From contig CAJOFN010000007.1 of the NCBI GenBank assembly GCA_905233905.1, positions 1-57,096 on the forward strand: 57,096 nucleotides of DNA, in the 5' to 3' direction. A model generated the notes under the pieces. The model had not been told where the DNA came from. It saw nothing but the letters and a program-made list of their open reading frames with translations, and made no database searches. The DNA comes from an uncultured Lachnospiraceae bacterium. GTDB taxonomy: Bacteria > Bacillota > Clostridia > Lachnospirales > Lachnospiraceae. A program made the position numbers and the translations under genes. Of this stretch, positions 1 through 57,096 are shown in pieces (the first letter of the stretch is position 1; every line of letters starts with the position of its first letter).

Positions 1-432
1 GACAAGGATCTGATCGAGATAGAGGTTACGGAGACCGTGGATGATGAGGAGCATGGCATACTGACTGATTTCATCAATCAGCTTTATTCCATGAAGATCA
101 AGACTGCGATAGATGATTTTGGCTCCGGCTATTCTTCGCTTTCAACACTCAGGGAGTTTCAGGTCCACACCTTAAAGATCGACCGTTCATTTATAAATAC
201 AGACGAGTTTTCCTGGAAGGATGAGATAATCCTTGCAGATATCATCCGTATGGCAAAAAGGCTTGGGATAGAGGTTCTTACCGAAGGAGTTGAAAGGGAG
301 GATCAGTTGTATTTCGTCAACAAGGCGGGCTGTGATGTGATCCAGGGCTTTTATTATGACAGGCCTCTTCCCAGGGAGGAGTTTATGGAGAGACTTAAGG
401 ACAAGAAGTTCTACAAGGGAAGGAGAAGCTGA
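1..432 (+). CDS. EAL-domain cyclic-di-GMP phosphodiesterase, C-terminal part (5' end outside window)
   Basis: Frame open from base 1 (DKDLIEIEVTETVDDEE...); EAL motifs EVTET, DDFGSGYSSL, LKIDRSFI, TEGVE; stop TGA 430-432. Confidence 0.9.
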   Translation, partial: DKDLIEIEVTETVDDEEHGILTDFINQLYSMKIKTAIDDFGSGYSSLSTLREFQVHTLKIDRSFINTDEFSWKDEIILADIIRMAKRLGIEVLTEGVEREDQLYFVNKAGCDVIQGFYYDRPLPREEFMERLKDKKFYKGRRS

Positions 433-3400
433 TGGCGCAGAGAACGGATTTCAAAAAGGTTCTGATCATTGGATCGGGGCCGATCGTTATAGGGCAGGCA
501 TGCGAGTTCGACTATTCAGGGACCCAGGCCTGCAAGGCATTAAGGAGCATGGGCTATGAGATAGTGCTTGTTAATTCCAACCCCGCAACCATAATGACTG
601 ATCAGCAGATGGCTGACAGGACATATATTGAACCGCTGAATGTTGAGCGCGTGACAGCCGTGATCGAAAAGGAACGCCCCGATGCGCTGCTTCCTAATCT
701 GGGAGGACAGTCGGGGCTCAATCTCTGTTCAGAGCTGTATAAGGCAGGGGTTTTGGATAAATATGATGTGAAGGTCATCGGTGTTGCGGTAGATGCCATC
801 GAAAGAGGAGAAGACAGGACAGAGTTTAAGAATACCATGAATTCCCTTGGCATAGCCATGGCAAAGAGCAAGGCCTGCTACAGCGTGGATGAGGCTCTTG
901 CCGAAGCTGATGAGCTGGGTTATCCTGTGGTGCTCCGCCCTGCATATACCATGGGCGGGGCAGGAGGCGGTCTGGTCTACAACAAGGAAGAGCTTGAGGT
1001 CGTGTGCAAGAGAGGGCTTGCGGCGTCCCTGATACATCAGGTATTAGTGGAGGAGTCCATTTTAGGCTGGGAAGAGTTAGAGCTTGAAGTGGTAAGGGAC
1101 AGCGCCGGCAACATGATCACGGTCTGCTTTATTGAGAATGTCGATCCCGTTGGAGTGCATACCGGAGATTCCTTCTGTACCGCGCCCATGCTGACCATTG
1201 ATGAAGAGCTTCAAAAGGAGCTTCAGAAGCAGGCATACCGCATAGTGGAGCATATCGGGGTTATCGGAGGCACGAATGTACAGTTTGCCCATGACCCTAA
1301 GAGCGGCAGGGTAGTAGTAATAGAGATAAATCCCCGTACATCCCGCTCATCCGCCCTTGCTTCAAAGGCTACAGGCTTCCCTATCGCGCTGGTATCAGCA
1401 AAGCTTGCGGCAGGGATGCTCTTATCAGAGATAGAAGACAGCCGGTTTGGAACACTGGACAAGTATGTTCCTACAGGGGACTATGTAGTGGTCAAATTCG
1501 CGAGATGGGCTTTTGAAAAATTTGACGGGGTAAAGGATATTCTCGGCACCCAGATGAGGGCCGTAGGTGAGGTCATGAGCATTGGAAAGACCTTTAAAGA
1601 GGCTTTCCAGAAGGCTGTAAGATCACTTGAAAAGGACAGATACGGGCTGGGCTTTGTTAAGGATTTTAATGATCTTTCCAGAGAAGAGCTTTTAAGCAGG
1701 CTTATAGTACCTTCAAGCGAGAGGTATTTCATCATATATGAGGCGCTTAGAAAGGGAGCTTCTGTGGATGAAATCTTTGATATTACCGCAGTCAAGCATT
1801 ATTTCCTCACACAGATGAAAGAGCTTGTGGAAGAGGAAGAGGAGATTATTTCCAAATTCAAGGGCCAGGTTCCGGATGCCAATACCCTTAAGAGGGCAAA
1901 GGAGGACGGTTTTTCGGACAAGTATCTCTCTGAAATCCTTGGTGTGTCAGAGGATGACATAAGGCACGAAAGGGAAAAGGCAGGCATAAGCGAAGGCTGG
2001 TACGGCGTGCATGTATCAGGCACCATGGACAGCGCATATTATTATTCCACTTACTGCGGCGGGGATGATGATAAGGTTTTTGGCACTAAGAACAAGATAA
2101 TGATCTTGGGCGGCGGACCCAACCGCATAGGACAGGGCATAGAGTTTGATTACTGCTGCGTACATGCGGCACAGGCTCTTAAGAAGCTTGGCTTCGAGAC
2201 CATAATAGTAAACTGCAATCCCGAGACTGTATCCACAGATTACGATACCTCGGACAAGCTGTATTTCGAGCCCCTTACGGTAGAGGACGTGCTTCAGATA
2301 TACCGCAAGGAAAAGCCGTTGGGAGTTATTGCCCAGTTTGGCGGGCAGACACCTCTTAATATCTCAGACAAGCTGCTGGAGGAGGGGGTAAACATTCTTG
2401 GCACGCCTCCGAGTGTCATAGCTATGGCAGAGGACCGTGATCTGTTCAGGCAGATGATGGACAGGCTTGGCATACCCATGGCACAGTCCGGAATGGCTTC
2501 CACCATCGAAGAAGCAAAGGCTATCGCTGCTGATATAGGATATCCCGTCATGGTAAGGCCTTCCTTTGTTCTCGGCGGACGGGGCATGGAGGTCGTAAGG
2601 GATGAAGAGAGCATGGAATCCTATATGAGGGATGCCATCGGTGTTACTCCCGACAGACCGATACTCATAGACAGATTTTTGATGAATGCCATGGAATGTG
2701 AGGCGGATGCCATCTGTGACGGCAATGACGCCTTCATTCCGGCTGTTATGGAGCATATCGAGCTTGCGGGGATACATTCCGGGGATTCTGCATGCATAAT
2801 TCCTTCAAAGCATATATCAGATGAGCATCTTGATACCATAAGGGAGTATACAAGAAAGATCGCTGTTGAGATGAAGGTGGTGGGACTGATGAATATCCAG
2901 TACGCCATTGAGAAGGATACTGTATATGTATTAGAGGCAAATCCCAGAGCCTCAAGGACAGTTCCACTTGTTTCAAAGGTATGCGGCATCAGCATGGTTC
3001 CGATCGCCACAGATATAATAACAGGCTCCATTACGGGAAGACCTTCTCCTGTTTCAAAGTGGAATGAAGAGAAGAGCAAAAAGGGTGAAAACTTCGGCCA
3101 TTACGGAGTAAAGGAAGCGGTATTTCCCTTTAACATGTTCCCGGAGGTCGATCCTGTACTCGGGCCAGAAATGCGCTCCACAGGAGAGGTTTTGGGGCTT
3201 GCGTCCACTACCGGCGAGGCATTTTATAAGGCCCAGGAGGCAGCAGGTGCCAAGCTTCCGCTATCAGGAACTGTGCTTATTTCCGTAAATGAGGAAGATA
3301 AGGATTACGCGGTAGAGCTGGCTAAAAGCTTCCATGCGGATGGCTTCAAGCTCCTGGCAACCCACCACACCTGCGAAGCGATAAGCAAAGCCGGTATTCC

Positions 3401-3665
3401 GGTGAAGAGGGTGCTTAAGAATTTTGAGGGAAGGCCCAATATCGAGGATATAATCACCAACCAGGATGTGGATCTTGTTATCAATTCACCCATAGGCAAG
3501 GGAGCGCGCCATGCCGACGGTTATGTGCGCCGCGCCGCCATTAAGGCAAGGATTCCATATATCACTACCATCGCCGAAGCCCAGGCTGCGGCAGAGGGGA
3601 TTCACGTGGTAAGGGAAAGCGGAGCCGGAGGTATTAAGGCTTTACAGGAGCTTAACAGTAATTGA
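432..3665 (+). CDS. carB: carbamoyl-phosphate synthase large subunit
   Basis: 1077 aa, two ATP-grasp halves, MAQRTDFKKVLIIGSGPIVIGQACEFDYSGTQACKAL... Confidence 0.97.
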   Translation: MAQRTDFKKVLIIGSGPIVIGQACEFDYSGTQACKALRSMGYEIVLVNSNPATIMTDQQMADRTYIEPLNVERVTAVIEKERPDALLPNLGGQSGLNLCSELYKAGVLDKYDVKVIGVAVDAIERGEDRTEFKNTMNSLGIAMAKSKACYSVDEALAEADELGYPVVLRPAYTMGGAGGGLVYNKEELEVVCKRGLAASLIHQVLVEESILGWEELELEVVRDSAGNMITVCFIENVDPVGVHTGDSFCTAPMLTIDEELQKELQKQAYRIVEHIGVIGGTNVQFAHDPKSGRVVVIEINPRTSRSSALASKATGFPIALVSAKLAAGMLLSEIEDSRFGTLDKYVPTGDYVVVKFARWAFEKFDGVKDILGTQMRAVGEVMSIGKTFKEAFQKAVRSLEKDRYGLGFVKDFNDLSREELLSRLIVPSSERYFIIYEALRKGASVDEIFDITAVKHYFLTQMKELVEEEEEIISKFKGQVPDANTLKRAKEDGFSDKYLSEILGVSEDDIRHEREKAGISEGWYGVHVSGTMDSAYYYSTYCGGDDDKVFGTKNKIMILGGGPNRIGQGIEFDYCCVHAAQALKKLGFETIIVNCNPETVSTDYDTSDKLYFEPLTVEDVLQIYRKEKPLGVIAQFGGQTPLNISDKLLEEGVNILGTPPSVIAMAEDRDLFRQMMDRLGIPMAQSGMASTIEEAKAIAADIGYPVMVRPSFVLGGRGMEVVRDEESMESYMRDAIGVTPDRPILIDRFLMNAMECEADAICDGNDAFIPAVMEHIELAGIHSGDSACIIPSKHISDEHLDTIREYTRKIAVEMKVVGLMNIQYAIEKDTVYVLEANPRASRTVPLVSKVCGISMVPIATDIITGSITGRPSPVSKWNEEKSKKGENFGHYGVKEAVFPFNMFPEVDPVLGPEMRSTGEVLGLASTTGEAFYKAQEAAGAKLPLSGTVLISVNEEDKDYAVELAKSFHADGFKLLATHHTCEAISKAGIPVKRVLKNFEGRPNIEDIITNQDVDLVINSPIGKGARHADGYVRRAAIKARIPYITTIAEAQAAAEGIHVVRESGAGGIKALQELNSN

Positions 3666-6352
3666 AACAGATAACCATAGGAATACTTGCGCATGTAGAT
3701 GCAGGGAAAACAACCCTTTCCGAATCACTGCTATATAATTCAAAGGCAATTAAAAAGGCCGGAAGAGTGGATCACGGGGATTCACATCTTGATACGGATG
3801 AGATAGAGCGCAAGAGGGGGATAACCGTTTTTTCAGCACAGGCCTCCTTTAATGCCGGTGACACGAAGGTTGTTCTTATAGACACCCCGGGGCATGTGGA
3901 TTTTGCGGCAGAGACAGAGAGGGTGCTTCCGGTGCTGGATTACGCCCTTCTTCTCATATCGGCGGCAGAGGGTATTCAAAGCCACACCAAGACCTTGTGG
4001 CAGCTTTTGGACAGATACCATATCCCCGTTATTGTTTTTTTTAACAAGATGGATATCAGCGAAAATGAAGAGAATGAGCTGATAGCCCGGATGAATGAAG
4101 CATTTTCCGATGGCTTTGTGAATTTTATGGAGCCTGAAGCCGAAGCCGCCCTTGAGGACATATCCTTAGTGGATGAAGGTGTGATGGAGCTTTTTCTTGA
4201 AGAGGGCAGGCTGGATAAAGGGCTTGTGTCAGGCCTTATCAGGGACAGGAAGCTCTTTCCCTGTATTTTCGGTTCCGCTCTTTTGCATGAGGGCGTAAAG
4301 CCGCTGATAAAGGTATTAAATGACTACACTCTCGGAAGAAGCTTTGGGGATGATTTCGCAGCAAAGGTATATAAGATAACATATGCTCCTGACGGTAAGA
4401 GGCTGACGCATATGCGCGTAACCGGAGGGAGTATTTCCATAAGACAGGAGATAACCGGAAATATTCCCGTAACCCGGGAAGAGAACGAGGAGGGTGATAC
4501 CTGGTCTGAAAAGATAACTGAGATACGGGTATACGATGGCGAGCGGTTTGAAAATGTAAATTCCGCCGAAAAAGGCGATGTGGTGGCAGTCTGCGGTTTA
4601 ACTCACACAGTCAGCGGAATGGGACTCGGAGCGGATGAAACCTTTGTCACTCCGACCCTTGCCCCGGTGCTTACCTACAATATGACCTTTGAGGGCAATA
4701 TTGACGCGGCGGCAGCCTGGAAGGATATCAGTATCTTGGAGGATGAGCTGCCGGAGCTTTCCCTTGAATGGGACAAGGCCGCAAGAGCCGTAAAGGTAAG
4801 GCTGATGGGAGAGGTGCAGACCGAGATACTCACCTCTATCATCAAAGACCGGTTCGGATATGTAGTAAGCTTTGGGCAGAGCAGGATCGCCTACAAAGAG
4901 ACTATCGCTGATGTTGTAGAGGGAGTGGGACATTTTGAACCATTACGGCACTACGCCGAGGTCCACCTTCGTATGGAACCGCTTGAAAGAGGCAGCGGGC
5001 TTATATTTGACAGCGACTGTCCCCAGGAGCTGCTGGCGGTCAACTGGCAGAGGCTGGTACTGACTCATTTAAGGGAGAGGGTACACAAAGGAGTGCTTAC
5101 GGGCTCGCCCATCACGGATATGAGGATAGTGGTGACTGCCGGAAGGGCTCATCCTAAGCATACAGAGGGTGGAGATTTCAGACAGGCAACCTACCGGGCT
5201 GTCCGTCACGGTCTGATGAAGGCTGTAAACGTACTGCTGGAGCCATATTATCACTTTACCCTCTCCATACCATCATCCCAGATAGGCAGGGCGATGACGG
5301 ATATAGAGGCCATGAGCGGGAAATGCAATCCGCCGGTCATCGAGGGCGATGAGGCAGAGCTTACAGGCATAGCGCCTGTCAGCGAAATGCACGGCTATGC
5401 CTCCAATGTGCTGGCGTATACCGGGGGAGAGGGAAGGATAGCCCTTAATGTTGCAGGTTACTATGCCTGTCACAATGCAGAGGATGTTATATTAGAAAGA
5501 GGCTACGATCCCGAGTCCGATGTCAGAAATCCTTCAGGATCAGTGTTCTGTACCCACGGGGCAGGCTTTGTGGTTCCCTGGGATCAGGTAGAGGATTATA
5601 TGCATGTTGAAGCAAGTGTAAGAAATGGCAGCGTTTCGACGGATGATATGATAATGCCCGTGGCAGTACCCAAAGCCGCAAAGAGCAAGGGCTACAGCGG
5701 AAGTCTGGCTGAGGATAAGGAGCTGCTTGCAATATTTGAAAGGGAGTTCGGGCAGGTAAAGACCAAAAGGTATAATGAGGTCAGGCGGATAAGTCCCGCG
5801 TCCAATCCTGATATTGGAGGAAATACCGAAAGATACCAGAGAAAGGCAAAGGAAAAGGAAGAGAGAAAGAGAGCAAAGAGAAAATCCTATCTTTTAGTGG
5901 ACGGATACAATGTGATCCACTCCCAAAAGGAATTAAAGGAGCTGGCTGAAGAGGATCTGTCTGCGGCAAGGGGAAAGCTCTGTGATATGCTCTGTAATTA
6001 TCAGGGCTTTACCGGCAGGATAACAATAGTGGTATTTGACGCCTATAAGGTGCCCGGCAACACCGGAAGCGTGGAAAAGTACAACAATATTTATGTGATC
6101 TACACAAAGGAGGCGGAAAGCGCCGATGCCTATATTGAAAAGGCGACGCATGAAATAGCAAAGGAGCATGACGTTATGGTGGCGACATCCGACGGAATGG
6201 TGCAGTTAATAGTTTTGGGAGCGGGAGCGATAAGAATGTCCTCAAATGAATTGATAGAGGATATGGAAAGGATCTCTTCCGAAAGCCTGGAAAGGGAAAG
6301 GGTTAAAAATCATGATCAGGGATCAAAAGATAGTAATGGGTTATTCGGCTGA
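3662..6352 (+). CDS. TetM/EF-G-like translational GTPase fused to C-terminal NYN (YacP/Rae1-like) nuclease domain
   Basis: TTG start overlapping carB stop; G1 AHVDAGKTTL, G3 DTPGH, G4 NKMD; EF-G-like domains; C-terminal SYLLVDGYNVIH...VVFDAYKV...ESADAYIEK...VATSDG from about nt 5885. Confidence 0.9.
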   Translation: MKQITIGILAHVDAGKTTLSESLLYNSKAIKKAGRVDHGDSHLDTDEIERKRGITVFSAQASFNAGDTKVVLIDTPGHVDFAAETERVLPVLDYALLLISAAEGIQSHTKTLWQLLDRYHIPVIVFFNKMDISENEENELIARMNEAFSDGFVNFMEPEAEAALEDISLVDEGVMELFLEEGRLDKGLVSGLIRDRKLFPCIFGSALLHEGVKPLIKVLNDYTLGRSFGDDFAAKVYKITYAPDGKRLTHMRVTGGSISIRQEITGNIPVTREENEEGDTWSEKITEIRVYDGERFENVNSAEKGDVVAVCGLTHTVSGMGLGADETFVTPTLAPVLTYNMTFEGNIDAAAAWKDISILEDELPELSLEWDKAARAVKVRLMGEVQTEILTSIIKDRFGYVVSFGQSRIAYKETIADVVEGVGHFEPLRHYAEVHLRMEPLERGSGLIFDSDCPQELLAVNWQRLVLTHLRERVHKGVLTGSPITDMRIVVTAGRAHPKHTEGGDFRQATYRAVRHGLMKAVNVLLEPYYHFTLSIPSSQIGRAMTDIEAMSGKCNPPVIEGDEAELTGIAPVSEMHGYASNVLAYTGGEGRIALNVAGYYACHNAEDVILERGYDPESDVRNPSGSVFCTHGAGFVVPWDQVEDYMHVEASVRNGSVSTDDMIMPVAVPKAAKSKGYSGSLAEDKELLAIFEREFGQVKTKRYNEVRRISPASNPDIGGNTERYQRKAKEKEERKRAKRKSYLLVDGYNVIHSQKELKELAEEDLSAARGKLCDMLCNYQGFTGRITIVVFDAYKVPGNTGSVEKYNNIYVIYTKEAESADAYIEKATHEIAKEHDVMVATSDGMVQLIVLGAGAIRMSSNELIEDMERISSESLERERVKNHDQGSKDSNGLFG

Positions 6353-7886
6353 AGGAGAAGCGGCAGTAATAGAGCCTAAAATGGCAAACCGCCACGGACT
6401 GATAGCCGGAGCCACAGGTACGGGAAAGACAGTTTCCTTAAAGGTGATGGCGGAGGGATTTTCTACTCTTGGAGTTCCGGTATTTGTATCGGATGTCAAG
6501 GGTGATATTTCAGGAATGGCGGCAATGGGAACTGAAAATGAAAATGTCACAAGCCGCCTTGAAGCAATGGGGATCGGGGATTTTTCCTATGAAGCCTATC
6601 CGGTTACCTTCTGGGATATTTACGGAAAGAACGGGATACCGCTCCGTACAACGATCTCCGAGATGGGGCCATTACTTCTTTCAAAGATACTTAATCTTAC
6701 CACGGTGCAGTCTGATGTGTTAGGGGTTGTATTTAAGATCGCTGATGACGAGCAGCTTCTGCTTACCGATACCAAGGATCTTAAGGCAATGCTTGCCTAT
6801 GTTTCCGAAAAGAATAAGGAATACGAGGCTGAGTACGGAAAGATGTCGTCCCAGTCTCTTGCTGCGATCACAAGGGCGGTGGTAGTGCTTGAGTCCGAGG
6901 GAGGGGATAAGTTCTTCGGAGAGCCTGCCCTTTCCGTGGCGGACTGGTTTACGACAGATACCTCCGGAAGGGGAATGATGCATATTTTAGATGCTTCAAG
7001 CCTTATTAATTCGCCGAAGCTTTACGGGGCATTTCTTCTGTGGCTTTTGTCCGAGCTTTTTGAGCTTTTGCCGGAGGTGGGAGATCTGGAGCTTCCAAGG
7101 ATGATATTCTTCTTTGACGAGGCGCATCTTCTGTTCAATGACGCGTCAAAGGCTCTGCTGGAAAAGATAGAGCAGGTGGTAAAGCTCATCCGTTCAAAGG
7201 GGGTGGGAATCTATTTCTGCACCCAGAATCCCGCAGATATTCCGGGGGGAGTATTATCACAGCTATCCAACAAGATCGAACACGCTCTCCACGCCTATTC
7301 GCCGGCAGAGCAGAAGGGTGTAAAGGTCATAGCTGCTTCTTATCCGGTAAATCCAGATTTTGATACCTTTGATGCCATTCAGTCATTGGGAACAGGGGAG
7401 GCTGTTATTTCATTCCTAAGAGAAGACGGAATACCCTCCATTGCGACAAAGGTAAGCATAGTTCCGCCGCAGTCGTCAATGACTATGATCGATGCCGCAC
7501 AAAGGGAGCAGAAGATAAAGGGCGCCATGCTCTACGCTAAATATTATAATCCCACTGACCCTGATACAGCTTATGAATTCCTGCAGAGAAGGGCTGCTGA
7601 AAGGGAAATGGCGCTCACTGATGAAAAGCGCGCCCTTGAAGAAGCAAAGGCTCTGGAAAAGGAGGAAAAGGCTGCGCAAAAAGCTGCCGAAAAGGAGGCC
7701 CAGCGACAGAGCAGGGCAAAGAAGCAGGCTGTAAAGACAGTGGGCAATACCGTTGCCGGCACAGTTGGAAGAGAGATCGGCAAACAGGTGGGAAAGAATA
7801 TGGGTGGTACCTTTGGAAAGACCCTTGGCGGAAATGTGGGAGCAAGCATAGGAAGAGGCCTGCTTGCCACCCTGCTCAACCGCTAA
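6312..7886 (+). CDS. DUF853 / HerA-like ATPase
   Basis: Walker A GATGTGKT, Walker B MIFFFDEAHLLF, Gly-rich C-terminus (GKQVGKNMGGTFGKTLGGNVG) typical of DUF853. Confidence 0.88.
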   Translation: MIRDQKIVMGYSAEGEAAVIEPKMANRHGLIAGATGTGKTVSLKVMAEGFSTLGVPVFVSDVKGDISGMAAMGTENENVTSRLEAMGIGDFSYEAYPVTFWDIYGKNGIPLRTTISEMGPLLLSKILNLTTVQSDVLGVVFKIADDEQLLLTDTKDLKAMLAYVSEKNKEYEAEYGKMSSQSLAAITRAVVVLESEGGDKFFGEPALSVADWFTTDTSGRGMMHILDASSLINSPKLYGAFLLWLLSELFELLPEVGDLELPRMIFFFDEAHLLFNDASKALLEKIEQVVKLIRSKGVGIYFCTQNPADIPGGVLSQLSNKIEHALHAYSPAEQKGVKVIAASYPVNPDFDTFDAIQSLGTGEAVISFLREDGIPSIATKVSIVPPQSSMTMIDAAQREQKIKGAMLYAKYYNPTDPDTAYEFLQRRAAEREMALTDEKRALEEAKALEKEEKAAQKAAEKEAQRQSRAKKQAVKTVGNTVAGTVGREIGKQVGKNMGGTFGKTLGGNVGASIGRGLLATLLNR

Positions 7887-8754
7887 AGGAAAGGAATCCG
7901 CTGGCTCCGCAGGGCAGCACAAGAGAGCTTTCTCTTACGGGAAGTCCTATCTCGTCAGATGAGATAAGGCTGCTTTCTGTGTCTGTGGAGCTTGCGAGAA
8001 GATATGTGAGCACCGCCGGCTGCAAGCCTGTGGTATAGGAGTTTATAAGAATAAACAGCGGCTCCTCCGATAAGAGCAGAGACAGGTCGCATAAAAGGGG
8101 ATAGATGGTCTGTTCTATCTTCCAGATCTCACCCTTTGGTCCACGGCCATATGAGGGAGGATCTAATATTATGGCGTCATAGTGTCTGCCACGGCGCAGC
8201 TCCCGGGCGACAAATTTAGCGCAGTCGTCTACAAGCCAGCGTATGGGAGCCTCTGACAGGCCGGAAATGGCGGCATTTTCCTTTGCCCAGCCTACCATTC
8301 CTTTGGAGGCGTCAACATGGGTGACGCTTGCGCCAGCCGCCGCGCAGGCAAGGGTGGCTCCGCCGGTATAGGCGAATAAGTTAAGCACACTTATGGGACG
8401 GCCGGCACCCCTGATGGCAAGGCTTACCCGGTCCCAGTTTGCAGCCTGTTCGGGAAATACTCCGGTATGCTTGAAGGCAAAGGGCTTGAGCTTAAAGGAG
8501 ATATCCCTGCCTATGGCAAGAGGATAGGAGATGGTCCATTCCTCGGGCAGATCTACTATATCCCAGTGTCCGCCGCCCTTGCTGCTGCGGTGGTAACGGG
8601 CGTTGTGCCTGCCCCAGAGTCGCTTGTCCTTCGGGGTATTCCATATGACCTGAGGGTCGGGGCGGATTAGAAGATAATCCCCCCATCTTTCTAATTTTTC
8701 CTTGTCTGAGGCGTCTAAGACTTCAAAGTCGCGCCAATTCTCTGATACTATCAT
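7876..8754 (-). CDS. class I SAM-dependent (RlmI/RlmK-like) methyltransferase
   Basis: LNLFAYTGGATLACAAAGASVTHVDASKGMVGWAKENA, DAIILDPPSYGRGPKGE motifs. Confidence 0.9.
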   Translation of the reverse strand: MIVSENWRDFEVLDASDKEKLERWGDYLLIRPDPQVIWNTPKDKRLWGRHNARYHRSSKGGGHWDIVDLPEEWTISYPLAIGRDISFKLKPFAFKHTGVFPEQAANWDRVSLAIRGAGRPISVLNLFAYTGGATLACAAAGASVTHVDASKGMVGWAKENAAISGLSEAPIRWLVDDCAKFVARELRRGRHYDAIILDPPSYGRGPKGEIWKIEQTIYPLLCDLSLLLSEEPLFILINSYTTGLQPAVLTYLLASSTDTESSLISSDEIGLPVRESSLVLPCGASGFLSFSG

Positions 8755-8782
8755 GATAAAAGTGTATCACATACAAAAGAAA

Positions 8783-8812
8783 TTGTACACAGGTGATCTG
8801 TTATGGTATAAT
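8783..8812 (+). promoter_or_regulatory. predicted sigma-A promoter: TTGTAC-N18-TATAAT with extended -10 (TGG)
   Basis: Boxes at 8783-8788 and 8807-8812, upstream of the ORF at 8855. Confidence 0.65.
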
Positions 8813-8854
8813 AGTATAGATTGTATTCTATGCAGAAAGGAATTGTCATTTAGT

Positions 8855-9481
8855 ATGAAGTCTTACAGGATGAACGCAAAGGTTTTGCTTATGATATATG
8901 TCATAGCGATAGCTGTTTCGCTTATTCCGGCAAAATGGGTAATGGCAGCAGGGCTGGAGGGTGATGCCCCGGTGCCTGACGGCTGCGCCGAGCTTGTTAT
9001 ATCAAACATTACAACAGGCGGAGCAAAGGCTTTGGCAGAGGTCATAGAGAAGGCAGAGGGGGTAGAGTCAGTAGCTTTTTCCAATGGCAATGACAGTCTC
9101 GCTCATTACATGCTGACCTTTGCTTACAGACAGGATGATGAGCGTGCCCTGGCAGCGCTTAATGGTGTTGAAGAGCTTCTTTGTGACTATGACATCTATG
9201 TTTCCACGGGCATGGGAGACACAGGCTCATCAGAGAATACAAAGCCTCTAACTGTAATGATAGTTATGGGTGTGATCTCGTTATTTGCGATGCTTCCACA
9301 GCTTGGGACCGTGCTTTGCGGCGTATTGGACGGCATCCTTCACATGGGCATAATACCGGGAAGCATCTTTTTGGGAGATAATATTTTATGCGTTCGCAGT
9401 GTGACATATATGTTCATGTCAGGCCTGTTTATTACAGCGGTGATGATGGCGCGGTACCGGAAGATGTCAAGATCTCCCTGA
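8855..9481 (+). CDS. hypothetical membrane protein
   Basis: ORF track begins at 8702, but that start overlaps the opposite-strand gene and lies upstream of the predicted promoter; ATG at 8855 (MKSYRMNAKVLLMIYVIAIAVSLIPAK...) fits better; N-terminal signal/TM plus C-terminal TM segments. Confidence 0.6.
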   Translation: MKSYRMNAKVLLMIYVIAIAVSLIPAKWVMAAGLEGDAPVPDGCAELVISNITTGGAKALAEVIEKAEGVESVAFSNGNDSLAHYMLTFAYRQDDERALAALNGVEELLCDYDIYVSTGMGDTGSSENTKPLTVMIVMGVISLFAMLPQLGTVLCGVLDGILHMGIIPGSIFLGDNILCVRSVTYMFMSGLFITAVMMARYRKMSRSP

Positions 9482-9531
9482 ACAAAATGCTTTGATCTTG
9501 GTATTGGATTAAATGAGGAACAGGAGAGAGA

Positions 9532-10206
9532 ATGGGCGAAATAAAGATAATTGAGCTTGATGAAGACGATGTAATGACCAATGATGAGGCAGCGGCCGAA
9601 TTGAGGGAAGAGCTCTCCAATATGGGGGTGTTCATGCTGAATGTTATGGGCGGTCCCGGTTCGGGCAAGACCGAGCTTATAGCAAAGCTCATCCCCAAGC
9701 TTACGGGAGATTATAAGGTTGGCTGCATGTGTACCGATCTGGATACTACTCTTGATGCTGACAGGGTATCACAGGTATGTGACAATGTTATACAATTCCA
9801 CACCGGCGGCATGTGGCCATATGTATCGGCTGAAGGCTCAAGAACAGGCCTTATGGAAATGATAAGTGAGGACGTTAATCTGGTACTGCTTGAGAATATA
9901 GGTGTCCTTATATCAGCCGCTGCGTGGGATACAGGAGCCACAATGAATGTTGTGGTGGTATCAGCCTCAGGGGGAGAGAACACTTCTTTAAAATATTCCT
10001 ACATCTTTGCCATAGCTGACGCGGTGATAATAAGCAAGTCCGATGTGGCGTCAGCCTGCGGATCTGATGTGGAAAAATGCAGATCAAATATAAAATCGGT
10101 CAATGATCAGGCACAGGTTTTTGTCGTTTCATCAAAGACAGGAGAAGGAATAGACCAACTGGCGGGATGGCTGAAGGAACAGGTAAAGCAGCGCATCGGA
10201 GCCTAA
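9532..10206 (+). CDS. HypB/CobW-UreG-family GTPase (HypB-like)
   Basis: GGPGSGKTELIAKLIPKL, LLENIGVLISAAAWDTG, ADAVIISKSDV. Confidence 0.8.
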   Translation: MGEIKIIELDEDDVMTNDEAAAELREELSNMGVFMLNVMGGPGSGKTELIAKLIPKLTGDYKVGCMCTDLDTTLDADRVSQVCDNVIQFHTGGMWPYVSAEGSRTGLMEMISEDVNLVLLENIGVLISAAAWDTGATMNVVVVSASGGENTSLKYSYIFAIADAVIISKSDVASACGSDVEKCRSNIKSVNDQAQVFVVSSKTGEGIDQLAGWLKEQVKQRIGA

Positions 10207-10224
10207 AGATAAAGGAGCATTGGA

Positions 10225-11436
10225 ATGAGCAAAATAGTTATGAAAACGCCTCTGGTTGAGATGGACGGCGATGAGATGACAAGGATACTCTGGCAGATGA
10301 TAAAGGATGAGCTGCTGCTTCCCTATATAGACTTGAAATGCGAGTATTACGATCTCGGATTAGAAAAACGAAATGAGACTGACGATCAGATAACTATAGA
10401 TGCCGCCAATGCCACTAAGAAATACGGTGTAGCCGTTAAATGCGCGACAATTACCCCCAATGCCGCAAGGGTTGAGGAATACAAGCTCAAGGAAATGTAC
10501 AAAAGCCCCAACGGTACTATCCGCGCGATCCTGGACGGAACTGTTTTTCGGGCTCCCATTATAGTAAAAGGGATAGAGCCCTGTGTCAGAAATTGGGAAA
10601 AGCCCATAATCATAGCCCGTCATGCATACGGGGATGTGTACAAGGCAAGCGAAATGAAAATCCCCGGTCCCGGCAGGGTCGAGCTTGTGTATACGGACGA
10701 AAAGGGCAATGAACAAAGGATAAGCGTACATGAATTTGACGGTCCGGGCGTAGTCCAGGGACAGCATAATCTAAACGCTTCGATCGAGAGCTTTGCAAGA
10801 AGCTGCTTCAATTACGCTCTTGATCAAAAACAGGATCTCTGGTTTGCCACAAAGGATACGATCTCCAAGCAGTATGACCACACCTTTAAGGACATATTCC
10901 AGGAAATCTTTGACGATGAATACAAGAGCCGCTTTGATGAAGCGGGTATTGAATATTTTTACACACTGATAGACGATGCCGTTGCAAGGGTAATGAAGTC
11001 AAAGGGCGGATTTATCTGGGCCTGCAAGAACTACGACGGGGATGTAATGAGTGACATGCTCTCGTCTGCTTTTGGTTCCCTTGCTATGATGACCTCTGTT
11101 CTGGTATCACCCCAGGGCTACTATGAATACGAAGCAGCCCACGGAACGGTTCAGAGGCATTATTACAAGCATCTGGCAGGTGAAGAGACCTCTACCAATT
11201 CCGTTGCCACCATATTTGCATGGACCGGGGCGCTTCGGAAGAGGGGACAGCTTGATGATATAAGTCAGTTGTGTGATTTTGCGGATGCCTTGGAAAAGGC
11301 ATGCATAAGGACAATAGAAGAGGGTGAGATGACCGGTGACCTTGCGCTTATCACTTCCCTGAAAAACCCTGTAAAGCTTAACAGTCTGGATTTTATCAAA
11401 GCCATCAGAAAGAGGCTTGATGAGGAGTTATCTTGA
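10225..11436 (+). CDS. icd: NADP-dependent isocitrate dehydrogenase
   Basis: 403 aa, [22 protein letters not shown]..., [21 protein letters not shown]-type motif; eukaryotic-type IDH family. Confidence 0.95.
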
Positions 11437-13358
11437 GCGCTCTTTTGTCTGTATCAAATCTTTCAAAAGAATTCGGTGAACGGGTGCTGTTTTCTGATAT
11501 AAGCTTTGAGTTAGGAGACAGCGACAGGCTTGCCGTGGTGGGACCTAACGGCTGCGGCAAGACCACATTTTTAAATATCTTAACCGGCAACGAAGAAGCC
11601 AGCGGGGGCAATGTCTCCATACGAGGTGACGCCGTTACCGGTTATCTGAAGCAGTATCAGGAAGTTGAAGTAGATTATTCTAATATTTACGATTATGTAC
11701 TCTCTGTCAGAAGTGACCTTATTGAGATGGAGGCAAGGCTCAGGGCGCTGGAGGATAAGATGGATTCCGGCGAAGACTTAGAGCATGTGATGGAGGAGTA
11801 TCACGGATTATCCCAAATTTATGAGTCAGCGGGAGGGTCATCCTACCGCAGCGAAACAACAGGAGTGTTAAAGGGTCTGGGCTTTGGCGATGAAGACCTG
11901 GGCAAGTCCATGAAGGAGTTATCCGGAGGGCAGAAGACCAGGGTGAATCTTGCCAGGCTTCTTTTGAAGAAACCGGATCTTTTGCTTTTGGATGAGCCTG
12001 TAAATCACCTTGATATGGCCTCAATAGAGTGGCTTGAAGGGTTTCTTTCCGGCTACAAAAAGGGCATGATAATAGTAGCCCATGACAGGTATTTTCTGGA
12101 CCGTGTAGTAAACCGGGTGCTTGATGTGGTATCCCCGGTTAAAAAGCTTTACCAGGGCAACTATACCGGTTATGTAAATGAAAAGCAACAGCTTCTGCGT
12201 TCTTATGAAAAGGCATATGAAAAGCAGCAGGATGAGATTAAGCACCAGGAAGAGGTGATCAGAAAGCTCAAGCAGTTTAACCGGGAGAAATCCATCAGGC
12301 GCGCCGAGAGCAGGCAGAAGAAGCTGGACAAGATAGAGAGGATGGATGCTCCGGTTAAGGAAGACGGTTCCATAAAGATAACCCTGATCCCGGATCACGA
12401 AAGCGGCAAGGATGTAATAGCGGTCAATAAGCTTAAAAAAAGCTTTGATGGCAGGGTGATCTTTTCCGACATCAGCTTTAATCTCACCCGAGGGGAGAGG
12501 GTTGCCCTTATCGGTGAAAACGGCTGCGGAAAGACCACCATCCTAAAGATGATAAATGAGGTGCTGCCCATTGATGAGGGCGAGGTGAAGCTTGGAGCAG
12601 GCGTGGATATAGCCTACTACGATCAGGAGCAGCACAACTTAGACGACAGCAAAACCTTATTCGAGGAATTATCAGACACATACGCTGAGCTTACAGAGAC
12701 AAAGATCAGAAATGTTTTAGCAGCCTTTTTATTCAAGTCTGATGATGTGTATAAGAGAATATCAGAGCTTTCCGGAGGCGAAAGGGGAAGAGTGTCTTTG
12801 TGCAAGCTGATGCTTTCGGGGGCAAATTTTCTGATCCTGGACGAGCCTACCAACCATCTTGACATGGACTCAAAGGAGATACTTGCCAACGCTATTTTGT
12901 CCTATACCGGAACCCTGCTTTATGTGTCCCACGACAGGTATTTTATAAACCAGACCGCCACAAGGATATTGGAGCTTTCAACGGAAAACGGGATACAGGT
13001 TTATCTCGGAGATTATGATTACTACAAGGAAAAGAAGCAGCAGCTTTTTGAAAACAAAGAGGTCGCAGGCGGTGATAATAAAGACGCTGATGAGAATGAG
13101 GGCAAGGCAGCCTGGAAGCGCCAGAAGGAAGAGGCTGCAAAGGCGAAAAAGCTTTTAAAGGAAAGGCTTAAGATAGAAGAAGAGATAGAAGAGCTTGAAA
13201 ATAAAAGCGCGGCTATAGACGAAGAATTTTTAGATGAGGCTACGGCTACTAATTCCGCAAGACTGAATGAGCTTTCAGATTCACAAAACAAAATAAAAGA
13301 AAAACTGCAAAATCTGTACGATCGATGGGAGGAGCTGGCAGATTATGAAGATGGATGA
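11433..13358 (+). CDS. ABC-F family ATP-binding cassette protein
   Basis: Two ABC domains ([48 protein letters not shown]), no TM segments. Confidence 0.95.
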
Positions 13359-14016
13359 CGCGGCATTTGAAGAAGCTATAAAGTCAAAAAAGGTACCGCT
13401 TCTTGTATTGGATCAGAAGTGGCACAGGCTGTTTGCCATTTCCGGGAAGCCCCAAGAGGTCAAGGAGGCGGAGGAGCGGATAAATGAGCTCCTTGCAAAG
13501 CAGGGCAAGCTTAACGAAGAGGTTAAACAGCTTAAAAAAATAAAGACTGATCTGATGGCGCAGGTCATGGTCAATATGGAAGGCGCCGACGCCACAAAGG
13601 CTGCTGCCCTTGAGGAGCAGCAGCTTGATGAGGCAAAGGGACAGCTTGAAGAGATCAAGGCAAAGCAGGAAGCGTGCGAGGATGAACTGATGGAGCTTCC
13701 CAGGATCCTAAACGACGAGAATAATGCGCTTATGCTGCTTACAATGCAGTTTGCCTATGACAAATTAAGGAGCAATACCGATGAGATCAATAAAATATCC
13801 GAATGGATAGCAGATGTAAAGGTAAAGCTCAAGCAGAACATCATCAAAAAACAAAACCGCGAGATCAACAACAAAGAAATGTACGCCTATATGCATGATA
13901 TCTTTGGTAAGGATATGATGAGGATGTTTGATGTGCATTATGATGATGAGGGAAAGCTTATCCTAAGAGAGCATCTTGAACAGGAGCAGATCGAGGCGGC
14001 AAGGGTTTCAAAATAA
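13345..14016 (+). CDS. uncharacterised coiled-coil protein, start overlaps ABC-F gene
   Basis: 223 aa, Glu/Lys-rich heptad-like sequence; overlaps ABC-F stop by 14 nt. Confidence 0.8.
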   Translation: MKMDDAAFEEAIKSKKVPLLVLDQKWHRLFAISGKPQEVKEAEERINELLAKQGKLNEEVKQLKKIKTDLMAQVMVNMEGADATKAAALEEQQLDEAKGQLEEIKAKQEACEDELMELPRILNDENNALMLLTMQFAYDKLRSNTDEINKISEWIADVKVKLKQNIIKKQNREINNKEMYAYMHDIFGKDMMRMFDVHYDDEGKLILREHLEQEQIEAARVSK

Positions 14017-14028
14017 CGGGAGATAAAA

Positions 14029-14985
14029 TTGGCTAATCAGAGTAATATAAGGGTTAAGCGCATGACCTCAGCTTTGCGTGAGGCAGCGATGATAAAGGAA
14101 AGTGAAAAGCTTACCAAACAGCCTAAGAGGCTTAATGACAAAAGCTTTGCAAGGCTTTTGCCGCCGCGGAGGGCAAACGGCAATAAGAGTACCTTTGGAA
14201 AGGTGCTGGTGATTGCGGGCAGCATGAACATGGCAGGAGCTGCCATACTTGCCGCAAGAGGAGCCTTTGCCGCAGGCTGCGGGATGGTAATGGTCCTTAC
14301 GGATGAGTGTAACAGGACCATAATCCAGAATGCCGTTCCTGAGGCGCTTCTTGCCACTTACGATGAAGAGATCGACGAAGAGGTGGTTGCTGCTGCCCTG
14401 GAGTGGGCAGGCTGTGTACTTATCGGGCCGGGGATATCCTTGAGCGATGAGGCAAAGCAGCTTATGGATCAGGTGATGTCACAGATCGAAAATAAGCCCA
14501 TAGTGCTTGATGCTGACGCGTTAAATATCCTTTCAGAGAATGATAATACGGTAAAGCTTGCAGGCAAAAAGGCCATAATCACGCCCCATGTGGGAGAGAT
14601 GAGCAGGCTTGTGGGTATGCCTGTAACGGAGATACAGTCTCATATGATAGAAACCGCGGAGGCCTTCTGCGCCCATCACGGTGTTACCGTGGTATTAAAG
14701 GATGCGGTATCTGTTATTTCCGCACCGCGCCGCAAGACCTATGAGAATGTCAGCGGCAACAGCGGTATGGCGACTGCCGGAAGCGGAGACGTGCTTGCCG
14801 GAATAATAACCGGACTTGTGGCACAGGGAGCAGGGCTTTTTGATGCCGCGATCCTGGGAAGCTATATCCACGGCAGGGCAGGCGATTTTGCCGCGGCTAA
14901 GAAAAGCCGGTATTGCATGACGGCTTCCGACATTATTGCTAATCTGCCGGAGGTATTTCTGATGGCAGAGGAAAGGCAGGCATAA
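14029..14985 (+). CDS. nnrD: ADP-dependent NAD(P)H-hydrate dehydratase
   Basis: KVLVIAGSMNMAGAAILAARGAFAAGCGMV, VLDADALN, GSGDVLAGIITGL; TTG start. Confidence 0.93.
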   Translation: MANQSNIRVKRMTSALREAAMIKESEKLTKQPKRLNDKSFARLLPPRRANGNKSTFGKVLVIAGSMNMAGAAILAARGAFAAGCGMVMVLTDECNRTIIQNAVPEALLATYDEEIDEEVVAAALEWAGCVLIGPGISLSDEAKQLMDQVMSQIENKPIVLDADALNILSENDNTVKLAGKKAIITPHVGEMSRLVGMPVTEIQSHMIETAEAFCAHHGVTVVLKDAVSVISAPRRKTYENVSGNSGMATAGSGDVLAGIITGLVAQGAGLFDAAILGSYIHGRAGDFAAAKKSRYCMTASDIIANLPEVFLMAEERQA

Positions 14986-15098
14986 TGGATTCTATGAGAA
15001 TTTGTGCCAGGATAGATCTTGACGCGATAAGTTCAAATATAAGAGTAGCGAGGAAAAGGCTTGAGATTACCACAGATTTTCGCGGTAGTAAAGGCTGA
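14985..15098 (+). other. out-of-frame N-terminal segment of alanine racemase
   Basis: ATG 14985 reads MDSMRICARIDLDAISSNIRVARKRLEITTDFRGSKG* (TGA 15096-15098); homology moves to the next frame within 15051-15078. Confidence 0.8.
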
Positions 15099-16143
15099 TG
15101 CTTATGGACACGGAGTACTTCCCATAGCAAGATATCTTGCAAAGGATAACAACGTCAGCGGCTTTGCAGTTGCCACCTTTGAAGAGGCAATGGAGCTATA
15201 CGACGACGGGATAAGGCTGCCGATCATAATCTTAGGCTATACCTTTGAGCATACCTATAAGGATGTTGCCAGGTGCGGCATACGCCCCACAATATTTACA
15301 AAGGAGATGGCGTATGCTTATCAGAGGGCATCTGAGGAAACAGGCTGCAGGGTGAACTGCCATATCAAGATAGATACCGGTATGGGCAGGATAGGCTATC
15401 ATGTATGCGAAGAGAGCGCCGATGAGATAGCGGCATTTTTTGCTGATTGCAAGGGTCTTGTGCCGGAAGGGATATTCACACATTTCGCGAGGGCGGATGA
15501 AAAGGACAAGACTCCGACAGGCAAACAGCTTGCGGCCTTTAATAAAATGCGGGATATGTTAAAGGACAGAGGGGTGAGCTTTGATATATCACACGCCTCC
15601 AACAGCGCCGCCATATTAGAGTATGATGCCGCGATATTTGACGCAGTAAGGGCAGGAATAATCATTTACGGCATGATGCCTTCAGATGAGGTTGGGAGCG
15701 GATACGGGCTTAAGCCGGCGCTTTCGCTTTACAGCCACATCGTATACATCAAGGAGGTGGAGGCAGGCACGCCCATAAGCTACGGCGGAACCTTTGTTAC
15801 CACTTCAAAGAGCAGGATCGCCACCATACCTGTCGGATATGGTGACGGATATCCGAGGGGGCTTTCAAGCAAGGGCTTTGTGCTGATACGGGGAAAGCGG
15901 GCTCCCATTATCGGACGGGTGTGCATGGATCAGTGCATGGTGGATGTTACGGATATACCGGAGGCAGAGCTTTTGGATGAGGTTACCATTCTTGGAAGGG
16001 ATGGCGACGAGGAAATTACCATAGAGGAGCTGGGAGAGCTTTCCGGAAGGTTTAACTATGAGTTTGCCTGTGATCTTGGGAACCGTATTCCCAGGCTTTA
16101 CTATTCTGATGGAGAGCTTGTGGATACCAAGGAGTATTATTGA
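15061..16143 (+). CDS. alr: alanine racemase, main ORF (frameshifted relative to its N-terminus at 14985)
   Basis: IFAVVKADAYGHGVLPIARYL, catalytic Tyr region, VCMDQCMVDVT. Confidence 0.9.
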   Translation: MRLPQIFAVVKADAYGHGVLPIARYLAKDNNVSGFAVATFEEAMELYDDGIRLPIIILGYTFEHTYKDVARCGIRPTIFTKEMAYAYQRASEETGCRVNCHIKIDTGMGRIGYHVCEESADEIAAFFADCKGLVPEGIFTHFARADEKDKTPTGKQLAAFNKMRDMLKDRGVSFDISHASNSAAILEYDAAIFDAVRAGIIIYGMMPSDEVGSGYGLKPALSLYSHIVYIKEVEAGTPISYGGTFVTTSKSRIATIPVGYGDGYPRGLSSKGFVLIRGKRAPIIGRVCMDQCMVDVTDIPEAELLDEVTILGRDGDEEITIEELGELSGRFNYEFACDLGNRIPRLYYSDGELVDTKEYY

Positions 16144-16985
16144 TGGAAAAAGCGCACACGCAGTCCCTGCCCCAGAGGCTTTTGGCGGTCTTTAAGGGCA
16201 GGGGGGAGGATGTTACAGAGGAAGAGATCATATCGATGGTCAATGAAGGTCATGAGCAGGGGGTGCTTCGTGCTTCCGAGGCTGCCATGATCCAGAATAT
16301 CTTTTCCTTCGCGGACAAGGATGCCAAGGATATCATGATCCACAGAAAGGATATCACTGCCATTGACGGAGAGGTGACCTTAAGGGAAGCTATAAAGATA
16401 TTTGAGGAAAATGTTTATTCCAGGTTCCCAGTGTATTTGGAGGATCTGGACAATATCATCGGCATAATCCACCTTCGGGATATGTTCCATTACAGCTCAA
16501 GGACCAGAGACTATGATCTGAAGATCAGGGATCTGGATGATCTTATAAGGCCGGCTCAGTTCGTACCGGAGACTCATGGGATCAATACGCTGTTTTCACA
16601 GATGCAGATGAAAAAATCCCACATGGCGATAGTCATGGATGAATACGGGCAGACCAGCGGGCTTATTTCCATGGAGGATATAATAGAGGAGATAGTCGGC
16701 AACATCCAGGACGAGCACGACGATGAAAAGGAGCCGGTGGAAAAGGTCAGGGAAGACGTGTTCAGGATGAACGGGCATACCACTTTAGAGGAGGTATCCG
16801 AGCAGCTTCCCATAGACTTTGAGGAAGAGGAGGTAACCACACTTAATGGGTTTATAATCTCAAGGATAAACAAGATACCGGAGGAACACTCCACCTTTGC
16901 GATACAGGCCTACGGATATGAATTCCGGGTGCTTGACGTTAAGGATAAAATGGTGTCAGATGTGATCGTAAGGAAAATAGTGTGA
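16143..16985 (+). CDS. CorC/HlyC-like CBS-pair protein (soluble, without DUF21 membrane domain)
   Basis: AKDIMIHRKDITAIDGEVTLREAIKIFEENVYSRFPVYLEDLDNIIGIIHLRDMF; CBS and CorC_HlyC domains. Confidence 0.9.
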   Translation: MEKAHTQSLPQRLLAVFKGRGEDVTEEEIISMVNEGHEQGVLRASEAAMIQNIFSFADKDAKDIMIHRKDITAIDGEVTLREAIKIFEENVYSRFPVYLEDLDNIIGIIHLRDMFHYSSRTRDYDLKIRDLDDLIRPAQFVPETHGINTLFSQMQMKKSHMAIVMDEYGQTSGLISMEDIIEEIVGNIQDEHDDEKEPVEKVREDVFRMNGHTTLEEVSEQLPIDFEEEEVTTLNGFIISRINKIPEEHSTFAIQAYGYEFRVLDVKDKMVSDVIVRKIV

Positions 16986-16988
16986 GGC

Positions 16989-17017
16989 TTGCGATAGAAC
17001 TAAAAAAATGGTAAACT
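16989..17017 (+). promoter_or_regulatory. possible sigma-A promoter TTGCGA-N17-TAAACT upstream of yebC
   Basis: Box match at correct spacing in an intergenic gap. Confidence 0.35.
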
Positions 17018-17038
17018 GATTGCAAAGGAGTATCAAAG

Positions 17039-17767
17039 ATGTCAGGACATTCAAAGTTCGCAAATATCAAGCATAAAAAAGAAAAGAACGACGCGGCAAA
17101 GGGTAAGATATTTACCATAATCGGACGTGAGATAGCCGTTGCCGTAAAGGAAGGCGGCGCCGACCCTGCCAACAACAGCAGGCTGCGTGACGTCATTGCC
17201 AAGGCAAAGGCCAACAATATGCCCAATGATACCATCGAAAGAGGTATCAAGAAGGCTGCCGGGGATGCGGATTCGGTTAATTATGAGAGCGTTACCTATG
17301 AGGGCTATGGCCCAAGCGGTACTGCTATCATAGTTACCGCGCTTACGGACAACAAGAACCGGACTGCCGCCAATGTTCGCAATGCTTTTACCAAGGGCAA
17401 TGGCAGTATCGGTACCCAGGGCTGCGTATCATATATGTTTGATGAAAAGGGTCAGATATTGATCGACCGCAATGAATGTGATATGGAGTCAGACGATCTT
17501 ATGATGATGGCGCTTGATGCTGGCGCGGCGGATTTTTCAGAGGAAGAGGATTCCTTTGAGATACTTACGGAGCCGGCAGATTTTACTGCTGTCAGGGAAG
17601 CCCTGGAAAAAGAGGGTATTCCCATGGCTGATGCTCAGGTTACCATGTTGCCTCAGACCTACGTTACGTTGACATCGGATGATGATATTGCCAATATCGA
17701 AAAGATACTGGCACTTCTGGACGAAGATGACGACGTTCAGGAGGTTTACCACAACTGGGATGAATAA
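17039..17767 (+). CDS. yebC: YebC/PmpR family transcriptional regulator or translation factor
   Basis: MSGHSKFANIKHKKEKNDAAKGKIFT. Confidence 0.96.
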   Translation: MSGHSKFANIKHKKEKNDAAKGKIFTIIGREIAVAVKEGGADPANNSRLRDVIAKAKANNMPNDTIERGIKKAAGDADSVNYESVTYEGYGPSGTAIIVTALTDNKNRTAANVRNAFTKGNGSIGTQGCVSYMFDEKGQILIDRNECDMESDDLMMMALDAGAADFSEEEDSFEILTEPADFTAVREALEKEGIPMADAQVTMLPQTYVTLTSDDDIANIEKILALLDEDDDVQEVYHNWDE

Positions 17768-17788
17768 TCATTTTTAAGGGGGATTGAA

Positions 17789-19237
17789 ATGAAAAAGCTG
17801 CTTTATGTTGCCAGCGAATGTGTGCCTTTTGTAAAAACAGGGGGTTTGGCAGACGTTGTTGGCGCGCTTCCCAAGGAGTTCGACAAACAATACTGGGATA
17901 TCAGGGTTGTTATTCCTGATTATACCTGTATCCCGCCGCAGTTTCGGGACAATTTCCGTTACGTGACAAATTTCAACATGGGTGTAGGACCCTACACCGG
18001 TGAGAAGTATGTGGGCGTAATGGAATATGAATATCAGGGGATCACTTATTACTTCATCGACAACCTGGAGTATTTCGAGTGCTTCTATCCCTATGGAGAT
18101 GCCAGGTACGATATAGAAAAGTTTATTTTCTTCGACAAGGCAGTTCTTTCCATGCTTCCTGTTATTGATTTCAAGCCGGATCTTATCCACTGCCACGACT
18201 GGCAGACCGGACTTATTCCGGTGTATTTAAAGACCGAGTTCCAGGCAAATCCCTTCTTCTGGGGTATCAAGTCAATGATGACCATACACAACCTTAAGTT
18301 CCAGGGTGTATGGGATGTAAAGACCATCCAGGGACTGTCAGGTCTTCCCATGGAGCTTTTCACGCCTGACAAGTTAGAGTTCAACAAGGCCGGCAATATG
18401 CTAAAGGGCGGTCTGGTGTACGCTGATTACATCACCACGGTATCAGACACCTACGCCAGCGAGATTCAGACGCCTTATTACGGCGAGGGACTTGACGGTC
18501 TGCTTTCATCAAGGCATTTTGATATGAAGGGCATAGTAAACGGCATTGATTACATAGCCTATGATCCCAGCACCGACATGTCTATCTACAAGAACTACGA
18601 CAAGTCCAACTTCCGCCGCAACAAAAAGGTCAACAAGACCAAGCTTCAGGAGGATCTGGATCTTGCGGTTGATTCAGGCAAGTATATGATAGGTCTGATC
18701 TCGAGACTTACAGACCAGAAGGGTCTGGATCTGATCAACTACTGCATAGAGGGCATAGTTGACGACTACACCCAGCTCGTGGTTATCGGAACCGGTGAGT
18801 CACAGTATGAGAACATGTTCAGGCATTACGCATGGAAGTATCCGGACAGGGTATCGGCAAATATCTGCTATGACGAGAATCTCGCGCGCAAGCTTTACGC
18901 TGCGGCTGACGCGTTTTTGATGCCTTCAAGGTTTGAGCCCTGCGGCCTTACACAGCTTATCTCCTTCCGCTACGGTACGATACCTATTGTCAGGGAGACC
19001 GGCGGGCTGAAGGATACTGTAACTCCCTACAATGAATACGAGGGCACCGGTGACGGATTCTCTTTCTCAAACTACAACGGAGACGAGCTTTTAAATACCG
19101 TTAATTATTCCAAGAGCGTATTCTTCGACACCAAGAAGGAATGGAATATGATGGTAGAGCGCGATATGGAAAAGGATTATTCCTGGAACCATTCCAAGGG
19201 CAGCTACGAGGAGCTCTATAATTACCTTGTAGGATAA
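17789..19237 (+). CDS. glgA: glycogen synthase
   Basis: MKKLLYVASECVPFVKTGGLADVVGALPKEF; PSRFEPCGLTQ. Confidence 0.96.
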   Translation: MKKLLYVASECVPFVKTGGLADVVGALPKEFDKQYWDIRVVIPDYTCIPPQFRDNFRYVTNFNMGVGPYTGEKYVGVMEYEYQGITYYFIDNLEYFECFYPYGDARYDIEKFIFFDKAVLSMLPVIDFKPDLIHCHDWQTGLIPVYLKTEFQANPFFWGIKSMMTIHNLKFQGVWDVKTIQGLSGLPMELFTPDKLEFNKAGNMLKGGLVYADYITTVSDTYASEIQTPYYGEGLDGLLSSRHFDMKGIVNGIDYIAYDPSTDMSIYKNYDKSNFRRNKKVNKTKLQEDLDLAVDSGKYMIGLISRLTDQKGLDLINYCIEGIVDDYTQLVVIGTGESQYENMFRHYAWKYPDRVSANICYDENLARKLYAAADAFLMPSRFEPCGLTQLISFRYGTIPIVRETGGLKDTVTPYNEYEGTGDGFSFSNYNGDELLNTVNYSKSVFFDTKKEWNMMVERDMEKDYSWNHSKGSYEELYNYLVG

Positions 19238-19246
19238 GGATCTGCT

Positions 19247-19981
19247 ATGCGCTATCACAAGATAGACGGCATCCGTGGTATTACAATAATCAGCATGATA
19301 ATGTACCATGCCTGCTGGGATTTAAAATACCTGGCAGGCATGGATTTTAACAGAGACCTGGTGGTTTCGGGAGGACCGTGGCAGCTTAGCATCTGTGTAT
19401 CCTTCATCCTTATATCGGGGTTTTGCGCCGGATTATCTCATTTGGCGGTGAGACGGGGGATTCTGGTATTCGCCTGCGGCGCGCTGGTGACGCTGGTTAC
19501 GGTATTGGTTCTGCCGAAGGATCGGATAGTATTCGGAGTTCTCACCTTTTTAGGCTCGGCAATGATAATAACAGGCCTTGTCAGAGGGCTTTTAGAGCGG
19601 ATAAACTGCTTTGCCGGGTTCTTTGGGGCGCTGGTATTGTTTTTTTTAACCTATGATCTTAAATGTGGGTATATCGGCCTGGCAGGCTTCCATTTGTACC
19701 TGCCGGCAGGGCTCTATAAGGGACTTTTTGCAACCTATCTGGGCTTTATGGATAAGAGCTTTTTTTCTACGGATTATTTTGCGATCATACCCTGGCTGTT
19801 TTTGTTTGAGGCAGGGTATTACCTTCTTGGGATAGCAGACAGGACGAATTTTAAGTCATTTTTGGAAAAGGGATATATGCCGCCGCTGGAGTGGCTGGGA
19901 AGACATTCGCTGTTGATATATTTAATTCATCAGCCGGTCTTATATTTAGTAACGAATCTAATAACAACAGGAGGAAATTAA
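19247..19981 (+). CDS. DUF1624 (heparan-alpha-glucosaminide N-acetyltransferase-like) membrane protein
   Basis: MRYHKIDGIRGITIISMIMYHACWDL, multiple TM segments, SLLIYLIHQPVLY. Confidence 0.85.
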   Translation: MRYHKIDGIRGITIISMIMYHACWDLKYLAGMDFNRDLVVSGGPWQLSICVSFILISGFCAGLSHLAVRRGILVFACGALVTLVTVLVLPKDRIVFGVLTFLGSAMIITGLVRGLLERINCFAGFFGALVLFFLTYDLKCGYIGLAGFHLYLPAGLYKGLFATYLGFMDKSFFSTDYFAIIPWLFLFEAGYYLLGIADRTNFKSFLEKGYMPPLEWLGRHSLLIYLIHQPVLYLVTNLITTGGN

Positions 19982-19982
19982 A

Positions 19983-20333
19983 ATGTCATCAGAGCAGAGA
20001 CTTTACAGAAGAACGGATCTTACAAAGACAGTGAAGCTGTCATTGATCGGAGAGGGAGAGGGAATGTTCTCTGAGCCCTTCGATGTGGAGATAATCAACA
20101 TGTCCTCTGACGGCGTGGGCTTCAGGTGTGACCAGCAGCTTTTGATAGGAGAGGTTCTGACCGGCAAGGTGGAAATCTGGACCAAGGAAAGGCTGGATGT
20201 ATTCCTTAAGATAATCCGCTGTACCGAAGAGGCTAACGGAATGTATGGCTATGGCTCCATCTTTGTGGGACTTGAGGGCTCTGAACAGACACGTATCAAG
20301 ATATACCAGCTTTTCAATCCCGAAGATGAGTGA
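19983..20333 (+). CDS. PilZ-domain (c-di-GMP binding) protein
   Basis: RxxxR-type RLYRRTDL and NMSSDGVGF motifs. Confidence 0.85.
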   Translation: MSSEQRLYRRTDLTKTVKLSLIGEGEGMFSEPFDVEIINMSSDGVGFRCDQQLLIGEVLTGKVEIWTKERLDVFLKIIRCTEEANGMYGYGSIFVGLEGSEQTRIKIYQLFNPEDE

Positions 20334-21186
20334 GAATACTATCCGGTTTCCACAGCTTGACATCACCTTTAATAATGTCGGTGACCATATTGAGCTGTTC
20401 GGCTTTTCCGTGATGTATTACGGGATAATAATTGCTGTCGGTATGCTTTTAGCGGGAGCAATTATCTTAAAAGAGGGAAAGAGGGTCGGTTTTAAGGAAG
20501 ACGACCTTTTGGATGTGATGCTGTGGGGCATGATATGCGGAATAATCGGGGCACGTGTATACTACGTGCTCTTTTCGCTTGATGATTACGCCGGCAGATG
20601 GCTCTCGGTGTTCAACATCAGAGAGGGAGGCCTGGCAGTCTATGGAGGAATGATAGGCGCATCGCTGGCGGTCTATGTGATCGCAAGGAAGAAGCGGCTT
20701 CCTTTTTTAAGGCTTTTGGATGTGCTGGTGCTTGGCGGCGTTGTGGGGCAGATCTGCGGAAGGTGGGGGAATTTCTTCAACCGTGAGGCCTTTGGCAGAT
20801 ACTATGAAGGCAGGCTTTCCATGATGCTGCCGGTGAATTCGGTACGCCAGTCCGATGCAGTTACTAAAGAGATGATGGAGCATATCATCTCGGAGGGTGG
20901 TATTGACTGGATCAGCGTACATCCCACATTTTTGTATGAGAGCCTTTGGAATGTCGGGGTATTTCTCATACTATATTTCGTGGTAAGGAAGATAAAAAAG
21001 TGGGACGGAGAGATTTTTTTCTCCTTCCTGATGCTGTATGGAGCCGGGAGAGTTTGGATAGAAGGGCTTCGGACGGACCAGCTTCTTCTGTTTTCGACGA
21101 GGCTTCCGGTATCGCAGTGTCTTGCTGGGCTATGCGTAGCGGTTTCGACCGCGATGCTGGTATACAAACGGATAGACGAACATTAA
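20326..21186 (+). CDS. lgt: prolipoprotein diacylglyceryl transferase
   Basis: REGGLAVYGGMIGA, CGRWGNFFNREAFG, HPTFLYES; ATG 20326 inside PilZ gene end. Confidence 0.95.
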   Translation: MSENTIRFPQLDITFNNVGDHIELFGFSVMYYGIIIAVGMLLAGAIILKEGKRVGFKEDDLLDVMLWGMICGIIGARVYYVLFSLDDYAGRWLSVFNIREGGLAVYGGMIGASLAVYVIARKKRLPFLRLLDVLVLGGVVGQICGRWGNFFNREAFGRYYEGRLSMMLPVNSVRQSDAVTKEMMEHIISEGGIDWISVHPTFLYESLWNVGVFLILYFVVRKIKKWDGEIFFSFLMLYGAGRVWIEGLRTDQLLLFSTRLPVSQCLAGLCVAVSTAMLVYKRIDEH

Positions 21187-21202
21187 TTTTGATATTTTAA
21201 CC

Positions 21203-21231
21203 AAAACACCTGTTTGCACAGGTGTTTTTTT
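21203..21231 (+). terminator. Rho-independent terminator after lgt
   Basis: ACACCTGT-TTGC-ACAGGTGT stem-loop followed by T-run. Confidence 0.85.
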
Positions 21232-21345
21232 AATGCTCCACTATATATAGTGCATTTAGTAGCTATCACAACAATATATGGTATGGGATGATCCCCCACC
21301 ACAATTTACTGTGTTCAAAGTCCGAAACAGGCGGATTTTTAGTAG

Positions 21346-21374
21346 TTGAAATATGAAAAATGTCGTTGTATTAT
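21346..21374 (+). promoter_or_regulatory. predicted mraZ/dcw promoter TTGAAA-N17-TATTAT
   Basis: Boxes at 21346-21351 and 21369-21374. Confidence 0.7.
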
Positions 21375-21381
21375 GTTTTCA

Positions 21382-21421
21382 GGTGGTAAATAGTGGGTGA
21401 TATTGGTAGAAGGTGGTAGCC
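21382..21421 (+). promoter_or_regulatory. predicted MraZ operator: four 10-bp-phased NNTGG boxes
   Basis: GGTGGTAAAT AGTGGGTGAT ATTGGTAGAA GGTGGTAGCC directly after the promoter and upstream of mraZ. Confidence 0.8.
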
Positions 21422-21424
21422 GAT

Positions 21425-21856
21425 ATGTTCATGGGCGAGTATTCGCACAACATAGACGCAAAAGGTCGTCTGATCATGCCGGCAAAATTCAGGGAACAGC
21501 TTGGCAGGGAATTTGTTGTGACAAAGGGTCTTGACGACTGCCTTTTTGTTTATTCCAGGGAAGAGTGGAAGGATATAGAGGAAAAGCTGCTTGCCATACC
21601 ACAGACCACCAGAGACGCAAGAAAGTTTGTAAGATTCTTCTATGCGGGAGCCAATGTAGTTGAGCTTGATAAACAGGGCAGGGTTCTGCTGGGGAATGAG
21701 CTTCGGGAATACGCGGGACTTAAAAAGGACGTGGTCTTAGTCGGCGTATTAAACCGCATAGAGATATGGGACCGGAGCCGCTGGGAGAATGGCTCCACCT
21801 ATGACGATATGGATGAGATAGCTGAACATATGGCAGAGCTTGGGCTTTCTCTGTAA
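21425..21856 (+). CDS. mraZ: transcriptional regulator MraZ
   Basis: MFMGEYSHNIDAKGRLIMPAKFREQL. Confidence 0.97.
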   Translation: MFMGEYSHNIDAKGRLIMPAKFREQLGREFVVTKGLDDCLFVYSREEWKDIEEKLLAIPQTTRDARKFVRFFYAGANVVELDKQGRVLLGNELREYAGLKKDVVLVGVLNRIEIWDRSRWENGSTYDDMDEIAEHMAELGLSL

Positions 21857-21860
21857 GAAG

Positions 21861-22814
21861 ATGATTGAATTTTCGCATAAAACAGTGCTTCTTGATGAGA
21901 GCATTGATGCACTTAATATCAGGCCGGATGGCATATATGTGGACGGAACCCTTGGAGGCGGCGGACACAGCCTGGAAATACTTAAAAGGCTTCACGGGGG
22001 AAGGCTCATTGGGATCGACCAGGACGAGGATGCCATCAGGGCAACAAAGGAAAGGCTTAAAGATTTCAAAGGAAGCTTTGACGTGGTACAAAGCAATTTT
22101 GAAAATATGGCTCAGATCGTAAAGAAGCTGGGATACGGTCATGTAAACGGAATAATGCTTGATCTTGGAGTTTCATCCTTTCAGATAGACGAAGCAAGCA
22201 GAGGGTTTTCCTATATGAACCCGGATGCGCCTTTGGATATGAGGATGAACCGTGGCCAGGAGCTTACGGCAGAGACAATAGTAAATGAATGGCCGGCCGA
22301 AGAACTGGCGGTATTGTTTAAGGAATACGGGGAGGAAAGATATGCAAAACGGATTTCGTATAGTATAGAAAAGGAACGGGCAGCCTCAAGGATAACAACC
22401 ACCGGAAGGCTGAATGAGATAATAGAAGGCTCTATCCCTCAAAAAGCATTAAGAACCGGCGGGCATCCTTCAAAGAGAGTATTTATGGCGCTTCGGATAG
22501 AGGTCAACAGAGAGCTTGATGTGTTAAAAAACAGCATTGATACGATGATAGATATGCTGGAGGATGAAGGCAGGCTTTGCATAATAACATTCCATTCATT
22601 AGAGGATCGCATAGTTAAGCAGACATTCAGAAAGAACGAGAACCCGTGTATATGTCCAAAGGACTTGCCGGTATGCGTATGCGGCAGACGATCTAAGGGG
22701 AGAGTAGTCACCAGGCATCCGATCATACCCGGCGAAGAGGAGCTTGAGCGAAACAGCAGGGCAAAGAGCGCAAAGCTTCGGGTTTTTAGAAGAGTATCAG
22801 ATAAGGGAATTTGA
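21861..22814 (+). CDS. rsmH: 16S rRNA (cytosine1402-N4)-methyltransferase
   Basis: EFSHKTVLLDESIDAL, DGTLGGGGHS, ITFHSLEDRIVKQ. Confidence 0.97.
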   Translation: MIEFSHKTVLLDESIDALNIRPDGIYVDGTLGGGGHSLEILKRLHGGRLIGIDQDEDAIRATKERLKDFKGSFDVVQSNFENMAQIVKKLGYGHVNGIMLDLGVSSFQIDEASRGFSYMNPDAPLDMRMNRGQELTAETIVNEWPAEELAVLFKEYGEERYAKRISYSIEKERAASRITTTGRLNEIIEGSIPQKALRTGGHPSKRVFMALRIEVNRELDVLKNSIDTMIDMLEDEGRLCIITFHSLEDRIVKQTFRKNENPCICPKDLPVCVCGRRSKGRVVTRHPIIPGEEELERNSRAKSAKLRVFRRVSDKGI

Positions 22815-22832
22815 AAGGAACAGACTGTTAGT

Positions 22833-23303
22833 ATGGCACAATTTCAGACATTCTATTATGAAGACGGCAGCGCTGTAAGGCGTTATGAGACATCAGCGCT
22901 TCCGACCCGTGAAGATTTAGCAAGAGAACAGTTTGAATTAAGGGAACGCAAAAAGCGGGCGAGGATAAGAGCTCACAAGAAAGCGAAACGCGCAAACCGC
23001 AGGAATACGGTTATGCTGTTTGGCGGAATTCTTTTGATGGGCGCTTTTTTTGTCTCCTATGTTCATCTTCAGAACAGCATAACTACGAGTATGTCCCACA
23101 TTTCAAAGCTTGAAAAGGAGATCACGGATATAAAGACTGAAAATGCCGCGGCAAAGAGCAGGATATCAACCACGGCAAATCTTGATACGATCTCACGAAC
23201 TGCTGTAAAAGAATTGGGAATGGTATATGCAAACAGTGACCAGATAGTGTATTATACCATTGATGATGAGGACTACATGAGTCAGCTCGAAAAGATCGAT
23301 TAA
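22833..23303 (+). CDS. ftsL: FtsL-like septum formation protein
   Basis: Small bitopic protein with basic N-terminus, TM and coiled coil, between rsmH and ftsI. Confidence 0.8.
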   Translation: MAQFQTFYYEDGSAVRRYETSALPTREDLAREQFELRERKKRARIRAHKKAKRANRRNTVMLFGGILLMGAFFVSYVHLQNSITTSMSHISKLEKEITDIKTENAAAKSRISTTANLDTISRTAVKELGMVYANSDQIVYYTIDDEDYMSQLEKID

Positions 23304-25241
23304 ATGGCAAGAAAAAGACGCAAAAAAAACATATATGGAAAGATATTAAAAAGAATGCAGCGCAACCTGTGGATAGTATTCATGGTGGTTTGCGTTCTTT
23401 TTGTGATACTCATAGGACGGCTGGCATATATAGAGTACGCCAGCGGGGAGAAATACGAAAGGATAATACTTGCCCAGCAGCAGTATGACAGCCAGATAAT
23501 CCCGTATCAGAGAGGGGATATCACAGATGTCAGGGGTACGGTACTGGCTACATCCGTGGATGTATATAATGTTATACTTGACTGCAAGGTATTAAATTCC
23601 AATAAGGATAAGATAGAGTCCACCATTTCATATCTCGGAGCGTCATTCCCACAGATCGACACCAATGAGATAAGGGGCATTTTGGCGGATAATCCTAAAA
23701 AGCAGTATACGGTACTGGCGAAAAAGGTATCCTATGAGGATATGAGGAACTTCGTAAAGCTGACCGAGGACGAAGAGACGGGCTCGAAGATAGCGGGGAT
23801 CTGGTTTGAAAAGGAATATCAGAGGCAGTACCCGTATGATTCCCTCGCCGCTTCACTGCTGGGCTTTACCACCTCCGGAAATGTGGGAATGGGCGGAGTT
23901 GAAATGTATTATAATAAGGAGCTTAACGGCACCAACGGCAGGGACTACGGTTATGTAAACTCCGATAACAATGTGGAGGGGGCGGTAGTAGAGCCGGAGA
24001 ACGGCAATACTGTCGTAACCACCATAGACGTAAATATCCAGACAATAGTTGAAAGGGAGATAAAGGCCTTTAACAGGCGCTATGCAAGGGACGGAAAGCC
24101 GGGAAGCAAGCACACGGCAATGCTTGTGATGAATCCCCAGGACGGTTCCGTACTTGCAATGGCAAACTATCCCACGTATAATCTTAATGATCCCTGGAGC
24201 TTAAAGGGGGTATACAAGAAAAGCGAACGTAAGGCAATGAGTGATGATGAGAAGATGGATGCCTTAAATAAGCTGTGGCAGAACTTCTGTATCACTACCA
24301 CTTATGAGCCGGGATCTACTTTTAAGCCCTTTACGGTGGCAATGGGTCTTGAAACAGGGAGGCTTTCAGGCAATGAGAGTTATTACTGTGACGGCTACGA
24401 GCATATTGCTGACTACAACGTAAAATGTGTAAACCGTAACGGACATGGCATGCTGGATGTCAGGGGAGCGCTCATGAAGAGCTGTAATGATGCGCTGATG
24501 CAGATGTCATATGCCATAGGCTCCGAGAATTTCGCGGATTACCAGAGGCTGTTCGGATTCGGACAGAGAACAGGCATAGATCTTCCCGGAGAACCAAGGA
24601 CGGATTCACTGGTTTATGATAGGGAGCAGCTAAGGCATACCATCAACATGGCGACCAATTCCTTTGGCCAGAACTTCAACACCACAATGATCCAGCTTGG
24701 GACGGCATTTTGCTCCATAGTCAACGGCGGAGAGCTTTACCTGCCCCATGTGGTTGATCATATCTGCGATGACGCAGGCAATGTGGTGCGCTCCTTTGAG
24801 CCTGTAGTCCAAAAAAAGACTCTATCAAGGGAGACTACAACCCAGATGAAGGATTTCTTAAGGTCGGTAGTGGAGGCCGGAACCGGCGCTGTTGCCGGAG
24901 TAGACGGCTATGATATTGGCGGAAAGACCGGTACAGCGGAGAAGCTTCCCCGAGGCACGGGAAACTATCTGGTATCCTTTATTGGCTATGTGCCTCAGGA
25001 GGAGCCACAGGTGGTTGTGTATTGCGTTGTGGATGTTCCCAATGTTGACGACCAGGCTCACAGTAATTACGCCCAGGAGATCGTGCATAACGTGTTTCAG
25101 CAGATTCTGCCTTACATGGGTATTGAGCCGACGGTTCCTGTAGTTCAGGAAGAGATGCCTGCACAGGAGAGCGCGCCTGTCACAGCGGAAGCGAATACGC
25201 CGGAAAATACGCAGCAAAACGGAGAAACAGCTAATGAATGA
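23304..25241 (+). CDS. ftsI: peptidoglycan D,D-transpeptidase FtsI / class B PBP
   Basis: N-terminal TM, PBP dimerisation region, EPGSTFKPFT (SxxK), KTGTAEK. Confidence 0.93.
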   Translation: MARKRRKKNIYGKILKRMQRNLWIVFMVVCVLFVILIGRLAYIEYASGEKYERIILAQQQYDSQIIPYQRGDITDVRGTVLATSVDVYNVILDCKVLNSNKDKIESTISYLGASFPQIDTNEIRGILADNPKKQYTVLAKKVSYEDMRNFVKLTEDEETGSKIAGIWFEKEYQRQYPYDSLAASLLGFTTSGNVGMGGVEMYYNKELNGTNGRDYGYVNSDNNVEGAVVEPENGNTVVTTIDVNIQTIVEREIKAFNRRYARDGKPGSKHTAMLVMNPQDGSVLAMANYPTYNLNDPWSLKGVYKKSERKAMSDDEKMDALNKLWQNFCITTTYEPGSTFKPFTVAMGLETGRLSGNESYYCDGYEHIADYNVKCVNRNGHGMLDVRGALMKSCNDALMQMSYAIGSENFADYQRLFGFGQRTGIDLPGEPRTDSLVYDREQLRHTINMATNSFGQNFNTTMIQLGTAFCSIVNGGELYLPHVVDHICDDAGNVVRSFEPVVQKKTLSRETTTQMKDFLRSVVEAGTGAVAGVDGYDIGGKTGTAEKLPRGTGNYLVSFIGYVPQEEPQVVVYCVVDVPNVDDQAHSNYAQEIVHNVFQQILPYMGIEPTVPVVQEEMPAQESAPVTAEANTPENTQQNGETANE

Positions 25242-26196
25242 AATGAGGGAAATAATATATCCCATTTTAATATCCTTTGTAATAGGTCTTATTATAGGGC
25301 CTTCAGTGATAAATTATCTGAGGGCTAAAAAAGCCGGCCAGACAGAAAGAGAGGAGCTTGAATCCCACCAGAAAAAGACCGGAACGCCTACCATGGGCGG
25401 GGTTATCATCTTAACGTCAGTGCTGATCACCGGAGCCATAGGCCTGCCGGGATGTATGGATATCCTTCCGGTGCTGATACTGACCGTTGGTTTTGGACTG
25501 ATCGGCTTTATAGACGACTATCTTAAGGTTATGTTAAGGCGTTCGGACGGGCTTTTTGCGTGGCAGAAGATGCTGCTGCAGATAGTTGTGACTACCGGAT
25601 TTGTCTGCTACATAGAATTTGTTTCGGATACGGGACTGTGGATGATGGTGCCCTTTATCGGGGGAACCGTTGATATAGGCGTGCTTGCGATACCACTGCT
25701 GTACTTTGCTGTCATTGGCACGGTAAACGGCACGAATTTTACAGATGGACTTGACGGTCTGGCTTCAAGCGTGACAGTTATCGTTGCAGGGTTTTTTACG
25801 GCGGCGGCATATTATCTGGGTTCAGGCATATCCTGGGCAGGAGCGGCTATGATGGGCGCTCTTTTGGCATTTCTGACCTTTAACTGCTATCCGGCAAGGA
25901 TTTTCATGGGAGATACAGGTTCCCTCGCTTTGGGCGGCTTTGTTGCGGCGATGGCTTATATGCTGCACATGCCGCTGTTTATTCTTATAGTTGGATTTAT
26001 TTATTTGATAGAGGTAATATCTGTTATTTTACAGGTGGGATACTTTAAGATGACTCATGGCAAGAGGATCTTTCGTATGGCACCCATCCATCATCATTTT
26101 GAGCTTGGAGGGTGGTCTGAAACAAAGGTTGTGACTATATTTTCAATAATCACCCTCTTGCTGTGCATGATCGGATTTGCGGGAATAGGAGCGTGA
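25234..26196 (+). CDS. mraY: phospho-N-acetylmuramoyl-pentapeptide transferase
   Basis: KKTGTPTMGG, IDDYLKV, NFTDGLDGLA, HHHFELGGWSETKVV. Confidence 0.97.
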   Translation: MNEMREIIYPILISFVIGLIIGPSVINYLRAKKAGQTEREELESHQKKTGTPTMGGVIILTSVLITGAIGLPGCMDILPVLILTVGFGLIGFIDDYLKVMLRRSDGLFAWQKMLLQIVVTTGFVCYIEFVSDTGLWMMVPFIGGTVDIGVLAIPLLYFAVIGTVNGTNFTDGLDGLASSVTVIVAGFFTAAAYYLGSGISWAGAAMMGALLAFLTFNCYPARIFMGDTGSLALGGFVAAMAYMLHMPLFILIVGFIYLIEVISVILQVGYFKMTHGKRIFRMAPIHHHFELGGWSETKVVTIFSIITLLLCMIGFAGIGA

Positions 26197-27545
26197 CAAA
26201 GGTGGACAGATATCTTGTAGTAGGAGCAGGAGTCAGTGGAATAGCTGCGTGTAAACTGTTAAATGAAAAAGGATTTGATTTTATTCTTTATGATGGCAAT
26301 GCAGGTCTAAACGTAAAAGAGCTTAAGAGAAAGAATACTTTTTTGGCAGACCGTCAGGTGGTATGCGGCAAGTTCCCGGAGGAGCTTTGTGAGGAGACCG
26401 ATATATGCGTATTAAGCCCCGGAGTGCCTGTGGAGCTGCCCTTTGTAGAGCTTTTAAGGGATAAGGGAGTTGTTATCTCAGGAGAAATAGAGCTGGCATA
26501 CTCCATGGGAAAGGGTAGGGTCTGTGCCATTACCGGAACCAACGGAAAGACTACCACCACAGCCCTTGTGGGAGAGATAGTATCCATGGCATTTTCCGAT
26601 ACAAGGGTCGTGGGCAACATAGGCATACCCTATACCTCTGTTGCGGGAACTACTACTGATGAGAGTGTGATCGTAGCAGAAATATCAAGCTTTCAGTTAG
26701 AAACTATATCTACATTTAAACCTCATATTTCCGCAATACTTAATATCACGCCTGACCATCTTGACAGGCATCATACTATGGAGAGTTATATTGCCGCAAA
26801 GGAAAGGATAACCGAAAATCAGGATGTGTCTGACTATTGTGTCTTAAACTACGACGACGAGGTATTAAGAGAGTTTGGCAAAACATTAAAATGTGATGTA
26901 ATATGGTTCTCAAGCAGCGTGAAATTAGAGGACGGAGTATATTATGACAACGGCGCACTGTGGCAGGCAAAGAACGGGGAGAGTGATAAGCTTATAGACA
27001 CCAAAGAGCTTAATATACTTGGTGTACACAATTATGAAAACGCCTGCGCAGCCGTTGCCATATGCTCGGCCCTTGGGATCTCGCCTGATATTATAAGAAA
27101 GGGCTTAAGGGAGTTTAAGGCTGTAGCTCACAGGATAGAGTTCATCTGTGAGAAGAAGGGGGTTAAGTTCTATGATGATTCAAAAGGGACTAATCCTGAT
27201 GCCGCGATAAAGGCGGTACTGGCTATGGAAGGCCCGACTCTGCTCATTGGAGGAGGCTATGACAAGGACGCTTCCTATGATGAATGGGTAGATGCTTTTT
27301 TTGGCAGGGTTAAGAAGCTGATCCTTATAGGAGCTACCGCAGACAAGATAGAGGAATGTGCAAGGAATAAGGGCTTTACAGATATAATCCGGGCTGACGG
27401 GTTAAAGGAGGCTGTGGACGCAGCCTACGAGCTGGCGGAAGAGGGGGACAGCGTGCTTTTATCCCCTGCCTGCGCAAGCTGGGATATGTTTAAAAACTAC
27501 GAAGAAAGAGGAAGGCTCTTTGCTAAATATTCAAGGGAGCTTTAA
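26193..27545 (+). CDS. murD: UDP-N-acetylmuramoylalanine--D-glutamate ligase
   Basis: GTG start; GTNGKTTTTALVGEI, DDSKGTNPDAAIKA. Confidence 0.95.
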   Translation: MTKVDRYLVVGAGVSGIAACKLLNEKGFDFILYDGNAGLNVKELKRKNTFLADRQVVCGKFPEELCEETDICVLSPGVPVELPFVELLRDKGVVISGEIELAYSMGKGRVCAITGTNGKTTTTALVGEIVSMAFSDTRVVGNIGIPYTSVAGTTTDESVIVAEISSFQLETISTFKPHISAILNITPDHLDRHHTMESYIAAKERITENQDVSDYCVLNYDDEVLREFGKTLKCDVIWFSSSVKLEDGVYYDNGALWQAKNGESDKLIDTKELNILGVHNYENACAAVAICSALGISPDIIRKGLREFKAVAHRIEFICEKKGVKFYDDSKGTNPDAAIKAVLAMEGPTLLIGGGYDKDASYDEWVDAFFGRVKKLILIGATADKIEECARNKGFTDIIRADGLKEAVDAAYELAEEGDSVLLSPACASWDMFKNYEERGRLFAKYSREL

Positions 27546-27553
27546 TTTGTTTT

Positions 27554-28675
27554 ATGGCGGGTAAAACTGTTCAGTTAAGCAGGGCGAGAAAGATACGCTC
27601 TATAGCATATTTTGATTACGGACTTTTAGCGATAGTAATGCTTCTGTTTGCATTCGGGCTGGTAATGCTTTACAGTACCAGCGCCTATATTGCGACGTTG
27701 GAGTTTGAGGATTCCCTTCACTATCTTAAGAGGCAGCTTTTGGCATCCGTGCTGGGCTTTGGGGGTATTCTTGCCCTCAATGCCATGGGATACCGATGGT
27801 TAAAGCCTCTCTCCGGGCTGTTCTATGTACTGGCTTTTGTTCTGTGTGTGGCGGTTATTTTTATCGGAACAGCCCAGGGGTCCTCTTCGAGATGGATATA
27901 TTTCGGGCCTCTTTCGTTTCAGCCTTCAGAGCTGGCGAAGCTTGCTGTCATAATATATCTGGCATCCATGATATCTGATTCGGCAAAGAAGCTTCGGGAC
28001 TGGAGAAATGTTGTACGGGCATTCTTTCATATCATACCGCTGCTTGTGCCGGTTGCTTACAACAATTTGAGTACGGCGGTGATCATAGCGGGAATAGCCT
28101 TTGGAATGTTGTTTGTTGCTTCTCCTGATTACAGGGCATTTATCGTTATCATGGCAATAGGAGCCGTGGGTATCGTGCTTTTCATATCAGGAGCCGGTTA
28201 CCGGAGCGACCGTATTGATATCTGGCTTCACCCGGAGAACCATGAAAAGGGTTATCAGACCTTACAGGGCTTATATGCCATAGGCTCGGGCGGAATGTTC
28301 GGGAAAGGCCTTGGCGCCAGCATGCAAAAGCTGGGTACCGTTCCTGAGGCCCAGAATGATATGATATTTTCCATAGTGTGTGAAGAGCTTGGAGTATTCG
28401 GGGCGATCTGCGTTATCCTTATGTATCTGCTGATGCTCTGGAGATTTATGATAATAGCCAACAACGCCAGGGATATGTTCGGTTCATACCTTGTTATAGG
28501 GATAATGATACATATTGCCCTTCAGGTCATATTAAATATCGCGGTTGTAACAAATACCATACCTAATACCGGTGTAACTCTTCCCTTTATCAGTTACGGC
28601 GGTACTTCAGTAATGTTTTTGCTGTTTGAGATGGGAATAGCCATGGCAGTCTCGCGGGGCATAAGACTGGGCTGA
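27554..28675 (+). CDS. ftsW: FtsW/RodA/SpoVE-family peptidoglycan glycosyltransferase
   Basis: VMLYSTSAY, QPSELAKLA, GLGASMQKLGTVPEAQNDMIFSIVCEELG. Confidence 0.94.
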   Translation: MAGKTVQLSRARKIRSIAYFDYGLLAIVMLLFAFGLVMLYSTSAYIATLEFEDSLHYLKRQLLASVLGFGGILALNAMGYRWLKPLSGLFYVLAFVLCVAVIFIGTAQGSSSRWIYFGPLSFQPSELAKLAVIIYLASMISDSAKKLRDWRNVVRAFFHIIPLLVPVAYNNLSTAVIIAGIAFGMLFVASPDYRAFIVIMAIGAVGIVLFISGAGYRSDRIDIWLHPENHEKGYQTLQGLYAIGSGGMFGKGLGASMQKLGTVPEAQNDMIFSIVCEELGVFGAICVILMYLLMLWRFMIIANNARDMFGSYLVIGIMIHIALQVILNIAVVTNTIPNTGVTLPFISYGGTSVMFLLFEMGIAMAVSRGIRLG

Positions 28676-28683
28676 TATTGCAT

Positions 28684-29433
28684 ATGAAGCATAACAAGAT
28701 CAAGAGACATTCAGAAGTCAAATATTATCTGTTTAATATAATCCTGTTTTTAATAATCGCGGCGATCATTACGGGGTTTTCAATAGTCTTTTTCTGTCAG
28801 ACAACCCATGTGAAGGTCAAGGGGAATACCATATGCTCAGATAAGGAGATCAAGGAGTATGTGTTAAGTGATCCTAATGATGTCAACGCGGTTTACGCTA
28901 CCGTAAGGAACCGCATCCGTCCGAGAACAGATATTCCCTTCGTTTCAAGCTACAAGGTCTCCATGACCGGGCGCAACTCCATTCTCATCAAGGTAAAAGA
29001 GGAGTTCCCTTACGGAATGGTTGAAACAGAAAAAAAGGATAAGCTGATCTATTACGACAGGCATGGAGAGGTGCTTGATGTATCTGACAGGGTTGTTGAA
29101 GGGGTGCTTCGCATAATAGGCTTAAAGCCAAATAACCCCGCAAGAGGCATGGTACTTCCAGTAGGTGAGAGTAATGTTAAAACAATACTTACTATCCAGG
29201 ATGCAATAGACAGGCAGAAGCTTAAGGTTCATGCGCTGATATTTTCTGAAGACGGCACCATTACCTTTAATACCAGAAACATAACCGTAAACCTTGGGAC
29301 AAGGGCGTCCATGACCGAAAAATTAAGGCGTCTGCCCTTCATTCTTCCAAGGCTGAAAAAAGAACACGGAACACTGCACCTTGAGGAGTGGAGTGAGGAG
29401 AATACAGACATAGTATTTGAACGCGAAGAGTAA
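28684..29433 (+). CDS. ftsQ: FtsQ/DivIB-type cell division protein
   Basis: Bitopic protein with POTRA-like region, directly after ftsW and before ftsZ. Confidence 0.82.
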   Translation: MKHNKIKRHSEVKYYLFNIILFLIIAAIITGFSIVFFCQTTHVKVKGNTICSDKEIKEYVLSDPNDVNAVYATVRNRIRPRTDIPFVSSYKVSMTGRNSILIKVKEEFPYGMVETEKKDKLIYYDRHGEVLDVSDRVVEGVLRIIGLKPNNPARGMVLPVGESNVKTILTIQDAIDRQKLKVHALIFSEDGTITFNTRNITVNLGTRASMTEKLRRLPFILPRLKKEHGTLHLEEWSEENTDIVFEREE

Positions 29434-29450
29434 AATGATGTTATTTAGTC

Positions 29451-29479
29451 TTGAAAATTGCCTTGAAAACTATTATCAT
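29451..29479 (+). promoter_or_regulatory. possible ftsZ promoter TTGAAA-N17-TATCAT
   Basis: Boxes at 29451-29456 and 29474-29479 in the ftsQ-ftsZ gap. Confidence 0.5.
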
Positions 29480-29547
29480 AGACACGTATTTATGGATTTA
29501 TACGGAAATAGTGTTAATGGGGACATTATTTAAGGAGGAGAGGACCT

Positions 29548-30822
29548 TTGCTGGAGATAGTTACTAATGAGGTGAATACCGGCGCGAAGATCATCGTTAT
29601 TGGTGTAGGAGGCGGCGGAAATAATGCGATAAACCGCATGATCGATGAGAATATTGCAGGAGTTGAGTTCATAGGCGTGAACACAGACCAGCAGGCGCTG
29701 AATCTGTGCAAGGCACCCACCCGTATCCAGATCGGGGACAAGCTGACCAAGGGGCTTGGTGCCGGAGGACAGCCTGAGGTTGGAGAAAAGGCAGCCGAAG
29801 AGAGCATGGAGGAGCTTTCCTCCGCGGTAAAGGGTGCCGATATGGTGTTTGTCACCTGCGGTATGGGAGGCGGAACCGGAACAGGAGCAGCTCCTGTTGT
29901 GGCGCAGATCGCCAAGGAGCAGGGCATACTTACAGTAGGTATAGTGACGAAGCCCTTTTCCTTTGAGGCAAAGATCCGCATGGTAAATGCCCTTGGCGGA
30001 ATAGACAGGCTTAAGGAGAGTGTGGATACGGTTATCGTTATCCCCAACGACCGGCTTTTAGAGCTTGTGGACAGGCGCACCTCTATCAAGGAAGCCTTAA
30101 AGAAGGCAGATGAGGTTCTTCAGCAGGGTGTACAGGGCATAACAGACCTTATAAATGTGCCCGCGCTTATCAACCTCGACTTTGCTGATATCCAGACCGT
30201 AATGAGAGACAAGGGTCTTGCTCACATCGGAATAGGCAGAGGCAAGGGAGACGACAAGGCAGCGGAGGCTGTTCAGGCTGCGGTTGCAAGTCCTCTTCTT
30301 GAGACTACTATTCAGGGAGCGTCTGATGTCATCGTTAATATTTCCGGTGATGTATCCCTTATGGATGCAAATGACTCTGTTTCATATGTTCAGGATATGG
30401 TTGGTGAGTCCGCAAACATCATCTTCGGTGTAAAGATGGACGAGGAGATGACGGATGAGGTTACCGTGACCGTAATAGCTACAGGTCTTGAGGACAGCTC
30501 GGAAAAGGTTCAGGGCTCAAGCTTCCTTGACCGTATGAAGTATACAGGCAATTCATCCTTTGGACGTCCCGGCGCTGCGGCAGCCCGTCCGGTAACGCCC
30601 AGACCCGCCGCATCAGTTGGCGGCAGCACAGGATCTTTAAGCACCGGCGCAGCGACCTTAGCTCCTTCAGCAAGGCCAAGCGCACCCACACCGGCACCCG
30701 GTACAGCTCCGCTTCCCGGAGCAGCAAAGCTTGACGGCATTGCCAAGCCGGAACCGATACAGAGTACAATTTCAGAAAAAGAGATAAAGATACCTGATTT
30801 TCTTAAAAAGAGCGGAAGCTGA
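29548..30822 (+). CDS. ftsZ: cell division protein FtsZ
   Basis: TTG start after [32 protein letters not shown] tubulin signature. Confidence 0.98.
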
Positions 30823-30842
30823 CAGGCAGGAATGAATATACG

Positions 30843-30873
30843 CGCTCGGAAGTATTTGCTTCCGGGCGTTTTA
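30843..30873 (+). terminator. Rho-independent terminator after ftsZ
   Basis: CGCTCGGAAG-TATTTG-CTTCCGGGCG followed by TTTTA. Confidence 0.75.
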
Positions 30874-30896
30874 CTTATAAATCAAGGGGGATTAAA

Positions 30897-32501
30897 ATGA
30901 AGCTTTCTTTTATCGGGGCGGATCATGAGGTGACGGGAAGCTGCCACTACATAAGCGTGGGGGACAAGCATCTGTTAGTGGACTGCGGTATGCAGCAGGG
31001 CCCGGATATATATGAGAACCAGTCCATACCGGTACATGCTGCCGAAATAGACTATGTATTTGTCACACACGCCCATATTGACCATTCGGGGCTGCTTCCC
31101 CTGCTTTATGCACAGGGCTTTCGGGGCTCCATTTTCGCGACACCCGCAACCTGTGAGCTTTGCGGCATAATGCTTAAGGACAGCGCCCACATACAGGAAT
31201 CTGAGGCGGAATGGAAGAACCGCAAGGCCAAGCGCGCCGGCAAGGATGAGATAGAGCCCCTGTATACAATGGACGATGCTATCGGGGTAATGCAGCTTTT
31301 TGTGTCATGTCCTTACCATGACAAGCTGGAGATTTCTGATGAGATAGAGGTAAGGTTCATAGACGCGGGACATCTTTTGGGGTCTTCATCTATTGAAATG
31401 TGGCTCAAGGAGGGCAGTGATCATAAAAAGATAGTTTTTTCCGGTGATATTGGAAGCCGCAGAAAGCCTCTTATCAAGAATCCCGAATACATCACCGGGG
31501 CGGATTATGTACTTATGGAAGCAACCTACGGAGACCGGGACAGGGGAGATACGGGAGACTTTGCAAAGTCTCTTGCGTTAGTGATCAAAGAGACCTTATA
31601 TGAAAAGGGCGGAAATCTTGTGATACCGGCTTTTTCTGTAGGCAGGACCCAGGAGATACTGTACTTTATCAGAAGGATCAAGGAAGAGCATCTGATAGAC
31701 GGGTATGAGAGCTTTCCGGTGTATATGGACAGTCCGCTTGCGGTTGAGGCCACTCATATTTTTCATGAGAATTATCAGGACTGCTACGATGAGGAGGCTT
31801 CCGCTCTTGTGGGGAGTGGAAGGAATCCCATAGGCTTTGCGGGGCTGAAGATCGCCGTCAGTCCCGATGAGTCAAAGATGATCAACTCTGATAATACGCC
31901 GAAGGTTATAATATCTGCTTCGGGAATGTGTGAAGCAGGCCGAATCCGCCACCACCTGAAGCACAACCTCTGGAATCCCAACAGCACAATACTCTTTGTG
32001 GGCTATCAGGTGGTTGGAACCCTGGGACATACGCTGCTTAACGGGGCAAAGGAGGTCCGGCTGTTCGGTGAGACGGTAAGCGTCAACGCCAGGATAGAAA
32101 ACCTGCCGGGCATATCAGGACATGCTGACAGGAACGGGCTTTTGACATGGATTGGCAAATTTGAAAAGCCGCCGGAGAAGATATTCATTGTCCACGGTGA
32201 TGATGCCATTGTGGATGAATTTGCCAGAACCGTTGCCAAAGCAACAGGGACAAGCGCATATGCTCCCTATTCAGGCGACAGCTTTGATCTCATTACCGGC
32301 AGGCAGGTGGAGATCGGTTCAAGAAGGATCAGGGAGAAGAAGCCGAAGAGCATGCGGCCTTCCTCCAATGTATTTGCGAGGCTGCTTGCGGCAGGGGCAA
32401 GGCTTATGCATGTTATTGAGAAGTGTGAGGGGATGGCGAATAAGGATATTGCGAAGTTTGCGGATCAAATTAACTCTCTTGCGGATAAGTGGGAGATGTG
32501 A
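30897..32501 (+). CDS. MBL-fold beta-CASP (CPSF-like) RNA-processing exonuclease family protein
   Basis: HAHIDHSG, GDIGSR, ISASGMCEAGRIRHHLKHNL. Confidence 0.92.
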   Translation: MKLSFIGADHEVTGSCHYISVGDKHLLVDCGMQQGPDIYENQSIPVHAAEIDYVFVTHAHIDHSGLLPLLYAQGFRGSIFATPATCELCGIMLKDSAHIQESEAEWKNRKAKRAGKDEIEPLYTMDDAIGVMQLFVSCPYHDKLEISDEIEVRFIDAGHLLGSSSIEMWLKEGSDHKKIVFSGDIGSRRKPLIKNPEYITGADYVLMEATYGDRDRGDTGDFAKSLALVIKETLYEKGGNLVIPAFSVGRTQEILYFIRRIKEEHLIDGYESFPVYMDSPLAVEATHIFHENYQDCYDEEASALVGSGRNPIGFAGLKIAVSPDESKMINSDNTPKVIISASGMCEAGRIRHHLKHNLWNPNSTILFVGYQVVGTLGHTLLNGAKEVRLFGETVSVNARIENLPGISGHADRNGLLTWIGKFEKPPEKIFIVHGDDAIVDEFARTVAKATGTSAYAPYSGDSFDLITGRQVEIGSRRIREKKPKSMRPSSNVFARLLAAGARLMHVIEKCEGMANKDIAKFADQINSLADKWEM

Positions 32502-32571
32502 TTATTTAGTCTTCTGTGATTGTCGGTCTGCGGCTCTTACCGGCAGACCTCTGATGCAGTAGTCGAAAAAA

Positions 32572-32621
32572 CGAAATAAAACCGGTGTCAAGAAAAAATA
32601 CTTGACACCGGTTTTATTTCG
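32572..32621 (+). terminator. perfect 21-bp inverted repeat (8-nt loop), probable bidirectional terminator overlapping the ylxM-ffh promoter
   Basis: CGAAATAAAACCGGTGTCAAG-AAAAAATA-CTTGACACCGGTTTTATTTCG. Confidence 0.85.
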
Positions 32622-32629
32622 TGTATAAT
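32602..32629 (+). promoter_or_regulatory. consensus sigma-A promoter TTGACA-N16-TATAAT upstream of ylxM-ffh
   Basis: -35 at 32602-32607 (inside palindrome arm), -10 at 32624-32629. Confidence 0.85.
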
Positions 32630-32671
32630 TTGTAAGCGTGTGTTTCATGGGGCATGGTAAAAGGTGGCATC

Positions 32672-33010
32672 ATGGAAGAGAATGTGCGTCTGGCATATCT
32701 TTATGATTTCTACGGAGAGCTGCTGAAGGAGGATCAGAGAGAGCTGTACTCGGCATTTGTTTTCGATGATCTTTCCCTGCAGGAGCTGGCGGATGAACGG
32801 GGTATATCCAGACAGGCAGTACACGACAGGGTGAAAAGGTGCATAAACTCCATGGAGGAGTACGAAAGGCAGCTTGGACTTATAGATAAGTATCACAGGA
32901 TAGAAGAGCTTACTAAAGAGATAGCAGCAAGCCCGCTTCTTGCAGGAGGAGACGCTGCCGAAAGGGAGAGGGTGCTGTTACTGCTTGACAGGATCACAGA
33001 GGTGCTTTGA
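32672..33010 (+). CDS. ylxM: YlxM family DNA-binding/SRP-associated protein
   Basis: LYDFYGELLKEDQRELYSAFVFDDLSLQELADERGISRQAVHDRVKR; upstream of ffh. Confidence 0.92.
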   Translation: MEENVRLAYLYDFYGELLKEDQRELYSAFVFDDLSLQELADERGISRQAVHDRVKRCINSMEEYERQLGLIDKYHRIEELTKEIAASPLLAGGDAAERERVLLLLDRITEVL

Positions 33011-34374
33011 TGGCTTTTGACAGTTTATCAGACAAGCTTCAGGAAGTATTCAAAAACCTTCGCAGCAAGGGAAGGCTTACAGAGTCCGACGTTAAGGCGG
33101 CGCTCAAGGAAGTCCGTATGGCGCTGCTGGAGGCGGATGTTAATTTCAAGGTGGTCAAGGAATTTACCAAAAAGGTTTCGGAGAGAGCCGTCGGGGCAGA
33201 TGTGCTGACGGGCTTGAACCCGGCCCAGATGGTGATCAAGATCGTCAACGAAGAGATGACCGCCCTTATGGGAGATGAGACTACAGAGATAGCCTATCGT
33301 CCCGGACAGCAGACCACTATCCTGATGATGGTTGGACTGCAGGGTGCAGGTAAGACGACTACGGTAGCCAAGCTGGCAGGCAAGATGAAGCTGAAGGGCA
33401 AGAGACCCCTTCTTGTAGCCTGCGATATATACAGGCCTGCCGCCATTGATCAGCTAAAGATCAACGGCGAAAAGCAGGAAGTACCCGTATTTGAAATGGG
33501 TACAAAGAAAAAGCCCGCGGTTATCGCAAAGGAAGCGGTCAAATACGCGGCAGAGCATGACAATAATGTAATAATATTAGATACTGCCGGGCGGCTGCAT
33601 GTTGATGAAGACATGATGCAGGAGCTGTGCGATATAAAGGCAGTCTGTGATGTGGCGCAGACCATTTTGGTAGTGGATGCCATGACAGGTCAGGATGCGG
33701 TCAACGTCGCCTCTACCTTTGATGAGAAGGTTGGCATAGACGGGGTCATCCTTACGAAGCTGGACGGCGACACCAGAGGCGGCGCGGCGCTGTCCATCAA
33801 GCAGGTTACCGGCAAGCCCATCCTTTATGCAGGTATGGGAGAGAAGCTTTCAGATTTAGAGGTATTCCATCCGGACCGCATGGCAAGCCGTATCCTTGGT
33901 ATGGGAGATGTTCTTTCCCTTATTGAAAAGGCCCAGGCCAATATTGACGAGGAAGCCGCAAGGAATCTGGGAAGCAAGATCGTAAAGGCCGAATTTGATT
34001 TTAATGATTATTTAGAATCCATGCGTCAGATGAAAAAGTTAGGCAGCATATCGGACATCCTTGGGATGCTGCCGGGTATAGGCAATCTTACCGGCGGACA
34101 GATGTCGCAGCTTACGGATGCAATGGATGAGTCAAGGCTTAAGAGACTGGAAGCCATCATTTATTCCATGACCCCGGCTGAAAGGGCTGATCCCAAGCTG
34201 CTTAACCCAAGCCGCAAGCGAAGGCTGGCCGCAGGCGCCGGAGTGGATATATCGGAGGTCAACCGTTTCATCAAGCAGTTCGACCAGTCGAGAAAGATGA
34301 TGAAGCGTATGCCCGGCATGCTGGGCGGTGGCAGAAAAGGCAAGATGGGAAGAATGAATTTTCCCTTTGCATAG
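33010..34374 (+). CDS. ffh: signal recognition particle protein Ffh
   Basis: MVGLQGAGKTTTVAKLAGK, DTAGRLHVDE, Met-rich M domain. Confidence 0.97.
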   Translation: MAFDSLSDKLQEVFKNLRSKGRLTESDVKAALKEVRMALLEADVNFKVVKEFTKKVSERAVGADVLTGLNPAQMVIKIVNEEMTALMGDETTEIAYRPGQQTTILMMVGLQGAGKTTTVAKLAGKMKLKGKRPLLVACDIYRPAAIDQLKINGEKQEVPVFEMGTKKKPAVIAKEAVKYAAEHDNNVIILDTAGRLHVDEDMMQELCDIKAVCDVAQTILVVDAMTGQDAVNVASTFDEKVGIDGVILTKLDGDTRGGAALSIKQVTGKPILYAGMGEKLSDLEVFHPDRMASRILGMGDVLSLIEKAQANIDEEAARNLGSKIVKAEFDFNDYLESMRQMKKLGSISDILGMLPGIGNLTGGQMSQLTDAMDESRLKRLEAIIYSMTPAERADPKLLNPSRKRRLAAGAGVDISEVNRFIKQFDQSRKMMKRMPGMLGGGRKGKMGRMNFPFA

Positions 34375-34403
34375 ATAATAACAGATTGTAGGAGGAAGTT
34401 ATA

Positions 34404-34652
34404 ATGGCAGTTAAGATCAGACTCAGAAGAATGGGCAAGAAAAAGCATCCCTTTTACCGTATAGTAGTTGCGGATTCAAGAAGCCCCAGAGACGGAAGGT
34501 TTATTGAAGAGATCGGAACCTATGATCCCAACAAGAATCCCAGCGAGTACAAGGTTGACGAGGAAGCTGCTCATAAATGGCTTAATGACGGTGCAAAGCC
34601 CACTGAGACAGTGGCACGCATATTCAAGTCAGTAGGCATTACCAATTCATGA
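34404..34652 (+). CDS. rpsP: 30S ribosomal protein S16
   Basis: [35 protein letters not shown]. Confidence 0.98.
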
Positions 34653-34662
34653 GGTGCTCTGC

Positions 34663-34896
34663 ATGAAGGAATTATTAGAGGTTATAGCAAAAGCACTGGT
34701 AGATGATCCTTCTTCTGTAGTGGTAAACGAAGAGGACAGGGGCTCTACGCTGGTGTTAAAGCTTCATGTGGCAGGGGATGATATGGGAAAAGTCATCGGC
34801 AAGCAGGGTCGAATAGCAAAGGCTATCCGTTCTGTTGTCAAAGCAGCCGCATCGAAGACAGACAAGAAAATAATCGTGGATATAGTAGATGACTGA
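34663..34896 (+). CDS. khpA: KH-domain RNA-binding protein KhpA
   Basis: KVIGKQGRIAKAIRSVVKAAA. Confidence 0.94.
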   Translation: MKELLEVIAKALVDDPSSVVVNEEDRGSTLVLKLHVAGDDMGKVIGKQGRIAKAIRSVVKAAASKTDKKIIVDIVDD

Positions 34897-35389
34897 CGGA
34901 TATGTACGCGCAGGCTCCGTGATCAAGACTCACGGATTAAAGGGTGGTCTCAAGGTCTATCCCACTACCGACGATCCGGGAAGGTTTGATCCGGGGAACA
35001 AAGTGTGGCTGGATGCTCCCGACGGACTGATGGAGCTTACCGTAAAGAGCTGCTCACCCTTTAAGAACATATATATACTGACCTTTGAGGAATTTTCCGA
35101 TATTAATCAGGTTGAGGGCTTCAGGGGCCTTGATATCCTGGTGGAACGGGATGACGATGCTTTAGGAGCTAATGAGTTCTACATAGGCGATCTTATCGGC
35201 CTGAAGGTGGAGGATGAGGAGGGAAAGCTCATCGGCACCTTAAAGGAGGTTCTTGTCACAAAGGCGAATGATGTATATGTGGTCAAGACCGACGACAGAG
35301 AGCTTCTGATACCGGCTATACCGGAGTGTATACTTGAGGTATCACCGGAGGATGGACTAATGCGGGTGCATCTTTTGCCGGGGCTTTGA
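34889..35389 (+). CDS. rimM: ribosome maturation factor RimM
   Basis: AGSVIKTHGLKGGLKVYPTTDDPGRF; ELLIPAIPECILEV. Confidence 0.95.
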   Translation: MTDGYVRAGSVIKTHGLKGGLKVYPTTDDPGRFDPGNKVWLDAPDGLMELTVKSCSPFKNIYILTFEEFSDINQVEGFRGLDILVERDDDALGANEFYIGDLIGLKVEDEEGKLIGTLKEVLVTKANDVYVVKTDDRELLIPAIPECILEVSPEDGLMRVHLLPGL

Positions 35390-35401
35390 CGGGATGGCGT
35401 G

Positions 35402-36085
35402 ATGGAGATATATATCCTTACACTGTTTCCGGAGATGGTAACAGACGCGCTTTCACACAGTATAGTCGGAAGGGCGGCAGCATCCGGCAAGCTGCGGATA
35501 CATGCCCTTAATATCAGGGATTATTCGACAGATGCCCATAAAAAGGTAGATGATTACCCTTACGGGGGCGGCGCGGGAATGGTCATGTTCTGCCAGCCCA
35601 TATATGACTGCGTAAATGCCGCAAAGGAGATGTCCGGAGGTGATGCGCCTGTTATATACATGTCACCCCAGGGCGAGAGGTTTGACCAGGGCATTGCAAA
35701 GGAGCTTTCGGGCAATCAGTCCATTATACTGCTCTGCGGTCACTACGAGGGAATAGACGAGCGTGTGATCGAAGAGGTGGTAGACCGGCAGATCTCCATA
35801 GGGGACTATGTTCTCACGGGAGGAGAGCTTGCGGCAATGGTGGTAGCTGATGCCGTGGCGAGGCTTGTGCCGGGAGTTTTGCATAATGACCAGTCAGCGG
35901 CAGGAGAGTCCTTTGAAAATGATCTGCTGGAATATCCCCAGTACACCAGACCCAGGGTATGGCGGGACAGAGAGGTTCCCGAAATACTTCTGTCGGGTGA
36001 CCACGCCAAAGTCGATGCGTGGAGATACGAACAGTCAGTTGAAAGAACAAAGAGATTAAGGCCTGATCTGTTAAGGGAAGGTTAA
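35402..36085 (+). CDS. trmD: tRNA (guanine37-N1)-methyltransferase
   Basis: [34 protein letters not shown]. Confidence 0.97.
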
Positions 36086-36088
36086 TAC

Positions 36089-36118
36089 TTGTCAAAATAT
36101 GTTTTAGTGTGGTATCAT
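36089..36118 (+). promoter_or_regulatory. possible rplS promoter TTGTCA-N18-TATCAT
   Basis: Boxes in the trmD-rplS gap; TG dinucleotide before -10. Confidence 0.5.
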
Positions 36119-36148
36119 ACTGTAGTTAAAGATACGAGGAGGTAAGTT

Positions 36149-36499
36149 ATGGCAGCTTTCGATGTGATCAGAGAGATCGAAAAGGAACAGCTCAAAGACG
36201 ACATTACAGAGTTTAATGTGGGTGATACAGTTCGCGTACATGCCAAGATCAAGGAAGGCAACCGCGAGAGAATCCAGGTTTTTGAAGGAACGGTACTTAA
36301 GAGACAGGGCGGCAGCAGCCGTGAGACCTTTACCGTGCGTAAATTCTCCAACGGCGTAGGCGTAGAGAAGACATGGCCCCTTCACAGCCCCAATGTAGAG
36401 AAGATAGAGGTTGTACGTCGTGGTAAGGTTCGCCGCGCAAAACTTAATTATCTTCGTGAACGCATTGGAAAGAGAGCTAAGGTTAAGGAAAAGGTTTGA
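36149..36499 (+). CDS. rplS: 50S ribosomal protein L19
   Basis: [32 protein letters not shown]. Confidence 0.98.
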
Positions 36500-36504
36500 T
36501 AAAT

Positions 36505-36540
36505 AAAAAGTACAATCCACTGCGGTTGTACTTTTTCCTT
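36505..36540 (+). terminator. Rho-independent terminator/attenuator after rplS
   Basis: AAAAAGTACAA ... TTGTACTTTTT stem with T-rich tail. Confidence 0.75.
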
Positions 36541-36553
36541 TATAGGCGCTGAT

Positions 36554-37186
36554 ATGAAGAACAGGCACAGCCAGACCAACAATCCCTTTTTTGCAGGAAG
36601 CAGTAAAAAGATCAGCAAAAACGGGCTTAATTTCAGACGCAGGAGGCATAAGCCGGACAGAAAGCTTGTCATGGGCAAGTTCTTTGTTGTTATCGAGACG
36701 GTTCTTGTAATAGCCCTTGCCTTTGTCATAGTAGAGGCTTTTGGTATAAGGACCTCCGTCGTCGGCGAGTCCATGGAAAAGACCTTATCCGACGGTGATG
36801 AGGTGCTTTTAAACCGGGCGGTGGGGACGTTATTTTCCCTGCACAGAGGCCAGATGATAGCCTTTCTGCCAAGCGGCAAGGAAGACGCCACGGTCAGTAT
36901 CAAGCGCATAATCGGCTGTCCCCATGATACGGTTCTTATTGAAAACGGCTCCGTATATGTAAACGGCGATAATTACGATGATATTTCCGAGTCCGATTAC
37001 ATTGAGGTAGCAGGACTGGCATCAAGGGAGATAAAGCTTGGCGACGGCGAGTATTTCGTATTGGGAGATAACCGCAACAACAGCCAGGACAGCCGTTTTG
37101 AATCAGTAGGAAACATCAAAAAGGAATACGTGCTGGGAGCCGTCTGGTTTAAGGTATCAGGAAACGGCTTCGGATTGGTAGAATAG
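36554..37186 (+). CDS. lepB: signal peptidase I (copy 1)
   Basis: VVGESMEKTLSDGDEVLL, SIKRIIG, FVLGDNRNNSQDSR. Confidence 0.93.
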   Translation: MKNRHSQTNNPFFAGSSKKISKNGLNFRRRRHKPDRKLVMGKFFVVIETVLVIALAFVIVEAFGIRTSVVGESMEKTLSDGDEVLLNRAVGTLFSLHRGQMIAFLPSGKEDATVSIKRIIGCPHDTVLIENGSVYVNGDNYDDISESDYIEVAGLASREIKLGDGEYFVLGDNRNNSQDSRFESVGNIKKEYVLGAVWFKVSGNGFGLVE

Positions 37187-38035
37187 ATGAATATTCAATG
37201 GTTTCCGGGTCACATGACAAAGGCGATCCGCCAGATGAAGGAAGACATAAAGCTGATCGACCTGGTGATAGAAATATGTGACGCCAGGATACCTGTATCC
37301 AGCCGCAATCCTGAGATAGATGATCTGGCCCGTGGCAAGGAGAGGATAGTCCTTCTTAACAAGAGCGACCTGGCGGATCCGGATGCGACCCAGGAATGGG
37401 TCAGGCATTTTGAAAAGAAGGGCATATACGCCGTTTCGATAAATGCCAGGGAGCGGAAGAGCTTTCGTGCTGTCGATAATATCATTGAAAAGGCCATGGC
37501 CAAAAAGCGCAAACGGGACGAGAGCAGGGGTATAAGACCGCGGCCGGTCCGGACCATAATAGTTGGAATACCCAACAGCGGCAAGTCCACGTTTATCAAC
37601 TCCTACGCCAAAGGCGCCAGGGCAAAGACAGGCAATACGCCGGGAGTTACCCGGGGCAAGCAGTGGATACGCCGGGGCAAGAGCCTGGAGCTTTTAGATA
37701 CGCCGGGGATTCTCTGGCCCAAGTTTGAAGATGAGACGGTAGGCATACATCTTGCCTGCGTCGGCTCCATTAAGGATCAGATAGTAGATACACAGGAGCT
37801 TGCGGTATTGCTCATTGAGATTGTAAATGGTCTGTATCCGGATGCCATAAGAGATACCTACGGCATAGAGTCAGAGGATGCGGGGAAGTTTATTGATGAA
37901 TTTGCCGATAGTCACGGCTGTCTGATAGCCGGCGGCGAAAGGGATATAAAACGGGCATGCACCCTGTTGTTGACCGACTTCAGAGCCGGTAAATGGGGCA
38001 GGCTTTCCATTGAAAAGGTAGCAGCGTATGAATGA
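37187..38035 (+). CDS. rbgA: ribosome biogenesis GTPase YlqF/RbgA
   Basis: MNIQWFPGHMTKAIRQM, circularly permuted GTPase motifs NKSD...GIPNSGKST. Confidence 0.96.
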   Translation: MNIQWFPGHMTKAIRQMKEDIKLIDLVIEICDARIPVSSRNPEIDDLARGKERIVLLNKSDLADPDATQEWVRHFEKKGIYAVSINARERKSFRAVDNIIEKAMAKKRKRDESRGIRPRPVRTIIVGIPNSGKSTFINSYAKGARAKTGNTPGVTRGKQWIRRGKSLELLDTPGILWPKFEDETVGIHLACVGSIKDQIVDTQELAVLLIEIVNGLYPDAIRDTYGIESEDAGKFIDEFADSHGCLIAGGERDIKRACTLLLTDFRAGKWGRLSIEKVAAYE

Positions 38036-38855
38036 ACAAGGTGAAAGAGAGCAGACGGAAGGGTTAGACGACCTTTTGGATGAGATACTTCAAAAGAACA
38101 TGGAGAATGAGGTAAGACCCAAGTTTAGGGAGCCTGTAATTGACGAGATACCTCTGCCTGAGGATATCAATGAGGACGAGGATGAGGAGATCGTTGCCAT
38201 AAAGCCCACTCCTGAGGAATATCTGGACAAGGTTTTTTCGGAGTCTGAGGAAGAAGCTGCCGAAGCTTCTGAAAAGCCCGAGGATATGAGGGTTATTGAG
38301 ATGGAATCCGGGTCTGAGGGTGAGACAGGCATCACCAAAAAGGACATCCTCTCAATGCTGGGCTATGTGGTCATAGTCTTCCTCCTGACATTTGTGATAG
38401 TCCACTACGTGGGTCAGCGTACCAGGGTCAGTGGGTCATCCATGGAAAATACCTTAAGCAACGGTGACAATCTGATAGTAGACAAGCTTTCCTACAGGTT
38501 TTCTGATCCGGAGCGTTTTGATGTTATTATCTTCCCATATCAGTATGAGGAGGATACATATTATATCAAGCGTATAATAGGGCTTCCCCACGAAACCATT
38601 CAGATCACTCTGGACGGTACCATATACGTGGACGGGGAGATTTTGGATGAGGATTACGGATTGGAGACCATTGTTGATCCCGGCATGGCAATAGACCCGA
38701 TAGTGCTGGGAGATGATGAATACTTTGTTCTCGGAGACAATCGGAACAATTCATCAGACAGCCGGTTTTCGGGAGTAGGAAAGGTCAAACGCGAGGATAT
38801 AATAGGAAGAGCCTGGATAAGGATATATCCATTCAACAAGATACGGAAGCTGTAG
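38028..38855 (+). CDS. lepB: signal peptidase I (copy 2, with acidic N-terminal extension)
   Basis: VSGSSMENTLSNGDNLIV, YIKRIIGLPHE, VLGDNRNNSSDSR. Confidence 0.93.
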   Translation: MNEQGEREQTEGLDDLLDEILQKNMENEVRPKFREPVIDEIPLPEDINEDEDEEIVAIKPTPEEYLDKVFSESEEEAAEASEKPEDMRVIEMESGSEGETGITKKDILSMLGYVVIVFLLTFVIVHYVGQRTRVSGSSMENTLSNGDNLIVDKLSYRFSDPERFDVIIFPYQYEEDTYYIKRIIGLPHETIQITLDGTIYVDGEILDEDYGLETIVDPGMAIDPIVLGDDEYFVLGDNRNNSSDSRFSGVGKVKREDIIGRAWIRIYPFNKIRKL

Positions 38856-38857
38856 CC

Positions 38858-39619
38858 ATGGCAGAGACTATTAAAGACATAAAAAACAGGTTCGACAACT
38901 GTGATAAAGGCGGATTTTCCGCCTTTATTTTGGATTATGAAAAGGATGACAGAGCCGGAGTCCAAAGGCTGGTACTAAGAGCTAAAAATGAACTTGCAAA
39001 GCTTGAGGCAGAGAAAAAGCGGCTCTATGAAATGGGCGCTTTTGAACGCAAATACAGGGGAGAATGTCCGGATATATGCGGGATTGACGAGGCCGGCCGC
39101 GGTCCACTGGCAGGTCCTGTTGTGGCAGGGGCGGTTATTTTGCCGGAAGATGCCGATATATTATATATAAATGATTCCAAGAAGCTGTCGCCGGGGCTTC
39201 GGGAGGAGCTTTTTGACAAGATCTGCAAGGAAGCAAAAGCGGTGGGAGTTGGTATGGCTTCTCCTTCGGAGATAGATGAGATAAACATCCTCCAGGCTAC
39301 TTATCTTGCAATGAGAAGGGCTATAAAGGACCTTGGGACAGTGCCGGATATGCTCTTAAACGACGCGGTGGTGATCCCCGAGGTTGGCGTAAGACAGGTG
39401 GGGATAATAAAGGGCGACGCAAAGAGCGTTTCCATAGCTGCCGCAAGCATAATCGCCAAGGTCACAAGGGACAGAATAATGGCAGATTATGATAAGAAAT
39501 ATCCGGGATACGGATTTGCGGCGCACAAGGGCTATGGCACCAAAGAACATTACGCGGCAATAGAAAAGCTTGGAATCTGTGAGATACACAGGAAAACGTT
39601 TCTAAAGGGGATAGTGTAG
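38858..39619 (+). CDS. rnhB: ribonuclease HII
   Basis: CGIDEAGRGPLAGPVVAGAVIL. Confidence 0.97.
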   Translation: MAETIKDIKNRFDNCDKGGFSAFILDYEKDDRAGVQRLVLRAKNELAKLEAEKKRLYEMGAFERKYRGECPDICGIDEAGRGPLAGPVVAGAVILPEDADILYINDSKKLSPGLREELFDKICKEAKAVGVGMASPSEIDEINILQATYLAMRRAIKDLGTVPDMLLNDAVVIPEVGVRQVGIIKGDAKSVSIAAASIIAKVTRDRIMADYDKKYPGYGFAAHKGYGTKEHYAAIEKLGICEIHRKTFLKGIV

Positions 39620-41776
39620 ATGCACATATCTGATATGGTCAGGGCTTTTTCAAGCAATCAGATTGTTGACAATAAGGTACCAAAGGGTACTAAGGGAACG
39701 AATAGCGCGCCGGCACCGGAAAGAGGCGCTTCTTCCCAGGGGAACAATACGCTTGCTTCTCTCTCAAAGGGGGAGACCTTTGAGGGCAATGTATCAAAGG
39801 TTGAAGGAGACAGGGTAACACTGTCTCTGTCCAACGGAGAAACAGTTTCAGCAAGGCTGGCGGAGGATGTCCCTGTCAAAGAGGGACAGTCCATATTCTT
39901 CCAGGTCAAGTCCAATGACGGGAGCATGGTAAACATCCGCCCGGTATCCATTGATACCATGCAGAATCCAATGCTGCGTTCGGCGCTTTCCGCTGCCGGA
40001 TTACCCCAGAGTGAGCGCAATGTGTCAATGGTACATGAAATGATGCAGGAGCAGCTTCCAATAGATGCTGAAAGCCTTTCGGAGATGGCGCGCAATGTTG
40101 CCATGCATCCAAAGACAGATGTGGGCACGCTGATCACGATGCAGAAGGTGGGCCTGCCCATAACGGATGAGACGATACAGCAGTTTAATAATTACAAAGA
40201 GAGCGAGGGAGCCATACTTGATACAGTTGACGAGCTGTTGGAGGGTATGGGTGAGATATTTGCGGGTCCCGCCACTACTGATGCCGATGCAGGAGCCTTT
40301 GTAAAGAATCTGATGTCAATATTAGGCACGGAGGAAGGTGTTGTACCGCATCTGTTCACCGGGGAGGGAGAGCAGATACCTGTAGAAAGCACCGGTGAAG
40401 CCGTGGTGTTAGAGGTTGCGGAAGAAAGCAGCGAAATCGAAGCAGAGCCGTCTGTGGAAGGTGAAGCCGTACAGGAAGAAGCGGCTGCTGCCGGAGAGGC
40501 TGTTTTGGAGGAAACGGCAGAAGGCGGTCCTGCCTTGACAGGGAATACTAATACTTCCGTGGATGCAGCAGTTGTTACTGAGGAAGGCAGCGGGACGGCT
40601 GCCGCGAAGGCTTCGGAGAATAGTGAGTCTGCTCCAAAGAGTGTGAATAAAGAAGTGCCAACGGATACAGCTGCGACTACCGGAGCTGAAAGCGAGGCCG
40701 CCGGTAAAGCCACGGAATCAGACGATCCCATACAAAGACTTCAATCAAGATTTGAGAATATCCTAAGGAGAGCAGGAGGACAGTCAGTACAACAACAGGT
40801 CGAACAACAGACTCCAAAGACTCTTGAGATCACGGAGGAAAATGTTCAAAGGGAAAAGGTGATTATCGAGTCGGCGGATAATGACGAACAGCTTGTTGAG
40901 GTGCTGAAAAATACACCCGGTGATGATGAGGCTGTATATCCGCGAAATACCGTGGGAAACTCCGTTGATACACAGCAGGGTAAAGAGCTTGTGACCTTGT
41001 TAAAGGAATTGTCAATAGACACTAAAGAACTGACAGACAAGGACGGAAATTTAAAGAAAGACTTAAATACCACTGAGCTTTTTGCTAAAATCATCGAAGA
41101 GGTTGAGAGTAAACCTGAGGAAGCAAAGAATATGCTTGGCAGGTTGTTTAAGAACGATGCTTTTTTGGGCATAACAAAGGATGCTATGGCACAGAGGTGG
41201 ACCCTGCCGCCGGAAAAGGTTGCGGACAAGCAGGCATTAAAGGCATTTTACGCAAAGCTTTCGGTAGACATGGAGAGGCTTTCAAATGTGGCTTCTGAGG
41301 CTGCAAAAGGCGCGAATCCCGTGTCAAATGCCGCGGATTCAATTAAAAATAATGTAGATTTCATTAACCAGATCAACCAGATGTATAACTACATACAGCT
41401 CCCGCTTAAGCTGGCGGGAGGTCAGGCGACAGGGGATATGTATGTTTATTCCAACAAGAAGAGGAATATCGGAGAAAACGACGAGCTGACCGCTTTTTTG
41501 CATTTTGATCTTGAGCATCTTGGCTCGACGGATATTTCCGTTAAGATGAAGAACAAAAAGGTATCCACCAATTTCTATATGGCGGATGATGCTTCCTTTG
41601 ACCTTATAGAAAAGAATCTGCCAATCCTTCAGGAAAAGCTTGAAAGGTTGGGCTACAGCGTAAGCCTTAATGTCTCACATGATGAGGAGACTGTGGATTT
41701 CGTGGAGGATTTCTTAAAGCAGGGGACTTCGGCAGGCTCAGACATCAGAAGATACACATTTGATATGATGGCGTAG
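39620..41776 (+). CDS. FliK-like (flagellar hook-length control C-terminal domain; YlqG-like) protein
   Basis: Long low-complexity acidic middle; C-terminal DLEHLGSTDISVKMKNKKVSTNFYMADDASFDLIEKNLPILQEKLERLGYSVSLNVSH; located between rnhB and ylqH-like gene. Confidence 0.75.
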   Translation: MHISDMVRAFSSNQIVDNKVPKGTKGTNSAPAPERGASSQGNNTLASLSKGETFEGNVSKVEGDRVTLSLSNGETVSARLAEDVPVKEGQSIFFQVKSNDGSMVNIRPVSIDTMQNPMLRSALSAAGLPQSERNVSMVHEMMQEQLPIDAESLSEMARNVAMHPKTDVGTLITMQKVGLPITDETIQQFNNYKESEGAILDTVDELLEGMGEIFAGPATTDADAGAFVKNLMSILGTEEGVVPHLFTGEGEQIPVESTGEAVVLEVAEESSEIEAEPSVEGEAVQEEAAAAGEAVLEETAEGGPALTGNTNTSVDAAVVTEEGSGTAAAKASENSESAPKSVNKEVPTDTAATTGAESEAAGKATESDDPIQRLQSRFENILRRAGGQSVQQQVEQQTPKTLEITEENVQREKVIIESADNDEQLVEVLKNTPGDDEAVYPRNTVGNSVDTQQGKELVTLLKELSIDTKELTDKDGNLKKDLNTTELFAKIIEEVESKPEEAKNMLGRLFKNDAFLGITKDAMAQRWTLPPEKVADKQALKAFYAKLSVDMERLSNVASEAAKGANPVSNAADSIKNNVDFINQINQMYNYIQLPLKLAGGQATGDMYVYSNKKRNIGENDELTAFLHFDLEHLGSTDISVKMKNKKVSTNFYMADDASFDLIEKNLPILQEKLERLGYSVSLNVSHDEETVDFVEDFLKQGTSAGSDIRRYTFDMMA

Positions 41777-41779
41777 GAT

Positions 41780-42109
41780 ATGGCAGACAGAAACAGCGAG
41801 AATTACGATTTACAGGAAACAGATAAGGACCTGACGGCGGTTGCGCTGGCGTATAACCCCGGAGATGAGGCGCCGAAGATACTTGCCACCGGAAAGGGGC
41901 ATATCGCCCGGCGTATCATTGACGAGGCAAAGGCCAATGATGTGCCCTTTTACAAGGACAGTCAGCTTGCGGAGACCTTGTCCGCCCTTGAGATAGGAGA
42001 CGCAATACCGCCGGAGCTGTATGAGGTAGTGGCGCAGATCCTGGTATTTGTTGATGGTATGGATAAAGTTAAATCCAAGCTTGATGCAGCGGGCTTTGAC
42101 ATGCATTAG
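41780..42109 (+). CDS. EscU/YscU/FlhB C-terminal-like export switch protein (YlqH-like)
   Basis: AVALAYNPGDEAPKILATGKGHIARRIIDEAKANDVPFYKDSQLAETL resembles the post-cleavage FlhB C-domain. Confidence 0.88.
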   Translation: MADRNSENYDLQETDKDLTAVALAYNPGDEAPKILATGKGHIARRIIDEAKANDVPFYKDSQLAETLSALEIGDAIPPELYEVVAQILVFVDGMDKVKSKLDAAGFDMH

Positions 42110-42129
42110 TATTACAGGAGACAACAGGC

Positions 42130-42486
42130 TTGAACAAACGGGCTACGGGAAGTAAATACGAGGATCTCGCAGCAGGCTTTCTTGTTAAAAAAGGATATAA
42201 GATAATCAAAAGAAACTATCGGATACGGGGCGGAGAGCTTGATATAGCAGCAACAAAGGACGGCGTCCTTGTGATATGCGAGGTTAAGTACAGGAGCAGT
42301 GGCAATTTCGGGGACGCATTAGAGGCTGTTGATCACCGCAAGCAGCTTCAGATATCAAAGGTTACCATGCATTTTATGAACCAGTTCCATTATCCGCCGG
42401 ATACACAGGTGAGATTTGACGTAATAGGCGTGACGAAGGATGATATTATCCACGTGGAAAACGCCTTTTTGTATTGCAGCAGATGA
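42130..42486 (+). CDS. YraN family (UPF0102) endonuclease-like protein
   Basis: GSKYEDLAAGFLVKKGYKIIKRNYRIRGGELDIAATKDGVLVICEVKYRSS. Confidence 0.94.
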   Translation: MNKRATGSKYEDLAAGFLVKKGYKIIKRNYRIRGGELDIAATKDGVLVICEVKYRSSGNFGDALEAVDHRKQLQISKVTMHFMNQFHYPPDTQVRFDVIGVTKDDIIHVENAFLYCSR

Positions 42487-43832
42487 AGGTTGCCATGGAC
42501 AAGAGTACACATGTAATAAGTCAGGTGGAGGAAGCCTCTCCCGGGGCAAGAGCAGGCTTTAAGGCCGGAGATATTCTTATCTCCATAAACGGACACGAAA
42601 TTAAAGATATATTTGATTATCATTATCTGTCTGATGATGAGAAGCTTGATGCCGTTGTACTGCGAAAAGACAGTGAAATACGGTTAAAGGTCAGAAAGTC
42701 TCCCGGGGAGGATCTGGGGATATCCTTTAAGAGCGGGCTTATGGATGACTATAAGTCCTGCAGGAATAAGTGCATATTCTGCTTTATTGACCAGATGCCG
42801 CCGGGAATGAGGGATACCTTATATTTCAAGGACGACGATACCAGACTGTCCTTTCTGCAGGGGAATTATGTCACCCTTACCAATGTATCCGATGAGGAGC
42901 TGGACAGGATCATAGGCTACAGGCTTGCGCCCATCAATGTTTCCGTGCATGCCACAGATCCGAAGCTACGGTGTGAGATGCTCAATAACCGCTTTGCCGG
43001 GGATATAATGGAAAAGCTCAGACGCATTGCTGATGCAAGACTTCCCATGAATGCCCAGATCGTGCTGTGCAAGGGAGTAAATGACGGCAGGGCGCTGGAT
43101 AAGACCATAGGAGATCTGCTTACCCTCGCTCCCCAGCTTGAAAGCCTGTCAGTGGTGCCGGTAGGGCTTACCAAATTCAGGGAAGGACTTTTTGATTTAG
43201 AGTCCTTTGACAGAGAAGACGCCTGCGCTGTCCTTGATCAGATAGAAGGGTGGCAGGATAAGGCCATGAAGCTTTGTCAAAGGCATTTTGTATTTGCTTC
43301 TGATGAATGGTATCTGCTGGCAAGAAGAAGGCTTCCAGCTGAGGAGGCTTATGACGGGTACTTACAGCTTGAAAACGGCGTTGGGATGTTGAGGCTTTTG
43401 GAGAGGGAGTTTGTGGAGGCTCTGGCAGAGCATAAAATGCCGCTTCTTCGGATCAAGAGGAAGGTTTCCATTGCAACGGGAAGGCTGTCGGCGCCTTTTG
43501 TCAAGCGTCTTTGTGAGATAGCGATGGAGAGGTTTCCGTGGCTTAGGGTTAAGGTATTTCCCATAAAAAACGATTTTTTCGGGGAAAAGATCACGGTATC
43601 CGGGCTTATCACCGGAAGGGATCTTATAGCGCAGCTTTCGGATAAAGCCTTAGGGGATGAGCTGCTGCTTCCGGTAAACATGTTCCGCTCCGGAGAGAAA
43701 GTTTTTTTGGATGATGTGAGCGTTTCAGATGTTAAGGAAGCTTTACATATCAAGGTACATATTGTAAAATCAAGCGGAGAGGATCTGCTCGATTCTCTTT
43801 TGGGAATCCGGCAGGGAAGAAGGTTAATATGA
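42483..43832 (+). CDS. DUF512 family protein: PDZ plus radical-SAM-like plus DUF512
   Basis: PGARAGFKAGDILISINGHEI; CRNKCIFCFIDQMPPGMRDTLYFKDDDTRLSFLQGNYVTLTN. Confidence 0.92.
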   Translation: MKVAMDKSTHVISQVEEASPGARAGFKAGDILISINGHEIKDIFDYHYLSDDEKLDAVVLRKDSEIRLKVRKSPGEDLGISFKSGLMDDYKSCRNKCIFCFIDQMPPGMRDTLYFKDDDTRLSFLQGNYVTLTNVSDEELDRIIGYRLAPINVSVHATDPKLRCEMLNNRFAGDIMEKLRRIADARLPMNAQIVLCKGVNDGRALDKTIGDLLTLAPQLESLSVVPVGLTKFREGLFDLESFDREDACAVLDQIEGWQDKAMKLCQRHFVFASDEWYLLARRRLPAEEAYDGYLQLENGVGMLRLLEREFVEALAEHKMPLLRIKRKVSIATGRLSAPFVKRLCEIAMERFPWLRVKVFPIKNDFFGEKITVSGLITGRDLIAQLSDKALGDELLLPVNMFRSGEKVFLDDVSVSDVKEALHIKVHIVKSSGEDLLDSLLGIRQGRRLI

Positions 43833-45151
43833 GCAAACCAATAGTGGCGATAGTAGGGCGTCCTAATGTTGGTAAATCCACATTGTTTAACGCCTTAGCA
43901 GGTGAGAGGATCGCCATAGTAAAGGATACTCCCGGAGTCACCAGGGACAGGATCTATGCCAATGTTTCCTGGCTTGACAGGGATTTTACACTTATAGATA
44001 CAGGCGGAATAGAGCCTGACTCAAAGGATATACTCTTATCACAGATGAGGGAGCAGGCCGAGATAGCCATTATGACCGCGGATGTCATTATCTTCCTTAC
44101 AGACGCAAGGCAGGGAGTGGTTGACGCTGACGGCAAGGTGGCTGATATGCTCCGCAGGTCGGCAAAGCCGGTGGTTCTTGCTGTCAACAAGGTGGATAAC
44201 TTTGATAAGCAGATGCCCGATGTTTACGAGTTCTATAATCTGGGGCTTTCCGATCCAATGCCGATCTCTTCCACATCCAAGCTGGGCTTTGGCGAGCTTC
44301 TGGACGAGGTTGTCAGTCATTTCCCTGAGGGCAGCGCAGTCGAGGAAGAGGATGAGATACCAAGGATCGCCATCGTAGGCAAGCCCAATGTAGGCAAGTC
44401 ATCTCTGGTGAACAGGCTTGCAGGTGAGGAGAGGGTGATAGTTTCCGATATAGCGGGAACCACAAGAGACGCCGTGGATTCTGTTGTAAAGTATCATGGA
44501 AGAGAGTATATCTTAGTTGATACGGCAGGGCTTAGGCGCAAGAACAAGATAAAAGAAGAGCTTGAAAGATTTATGATCATAAGGGCCGTTGCGGCAGTGG
44601 AAAAGGCTGATGTGGTGCTTTTGATCATTGACGCTGTAAGCGGTGTCTCCGAGCAGGATGCCAAGATCGCCGGCATAGCCCACGAGAGGGGCAAGGGCAT
44701 ACTGATCTGCGTCAACAAATGGGATGCCATCGAAAAGACCAACAAGACAGTGCGGGAGTATGAGGATAAGATAAGACAGACCTTATCCTTTATGCCCTAT
44801 GCTGATATTGTATTTATCTCCGCCAAGTCCGGACAGAGGACGGGGAATCTGTACGACCGGATCGACGCCATTATCGCCAACAACACCATGCGTATAGCTA
44901 CGGGCGTCTTAAATGAGATAGTGACCGAGGCGGTTGCAATGCAGCAGCCCCCTTCAGACAAGGGCAAGAGGCTTAAGATATTCTATGTGACACAGGTATC
45001 AGTAAAGCCGCCCTGCTTTGTGGTATTTGTAAATGACAAAAAGTTAGCGCATTTTTCATATATAAGGTATTTGGAGAACCAGATCCGTGAAGCCTTTGGC
45101 TTCAGGGGCACATCGCTTAAGTTCATAGTAAGGCAGCGGAAGGAAGGATAG
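43829..45151 (+). CDS. der: ribosome biogenesis GTPase Der
   Basis: Tandem G domains VGRPNVGKST and VGKPNVGKSS. Confidence 0.97.
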   Translation: MSKPIVAIVGRPNVGKSTLFNALAGERIAIVKDTPGVTRDRIYANVSWLDRDFTLIDTGGIEPDSKDILLSQMREQAEIAIMTADVIIFLTDARQGVVDADGKVADMLRRSAKPVVLAVNKVDNFDKQMPDVYEFYNLGLSDPMPISSTSKLGFGELLDEVVSHFPEGSAVEEEDEIPRIAIVGKPNVGKSSLVNRLAGEERVIVSDIAGTTRDAVDSVVKYHGREYILVDTAGLRRKNKIKEELERFMIIRAVAAVEKADVVLLIIDAVSGVSEQDAKIAGIAHERGKGILICVNKWDAIEKTNKTVREYEDKIRQTLSFMPYADIVFISAKSGQRTGNLYDRIDAIIANNTMRIATGVLNEIVTEAVAMQQPPSDKGKRLKIFYVTQVSVKPPCFVVFVNDKKLAHFSYIRYLENQIREAFGFRGTSLKFIVRQRKEG

Positions 45152-45152
45152 G

Positions 45153-45806
45153 ATGCAGGTAAGTATTGTTGCAAGGCTTGTTTCGCTTGCCATCGGCTAC
45201 TGCTGTGGTCTTATTCTGATGGGCTATATTTTAGGCAGGCTGTTTCACAAGGATCTTCGGAGCCACGGCAGCGGAAATGTGGGCTCCACCAATGCCGCAA
45301 GGGTTTTAGGCAAGGCAGGCGGGCTTGTTACCATGCTTGTTGATATAGGAAAGGGGCTGCTTGCGGCGGGGATAGTGTATCTGGTATTTCACCGGATGTA
45401 TCCGGATAGCATCAGGCTGCTTATGGTCTACGGGTCCTTTGGAGCCGTGCTGGGACATGACTTTCCCTGTTACATGGGCTTTAAAGGCGGAAAGGGCGTT
45501 GCTACAAGCATAGCCTTCCTCGGAGTGGTAAATCCCGCGGCTGTACCGGCCTGTGTATTCGTATTCCTGCTGGCGGTGATCGCCACACACTATGTATCAC
45601 TTGGATCAGTGCTTGGGACCATCGCGGCGGTGCTGCTTATGTTTTTTAACGCAGGGCTTAAGGCGTACAAGAGCGATCCGGGGATGCTGCATGAGGTGAT
45701 GATACTGGTGCTGATCGCGGCAGGGCTTTTGATATTCAGGCACAGGGAGAATATAAAGCGTTTGATAAACGGAACGGAAAATCCCCTTACCTTTGGAAAG
45801 GTTTGA
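45153..45806 (+). CDS. plsY: glycerol-3-phosphate acyltransferase PlsY
   Basis: GSGNVGSTNAARVLGK, GHDFPCYMGFKGGKGVATS. Confidence 0.96.
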   Translation: MQVSIVARLVSLAIGYCCGLILMGYILGRLFHKDLRSHGSGNVGSTNAARVLGKAGGLVTMLVDIGKGLLAAGIVYLVFHRMYPDSIRLLMVYGSFGAVLGHDFPCYMGFKGGKGVATSIAFLGVVNPAAVPACVFVFLLAVIATHYVSLGSVLGTIAAVLLMFFNAGLKAYKSDPGMLHEVMILVLIAAGLLIFRHRENIKRLINGTENPLTFGKV

Positions 45807-45810
45807 TATA

Positions 45811-46815
45811 ATGGCTGAAATAGGAGTGATAGGCGCAGGAAGCTGGGGCACGGCTCTGGCATCCCTGCTTTCGGATAACGGGCATGAGGTCATGCTGTGG
45901 GCGTATCTGCCCGAGGAAAAGGAGACGCTGCTTGCGACAAGGCGGCATCCTAATCTAAAGGGAGCAAAGCTTCCCGAGGCTCTTGGAGTGACAAATGAGC
46001 TTTTGGAGGCATGTCATGACAAGGATCTTGTGGTCATGGCAGTTCCATCAACGGCAACAAGGCAGACGGCAAGGAATTTAAAGGATATCCTGCCTGAAGG
46101 TCAGAAGGTTATTACGGTATCAAAGGGTATCGAGGAGGGAAGTCTCCTCACCCAGTGCGAGATCATAGAGGAGGAGCTCCCGCAGGTTCAGGCGGGGATA
46201 TTGAGTGGTCCTTCCCATGCGGAGGAGGTTGTGCTTAAGCTTCCGGCTGCCGTAGTGGCAGGGGCAAAGGAGAGATCGCTTGCGGTATTTGTCCAGGAGC
46301 TTTTCATGAACGACTATTTCAGGGTTTATACCAGCCCTGACGTGCTTGGCATTGAGATAGGCGGCTCCTTAAAGAATGTCATAGCCCTTGCAGCGGGTAT
46401 GTCTGACGGTCTTCAGTTCGGGGACAACGCCAGAGCTGCCCTGATGACAAGAGGAATAAAGGAAATATCAGCACTGGCCTGTGCCATGGGAGGCAAGCCC
46501 GAGACTCTGTCGGGGCTTACCGGGATAGGAGACCTTATTGTTACCTGTTCATCCACCCACAGCCGCAACCATACCGCCGGATATTATATAGGACAGGGGA
46601 TGTCCGCTGACGAGGCGATGAAAAAGGTCAATATGGTGGTGGAGGGCGTTCATTCCGCCAAGGCTGCCAAGGCACTGGGCATTAAATACGATATGGATAT
46701 GCCCATTGTTACAGCGGTAAACGAGATATTATTTGAAGGGAAATCCGCTTCTGACGGCGTCAGATATCTTATGGGCCGCAACAAAAAGAAAGAAGTTGAG
46801 GGGATGACATGGTAG
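45811..46815 (+). CDS. gpsA: NAD(P)H-dependent glycerol-3-phosphate dehydrogenase
   Basis: IGVIGAGSWGTALASLL, LSGPSHAEEV, GSLKNVIALAAG. Confidence 0.97.
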   Translation: MAEIGVIGAGSWGTALASLLSDNGHEVMLWAYLPEEKETLLATRRHPNLKGAKLPEALGVTNELLEACHDKDLVVMAVPSTATRQTARNLKDILPEGQKVITVSKGIEEGSLLTQCEIIEEELPQVQAGILSGPSHAEEVVLKLPAAVVAGAKERSLAVFVQELFMNDYFRVYTSPDVLGIEIGGSLKNVIALAAGMSDGLQFGDNARAALMTRGIKEISALACAMGGKPETLSGLTGIGDLIVTCSSTHSRNHTAGYYIGQGMSADEAMKKVNMVVEGVHSAKAAKALGIKYDMDMPIVTAVNEILFEGKSASDGVRYLMGRNKKKEVEGMTW

Positions 46816-47246
46816 TTAAGATAACAAAGCTTTCAGAGACGGCAAGCCTGCCTAAAAGAGGATCGGACCAGGCGGCAGGCTATGACCTGTTTGCAGATAT
46901 CGGAGAGGCCGAAGAGATCGCGCCTCACGAGACAAAGCTTATCCCTACGGGACTTGCGGTTGCGATACCTGAAGGGTATTTCGGGGGAATCTACGCAAGG
47001 AGCGGGCTGGCTTTGAAGCAGGGACTTCGCCCGGCGAACTGTGTAGGGGTCATTGACGCTGATTACCGCGGACAGGTTATGGTAAGCCTGCACAATGATA
47101 CGGACTCAGTAAGGAGCATTGAACCGGGGACAAGGATCGCGCAGCTTGTTATCCAGCCGTTTCTGGATATAAGCTTTGATGAGGTTGATATACTGCCTGA
47201 GACCGAAAGAGGCGAGGGCGGCTTCGGATCTACGGGAACTAATTGA
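46809..47246 (+). CDS. dut: dUTP diphosphatase
   Basis: AGYDLFA, YARSGLALKQGL, GVIDADYRGQV, RGEGGFGSTG. Confidence 0.97.
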   Translation: MVVKITKLSETASLPKRGSDQAAGYDLFADIGEAEEIAPHETKLIPTGLAVAIPEGYFGGIYARSGLALKQGLRPANCVGVIDADYRGQVMVSLHNDTDSVRSIEPGTRIAQLVIQPFLDISFDEVDILPETERGEGGFGSTGTN

Positions 47247-47275
47247 TCAAAGGCTACGTACAAAAGGGGGACATT

Positions 47276-47932
47276 ATGGGAGATGCTATCAGAGACAGAA
47301 TGGTGAAGTTCTTTGCGAAGAGCGACAAGAGGATCGCAGTCAATGCGACCCAGGGTCATTTTGCCACAAGTCAGTCGCACATCAATTATTATATTGACAT
47401 CACAAGGATGAAGGTCAGGATAAGCGAGGCAGAGGAGGCTGCAAGGAGTATCCGTGACAAGATGCTTCACAGGGTAATGGTGGCTGATACCATAGTATGT
47501 CTGGACGGAACCGAGGTTATAGGCGGCTTTTTGGCTCAGGAGCTTATCAAGAATGATTTCCAGAGCACCAACAAGCATGATACCATGTATGTGGCACAGC
47601 CTGAGGAGAACAGCATCCATCAGTTCATGTTCAGGGAGAATATCCGTTTTGCCGTAGAGGGCAAGCATGTGCTGGTTATGGTTGCAACGATGACCACCGG
47701 TGAGACTGTAAGGCGGAGCATAGAATGTATCGAGTATTACGGCGGCAAGGTTGAGGCAGTTGTGGCAATATTCTCAACCACCAAAAAGATCGGGGATGTG
47801 GATGTTTACTCACTGTTCGATGAGGAGGATTTCCCCGGATATTCAACCTTTGCGCAGCATGAATGTCCTTACTGCTTGAGGGGAATCCCCATAGAGGCTA
47901 TGGTAAACGGTTACGGTTATGCCAAGCTGTAG
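47276..47932 (+). CDS. phosphoribosyltransferase (orotate PRTase-like)
   Basis: VMVADTIVCLDGTEVIGGFLAQEL, VMVATMTTGETVRRSIECIEYYGG (PRPP-loop-like). Confidence 0.75.
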   Translation: MGDAIRDRMVKFFAKSDKRIAVNATQGHFATSQSHINYYIDITRMKVRISEAEEAARSIRDKMLHRVMVADTIVCLDGTEVIGGFLAQELIKNDFQSTNKHDTMYVAQPEENSIHQFMFRENIRFAVEGKHVLVMVATMTTGETVRRSIECIEYYGGKVEAVVAIFSTTKKIGDVDVYSLFDEEDFPGYSTFAQHECPYCLRGIPIEAMVNGYGYAKL

Positions 47933-47954
47933 TGGTTTGGATATAACTAATTTT

Positions 47955-47966
47955 ACTATATATAGT
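47955..47966. promoter_or_regulatory. 12-bp palindrome ACTATATATAGT upstream of scpA promoter (also at 21240-21251)
   Basis: Exact palindrome in two intergenic regions. Confidence 0.4.
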
Positions 47967-47974
47967 ATTTTTAC

Positions 47975-48003
47975 TTGATATTTTGCCCTTTTATCACTAT
48001 AAT
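47975..48003 (+). promoter_or_regulatory. predicted scpA promoter TTGATA-N17-TATAAT
   Basis: Boxes at 47975-47980 and 47998-48003. Confidence 0.75.
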
Positions 48004-48048
48004 TAGTGGTTGGATATTGGAGAAGACTGATATAGGGGTAGAAGGAAA

Positions 48049-48801
48049 ATGGAATTACAGTTTAAGCTCGAGGTTTTTGAGGGACCTTTGGATCTGCTGC
48101 TGCATCTGATCGACAAGAACAAGGTCGATATTTACGATATTCCCATAGCCGAGATAACAGATCAGTATATGGAATATGTGGACGAGATGAAGCGACAGGA
48201 CTTAAACATCATGAGCGAGTTCCTTGTGATGGCGGCTACGCTTCTGGCGATCAAGGCAAAGATGCTCTTACCTTCAGAGGAAGTTGAAGAGGAGGAAGAA
48301 GATCCCAGGGCAGAGCTGGTTGAAAAGCTGGTAGAGTACAAGATGTACAAGTGCATGTCCTATGAGCTTAAGGATATGCAGGTAAGCGCCGATCAGGTGC
48401 TTTACAAGCTGCCCACCATTCCACAGGAGGTCCTTTCCTATGAGGAGCCTATAGATGTTATGGAGCTTACCAGTGACCTTACCCTGCGCAAGTTAAATGA
48501 GATCTTTCAGGAGCTTTTACGTAAGGAAAAGGGCAGGGTCGATCCTATCCGTTCAAAGTTCGGGCAGATCAAGCGTGAGGAGATATCCCTGGAGGATAAG
48601 ATAGCCTATCTTAAGGATTTCTGCCTGAGCCACGAGAGCTTTTCCTTCAGAGCATTATTTAAGGAAGATTCTACAAAGACAGAGATAATAGTTACGTTCC
48701 TGGCTGTTTTGGAGCTGATCAAATCCGGTGTTATTAATATCCGTCAGGATCAGATATTTGACGACATAAAGATAACAACGGTACAGCAGAAGGCAGCGTG
48801 A
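48049..48801 (+). CDS. scpA: segregation and condensation protein A
   Basis: FKLEVFEGPLDLLLHLIDKNKVDIYDIPIAEITDQYM. Confidence 0.97.
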   Translation: MELQFKLEVFEGPLDLLLHLIDKNKVDIYDIPIAEITDQYMEYVDEMKRQDLNIMSEFLVMAATLLAIKAKMLLPSEEVEEEEEDPRAELVEKLVEYKMYKCMSYELKDMQVSADQVLYKLPTIPQEVLSYEEPIDVMELTSDLTLRKLNEIFQELLRKEKGRVDPIRSKFGQIKREEISLEDKIAYLKDFCLSHESFSFRALFKEDSTKTEIIVTFLAVLELIKSGVINIRQDQIFDDIKITTVQQKAA

Positions 48802-48802
48802 T

Positions 48803-49378
48803 ATGGACAGAGACGAGAAAAAGCGGGTCATAGAGGGCATATTATTTGCCATGGGGGATTCCGTGGAGATAGACAAGATCGCTGCTGCTCTTGAGATAGA
48901 AGATGAGCTGGTGGTTGAGCTTGTGGAGGAGCTCGCCGGGGAATACTCAAGGGAGAAGCGCGGAGTACAGATAATGAGGCTGGAACAGTCTTATCAGATG
49001 TCCACGGCTCCCCAGATATATGAATACCTGATAAGAATAGCAAAACAGCCGAAAAAGGTGCAGCTTACCGATGTGCTGTTAGAGACCCTTTCCATAATCG
49101 TATACAAGCAGCCTGTCACCAAATCCGAGATCGAAAAGATACGCGGAGTTTCGTGCGGACATGTAATATCAAGACTTGTGGATTACGGACTTGTGGAGGA
49201 GATAGGCAGGCTGGATGCCCCGGGGCGTCCCATGCTGTTTGGGACCACAGAGGAATTCCTGCGGGCTTTCGGCGTGCAATCATTGGAAGAGCTGCCGGTA
49301 ATCAGTCCGATGCAGGTTGAAGAGTTCAAGCTTCAGGCAGAGGCGGAAGCTAATGAGACATTAGACGTGGAGGTATAG
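48803..49378 (+). CDS. scpB: segregation and condensation protein B
   Basis: IEGILFAMGDSVEIDKIA, ETLSIIVYKQPVTKSEIEKIRGV. Confidence 0.96.
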   Translation: MDRDEKKRVIEGILFAMGDSVEIDKIAAALEIEDELVVELVEELAGEYSREKRGVQIMRLEQSYQMSTAPQIYEYLIRIAKQPKKVQLTDVLLETLSIIVYKQPVTKSEIEKIRGVSCGHVISRLVDYGLVEEIGRLDAPGRPMLFGTTEEFLRAFGVQSLEELPVISPMQVEEFKLQAEAEANETLDVEV

Positions 49379-49382
49379 TAAT

Positions 49383-50768
49383 ATGCTACAGAAGGCAAGA
49401 GAAAAGATATTAGCCTTGGTGGACGATCACAGCTTTGTTGAGATGGGTGCAGACGCGATGGCGGTGGAGACGGATTACAATCCTGTTCCCCAGCAGGCTG
49501 CTTCTGACGGAGTGATCACCGGTCACGGACTTGTGGACGGAAGCCTGATATTCATTTATGCCCAGGACAGTGATGTACTGGGAGGCTCCATTGGTCAGAT
49601 GCACATCAGAAAGCTTAAGCATCTTTATGAGATGGCGATAAGGCTCGGGGCGCCTGTGGTCGGACTTATCAACAGCTCCGGCTTGCGTATTCAGGAGTCC
49701 TTTGACGTTATGGAGGGAATGGCTGAGCTTTATCAGGTGGCTGTTAAGGCATCAGGAAGGATTCCTCAGATCATGGGGATCTTTGGGCAGTGCGGAGGCG
49801 CTCTTTCCGTATTTGCTTCACTGCAGGACTTTGTTTACATGACAGAGGACTCAAAGCTGTTTCTGCAGGCTCCGGACGCCCTTACAAATGGCAACGGGAT
49901 CGATACTGCTTCTGCTGAGTTCCAGTACAATATAGCCGGAAATGTTGACGGCATTGGAAGCGAGGTGGAAGTGATATGGGCTATGAGAACCCTGCTTTCC
50001 ACTATCCCCGGATCAAACCGCGAGGGTGGTTTTGTAACGGGCTGTACCGATGAATTAAACCGGGGAGTTGTCGGATTAGAGGACAAGAGACATAATATCG
50101 CTGAATTCTGCAAGGAGATTTCTGACGAGCATCTGTTCGTGCCTGTAAGAGAAGGCATACATAAGAGCATGACCTGCGGCTTTATCCGTCTTGGGGGCGT
50201 AACCGTAGGCGTTATAGGCAATCAGAGTGAGGAAGAGGGCACAGGTCCTTACATTTCATCCGGCGGAGCAAGGAAGGCAGCAAGCTTTGTCAAATACTGC
50301 GATGCCTTTGATATTCCGGTGCTCAGTCTTGTAAATGTTGCCGGTTATAAGCCGGATGTGGAATCAGAAAGCAGGCTTACAAGGGCAATAGCCGCTCTTA
50401 CCTTTTCATTCGCCCAGGCTACTGTTCCAAAGCTTACATTATATATCGGCCAGGCAAAGGGAAGCGCATATCTTGCCATGAATCCCCGTCAGCTTGGGGC
50501 AGACCTGGTATATGCATATCCTGACGCCCAGATAGAGCTTATTGATCCTATGCTTGCAGCACAGATACTTACGGCGGATCTGCCGGGAGATACGGCAATG
50601 ATAGCAAAGGATTTTGCCGAGAAGCGCTTGGGTGTTATGAATGCCGCAAAGCATGGTTATGTGAACCGCATCCTTAATTTTGTGGATACTAGGAAATATC
50701 TGATAGATGCTTTCGGGATACTCTACACCAAGCAGGTTGACACACAAAGGAAGCATGGCTGCAAATAA
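49383..50768 (+). CDS. acyl-CoA carboxyltransferase (12S/MmdA-like subunit)
   Basis: VIFIYAQDSDVLGGSIGQMH-type region, FGQCGGALSVFASLQDFVYM, TAMIAKDFAEKRLGVMNAAKHGYVN. Confidence 0.85.
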   Translation: MLQKAREKILALVDDHSFVEMGADAMAVETDYNPVPQQAASDGVITGHGLVDGSLIFIYAQDSDVLGGSIGQMHIRKLKHLYEMAIRLGAPVVGLINSSGLRIQESFDVMEGMAELYQVAVKASGRIPQIMGIFGQCGGALSVFASLQDFVYMTEDSKLFLQAPDALTNGNGIDTASAEFQYNIAGNVDGIGSEVEVIWAMRTLLSTIPGSNREGGFVTGCTDELNRGVVGLEDKRHNIAEFCKEISDEHLFVPVREGIHKSMTCGFIRLGGVTVGVIGNQSEEEGTGPYISSGGARKAASFVKYCDAFDIPVLSLVNVAGYKPDVESESRLTRAIAALTFSFAQATVPKLTLYIGQAKGSAYLAMNPRQLGADLVYAYPDAQIELIDPMLAAQILTADLPGDTAMIAKDFAEKRLGVMNAAKHGYVNRILNFVDTRKYLIDAFGILYTKQVDTQRKHGCK

Positions 50769-50786
50769 GGATAAGGCGGTGAGTTG

Positions 50787-51083
50787 ATGATAGGGCAGGC
50801 ATTACAGAATACGGTCATGGGTATCAGTATTGTTTTTTCAATGCTGGCGCTGATCTCGATACTGATCTACTGTTTTCGGATCATACCTTATCTGACCGAA
50901 AAGTTAAAAAAGAATACAGAGCCCGAGCCTGTTTCGGAGCCATTTATAGATATCCGTCTTTTGGTGCCGGAGCCTACAGAGGATGAAAGAGAGCTTGTGG
51001 CTGTTATCGCCGCTGCGATCGCGGCAAGTGAAGAGATTTCAACGGATGATTTTGTAGTAAGATCTATCAGGAGGAGATACTAA
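50787..51083 (+). CDS. OadG family decarboxylase gamma subunit
   Basis: Single TM at N-terminus (MGISIVFSMLALISILIYCFRIIPYL), Ala-rich C-terminus, position in cluster. Confidence 0.8.
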   Translation: MIGQALQNTVMGISIVFSMLALISILIYCFRIIPYLTEKLKKNTEPEPVSEPFIDIRLLVPEPTEDERELVAVIAAAIAASEEISTDDFVVRSIRRRY

Positions 51084-51439
51084 TGAAGGAGTATATCATT
51101 ACCGTAAACGGCAAGAACTATGATGTAATGGTGGAGGAGCGCGGAGGCGGCTCCATCGTGTCAACAAATACCACACCTTCACCGGCTGCTGCTGCGGCAC
51201 CGGTTGCCGCAAGCTCAGACGCGGGCGCTACACGCATAGAAGCCGGCGCTGCAGGCAAGGTATTCCGCGTTGAGTCACCGGTCGGCACCCAGGTCAAGAA
51301 GGGCCAGCCCATCGTAGTGCTTGAGGTAATGAAGATGGAGACACCTGTTGTGGCTCCCAAGGACGGCGTTGTAGCTACTATTGAAGTATCTGAAGGCCAG
51401 TCAGTTGATGCCGGGACACTTCTTGCGACCATGAACTAA
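51083..51439 (+). CDS. biotin carboxyl carrier protein (1.3S/MmdC-like)
   Basis: VLEVMKMETPVVAPKDGVV biotinylation motif, Ala/Pro-rich linker. Confidence 0.93.
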   Translation: MKEYIITVNGKNYDVMVEERGGGSIVSTNTTPSPAAAAAPVAASSDAGATRIEAGAAGKVFRVESPVGTQVKKGQPIVVLEVMKMETPVVAPKDGVVATIEVSEGQSVDAGTLLATMN

Positions 51440-51452
51440 TTGGGATAAAAAT

Positions 51453-52601
51453 ATGGAATATATTTCAGAAACACTACATAATCTCTTACACCAGACAGCA
51501 TTTTTCAATCTGACTGTTGGTAATTTTTTTATGATAGCGGTGGCGTGCTTCTTTCTGTATCTTGCCATCAGATGGGATTTTGAGCCCCTGCTTCTGGTAC
51601 CGATAGCCTTTGGAATGCTGCTGGTAAATATCTATCCGGATATCATGATGTCTCCGGAGGAGAGCAGCAACGGCGTTGGCGGTATGCTCTATTATTTCTA
51701 TACCTTGGATGAGTGGTCCATATTGCCGTCGCTTATCTTCCTGGGTGTAGGAGCAATGACGGATTTCGGTCCTCTGATCGCTAATCCGGTAAGCTTCCTG
51801 TTGGGAGCGGCTGCACAGTTTGGTATATTCTCGGCATATCTTATAGCCATGGCGATAGGCTTTAATGACAAGGCAGCGGCAGCTATCTCAATTATCGGCG
51901 GAGCTGACGGTCCTACGTCAATCTTCCTTGCCGGAAAGTTAGGTCAGGGAAGCCTGATGGGTCCCATAGCAGTGGCGGCTTATTCCTACATGTCACTGGT
52001 ACCCATTATCCAGCCGCCCATCATGAAGCTTTTTACCACCAAAAAAGAGCGTTCTATCAAGATGGATAACCTGCGTCCGGTGTCAAAGCTGGAGAGGATA
52101 TTATTCCCCATAGTCGTTACCATGGTGGTATGTCTTATCCTTCCCACAACAGCACCTCTGGTAGGTATGCTGATGCTGGGGAATCTCTTCCGTGAATCAG
52201 GCGTGGTAAGGCAGCTTTCGGAGACTGCAAGCAACGCGCTTATGTATATCGTAGTTATTTTGCTGGGAACCTCTGTCGGAGCGTCTACCAGTGCTGAAGC
52301 CTTCCTTAATGTGGATACCTTAAAGATCGTAGGGCTCGGACTTGCGGCGTTTGCCTTTGGTACTACTGCCGGAGTATGGTTCGGCAAGCTTTTGTGTTTC
52401 CTTACAAAAGGCAAGATCAATCCTCTTATCGGAGCAGCGGGAGTGTCCGCTGTGCCCATGTCGGCGAGAGTTGCCCAGAAGGTTGGAGCGGAAGAGGACC
52501 CGACGAATTTCCTTTTGATGCATGCCATGGGGCCTAACGTTGCCGGGGTTATCGGTACAGCGGTAGCAGCCGGTGTGTTTATGGCGATATTTGGCGTGTA
52601 G
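51453..52601 (+). CDS. Na+-translocating decarboxylase beta subunit
   Basis: Polytopic; FLGVGAMTDFGPLIANP, IIGGADGPTSIFLAGKL. Confidence 0.95.
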   Translation: MEYISETLHNLLHQTAFFNLTVGNFFMIAVACFFLYLAIRWDFEPLLLVPIAFGMLLVNIYPDIMMSPEESSNGVGGMLYYFYTLDEWSILPSLIFLGVGAMTDFGPLIANPVSFLLGAAAQFGIFSAYLIAMAIGFNDKAAAAISIIGGADGPTSIFLAGKLGQGSLMGPIAVAAYSYMSLVPIIQPPIMKLFTTKKERSIKMDNLRPVSKLERILFPIVVTMVVCLILPTTAPLVGMLMLGNLFRESGVVRQLSETASNALMYIVVILLGTSVGASTSAEAFLNVDTLKIVGLGLAAFAFGTTAGVWFGKLLCFLTKGKINPLIGAAGVSAVPMSARVAQKVGAEEDPTNFLLMHAMGPNVAGVIGTAVAAGVFMAIFGV

Positions 52602-52611
52602 AGCACTTAAT

Positions 52612-52696
52612 GAAATCGAGCCTTTAGGCGAAGATTGAATTTAGTGCGAACCGATTCCGGGAGATTAGCGAAATCGAGCCTTTAGGCGAAGATTGA
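52612..52696. repeat. two copies of a 27-bp identical repeat, 58-bp period, with internal dyad
   Basis: GAAATCGAGCCTTTAGGCGAAGATTGA at 52612-52638 and 52670-52696; contains GCCT-TT-AGGC. Confidence 0.85.
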
Positions 52697-52755
52697 GGTT
52701 AGCGAGCGGAATGTCCCCTAATATTATTATAGTAGTATAGTAGGAGAAACAGCTA

Positions 52756-54156
52756 ATGGGTGTAAAAATTACAGAAACAGTTCTTCGTGACGCGCATCAG
52801 TCGCTCATAGCCACCCGTATGACTACGGAGCAGATGCTTGGCATAGTTGATAAAATGGACAAGGTTGGCTACCATGCGGTTGAGTGCTGGGGCGGAGCAA
52901 CCTTTGACGCCTGCCTTCGCTTCCTGAAGGAAGATCCCTGGGAGAGGCTTCGGAAGCTTCGTGACGGCTTTAAGAACACCAGGCTTCAGATGCTTTTCAG
53001 GGGTCAGAATATCCTGGGCTATAAGCCTTACCCGGATGATGTGGTGGAATATTTTGTTGAGAAATCCATTTCAAACGGTATTGATATAATAAGGATATTT
53101 GACTGTCTTAATGATGTTCGGAATTTAGAGACCGCTGTAAAGGCATGTAACCGCGAGAAGGGTCATGCACAGGTAGCTCTTTCCTATACCCTTGGAGATG
53201 CCTACACCTTGGATTATTGGACTTCCATGGCAAAGAAGATCGAGGAGATGGGAGCTGATTCAATCTGCATCAAGGATATGGCGGGACTGCTGATACCGAA
53301 GGAAGCGTCCGTATTGGTAGCAGCCCTTAAGGATGCAACTTCACTTCCCATAGAGCTTCATACCCATTACACCTCCGGCGTTGCTTCCATGACCTATCTT
53401 AAGGCTGTTGAAGCCGGATGCGATATAATTGATACCGCAATGTCGCCCTTTGCCCTGGGAACAAGCCAGCCAGCCACAGAGGTAATGGTAGAAGCCTTCA
53501 GGGGTACGGAGTACGACACCGGGCTTGACCAGCAGCTTTTGGCGGAGATCTCGGATTATTTCGCTCCCTTAAGGCAGGAAGCACTGGATTCAGGACTGCT
53601 CGATCCGAAGGTGCTTGGAGTAAATATCAAGACCCTGCTTTATCAGGTGCCTGGAGGCATGTTATCAAACCTCTTATCACAGCTTAAGGAACAGGGCAAG
53701 GAGGATAAGCTTACAGAGGTTCTGGAAGAAGTACCCAGGGTCAGGAAGGATCTTGGCGAGCCACCGCTGGTTACTCCTTCTTCACAGATCGTCGGTACAC
53801 AGGCTGTGTTTAATGTACTTATGGGAGAGAGGTACAAGGTTGCGACCCAGGAGACGAAGGATATTCTTCTTGGTAAATACGGGCAGACAGTTAAGCCTTT
53901 CGATCCAGAGATCGTTGATAAGGTACTGGGCGAGGATAAGAAGGACGCGATCACCTGCAGGCCGGCAGACCTTTTAGATCCCGGTTTAAAGCGTTTTGAG
54001 TCCGAGATGCGCGAGTGGAAGCAGCAGGATGAGGATGTACTCTCATATGCGCTGTTCCCGCAGGTTGCAAAGGAGTTCTTTAATTACCGCCAGACCCAGC
54101 AGACAGGTGTGGATATGAATATGGCTGATGCGGATAATGTGGCTTATCCTTTGTGA
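52756..54156 (+). CDS. oadA: oxaloacetate decarboxylase alpha / 5S-like carboxyltransferase (no fused biotin domain)
   Basis: ITETVLRDAHQSLIATRMTTEQML, DSICIKDMAGLLIP, ELHTHYTSGVASMTYLKAVEAGCDIIDTA. Confidence 0.93.
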   Translation: MGVKITETVLRDAHQSLIATRMTTEQMLGIVDKMDKVGYHAVECWGGATFDACLRFLKEDPWERLRKLRDGFKNTRLQMLFRGQNILGYKPYPDDVVEYFVEKSISNGIDIIRIFDCLNDVRNLETAVKACNREKGHAQVALSYTLGDAYTLDYWTSMAKKIEEMGADSICIKDMAGLLIPKEASVLVAALKDATSLPIELHTHYTSGVASMTYLKAVEAGCDIIDTAMSPFALGTSQPATEVMVEAFRGTEYDTGLDQQLLAEISDYFAPLRQEALDSGLLDPKVLGVNIKTLLYQVPGGMLSNLLSQLKEQGKEDKLTEVLEEVPRVRKDLGEPPLVTPSSQIVGTQAVFNVLMGERYKVATQETKDILLGKYGQTVKPFDPEIVDKVLGEDKKDAITCRPADLLDPGLKRFESEMREWKQQDEDVLSYALFPQVAKEFFNYRQTQQTGVDMNMADADNVAYPL

Positions 54157-54157
54157 T
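54115..54157 (+). repeat. oadA 3'-end direct repeat, copy 1
   Basis: 40/43 identical to 54730-54772; 31 nt GATGCGGATAATGTGGCTTATCCTTTGTGAT identical. Confidence 0.95.
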
Positions 54158-54170
54158 TGATACGAAATAT

Positions 54171-54479
54171 ATGGATATTAATGTAATTAGACATTTGAAG
54201 AGCGAATCGGCTGTTCGATGGACAATGCATGGATCTGAAAAGATTCTCGAACGCGGTATAGCGAGAGAAGATGTATTACACGTTATTGATCATGGCGAGA
54301 TTATAGAGGAGTATCCTGACGATTATCCTTATCCGAGTTGTTTGATTTATGGCACCGGTAAAGATGATCAGGTTATCCATGTTGTTGCAGGAGTATCTGA
54401 AGATACGGTTCATATTATCACTGCTTACTATCCAACAATGGCAAAGTTCGAAGAGGACTTGAAGACAAGGAGACAATAG
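54171..54479 (+). CDS. DUF4258 domain protein (toxin-like)
   Basis: AVRWTMHGSEKILERGIAREDVLHVIDHGEIIEEYPDDYPYPSCLIYG; alternative GTG start 54153. Confidence 0.85.
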   Translation: MDINVIRHLKSESAVRWTMHGSEKILERGIAREDVLHVIDHGEIIEEYPDDYPYPSCLIYGTGKDDQVIHVVAGVSEDTVHIITAYYPTMAKFEEDLKTRRQ

Positions 54480-54733
54480 TGGATAAATGTTTTTTTTGTA
54501 AGCATGGCGAAATGATAGATTCATATAGCACATATGTTGTAGACCTGAAAAAATGTGTAGTGATCGTCAGAAATGTGCCTTGTAAGGAATGTAATATTTG
54601 CGGTGAAAAAGAAATAGATGATGAGGTTTTTGAGAAGTTAGAGCAGATTGTCGGTGATGCAAGAGAATCAGCCAGCGAGTTGTATGTTATTGATTATAGT
54701 AAAAAGAACAGCGGGGATCAGACGGCTGCATAA
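54479..54733 (+). CDS. YgiT-type (MqsA N-terminal-like) zinc-finger protein, antitoxin-like
   Basis: CFFCKHGEM...VRNVPCKECNICGEKEIDDEVFEKLEQIV; GTG start overlapping preceding stop. Confidence 0.85.
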   Translation: MDKCFFCKHGEMIDSYSTYVVDLKKCVVIVRNVPCKECNICGEKEIDDEVFEKLEQIVGDARESASELYVIDYSKKNSGDQTAA

Positions 54734-54772
54734 ATATTGCCGATGCGGATAATGTGGCTTATCCTTTGTGAT
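54730..54772 (+). repeat. oadA 3'-end direct repeat, copy 2
   Basis: Reads INIADADNVAYPL* in the oadA frame, vs MNMADADNVAYPL* in copy 1. Confidence 0.95.
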
Positions 54773-54774
54773 CA

Positions 54775-55905
54775 ATGAAGACTTATATAATAGATATATA
54801 TCATAAATTTTCATGTTTGGGGGGAGCTTGCCCCCATTCATGCTGTAAGGGGTGGCAGATTCCGGTGGATGATGCCACCTTTGAAAGATACAGGAAAATG
54901 CCCGGGGCCTACGGACGTTATCTGAGATTCCATTTGTGGAAATCACAGGGAATGAATGTTATCCAGAAGCAGCTTGGCAGATGCCCTCACTTAAACTGTG
55001 ACAGAATGTGCCAGTTCCAGGTCAACGGTGAACCGGAGCTGATGCCTCTCATTTGCAGGGTGTATCCCAGGGATGCGGTTGATTCTGATATGGGCTGTGA
55101 GGTAACCATGGAGCTGTCCTGTATATCCATGGCAAAGACCTTTTTAGAGAATACCGGCAGACTGTCCTTTGTACCGACAGAGCTTAGAGTGGAGTCAACC
55201 TGGGAGATGGATAATTCCGATCCCGGGTTTTATTATTACCTGAAGGAAGACAGGGAAAAGATTTTGGATCATCTCTGGGGAGGCCGCAGGGATCTTGCGG
55301 AGGTGTGGCAGACGCTTTACGCATATGTTTATAAGGAGCATGATCTGATTGTAAGGGACAGGCTGGATGAGGCAAAGGAGGTGAGCATATCCGAGGATGA
55401 GGACGATATGGGGATGTATCACCTTGACAGGAAGCCAACCTATGCATTTTTCGGAATACAGACCATCGACCGGATGATACTCAACCAGATAAATTACGGT
55501 AATTTAAAGCTTCGGGAGAGAGAGTTCTATAAGCTTATCATGGGCTACAAGAAGCTGTTTTCAGATAAGTATGTGAAGGAGGCGGACAGATATTTCGATG
55601 ATATGGTAAGGAAGATGATGGACGCAGGCTACAGGGATAAGTATGTGTCTTATTTTTCCTATAATATCCAGCAGCTCTATATCAAGGCTTATGAGACCTA
55701 TCATATCCTGAGGCAGTATCTGTTTGCCGTGCTGTATGTTCAGCTTCTGATGATGTTTGATCTGGTGGATTTTGTGGCCAGAAAGGAGAGTATGGCACCG
55801 ATAGAGCGTCAGGCCGAAATCCTTATGCTTTGCGAGCAGGGGATAAGGCATAATCCGAGTCTGACAAGGAATCTGCTGGAGATAATCAGGGAGGAGTTTT
55901 TGTAG
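54775..55905 (+). CDS. FliB-like (flagellin lysine-N-methylase family) Cys-rich protein
   Basis: CLGGACPHSCCKGWQIPVDDATFERYRK, CPHLNCDRMCQFQ, LICRVYPR. Confidence 0.87.
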   Translation: MKTYIIDIYHKFSCLGGACPHSCCKGWQIPVDDATFERYRKMPGAYGRYLRFHLWKSQGMNVIQKQLGRCPHLNCDRMCQFQVNGEPELMPLICRVYPRDAVDSDMGCEVTMELSCISMAKTFLENTGRLSFVPTELRVESTWEMDNSDPGFYYYLKEDREKILDHLWGGRRDLAEVWQTLYAYVYKEHDLIVRDRLDEAKEVSISEDEDDMGMYHLDRKPTYAFFGIQTIDRMILNQINYGNLKLREREFYKLIMGYKKLFSDKYVKEADRYFDDMVRKMMDAGYRDKYVSYFSYNIQQLYIKAYETYHILRQYLFAVLYVQLLMMFDLVDFVARKESMAPIERQAEILMLCEQGIRHNPSLTRNLLEIIREEFL

Positions 55906-55923
55906 GGGGAGAGTGGGCTATTA

Positions 55924-55952
55924 TTTACAGTTTAAATATGTTATTATATAAC
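55924..55952 (+). promoter_or_regulatory. possible promoter TTTACA-N17-TATAAC
   Basis: In the intergenic gap before the MIF-like gene. Confidence 0.4.
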
Positions 55953-55993
55953 CGTTTGGGTACTACGAATATGACAGCGAAAAGGAGGCAGAT

Positions 55994-56338
55994 ATGCCGT
56001 TTATTTCAACAAAGACAAATGTAACTATTTCAAAGGAAAAGGAAAAGCAGCTCAAGGAGAAGCTGGGGGAGGCTATAGCCATTATACCCGGAAAGAGCGA
56101 GGCGTGGCTTATGCTGGCTATAGAGGGTGACATTCCCATGTATTTTAAGGGGGATGATTCCCAGCCTACCGCCTTTATAGAGGTAAAGATTTTCGGGAAT
56201 GCTTCTTCGGAGGTTTACGGAAGGATGACCAAAGAGCTTACCTCGATCTATGGTGAGATACTTGGTATATCGCCGGATCATATGTATATCAGGTATTTCG
56301 GCTCCTCGGACTGGGGCTGGAACGGCGGGAATTTTTAG
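55994..56338 (+). CDS. macrophage migration inhibitory factor (MIF)/tautomerase superfamily protein
   Basis: MPFISTKTNVTISKEKEKQLK with N-terminal Pro; C-terminal MYIRYFGSSDWGWNGGNF. Confidence 0.92.
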   Translation: MPFISTKTNVTISKEKEKQLKEKLGEAIAIIPGKSEAWLMLAIEGDIPMYFKGDDSQPTAFIEVKIFGNASSEVYGRMTKELTSIYGEILGISPDHMYIRYFGSSDWGWNGGNF

Positions 56339-56341
56339 GCT

Positions 56342-56959
56342 ATGTCAGAAGGCTTATGCAGGGTCAAGATGTGCGGCTTAAGCCGCAGCGAGGATATTGA
56401 GGCTGTTAATGCGCTTTTGCCGGATTATATTGGCTTTGTGTTCTGGGAAAAGAGCAGGCGTTTTGTATCAGATGAAAAGGCTGCCGGATTAAAGAAACAG
56501 CTTGATGGGAGAATACAGGCTGTTGGAGTATTTTTAGATGATGCTATTGACCACATAGCTGACCTGGCGGAGAACGGTGTCATAGATCTGATCCAGCTTC
56601 ATGGTCACGAAGACGAGGATTATATAAAGCTTCTACGTCAGAGAACAAAGCTTCCGGTCATTCAGGCATTTGTGGTAAAGGATGAGTCTGCTGCAAAGCT
56701 TGCGGAAAACAGTACGGCAGATTACATTCTTTTGGATGCGGGCTATGGCACGGGGCAGACCTTTGACTGGGAGCTGCTTTCTGATATAAAGCGCCCATAT
56801 TTTCTTGCCGGAGGGCTTGATCCGGATAATGTTGCAGGGGCCATAAGCCGTCTTAAGCCCTTTGCCGTGGATGTGAGCAGCGGTATAGAAACCGATGGGC
56901 AAAAGGATCCTGTTAAGATGAAAGCATTTATGGCAAATATGACAAAGGAATCAAAATAA
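56342..56959 (+). CDS. trpF: phosphoribosylanthranilate isomerase
   Basis: RVKMCGLSRSEDIEAVN, DLIQLHGHED, FLAGGLDPDNV, VDVSSGIE. Confidence 0.95.
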   Translation: MSEGLCRVKMCGLSRSEDIEAVNALLPDYIGFVFWEKSRRFVSDEKAAGLKKQLDGRIQAVGVFLDDAIDHIADLAENGVIDLIQLHGHEDEDYIKLLRQRTKLPVIQAFVVKDESAAKLAENSTADYILLDAGYGTGQTFDWELLSDIKRPYFLAGGLDPDNVAGAISRLKPFAVDVSSGIETDGQKDPVKMKAFMANMTKESK

Positions 56960-56960
56960 C

Positions 56961-57096
56961 ATGACTATATTGGATGAGCTTGCAGATCACGCAAGAGAGC
57001 GCGTGAGTGCAAGGAAAAGAAAAACAGATACAGTATCTCTTCGGCGGATGGCAGAGGAAGCACCGGTGCCGGTGTCATTTTATGATGCGCTGAAAG
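56961..57096 (+). CDS. trpC: indole-3-glycerol phosphate synthase, N-terminal part (3' end outside window)
   Basis: MTILDELADHARERVSARKRKTDTVSLRRMAEEAPVPVSFYDALK, following trpF. Confidence 0.8.
   Translation, partial: MTILDELADHARERVSARKRKTDTVSLRRMAEEAPVPVSFYDALK

Follow-up and report, generated by a model that had tools for sequence, protein, structure and literature searches.

In the genome of an uncultured Lachnospiraceae bacterium, a perfect palindrome between an RNase gene and the ylxM-ffh operon carries the -35 hexamer of a promoter, which raises the question of what this DNA does and which part of it is under selection. The window that was analysed has 57,096 nucleotides and is one whole contig. 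Upstream of the palindrome, the plus strand encodes a metallo-β-lactamase/β-CASP RNase (30897-32501), the transcript of which the palindrome would end. The gene adjoins ftsZ, and between the two a separate, ordinary terminator-like hairpin of 12 pairs followed by TTTTA is found at 30842-30869. The best NCBIfam match of the RNase is the model of a type VII CRISPR Cas14 nuclease with 406 bits, well below the cut-off of 800, and the product is probably a relative of housekeeping RNases. Downstream, also on the plus strand, follow ylxM (32672-33010), encoding a UPF0122 HTH protein with the helix ISRQAVHD, and ffh (33010-34374), encoding the SRP GTPase according to its profile match. Reading of the translations places rpsP, a KH protein gene, rimM, trmD and rplS after ffh. 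For ylxM, the start at 32672 is preferred over 32654 on the basis of homologues and of the ribosome-binding site AGGTGG, which is seen in the plus-strand sequence at 32662-32667. The YlxM protein reaches 94.8 bits with NF045758 (cut-off 80) and 89.5 bits with PF04297 (cut-off 22.7), its gene adjoins ffh, and matches to PDB entries of the family (1XSV, 1S7O) have E-values of 4e-14 and 2.5e-12.

An inverted-repeat search identified two arms of 22 nt each (32571-32592 and 32601-32622) that are 100% complementary and enclose an 8-nt loop, while the runners-up of this search across the 57-kb window reach 79-86% complementarity. The perfect complementarity described in an earlier note on this DNA was thus found, but the arms have 22 bp and not 21. 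Folded as RNA, the 52-nt palindrome (32571-32622, without strand assignment) reaches -34.2 kcal/mol with a z-score of about -11 relative to shuffled sequences. At its centre lies the 22-bp element TGTCAAG-AAAAAATA-CTTGACA (32586-32607, plus strand), in which the loop or spacer AAAAAATA (32593-32600, plus strand) is located directly upstream of the -35 hexamer; the 15 bp that flank this element in each arm are species-specific and account for the terminator shape. The right half-site contains the -35 hexamer TTGACA (32602-32607), and the -10 hexamer TATAAT (32624-32629) follows on the same plus strand after a 16-bp spacer. This pair, which the earlier note had also pointed out, matches at 12 of 12 positions in a promoter scan and lies within the 16-18 bp spacing of a sigma-A promoter, and no other promoter-like site between 30000 and 36000 exceeds 10 of 12. 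A divergent promoter starting from the TTGACA of the left arm was ruled out, as the minus strand has no -10 hexamer at 16-18 bp.

The stem followed by a U-tract that is typical of intrinsic terminators is present on both strands. On the minus strand the palindrome passes a terminator scan, and on the plus strand the GC-rich CCGGTGTCAAG/CTTGACACCGG followed by TTTTATTT is recognized by reading of the sequence. In our reading, the scanner counts the plus-strand TTTTATTT as stem because it pairs back with AAATAAAA. The U-rich stretch TTTTATTTC (32612-32620, plus strand, identified from the sequence), a putative terminator tail, is located inside the -35/-10 spacer. The claim of a GC-rich inner stem with T-rich 3' flanks on both strands is therefore borne out by the scan for the minus strand and by reading for the plus strand.

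For a comparison with relatives, about 165 genomes belonging to the same family, order or class supplied the sequences upstream of ylxM, yielding 167 ylxM loci. Up to 280 bp upstream of ylxM, these were searched for the symmetric core pattern TGT[A/C]AAG-N8-CTT[G/T]ACA with 14 scored positions. The pattern is matched at all 14 positions in 118 of the loci and at 13 in another 30, so that 148 of 167 reach at least 13/14, compared with 0 of 835 dinucleotide-shuffled controls. The same threshold is reached in 76 of 80 further ylxM loci from named genome records, and the named loci with a site include those of Roseburia inulinivorans DSM 16841, Lachnospira multipara ATCC 19207, and Butyrivibrio proteoclasticus. 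In a phylum-wide sample, at least 12/14 positions match in 30 of 30 ylxM loci. The site is missing in a few ylxM loci (L013, L073, L173, and L181). The conserved unit comprises the inner 22 bp, with the loop, and it is also kept in loci without an extension of the stem. The occurrence of the same element upstream of ylxM in relatives, suggested as a check before, is confirmed, and the core is almost certainly a conserved regulatory element of the ylxM-ffh operon.

The position of the element relative to the promoter follows two architectures. In 113 loci, comprising most Lachnospiraceae and the window, the right half-site is the -35 hexamer (-35 type), and the spacer to the -10 hexamer has 17 bp in 95 of these 113 loci and 16 bp in the window. 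In 35 loci the promoter is a separate one further upstream, and the start of the element is mostly 5-9 nt past its -10 hexamer, at the expected start site (+1 type); almost the whole phylum sample shows this arrangement too. Two sites are present in 16 of 167 loci, and about 12 promoters have both a -35 and a +1 site, 50-62 bp apart; in three loci (L064, L066, and L165), two elements stand in tandem before ylxM at a distance of about 20 bp. In some loci of the +1 type (L029, L145, L164, and L177), the flanks of the element pair CCACC with the Shine-Dalgarno sequence GGTGG, and a hairpin of this kind in the leader could hide the ribosome-binding site of ylxM. A fixed motif that moves between -35 and +1 behaves like the operator of a repressor. 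As the +1 form is more widespread, the -35 form is probably the derived state, and the likely order of acquisition would be a widespread +1 operator, then the overlap with the -35 hexamer in most Lachnospiraceae, and then a terminator stem in some of them. The spacer of the -35-type relatives has 88-96% A at positions 2-6, and this A-tract upstream of the -35 hexamer may function like a proximal UP element. The A bias of the spacer is weaker in the +1 form, and a role as UP element leaves the bias in this form unexplained.

Could the palindrome be nothing but an intrinsic terminator working in both directions, which for economy has bases in common with the next -35 hexamer, with no regulator involved? 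The perfect 22-bp stem of the window with its GC-rich centre and T-rich tails on both strands fits such a structure, and the relatives also give support to it. The flanks lengthen the stem by at least 3 pairs in 49 of the 113 -35-type loci, and stem extension and U-tract occur together in 43% of the -35-type relatives. A TTTT within 18 nt past the site is found in 73% of the loci with at least 3 extra pairs versus 27% of those with 0-1. The uninterrupted Watson-Crick run in the flanks has a mean of 2.76, compared with 0.62 +/- 0.08 after the flanks had been shuffled among the loci, and the longest extension among the 113 loci, 14, is that of the window. Furthermore, the left half-site has the C that pairs with the G of the -35 hexamer in 78 of 113 loci, with a share of 78% in loci with an extended stem versus 60%. 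Against a plain terminator, 37 of the 113 -35-type loci have no pair adjoining the core, and the inner 22 bp and the loop are kept in these loci with unpaired flanks as well as in those in which the element lies past the -10 hexamer. Terminators are, moreover, not conserved across a phylum in the sequence of loop and stem, nor are they tied to one gene. A plain terminator is therefore considered quite unlikely. The core, being conserved also without stem extension and also downstream of the -10 hexamer, is operator-like, and around it the outer arms differ from species to species while the core recurs unchanged from one genus to the next. The terminator would thus be a variable and optional layer on top of the conserved core, plausible in the window and recurrent in relatives. 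Of the earlier proposal that the same bases serve as terminator and -35 hexamer, the overlap is real and has comparative support, but the terminator is only the outer layer.

Another explanation places the control at the RNA level, with the element as a 5'-leader hairpin that is bound by YlxM or masks the ribosome-binding site. It draws on the widespread arrangement, which starts at the predicted transcription start and abuts the ribosome-binding site, and on the flanks of the loci of this type, which add at least 5 pairs in 11 of 35 cases, e.g., CCACC with GGTGG. The constant A-rich orientation relative to the gene and the binding of SRP RNA by YlxM of S. mutans point in the same direction. 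In 113 loci, that of the window among them, the element however precedes the start site, and the ylxM mRNA would thus exclude it. No Rfam family, and hence no known cis-regulatory RNA, reached the gathering score, and the miRNA-type matches of a permissive search were dismissed as hairpin artefacts. Control by a leader RNA is accordingly regarded as very unlikely, and a DNA operator is the preferred reading.

An operator of this kind should be specific for its operon, and the distribution of the site agrees with this. The full palindrome has a single copy in the 1.65-Mb genome, and the element is tied to ylxM in relatives, which excludes the dispersed, REP-like mobile palindrome that the earlier note had considered. 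The exact site occurs in 104 of 140 genomes of the family, nearly always exactly once, and among the about 75 sites listed almost all are upstream of ylxM. In 444 kb around ylxM, without the 400 bp upstream of the gene, only five positions reach 13/14, and most of these are again at the heads of operons. In L298 (859-940), tandem elements precede rpsP at the head of a rearranged rpsP-permease-ylxM-ffh operon, and in L293 (36-60) a similar site is found with an APC-type permease gene before ylxM; in both cases, the element or elements lie 2-3 kb upstream of ylxM at the operon head. In L292 the element is located between ylxM and ffh. Some matches were treated as chance: a second site with one mismatch in the window genome (C55:1582, L190), which seems to fall within an unrelated gene, and exact sites away from ylxM inside long frames (IleRS-like in L237, hydrogenase-like in L234). 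The element is thus a conserved inverted repeat at the promoter of the proposed regulator, operon-specific and not dispersed.

A second group of sites was found at a different operon. Exact sites precede yceD-rpmF-plsX in L235, L236, L238, and L245, and precede plsX in L239, where yceD lies elsewhere (L235, L236, L238, L239, and L245 belong to genomes G096, G030, G169, G161, and G254, respectively). At least 13/14 positions match in 4 of 69 sampled yceD loci, compared with about 0.4 expected. In the window genome, the yceD-rpmF-plsX-acpP-rnc-smc operon lacks the site. In a minority of relatives, the regulator may have yceD-rpmF-plsX as a second target. This operon commonly runs on to the SRP-receptor gene ftsY in clostridia, and, if the target is real, control would be expected to reach ftsY there.

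Which protein reads the site? The operator could belong to a transcription factor other than YlxM. The tie between YlxM and the DNA is one that we infer, and the minor yceD-rpmF-plsX target would fit any factor that controls genes for translation or the SRP. However, there is usually one exact site per genome and it lies at an HTH gene, which is the signature of autoregulation, and the half-site together with the Gln/Arg helix of YlxM fits the rules of sigma region 4. Another factor is thus judged unlikely, and YlxM itself is the preferred binder. The protein gives weak HTH matches to sigma-70 region 4 models, just under the cut-offs, and its helix ISRQAVHD was read against VTRERIRQ of sigma70. 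With a helix pattern that parsed 224 YlxM proteins and left 65 unparsed, the residue aligned with sigma70 E585 is Gln in 224 of 224 parsed proteins, and the one aligned with R584 is Arg in 219 of them. The invariance of the Gln is not built in, as the pattern left the residue at position 585 free. In sigma70, R584 contacts -31 and E585 contacts -33, and the exchange E585Q relaxes the specificity at -33 (PMC2613000). The half-site CTT[T/G]ACA is a -35 hexamer that is degenerate exactly at the base equivalent to -33. This base is T in 83% of the +1-type sites and G where sigma is also served. Of all observations, this match between residue and base hints most strongly at YlxM as the protein that reads the site.

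Taken together, the core is rather likely to be a DNA operator by which YlxM represses its own ylxM-ffh operon. The sigma-region-4-like helix of YlxM would read each -35-like half-site CTT[G/T]ACA. In the lineage of the window, where the right half-site is the -35 hexamer, YlxM and the sigma factor would compete for the same base pairs, and in other Bacillota an operator at the transcription start would block initiation or escape. Repression would affect ylxM-ffh-rpsP and the genes onward. In the window genome, extension of the arms would in addition have turned the palindrome into an intrinsic terminator that stops transcripts of the RNase gene upstream and has its U-tract between the -35 and -10 hexamers. 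YlxM of S. mutans is an SRP accessory protein that binds Ffh and SRP RNA (PMC8546722, PMC4993169), and free YlxM could thus signal SRP demand; by conjecture, it would report unfilled demand and tune the supply of Ffh. In the mainly open-access literature searched, a DNA target of YlxM, a conserved DNA element or autoregulation was not found.

Several observations sit less easily with an operator for YlxM. The centres of the half-sites are 15 bp apart, which is unusual for a rigid HTH dimer, and a spacer that is A-rich on one strand is needless for a symmetric dimer. In about one third of the loci with the element at the transcription start, pairing of the flanks involves the Shine-Dalgarno region, as would be expected of an RNA element, and the work on S. 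mutans places YlxM in the SRP. A broader proposal, offered tentatively, is that YlxM is an ancient autorepressor whose sigma-region-4 helix, with a natural equivalent of E585Q, reads -35-like sequences and couples SRP assembly, via the binding of Ffh and SRP RNA, to ffh transcription by competition with sigma, in some genomes also at yceD-rpmF-plsX. YlxM is encoded in most Bacillota genomes searched, and the site at its own promoter offers a concrete target for its DNA-binding-like helix. The element would tie SRP supply to transcription in bacteria, and in the window one stretch of DNA would serve as proposed operator, -35 hexamer and putative terminator together.

Each of these layers has a known counterpart. 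TTGACA-16-TATAAT with an A-tract directly upstream is the arrangement of a sigma-A promoter with a proximal UP element, and the window has the same; here, however, the A-tract doubles as the spacer of the proposed operator, and the motif also occurs at +1 without a -35 hexamer. With intrinsic terminators, the palindrome of the window shares the GC-rich stem, the U-tract and the place after an upstream gene, but relatives can do without the stem, which surrounds a conserved core. Within the YlxM/UPF0122 family (PF04297, NF045758; S. mutans; PDB 1XSV and 1S7O), the gene in the window is a clear member with ffh adjacent. The known role of the S. mutans protein is the binding of Ffh and SRP RNA, whereas the conserved DNA element is a feature of the window and its relatives. 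Finally, autoregulatory HTH repressors have an inverted-repeat site at their own promoter, at -35, at +1 or sometimes at both, as does ylxM. In contrast to these, the half-site at ylxM is itself -35-like, the proposed reader is sigma-4-like, and the regulon has nearly a single site.
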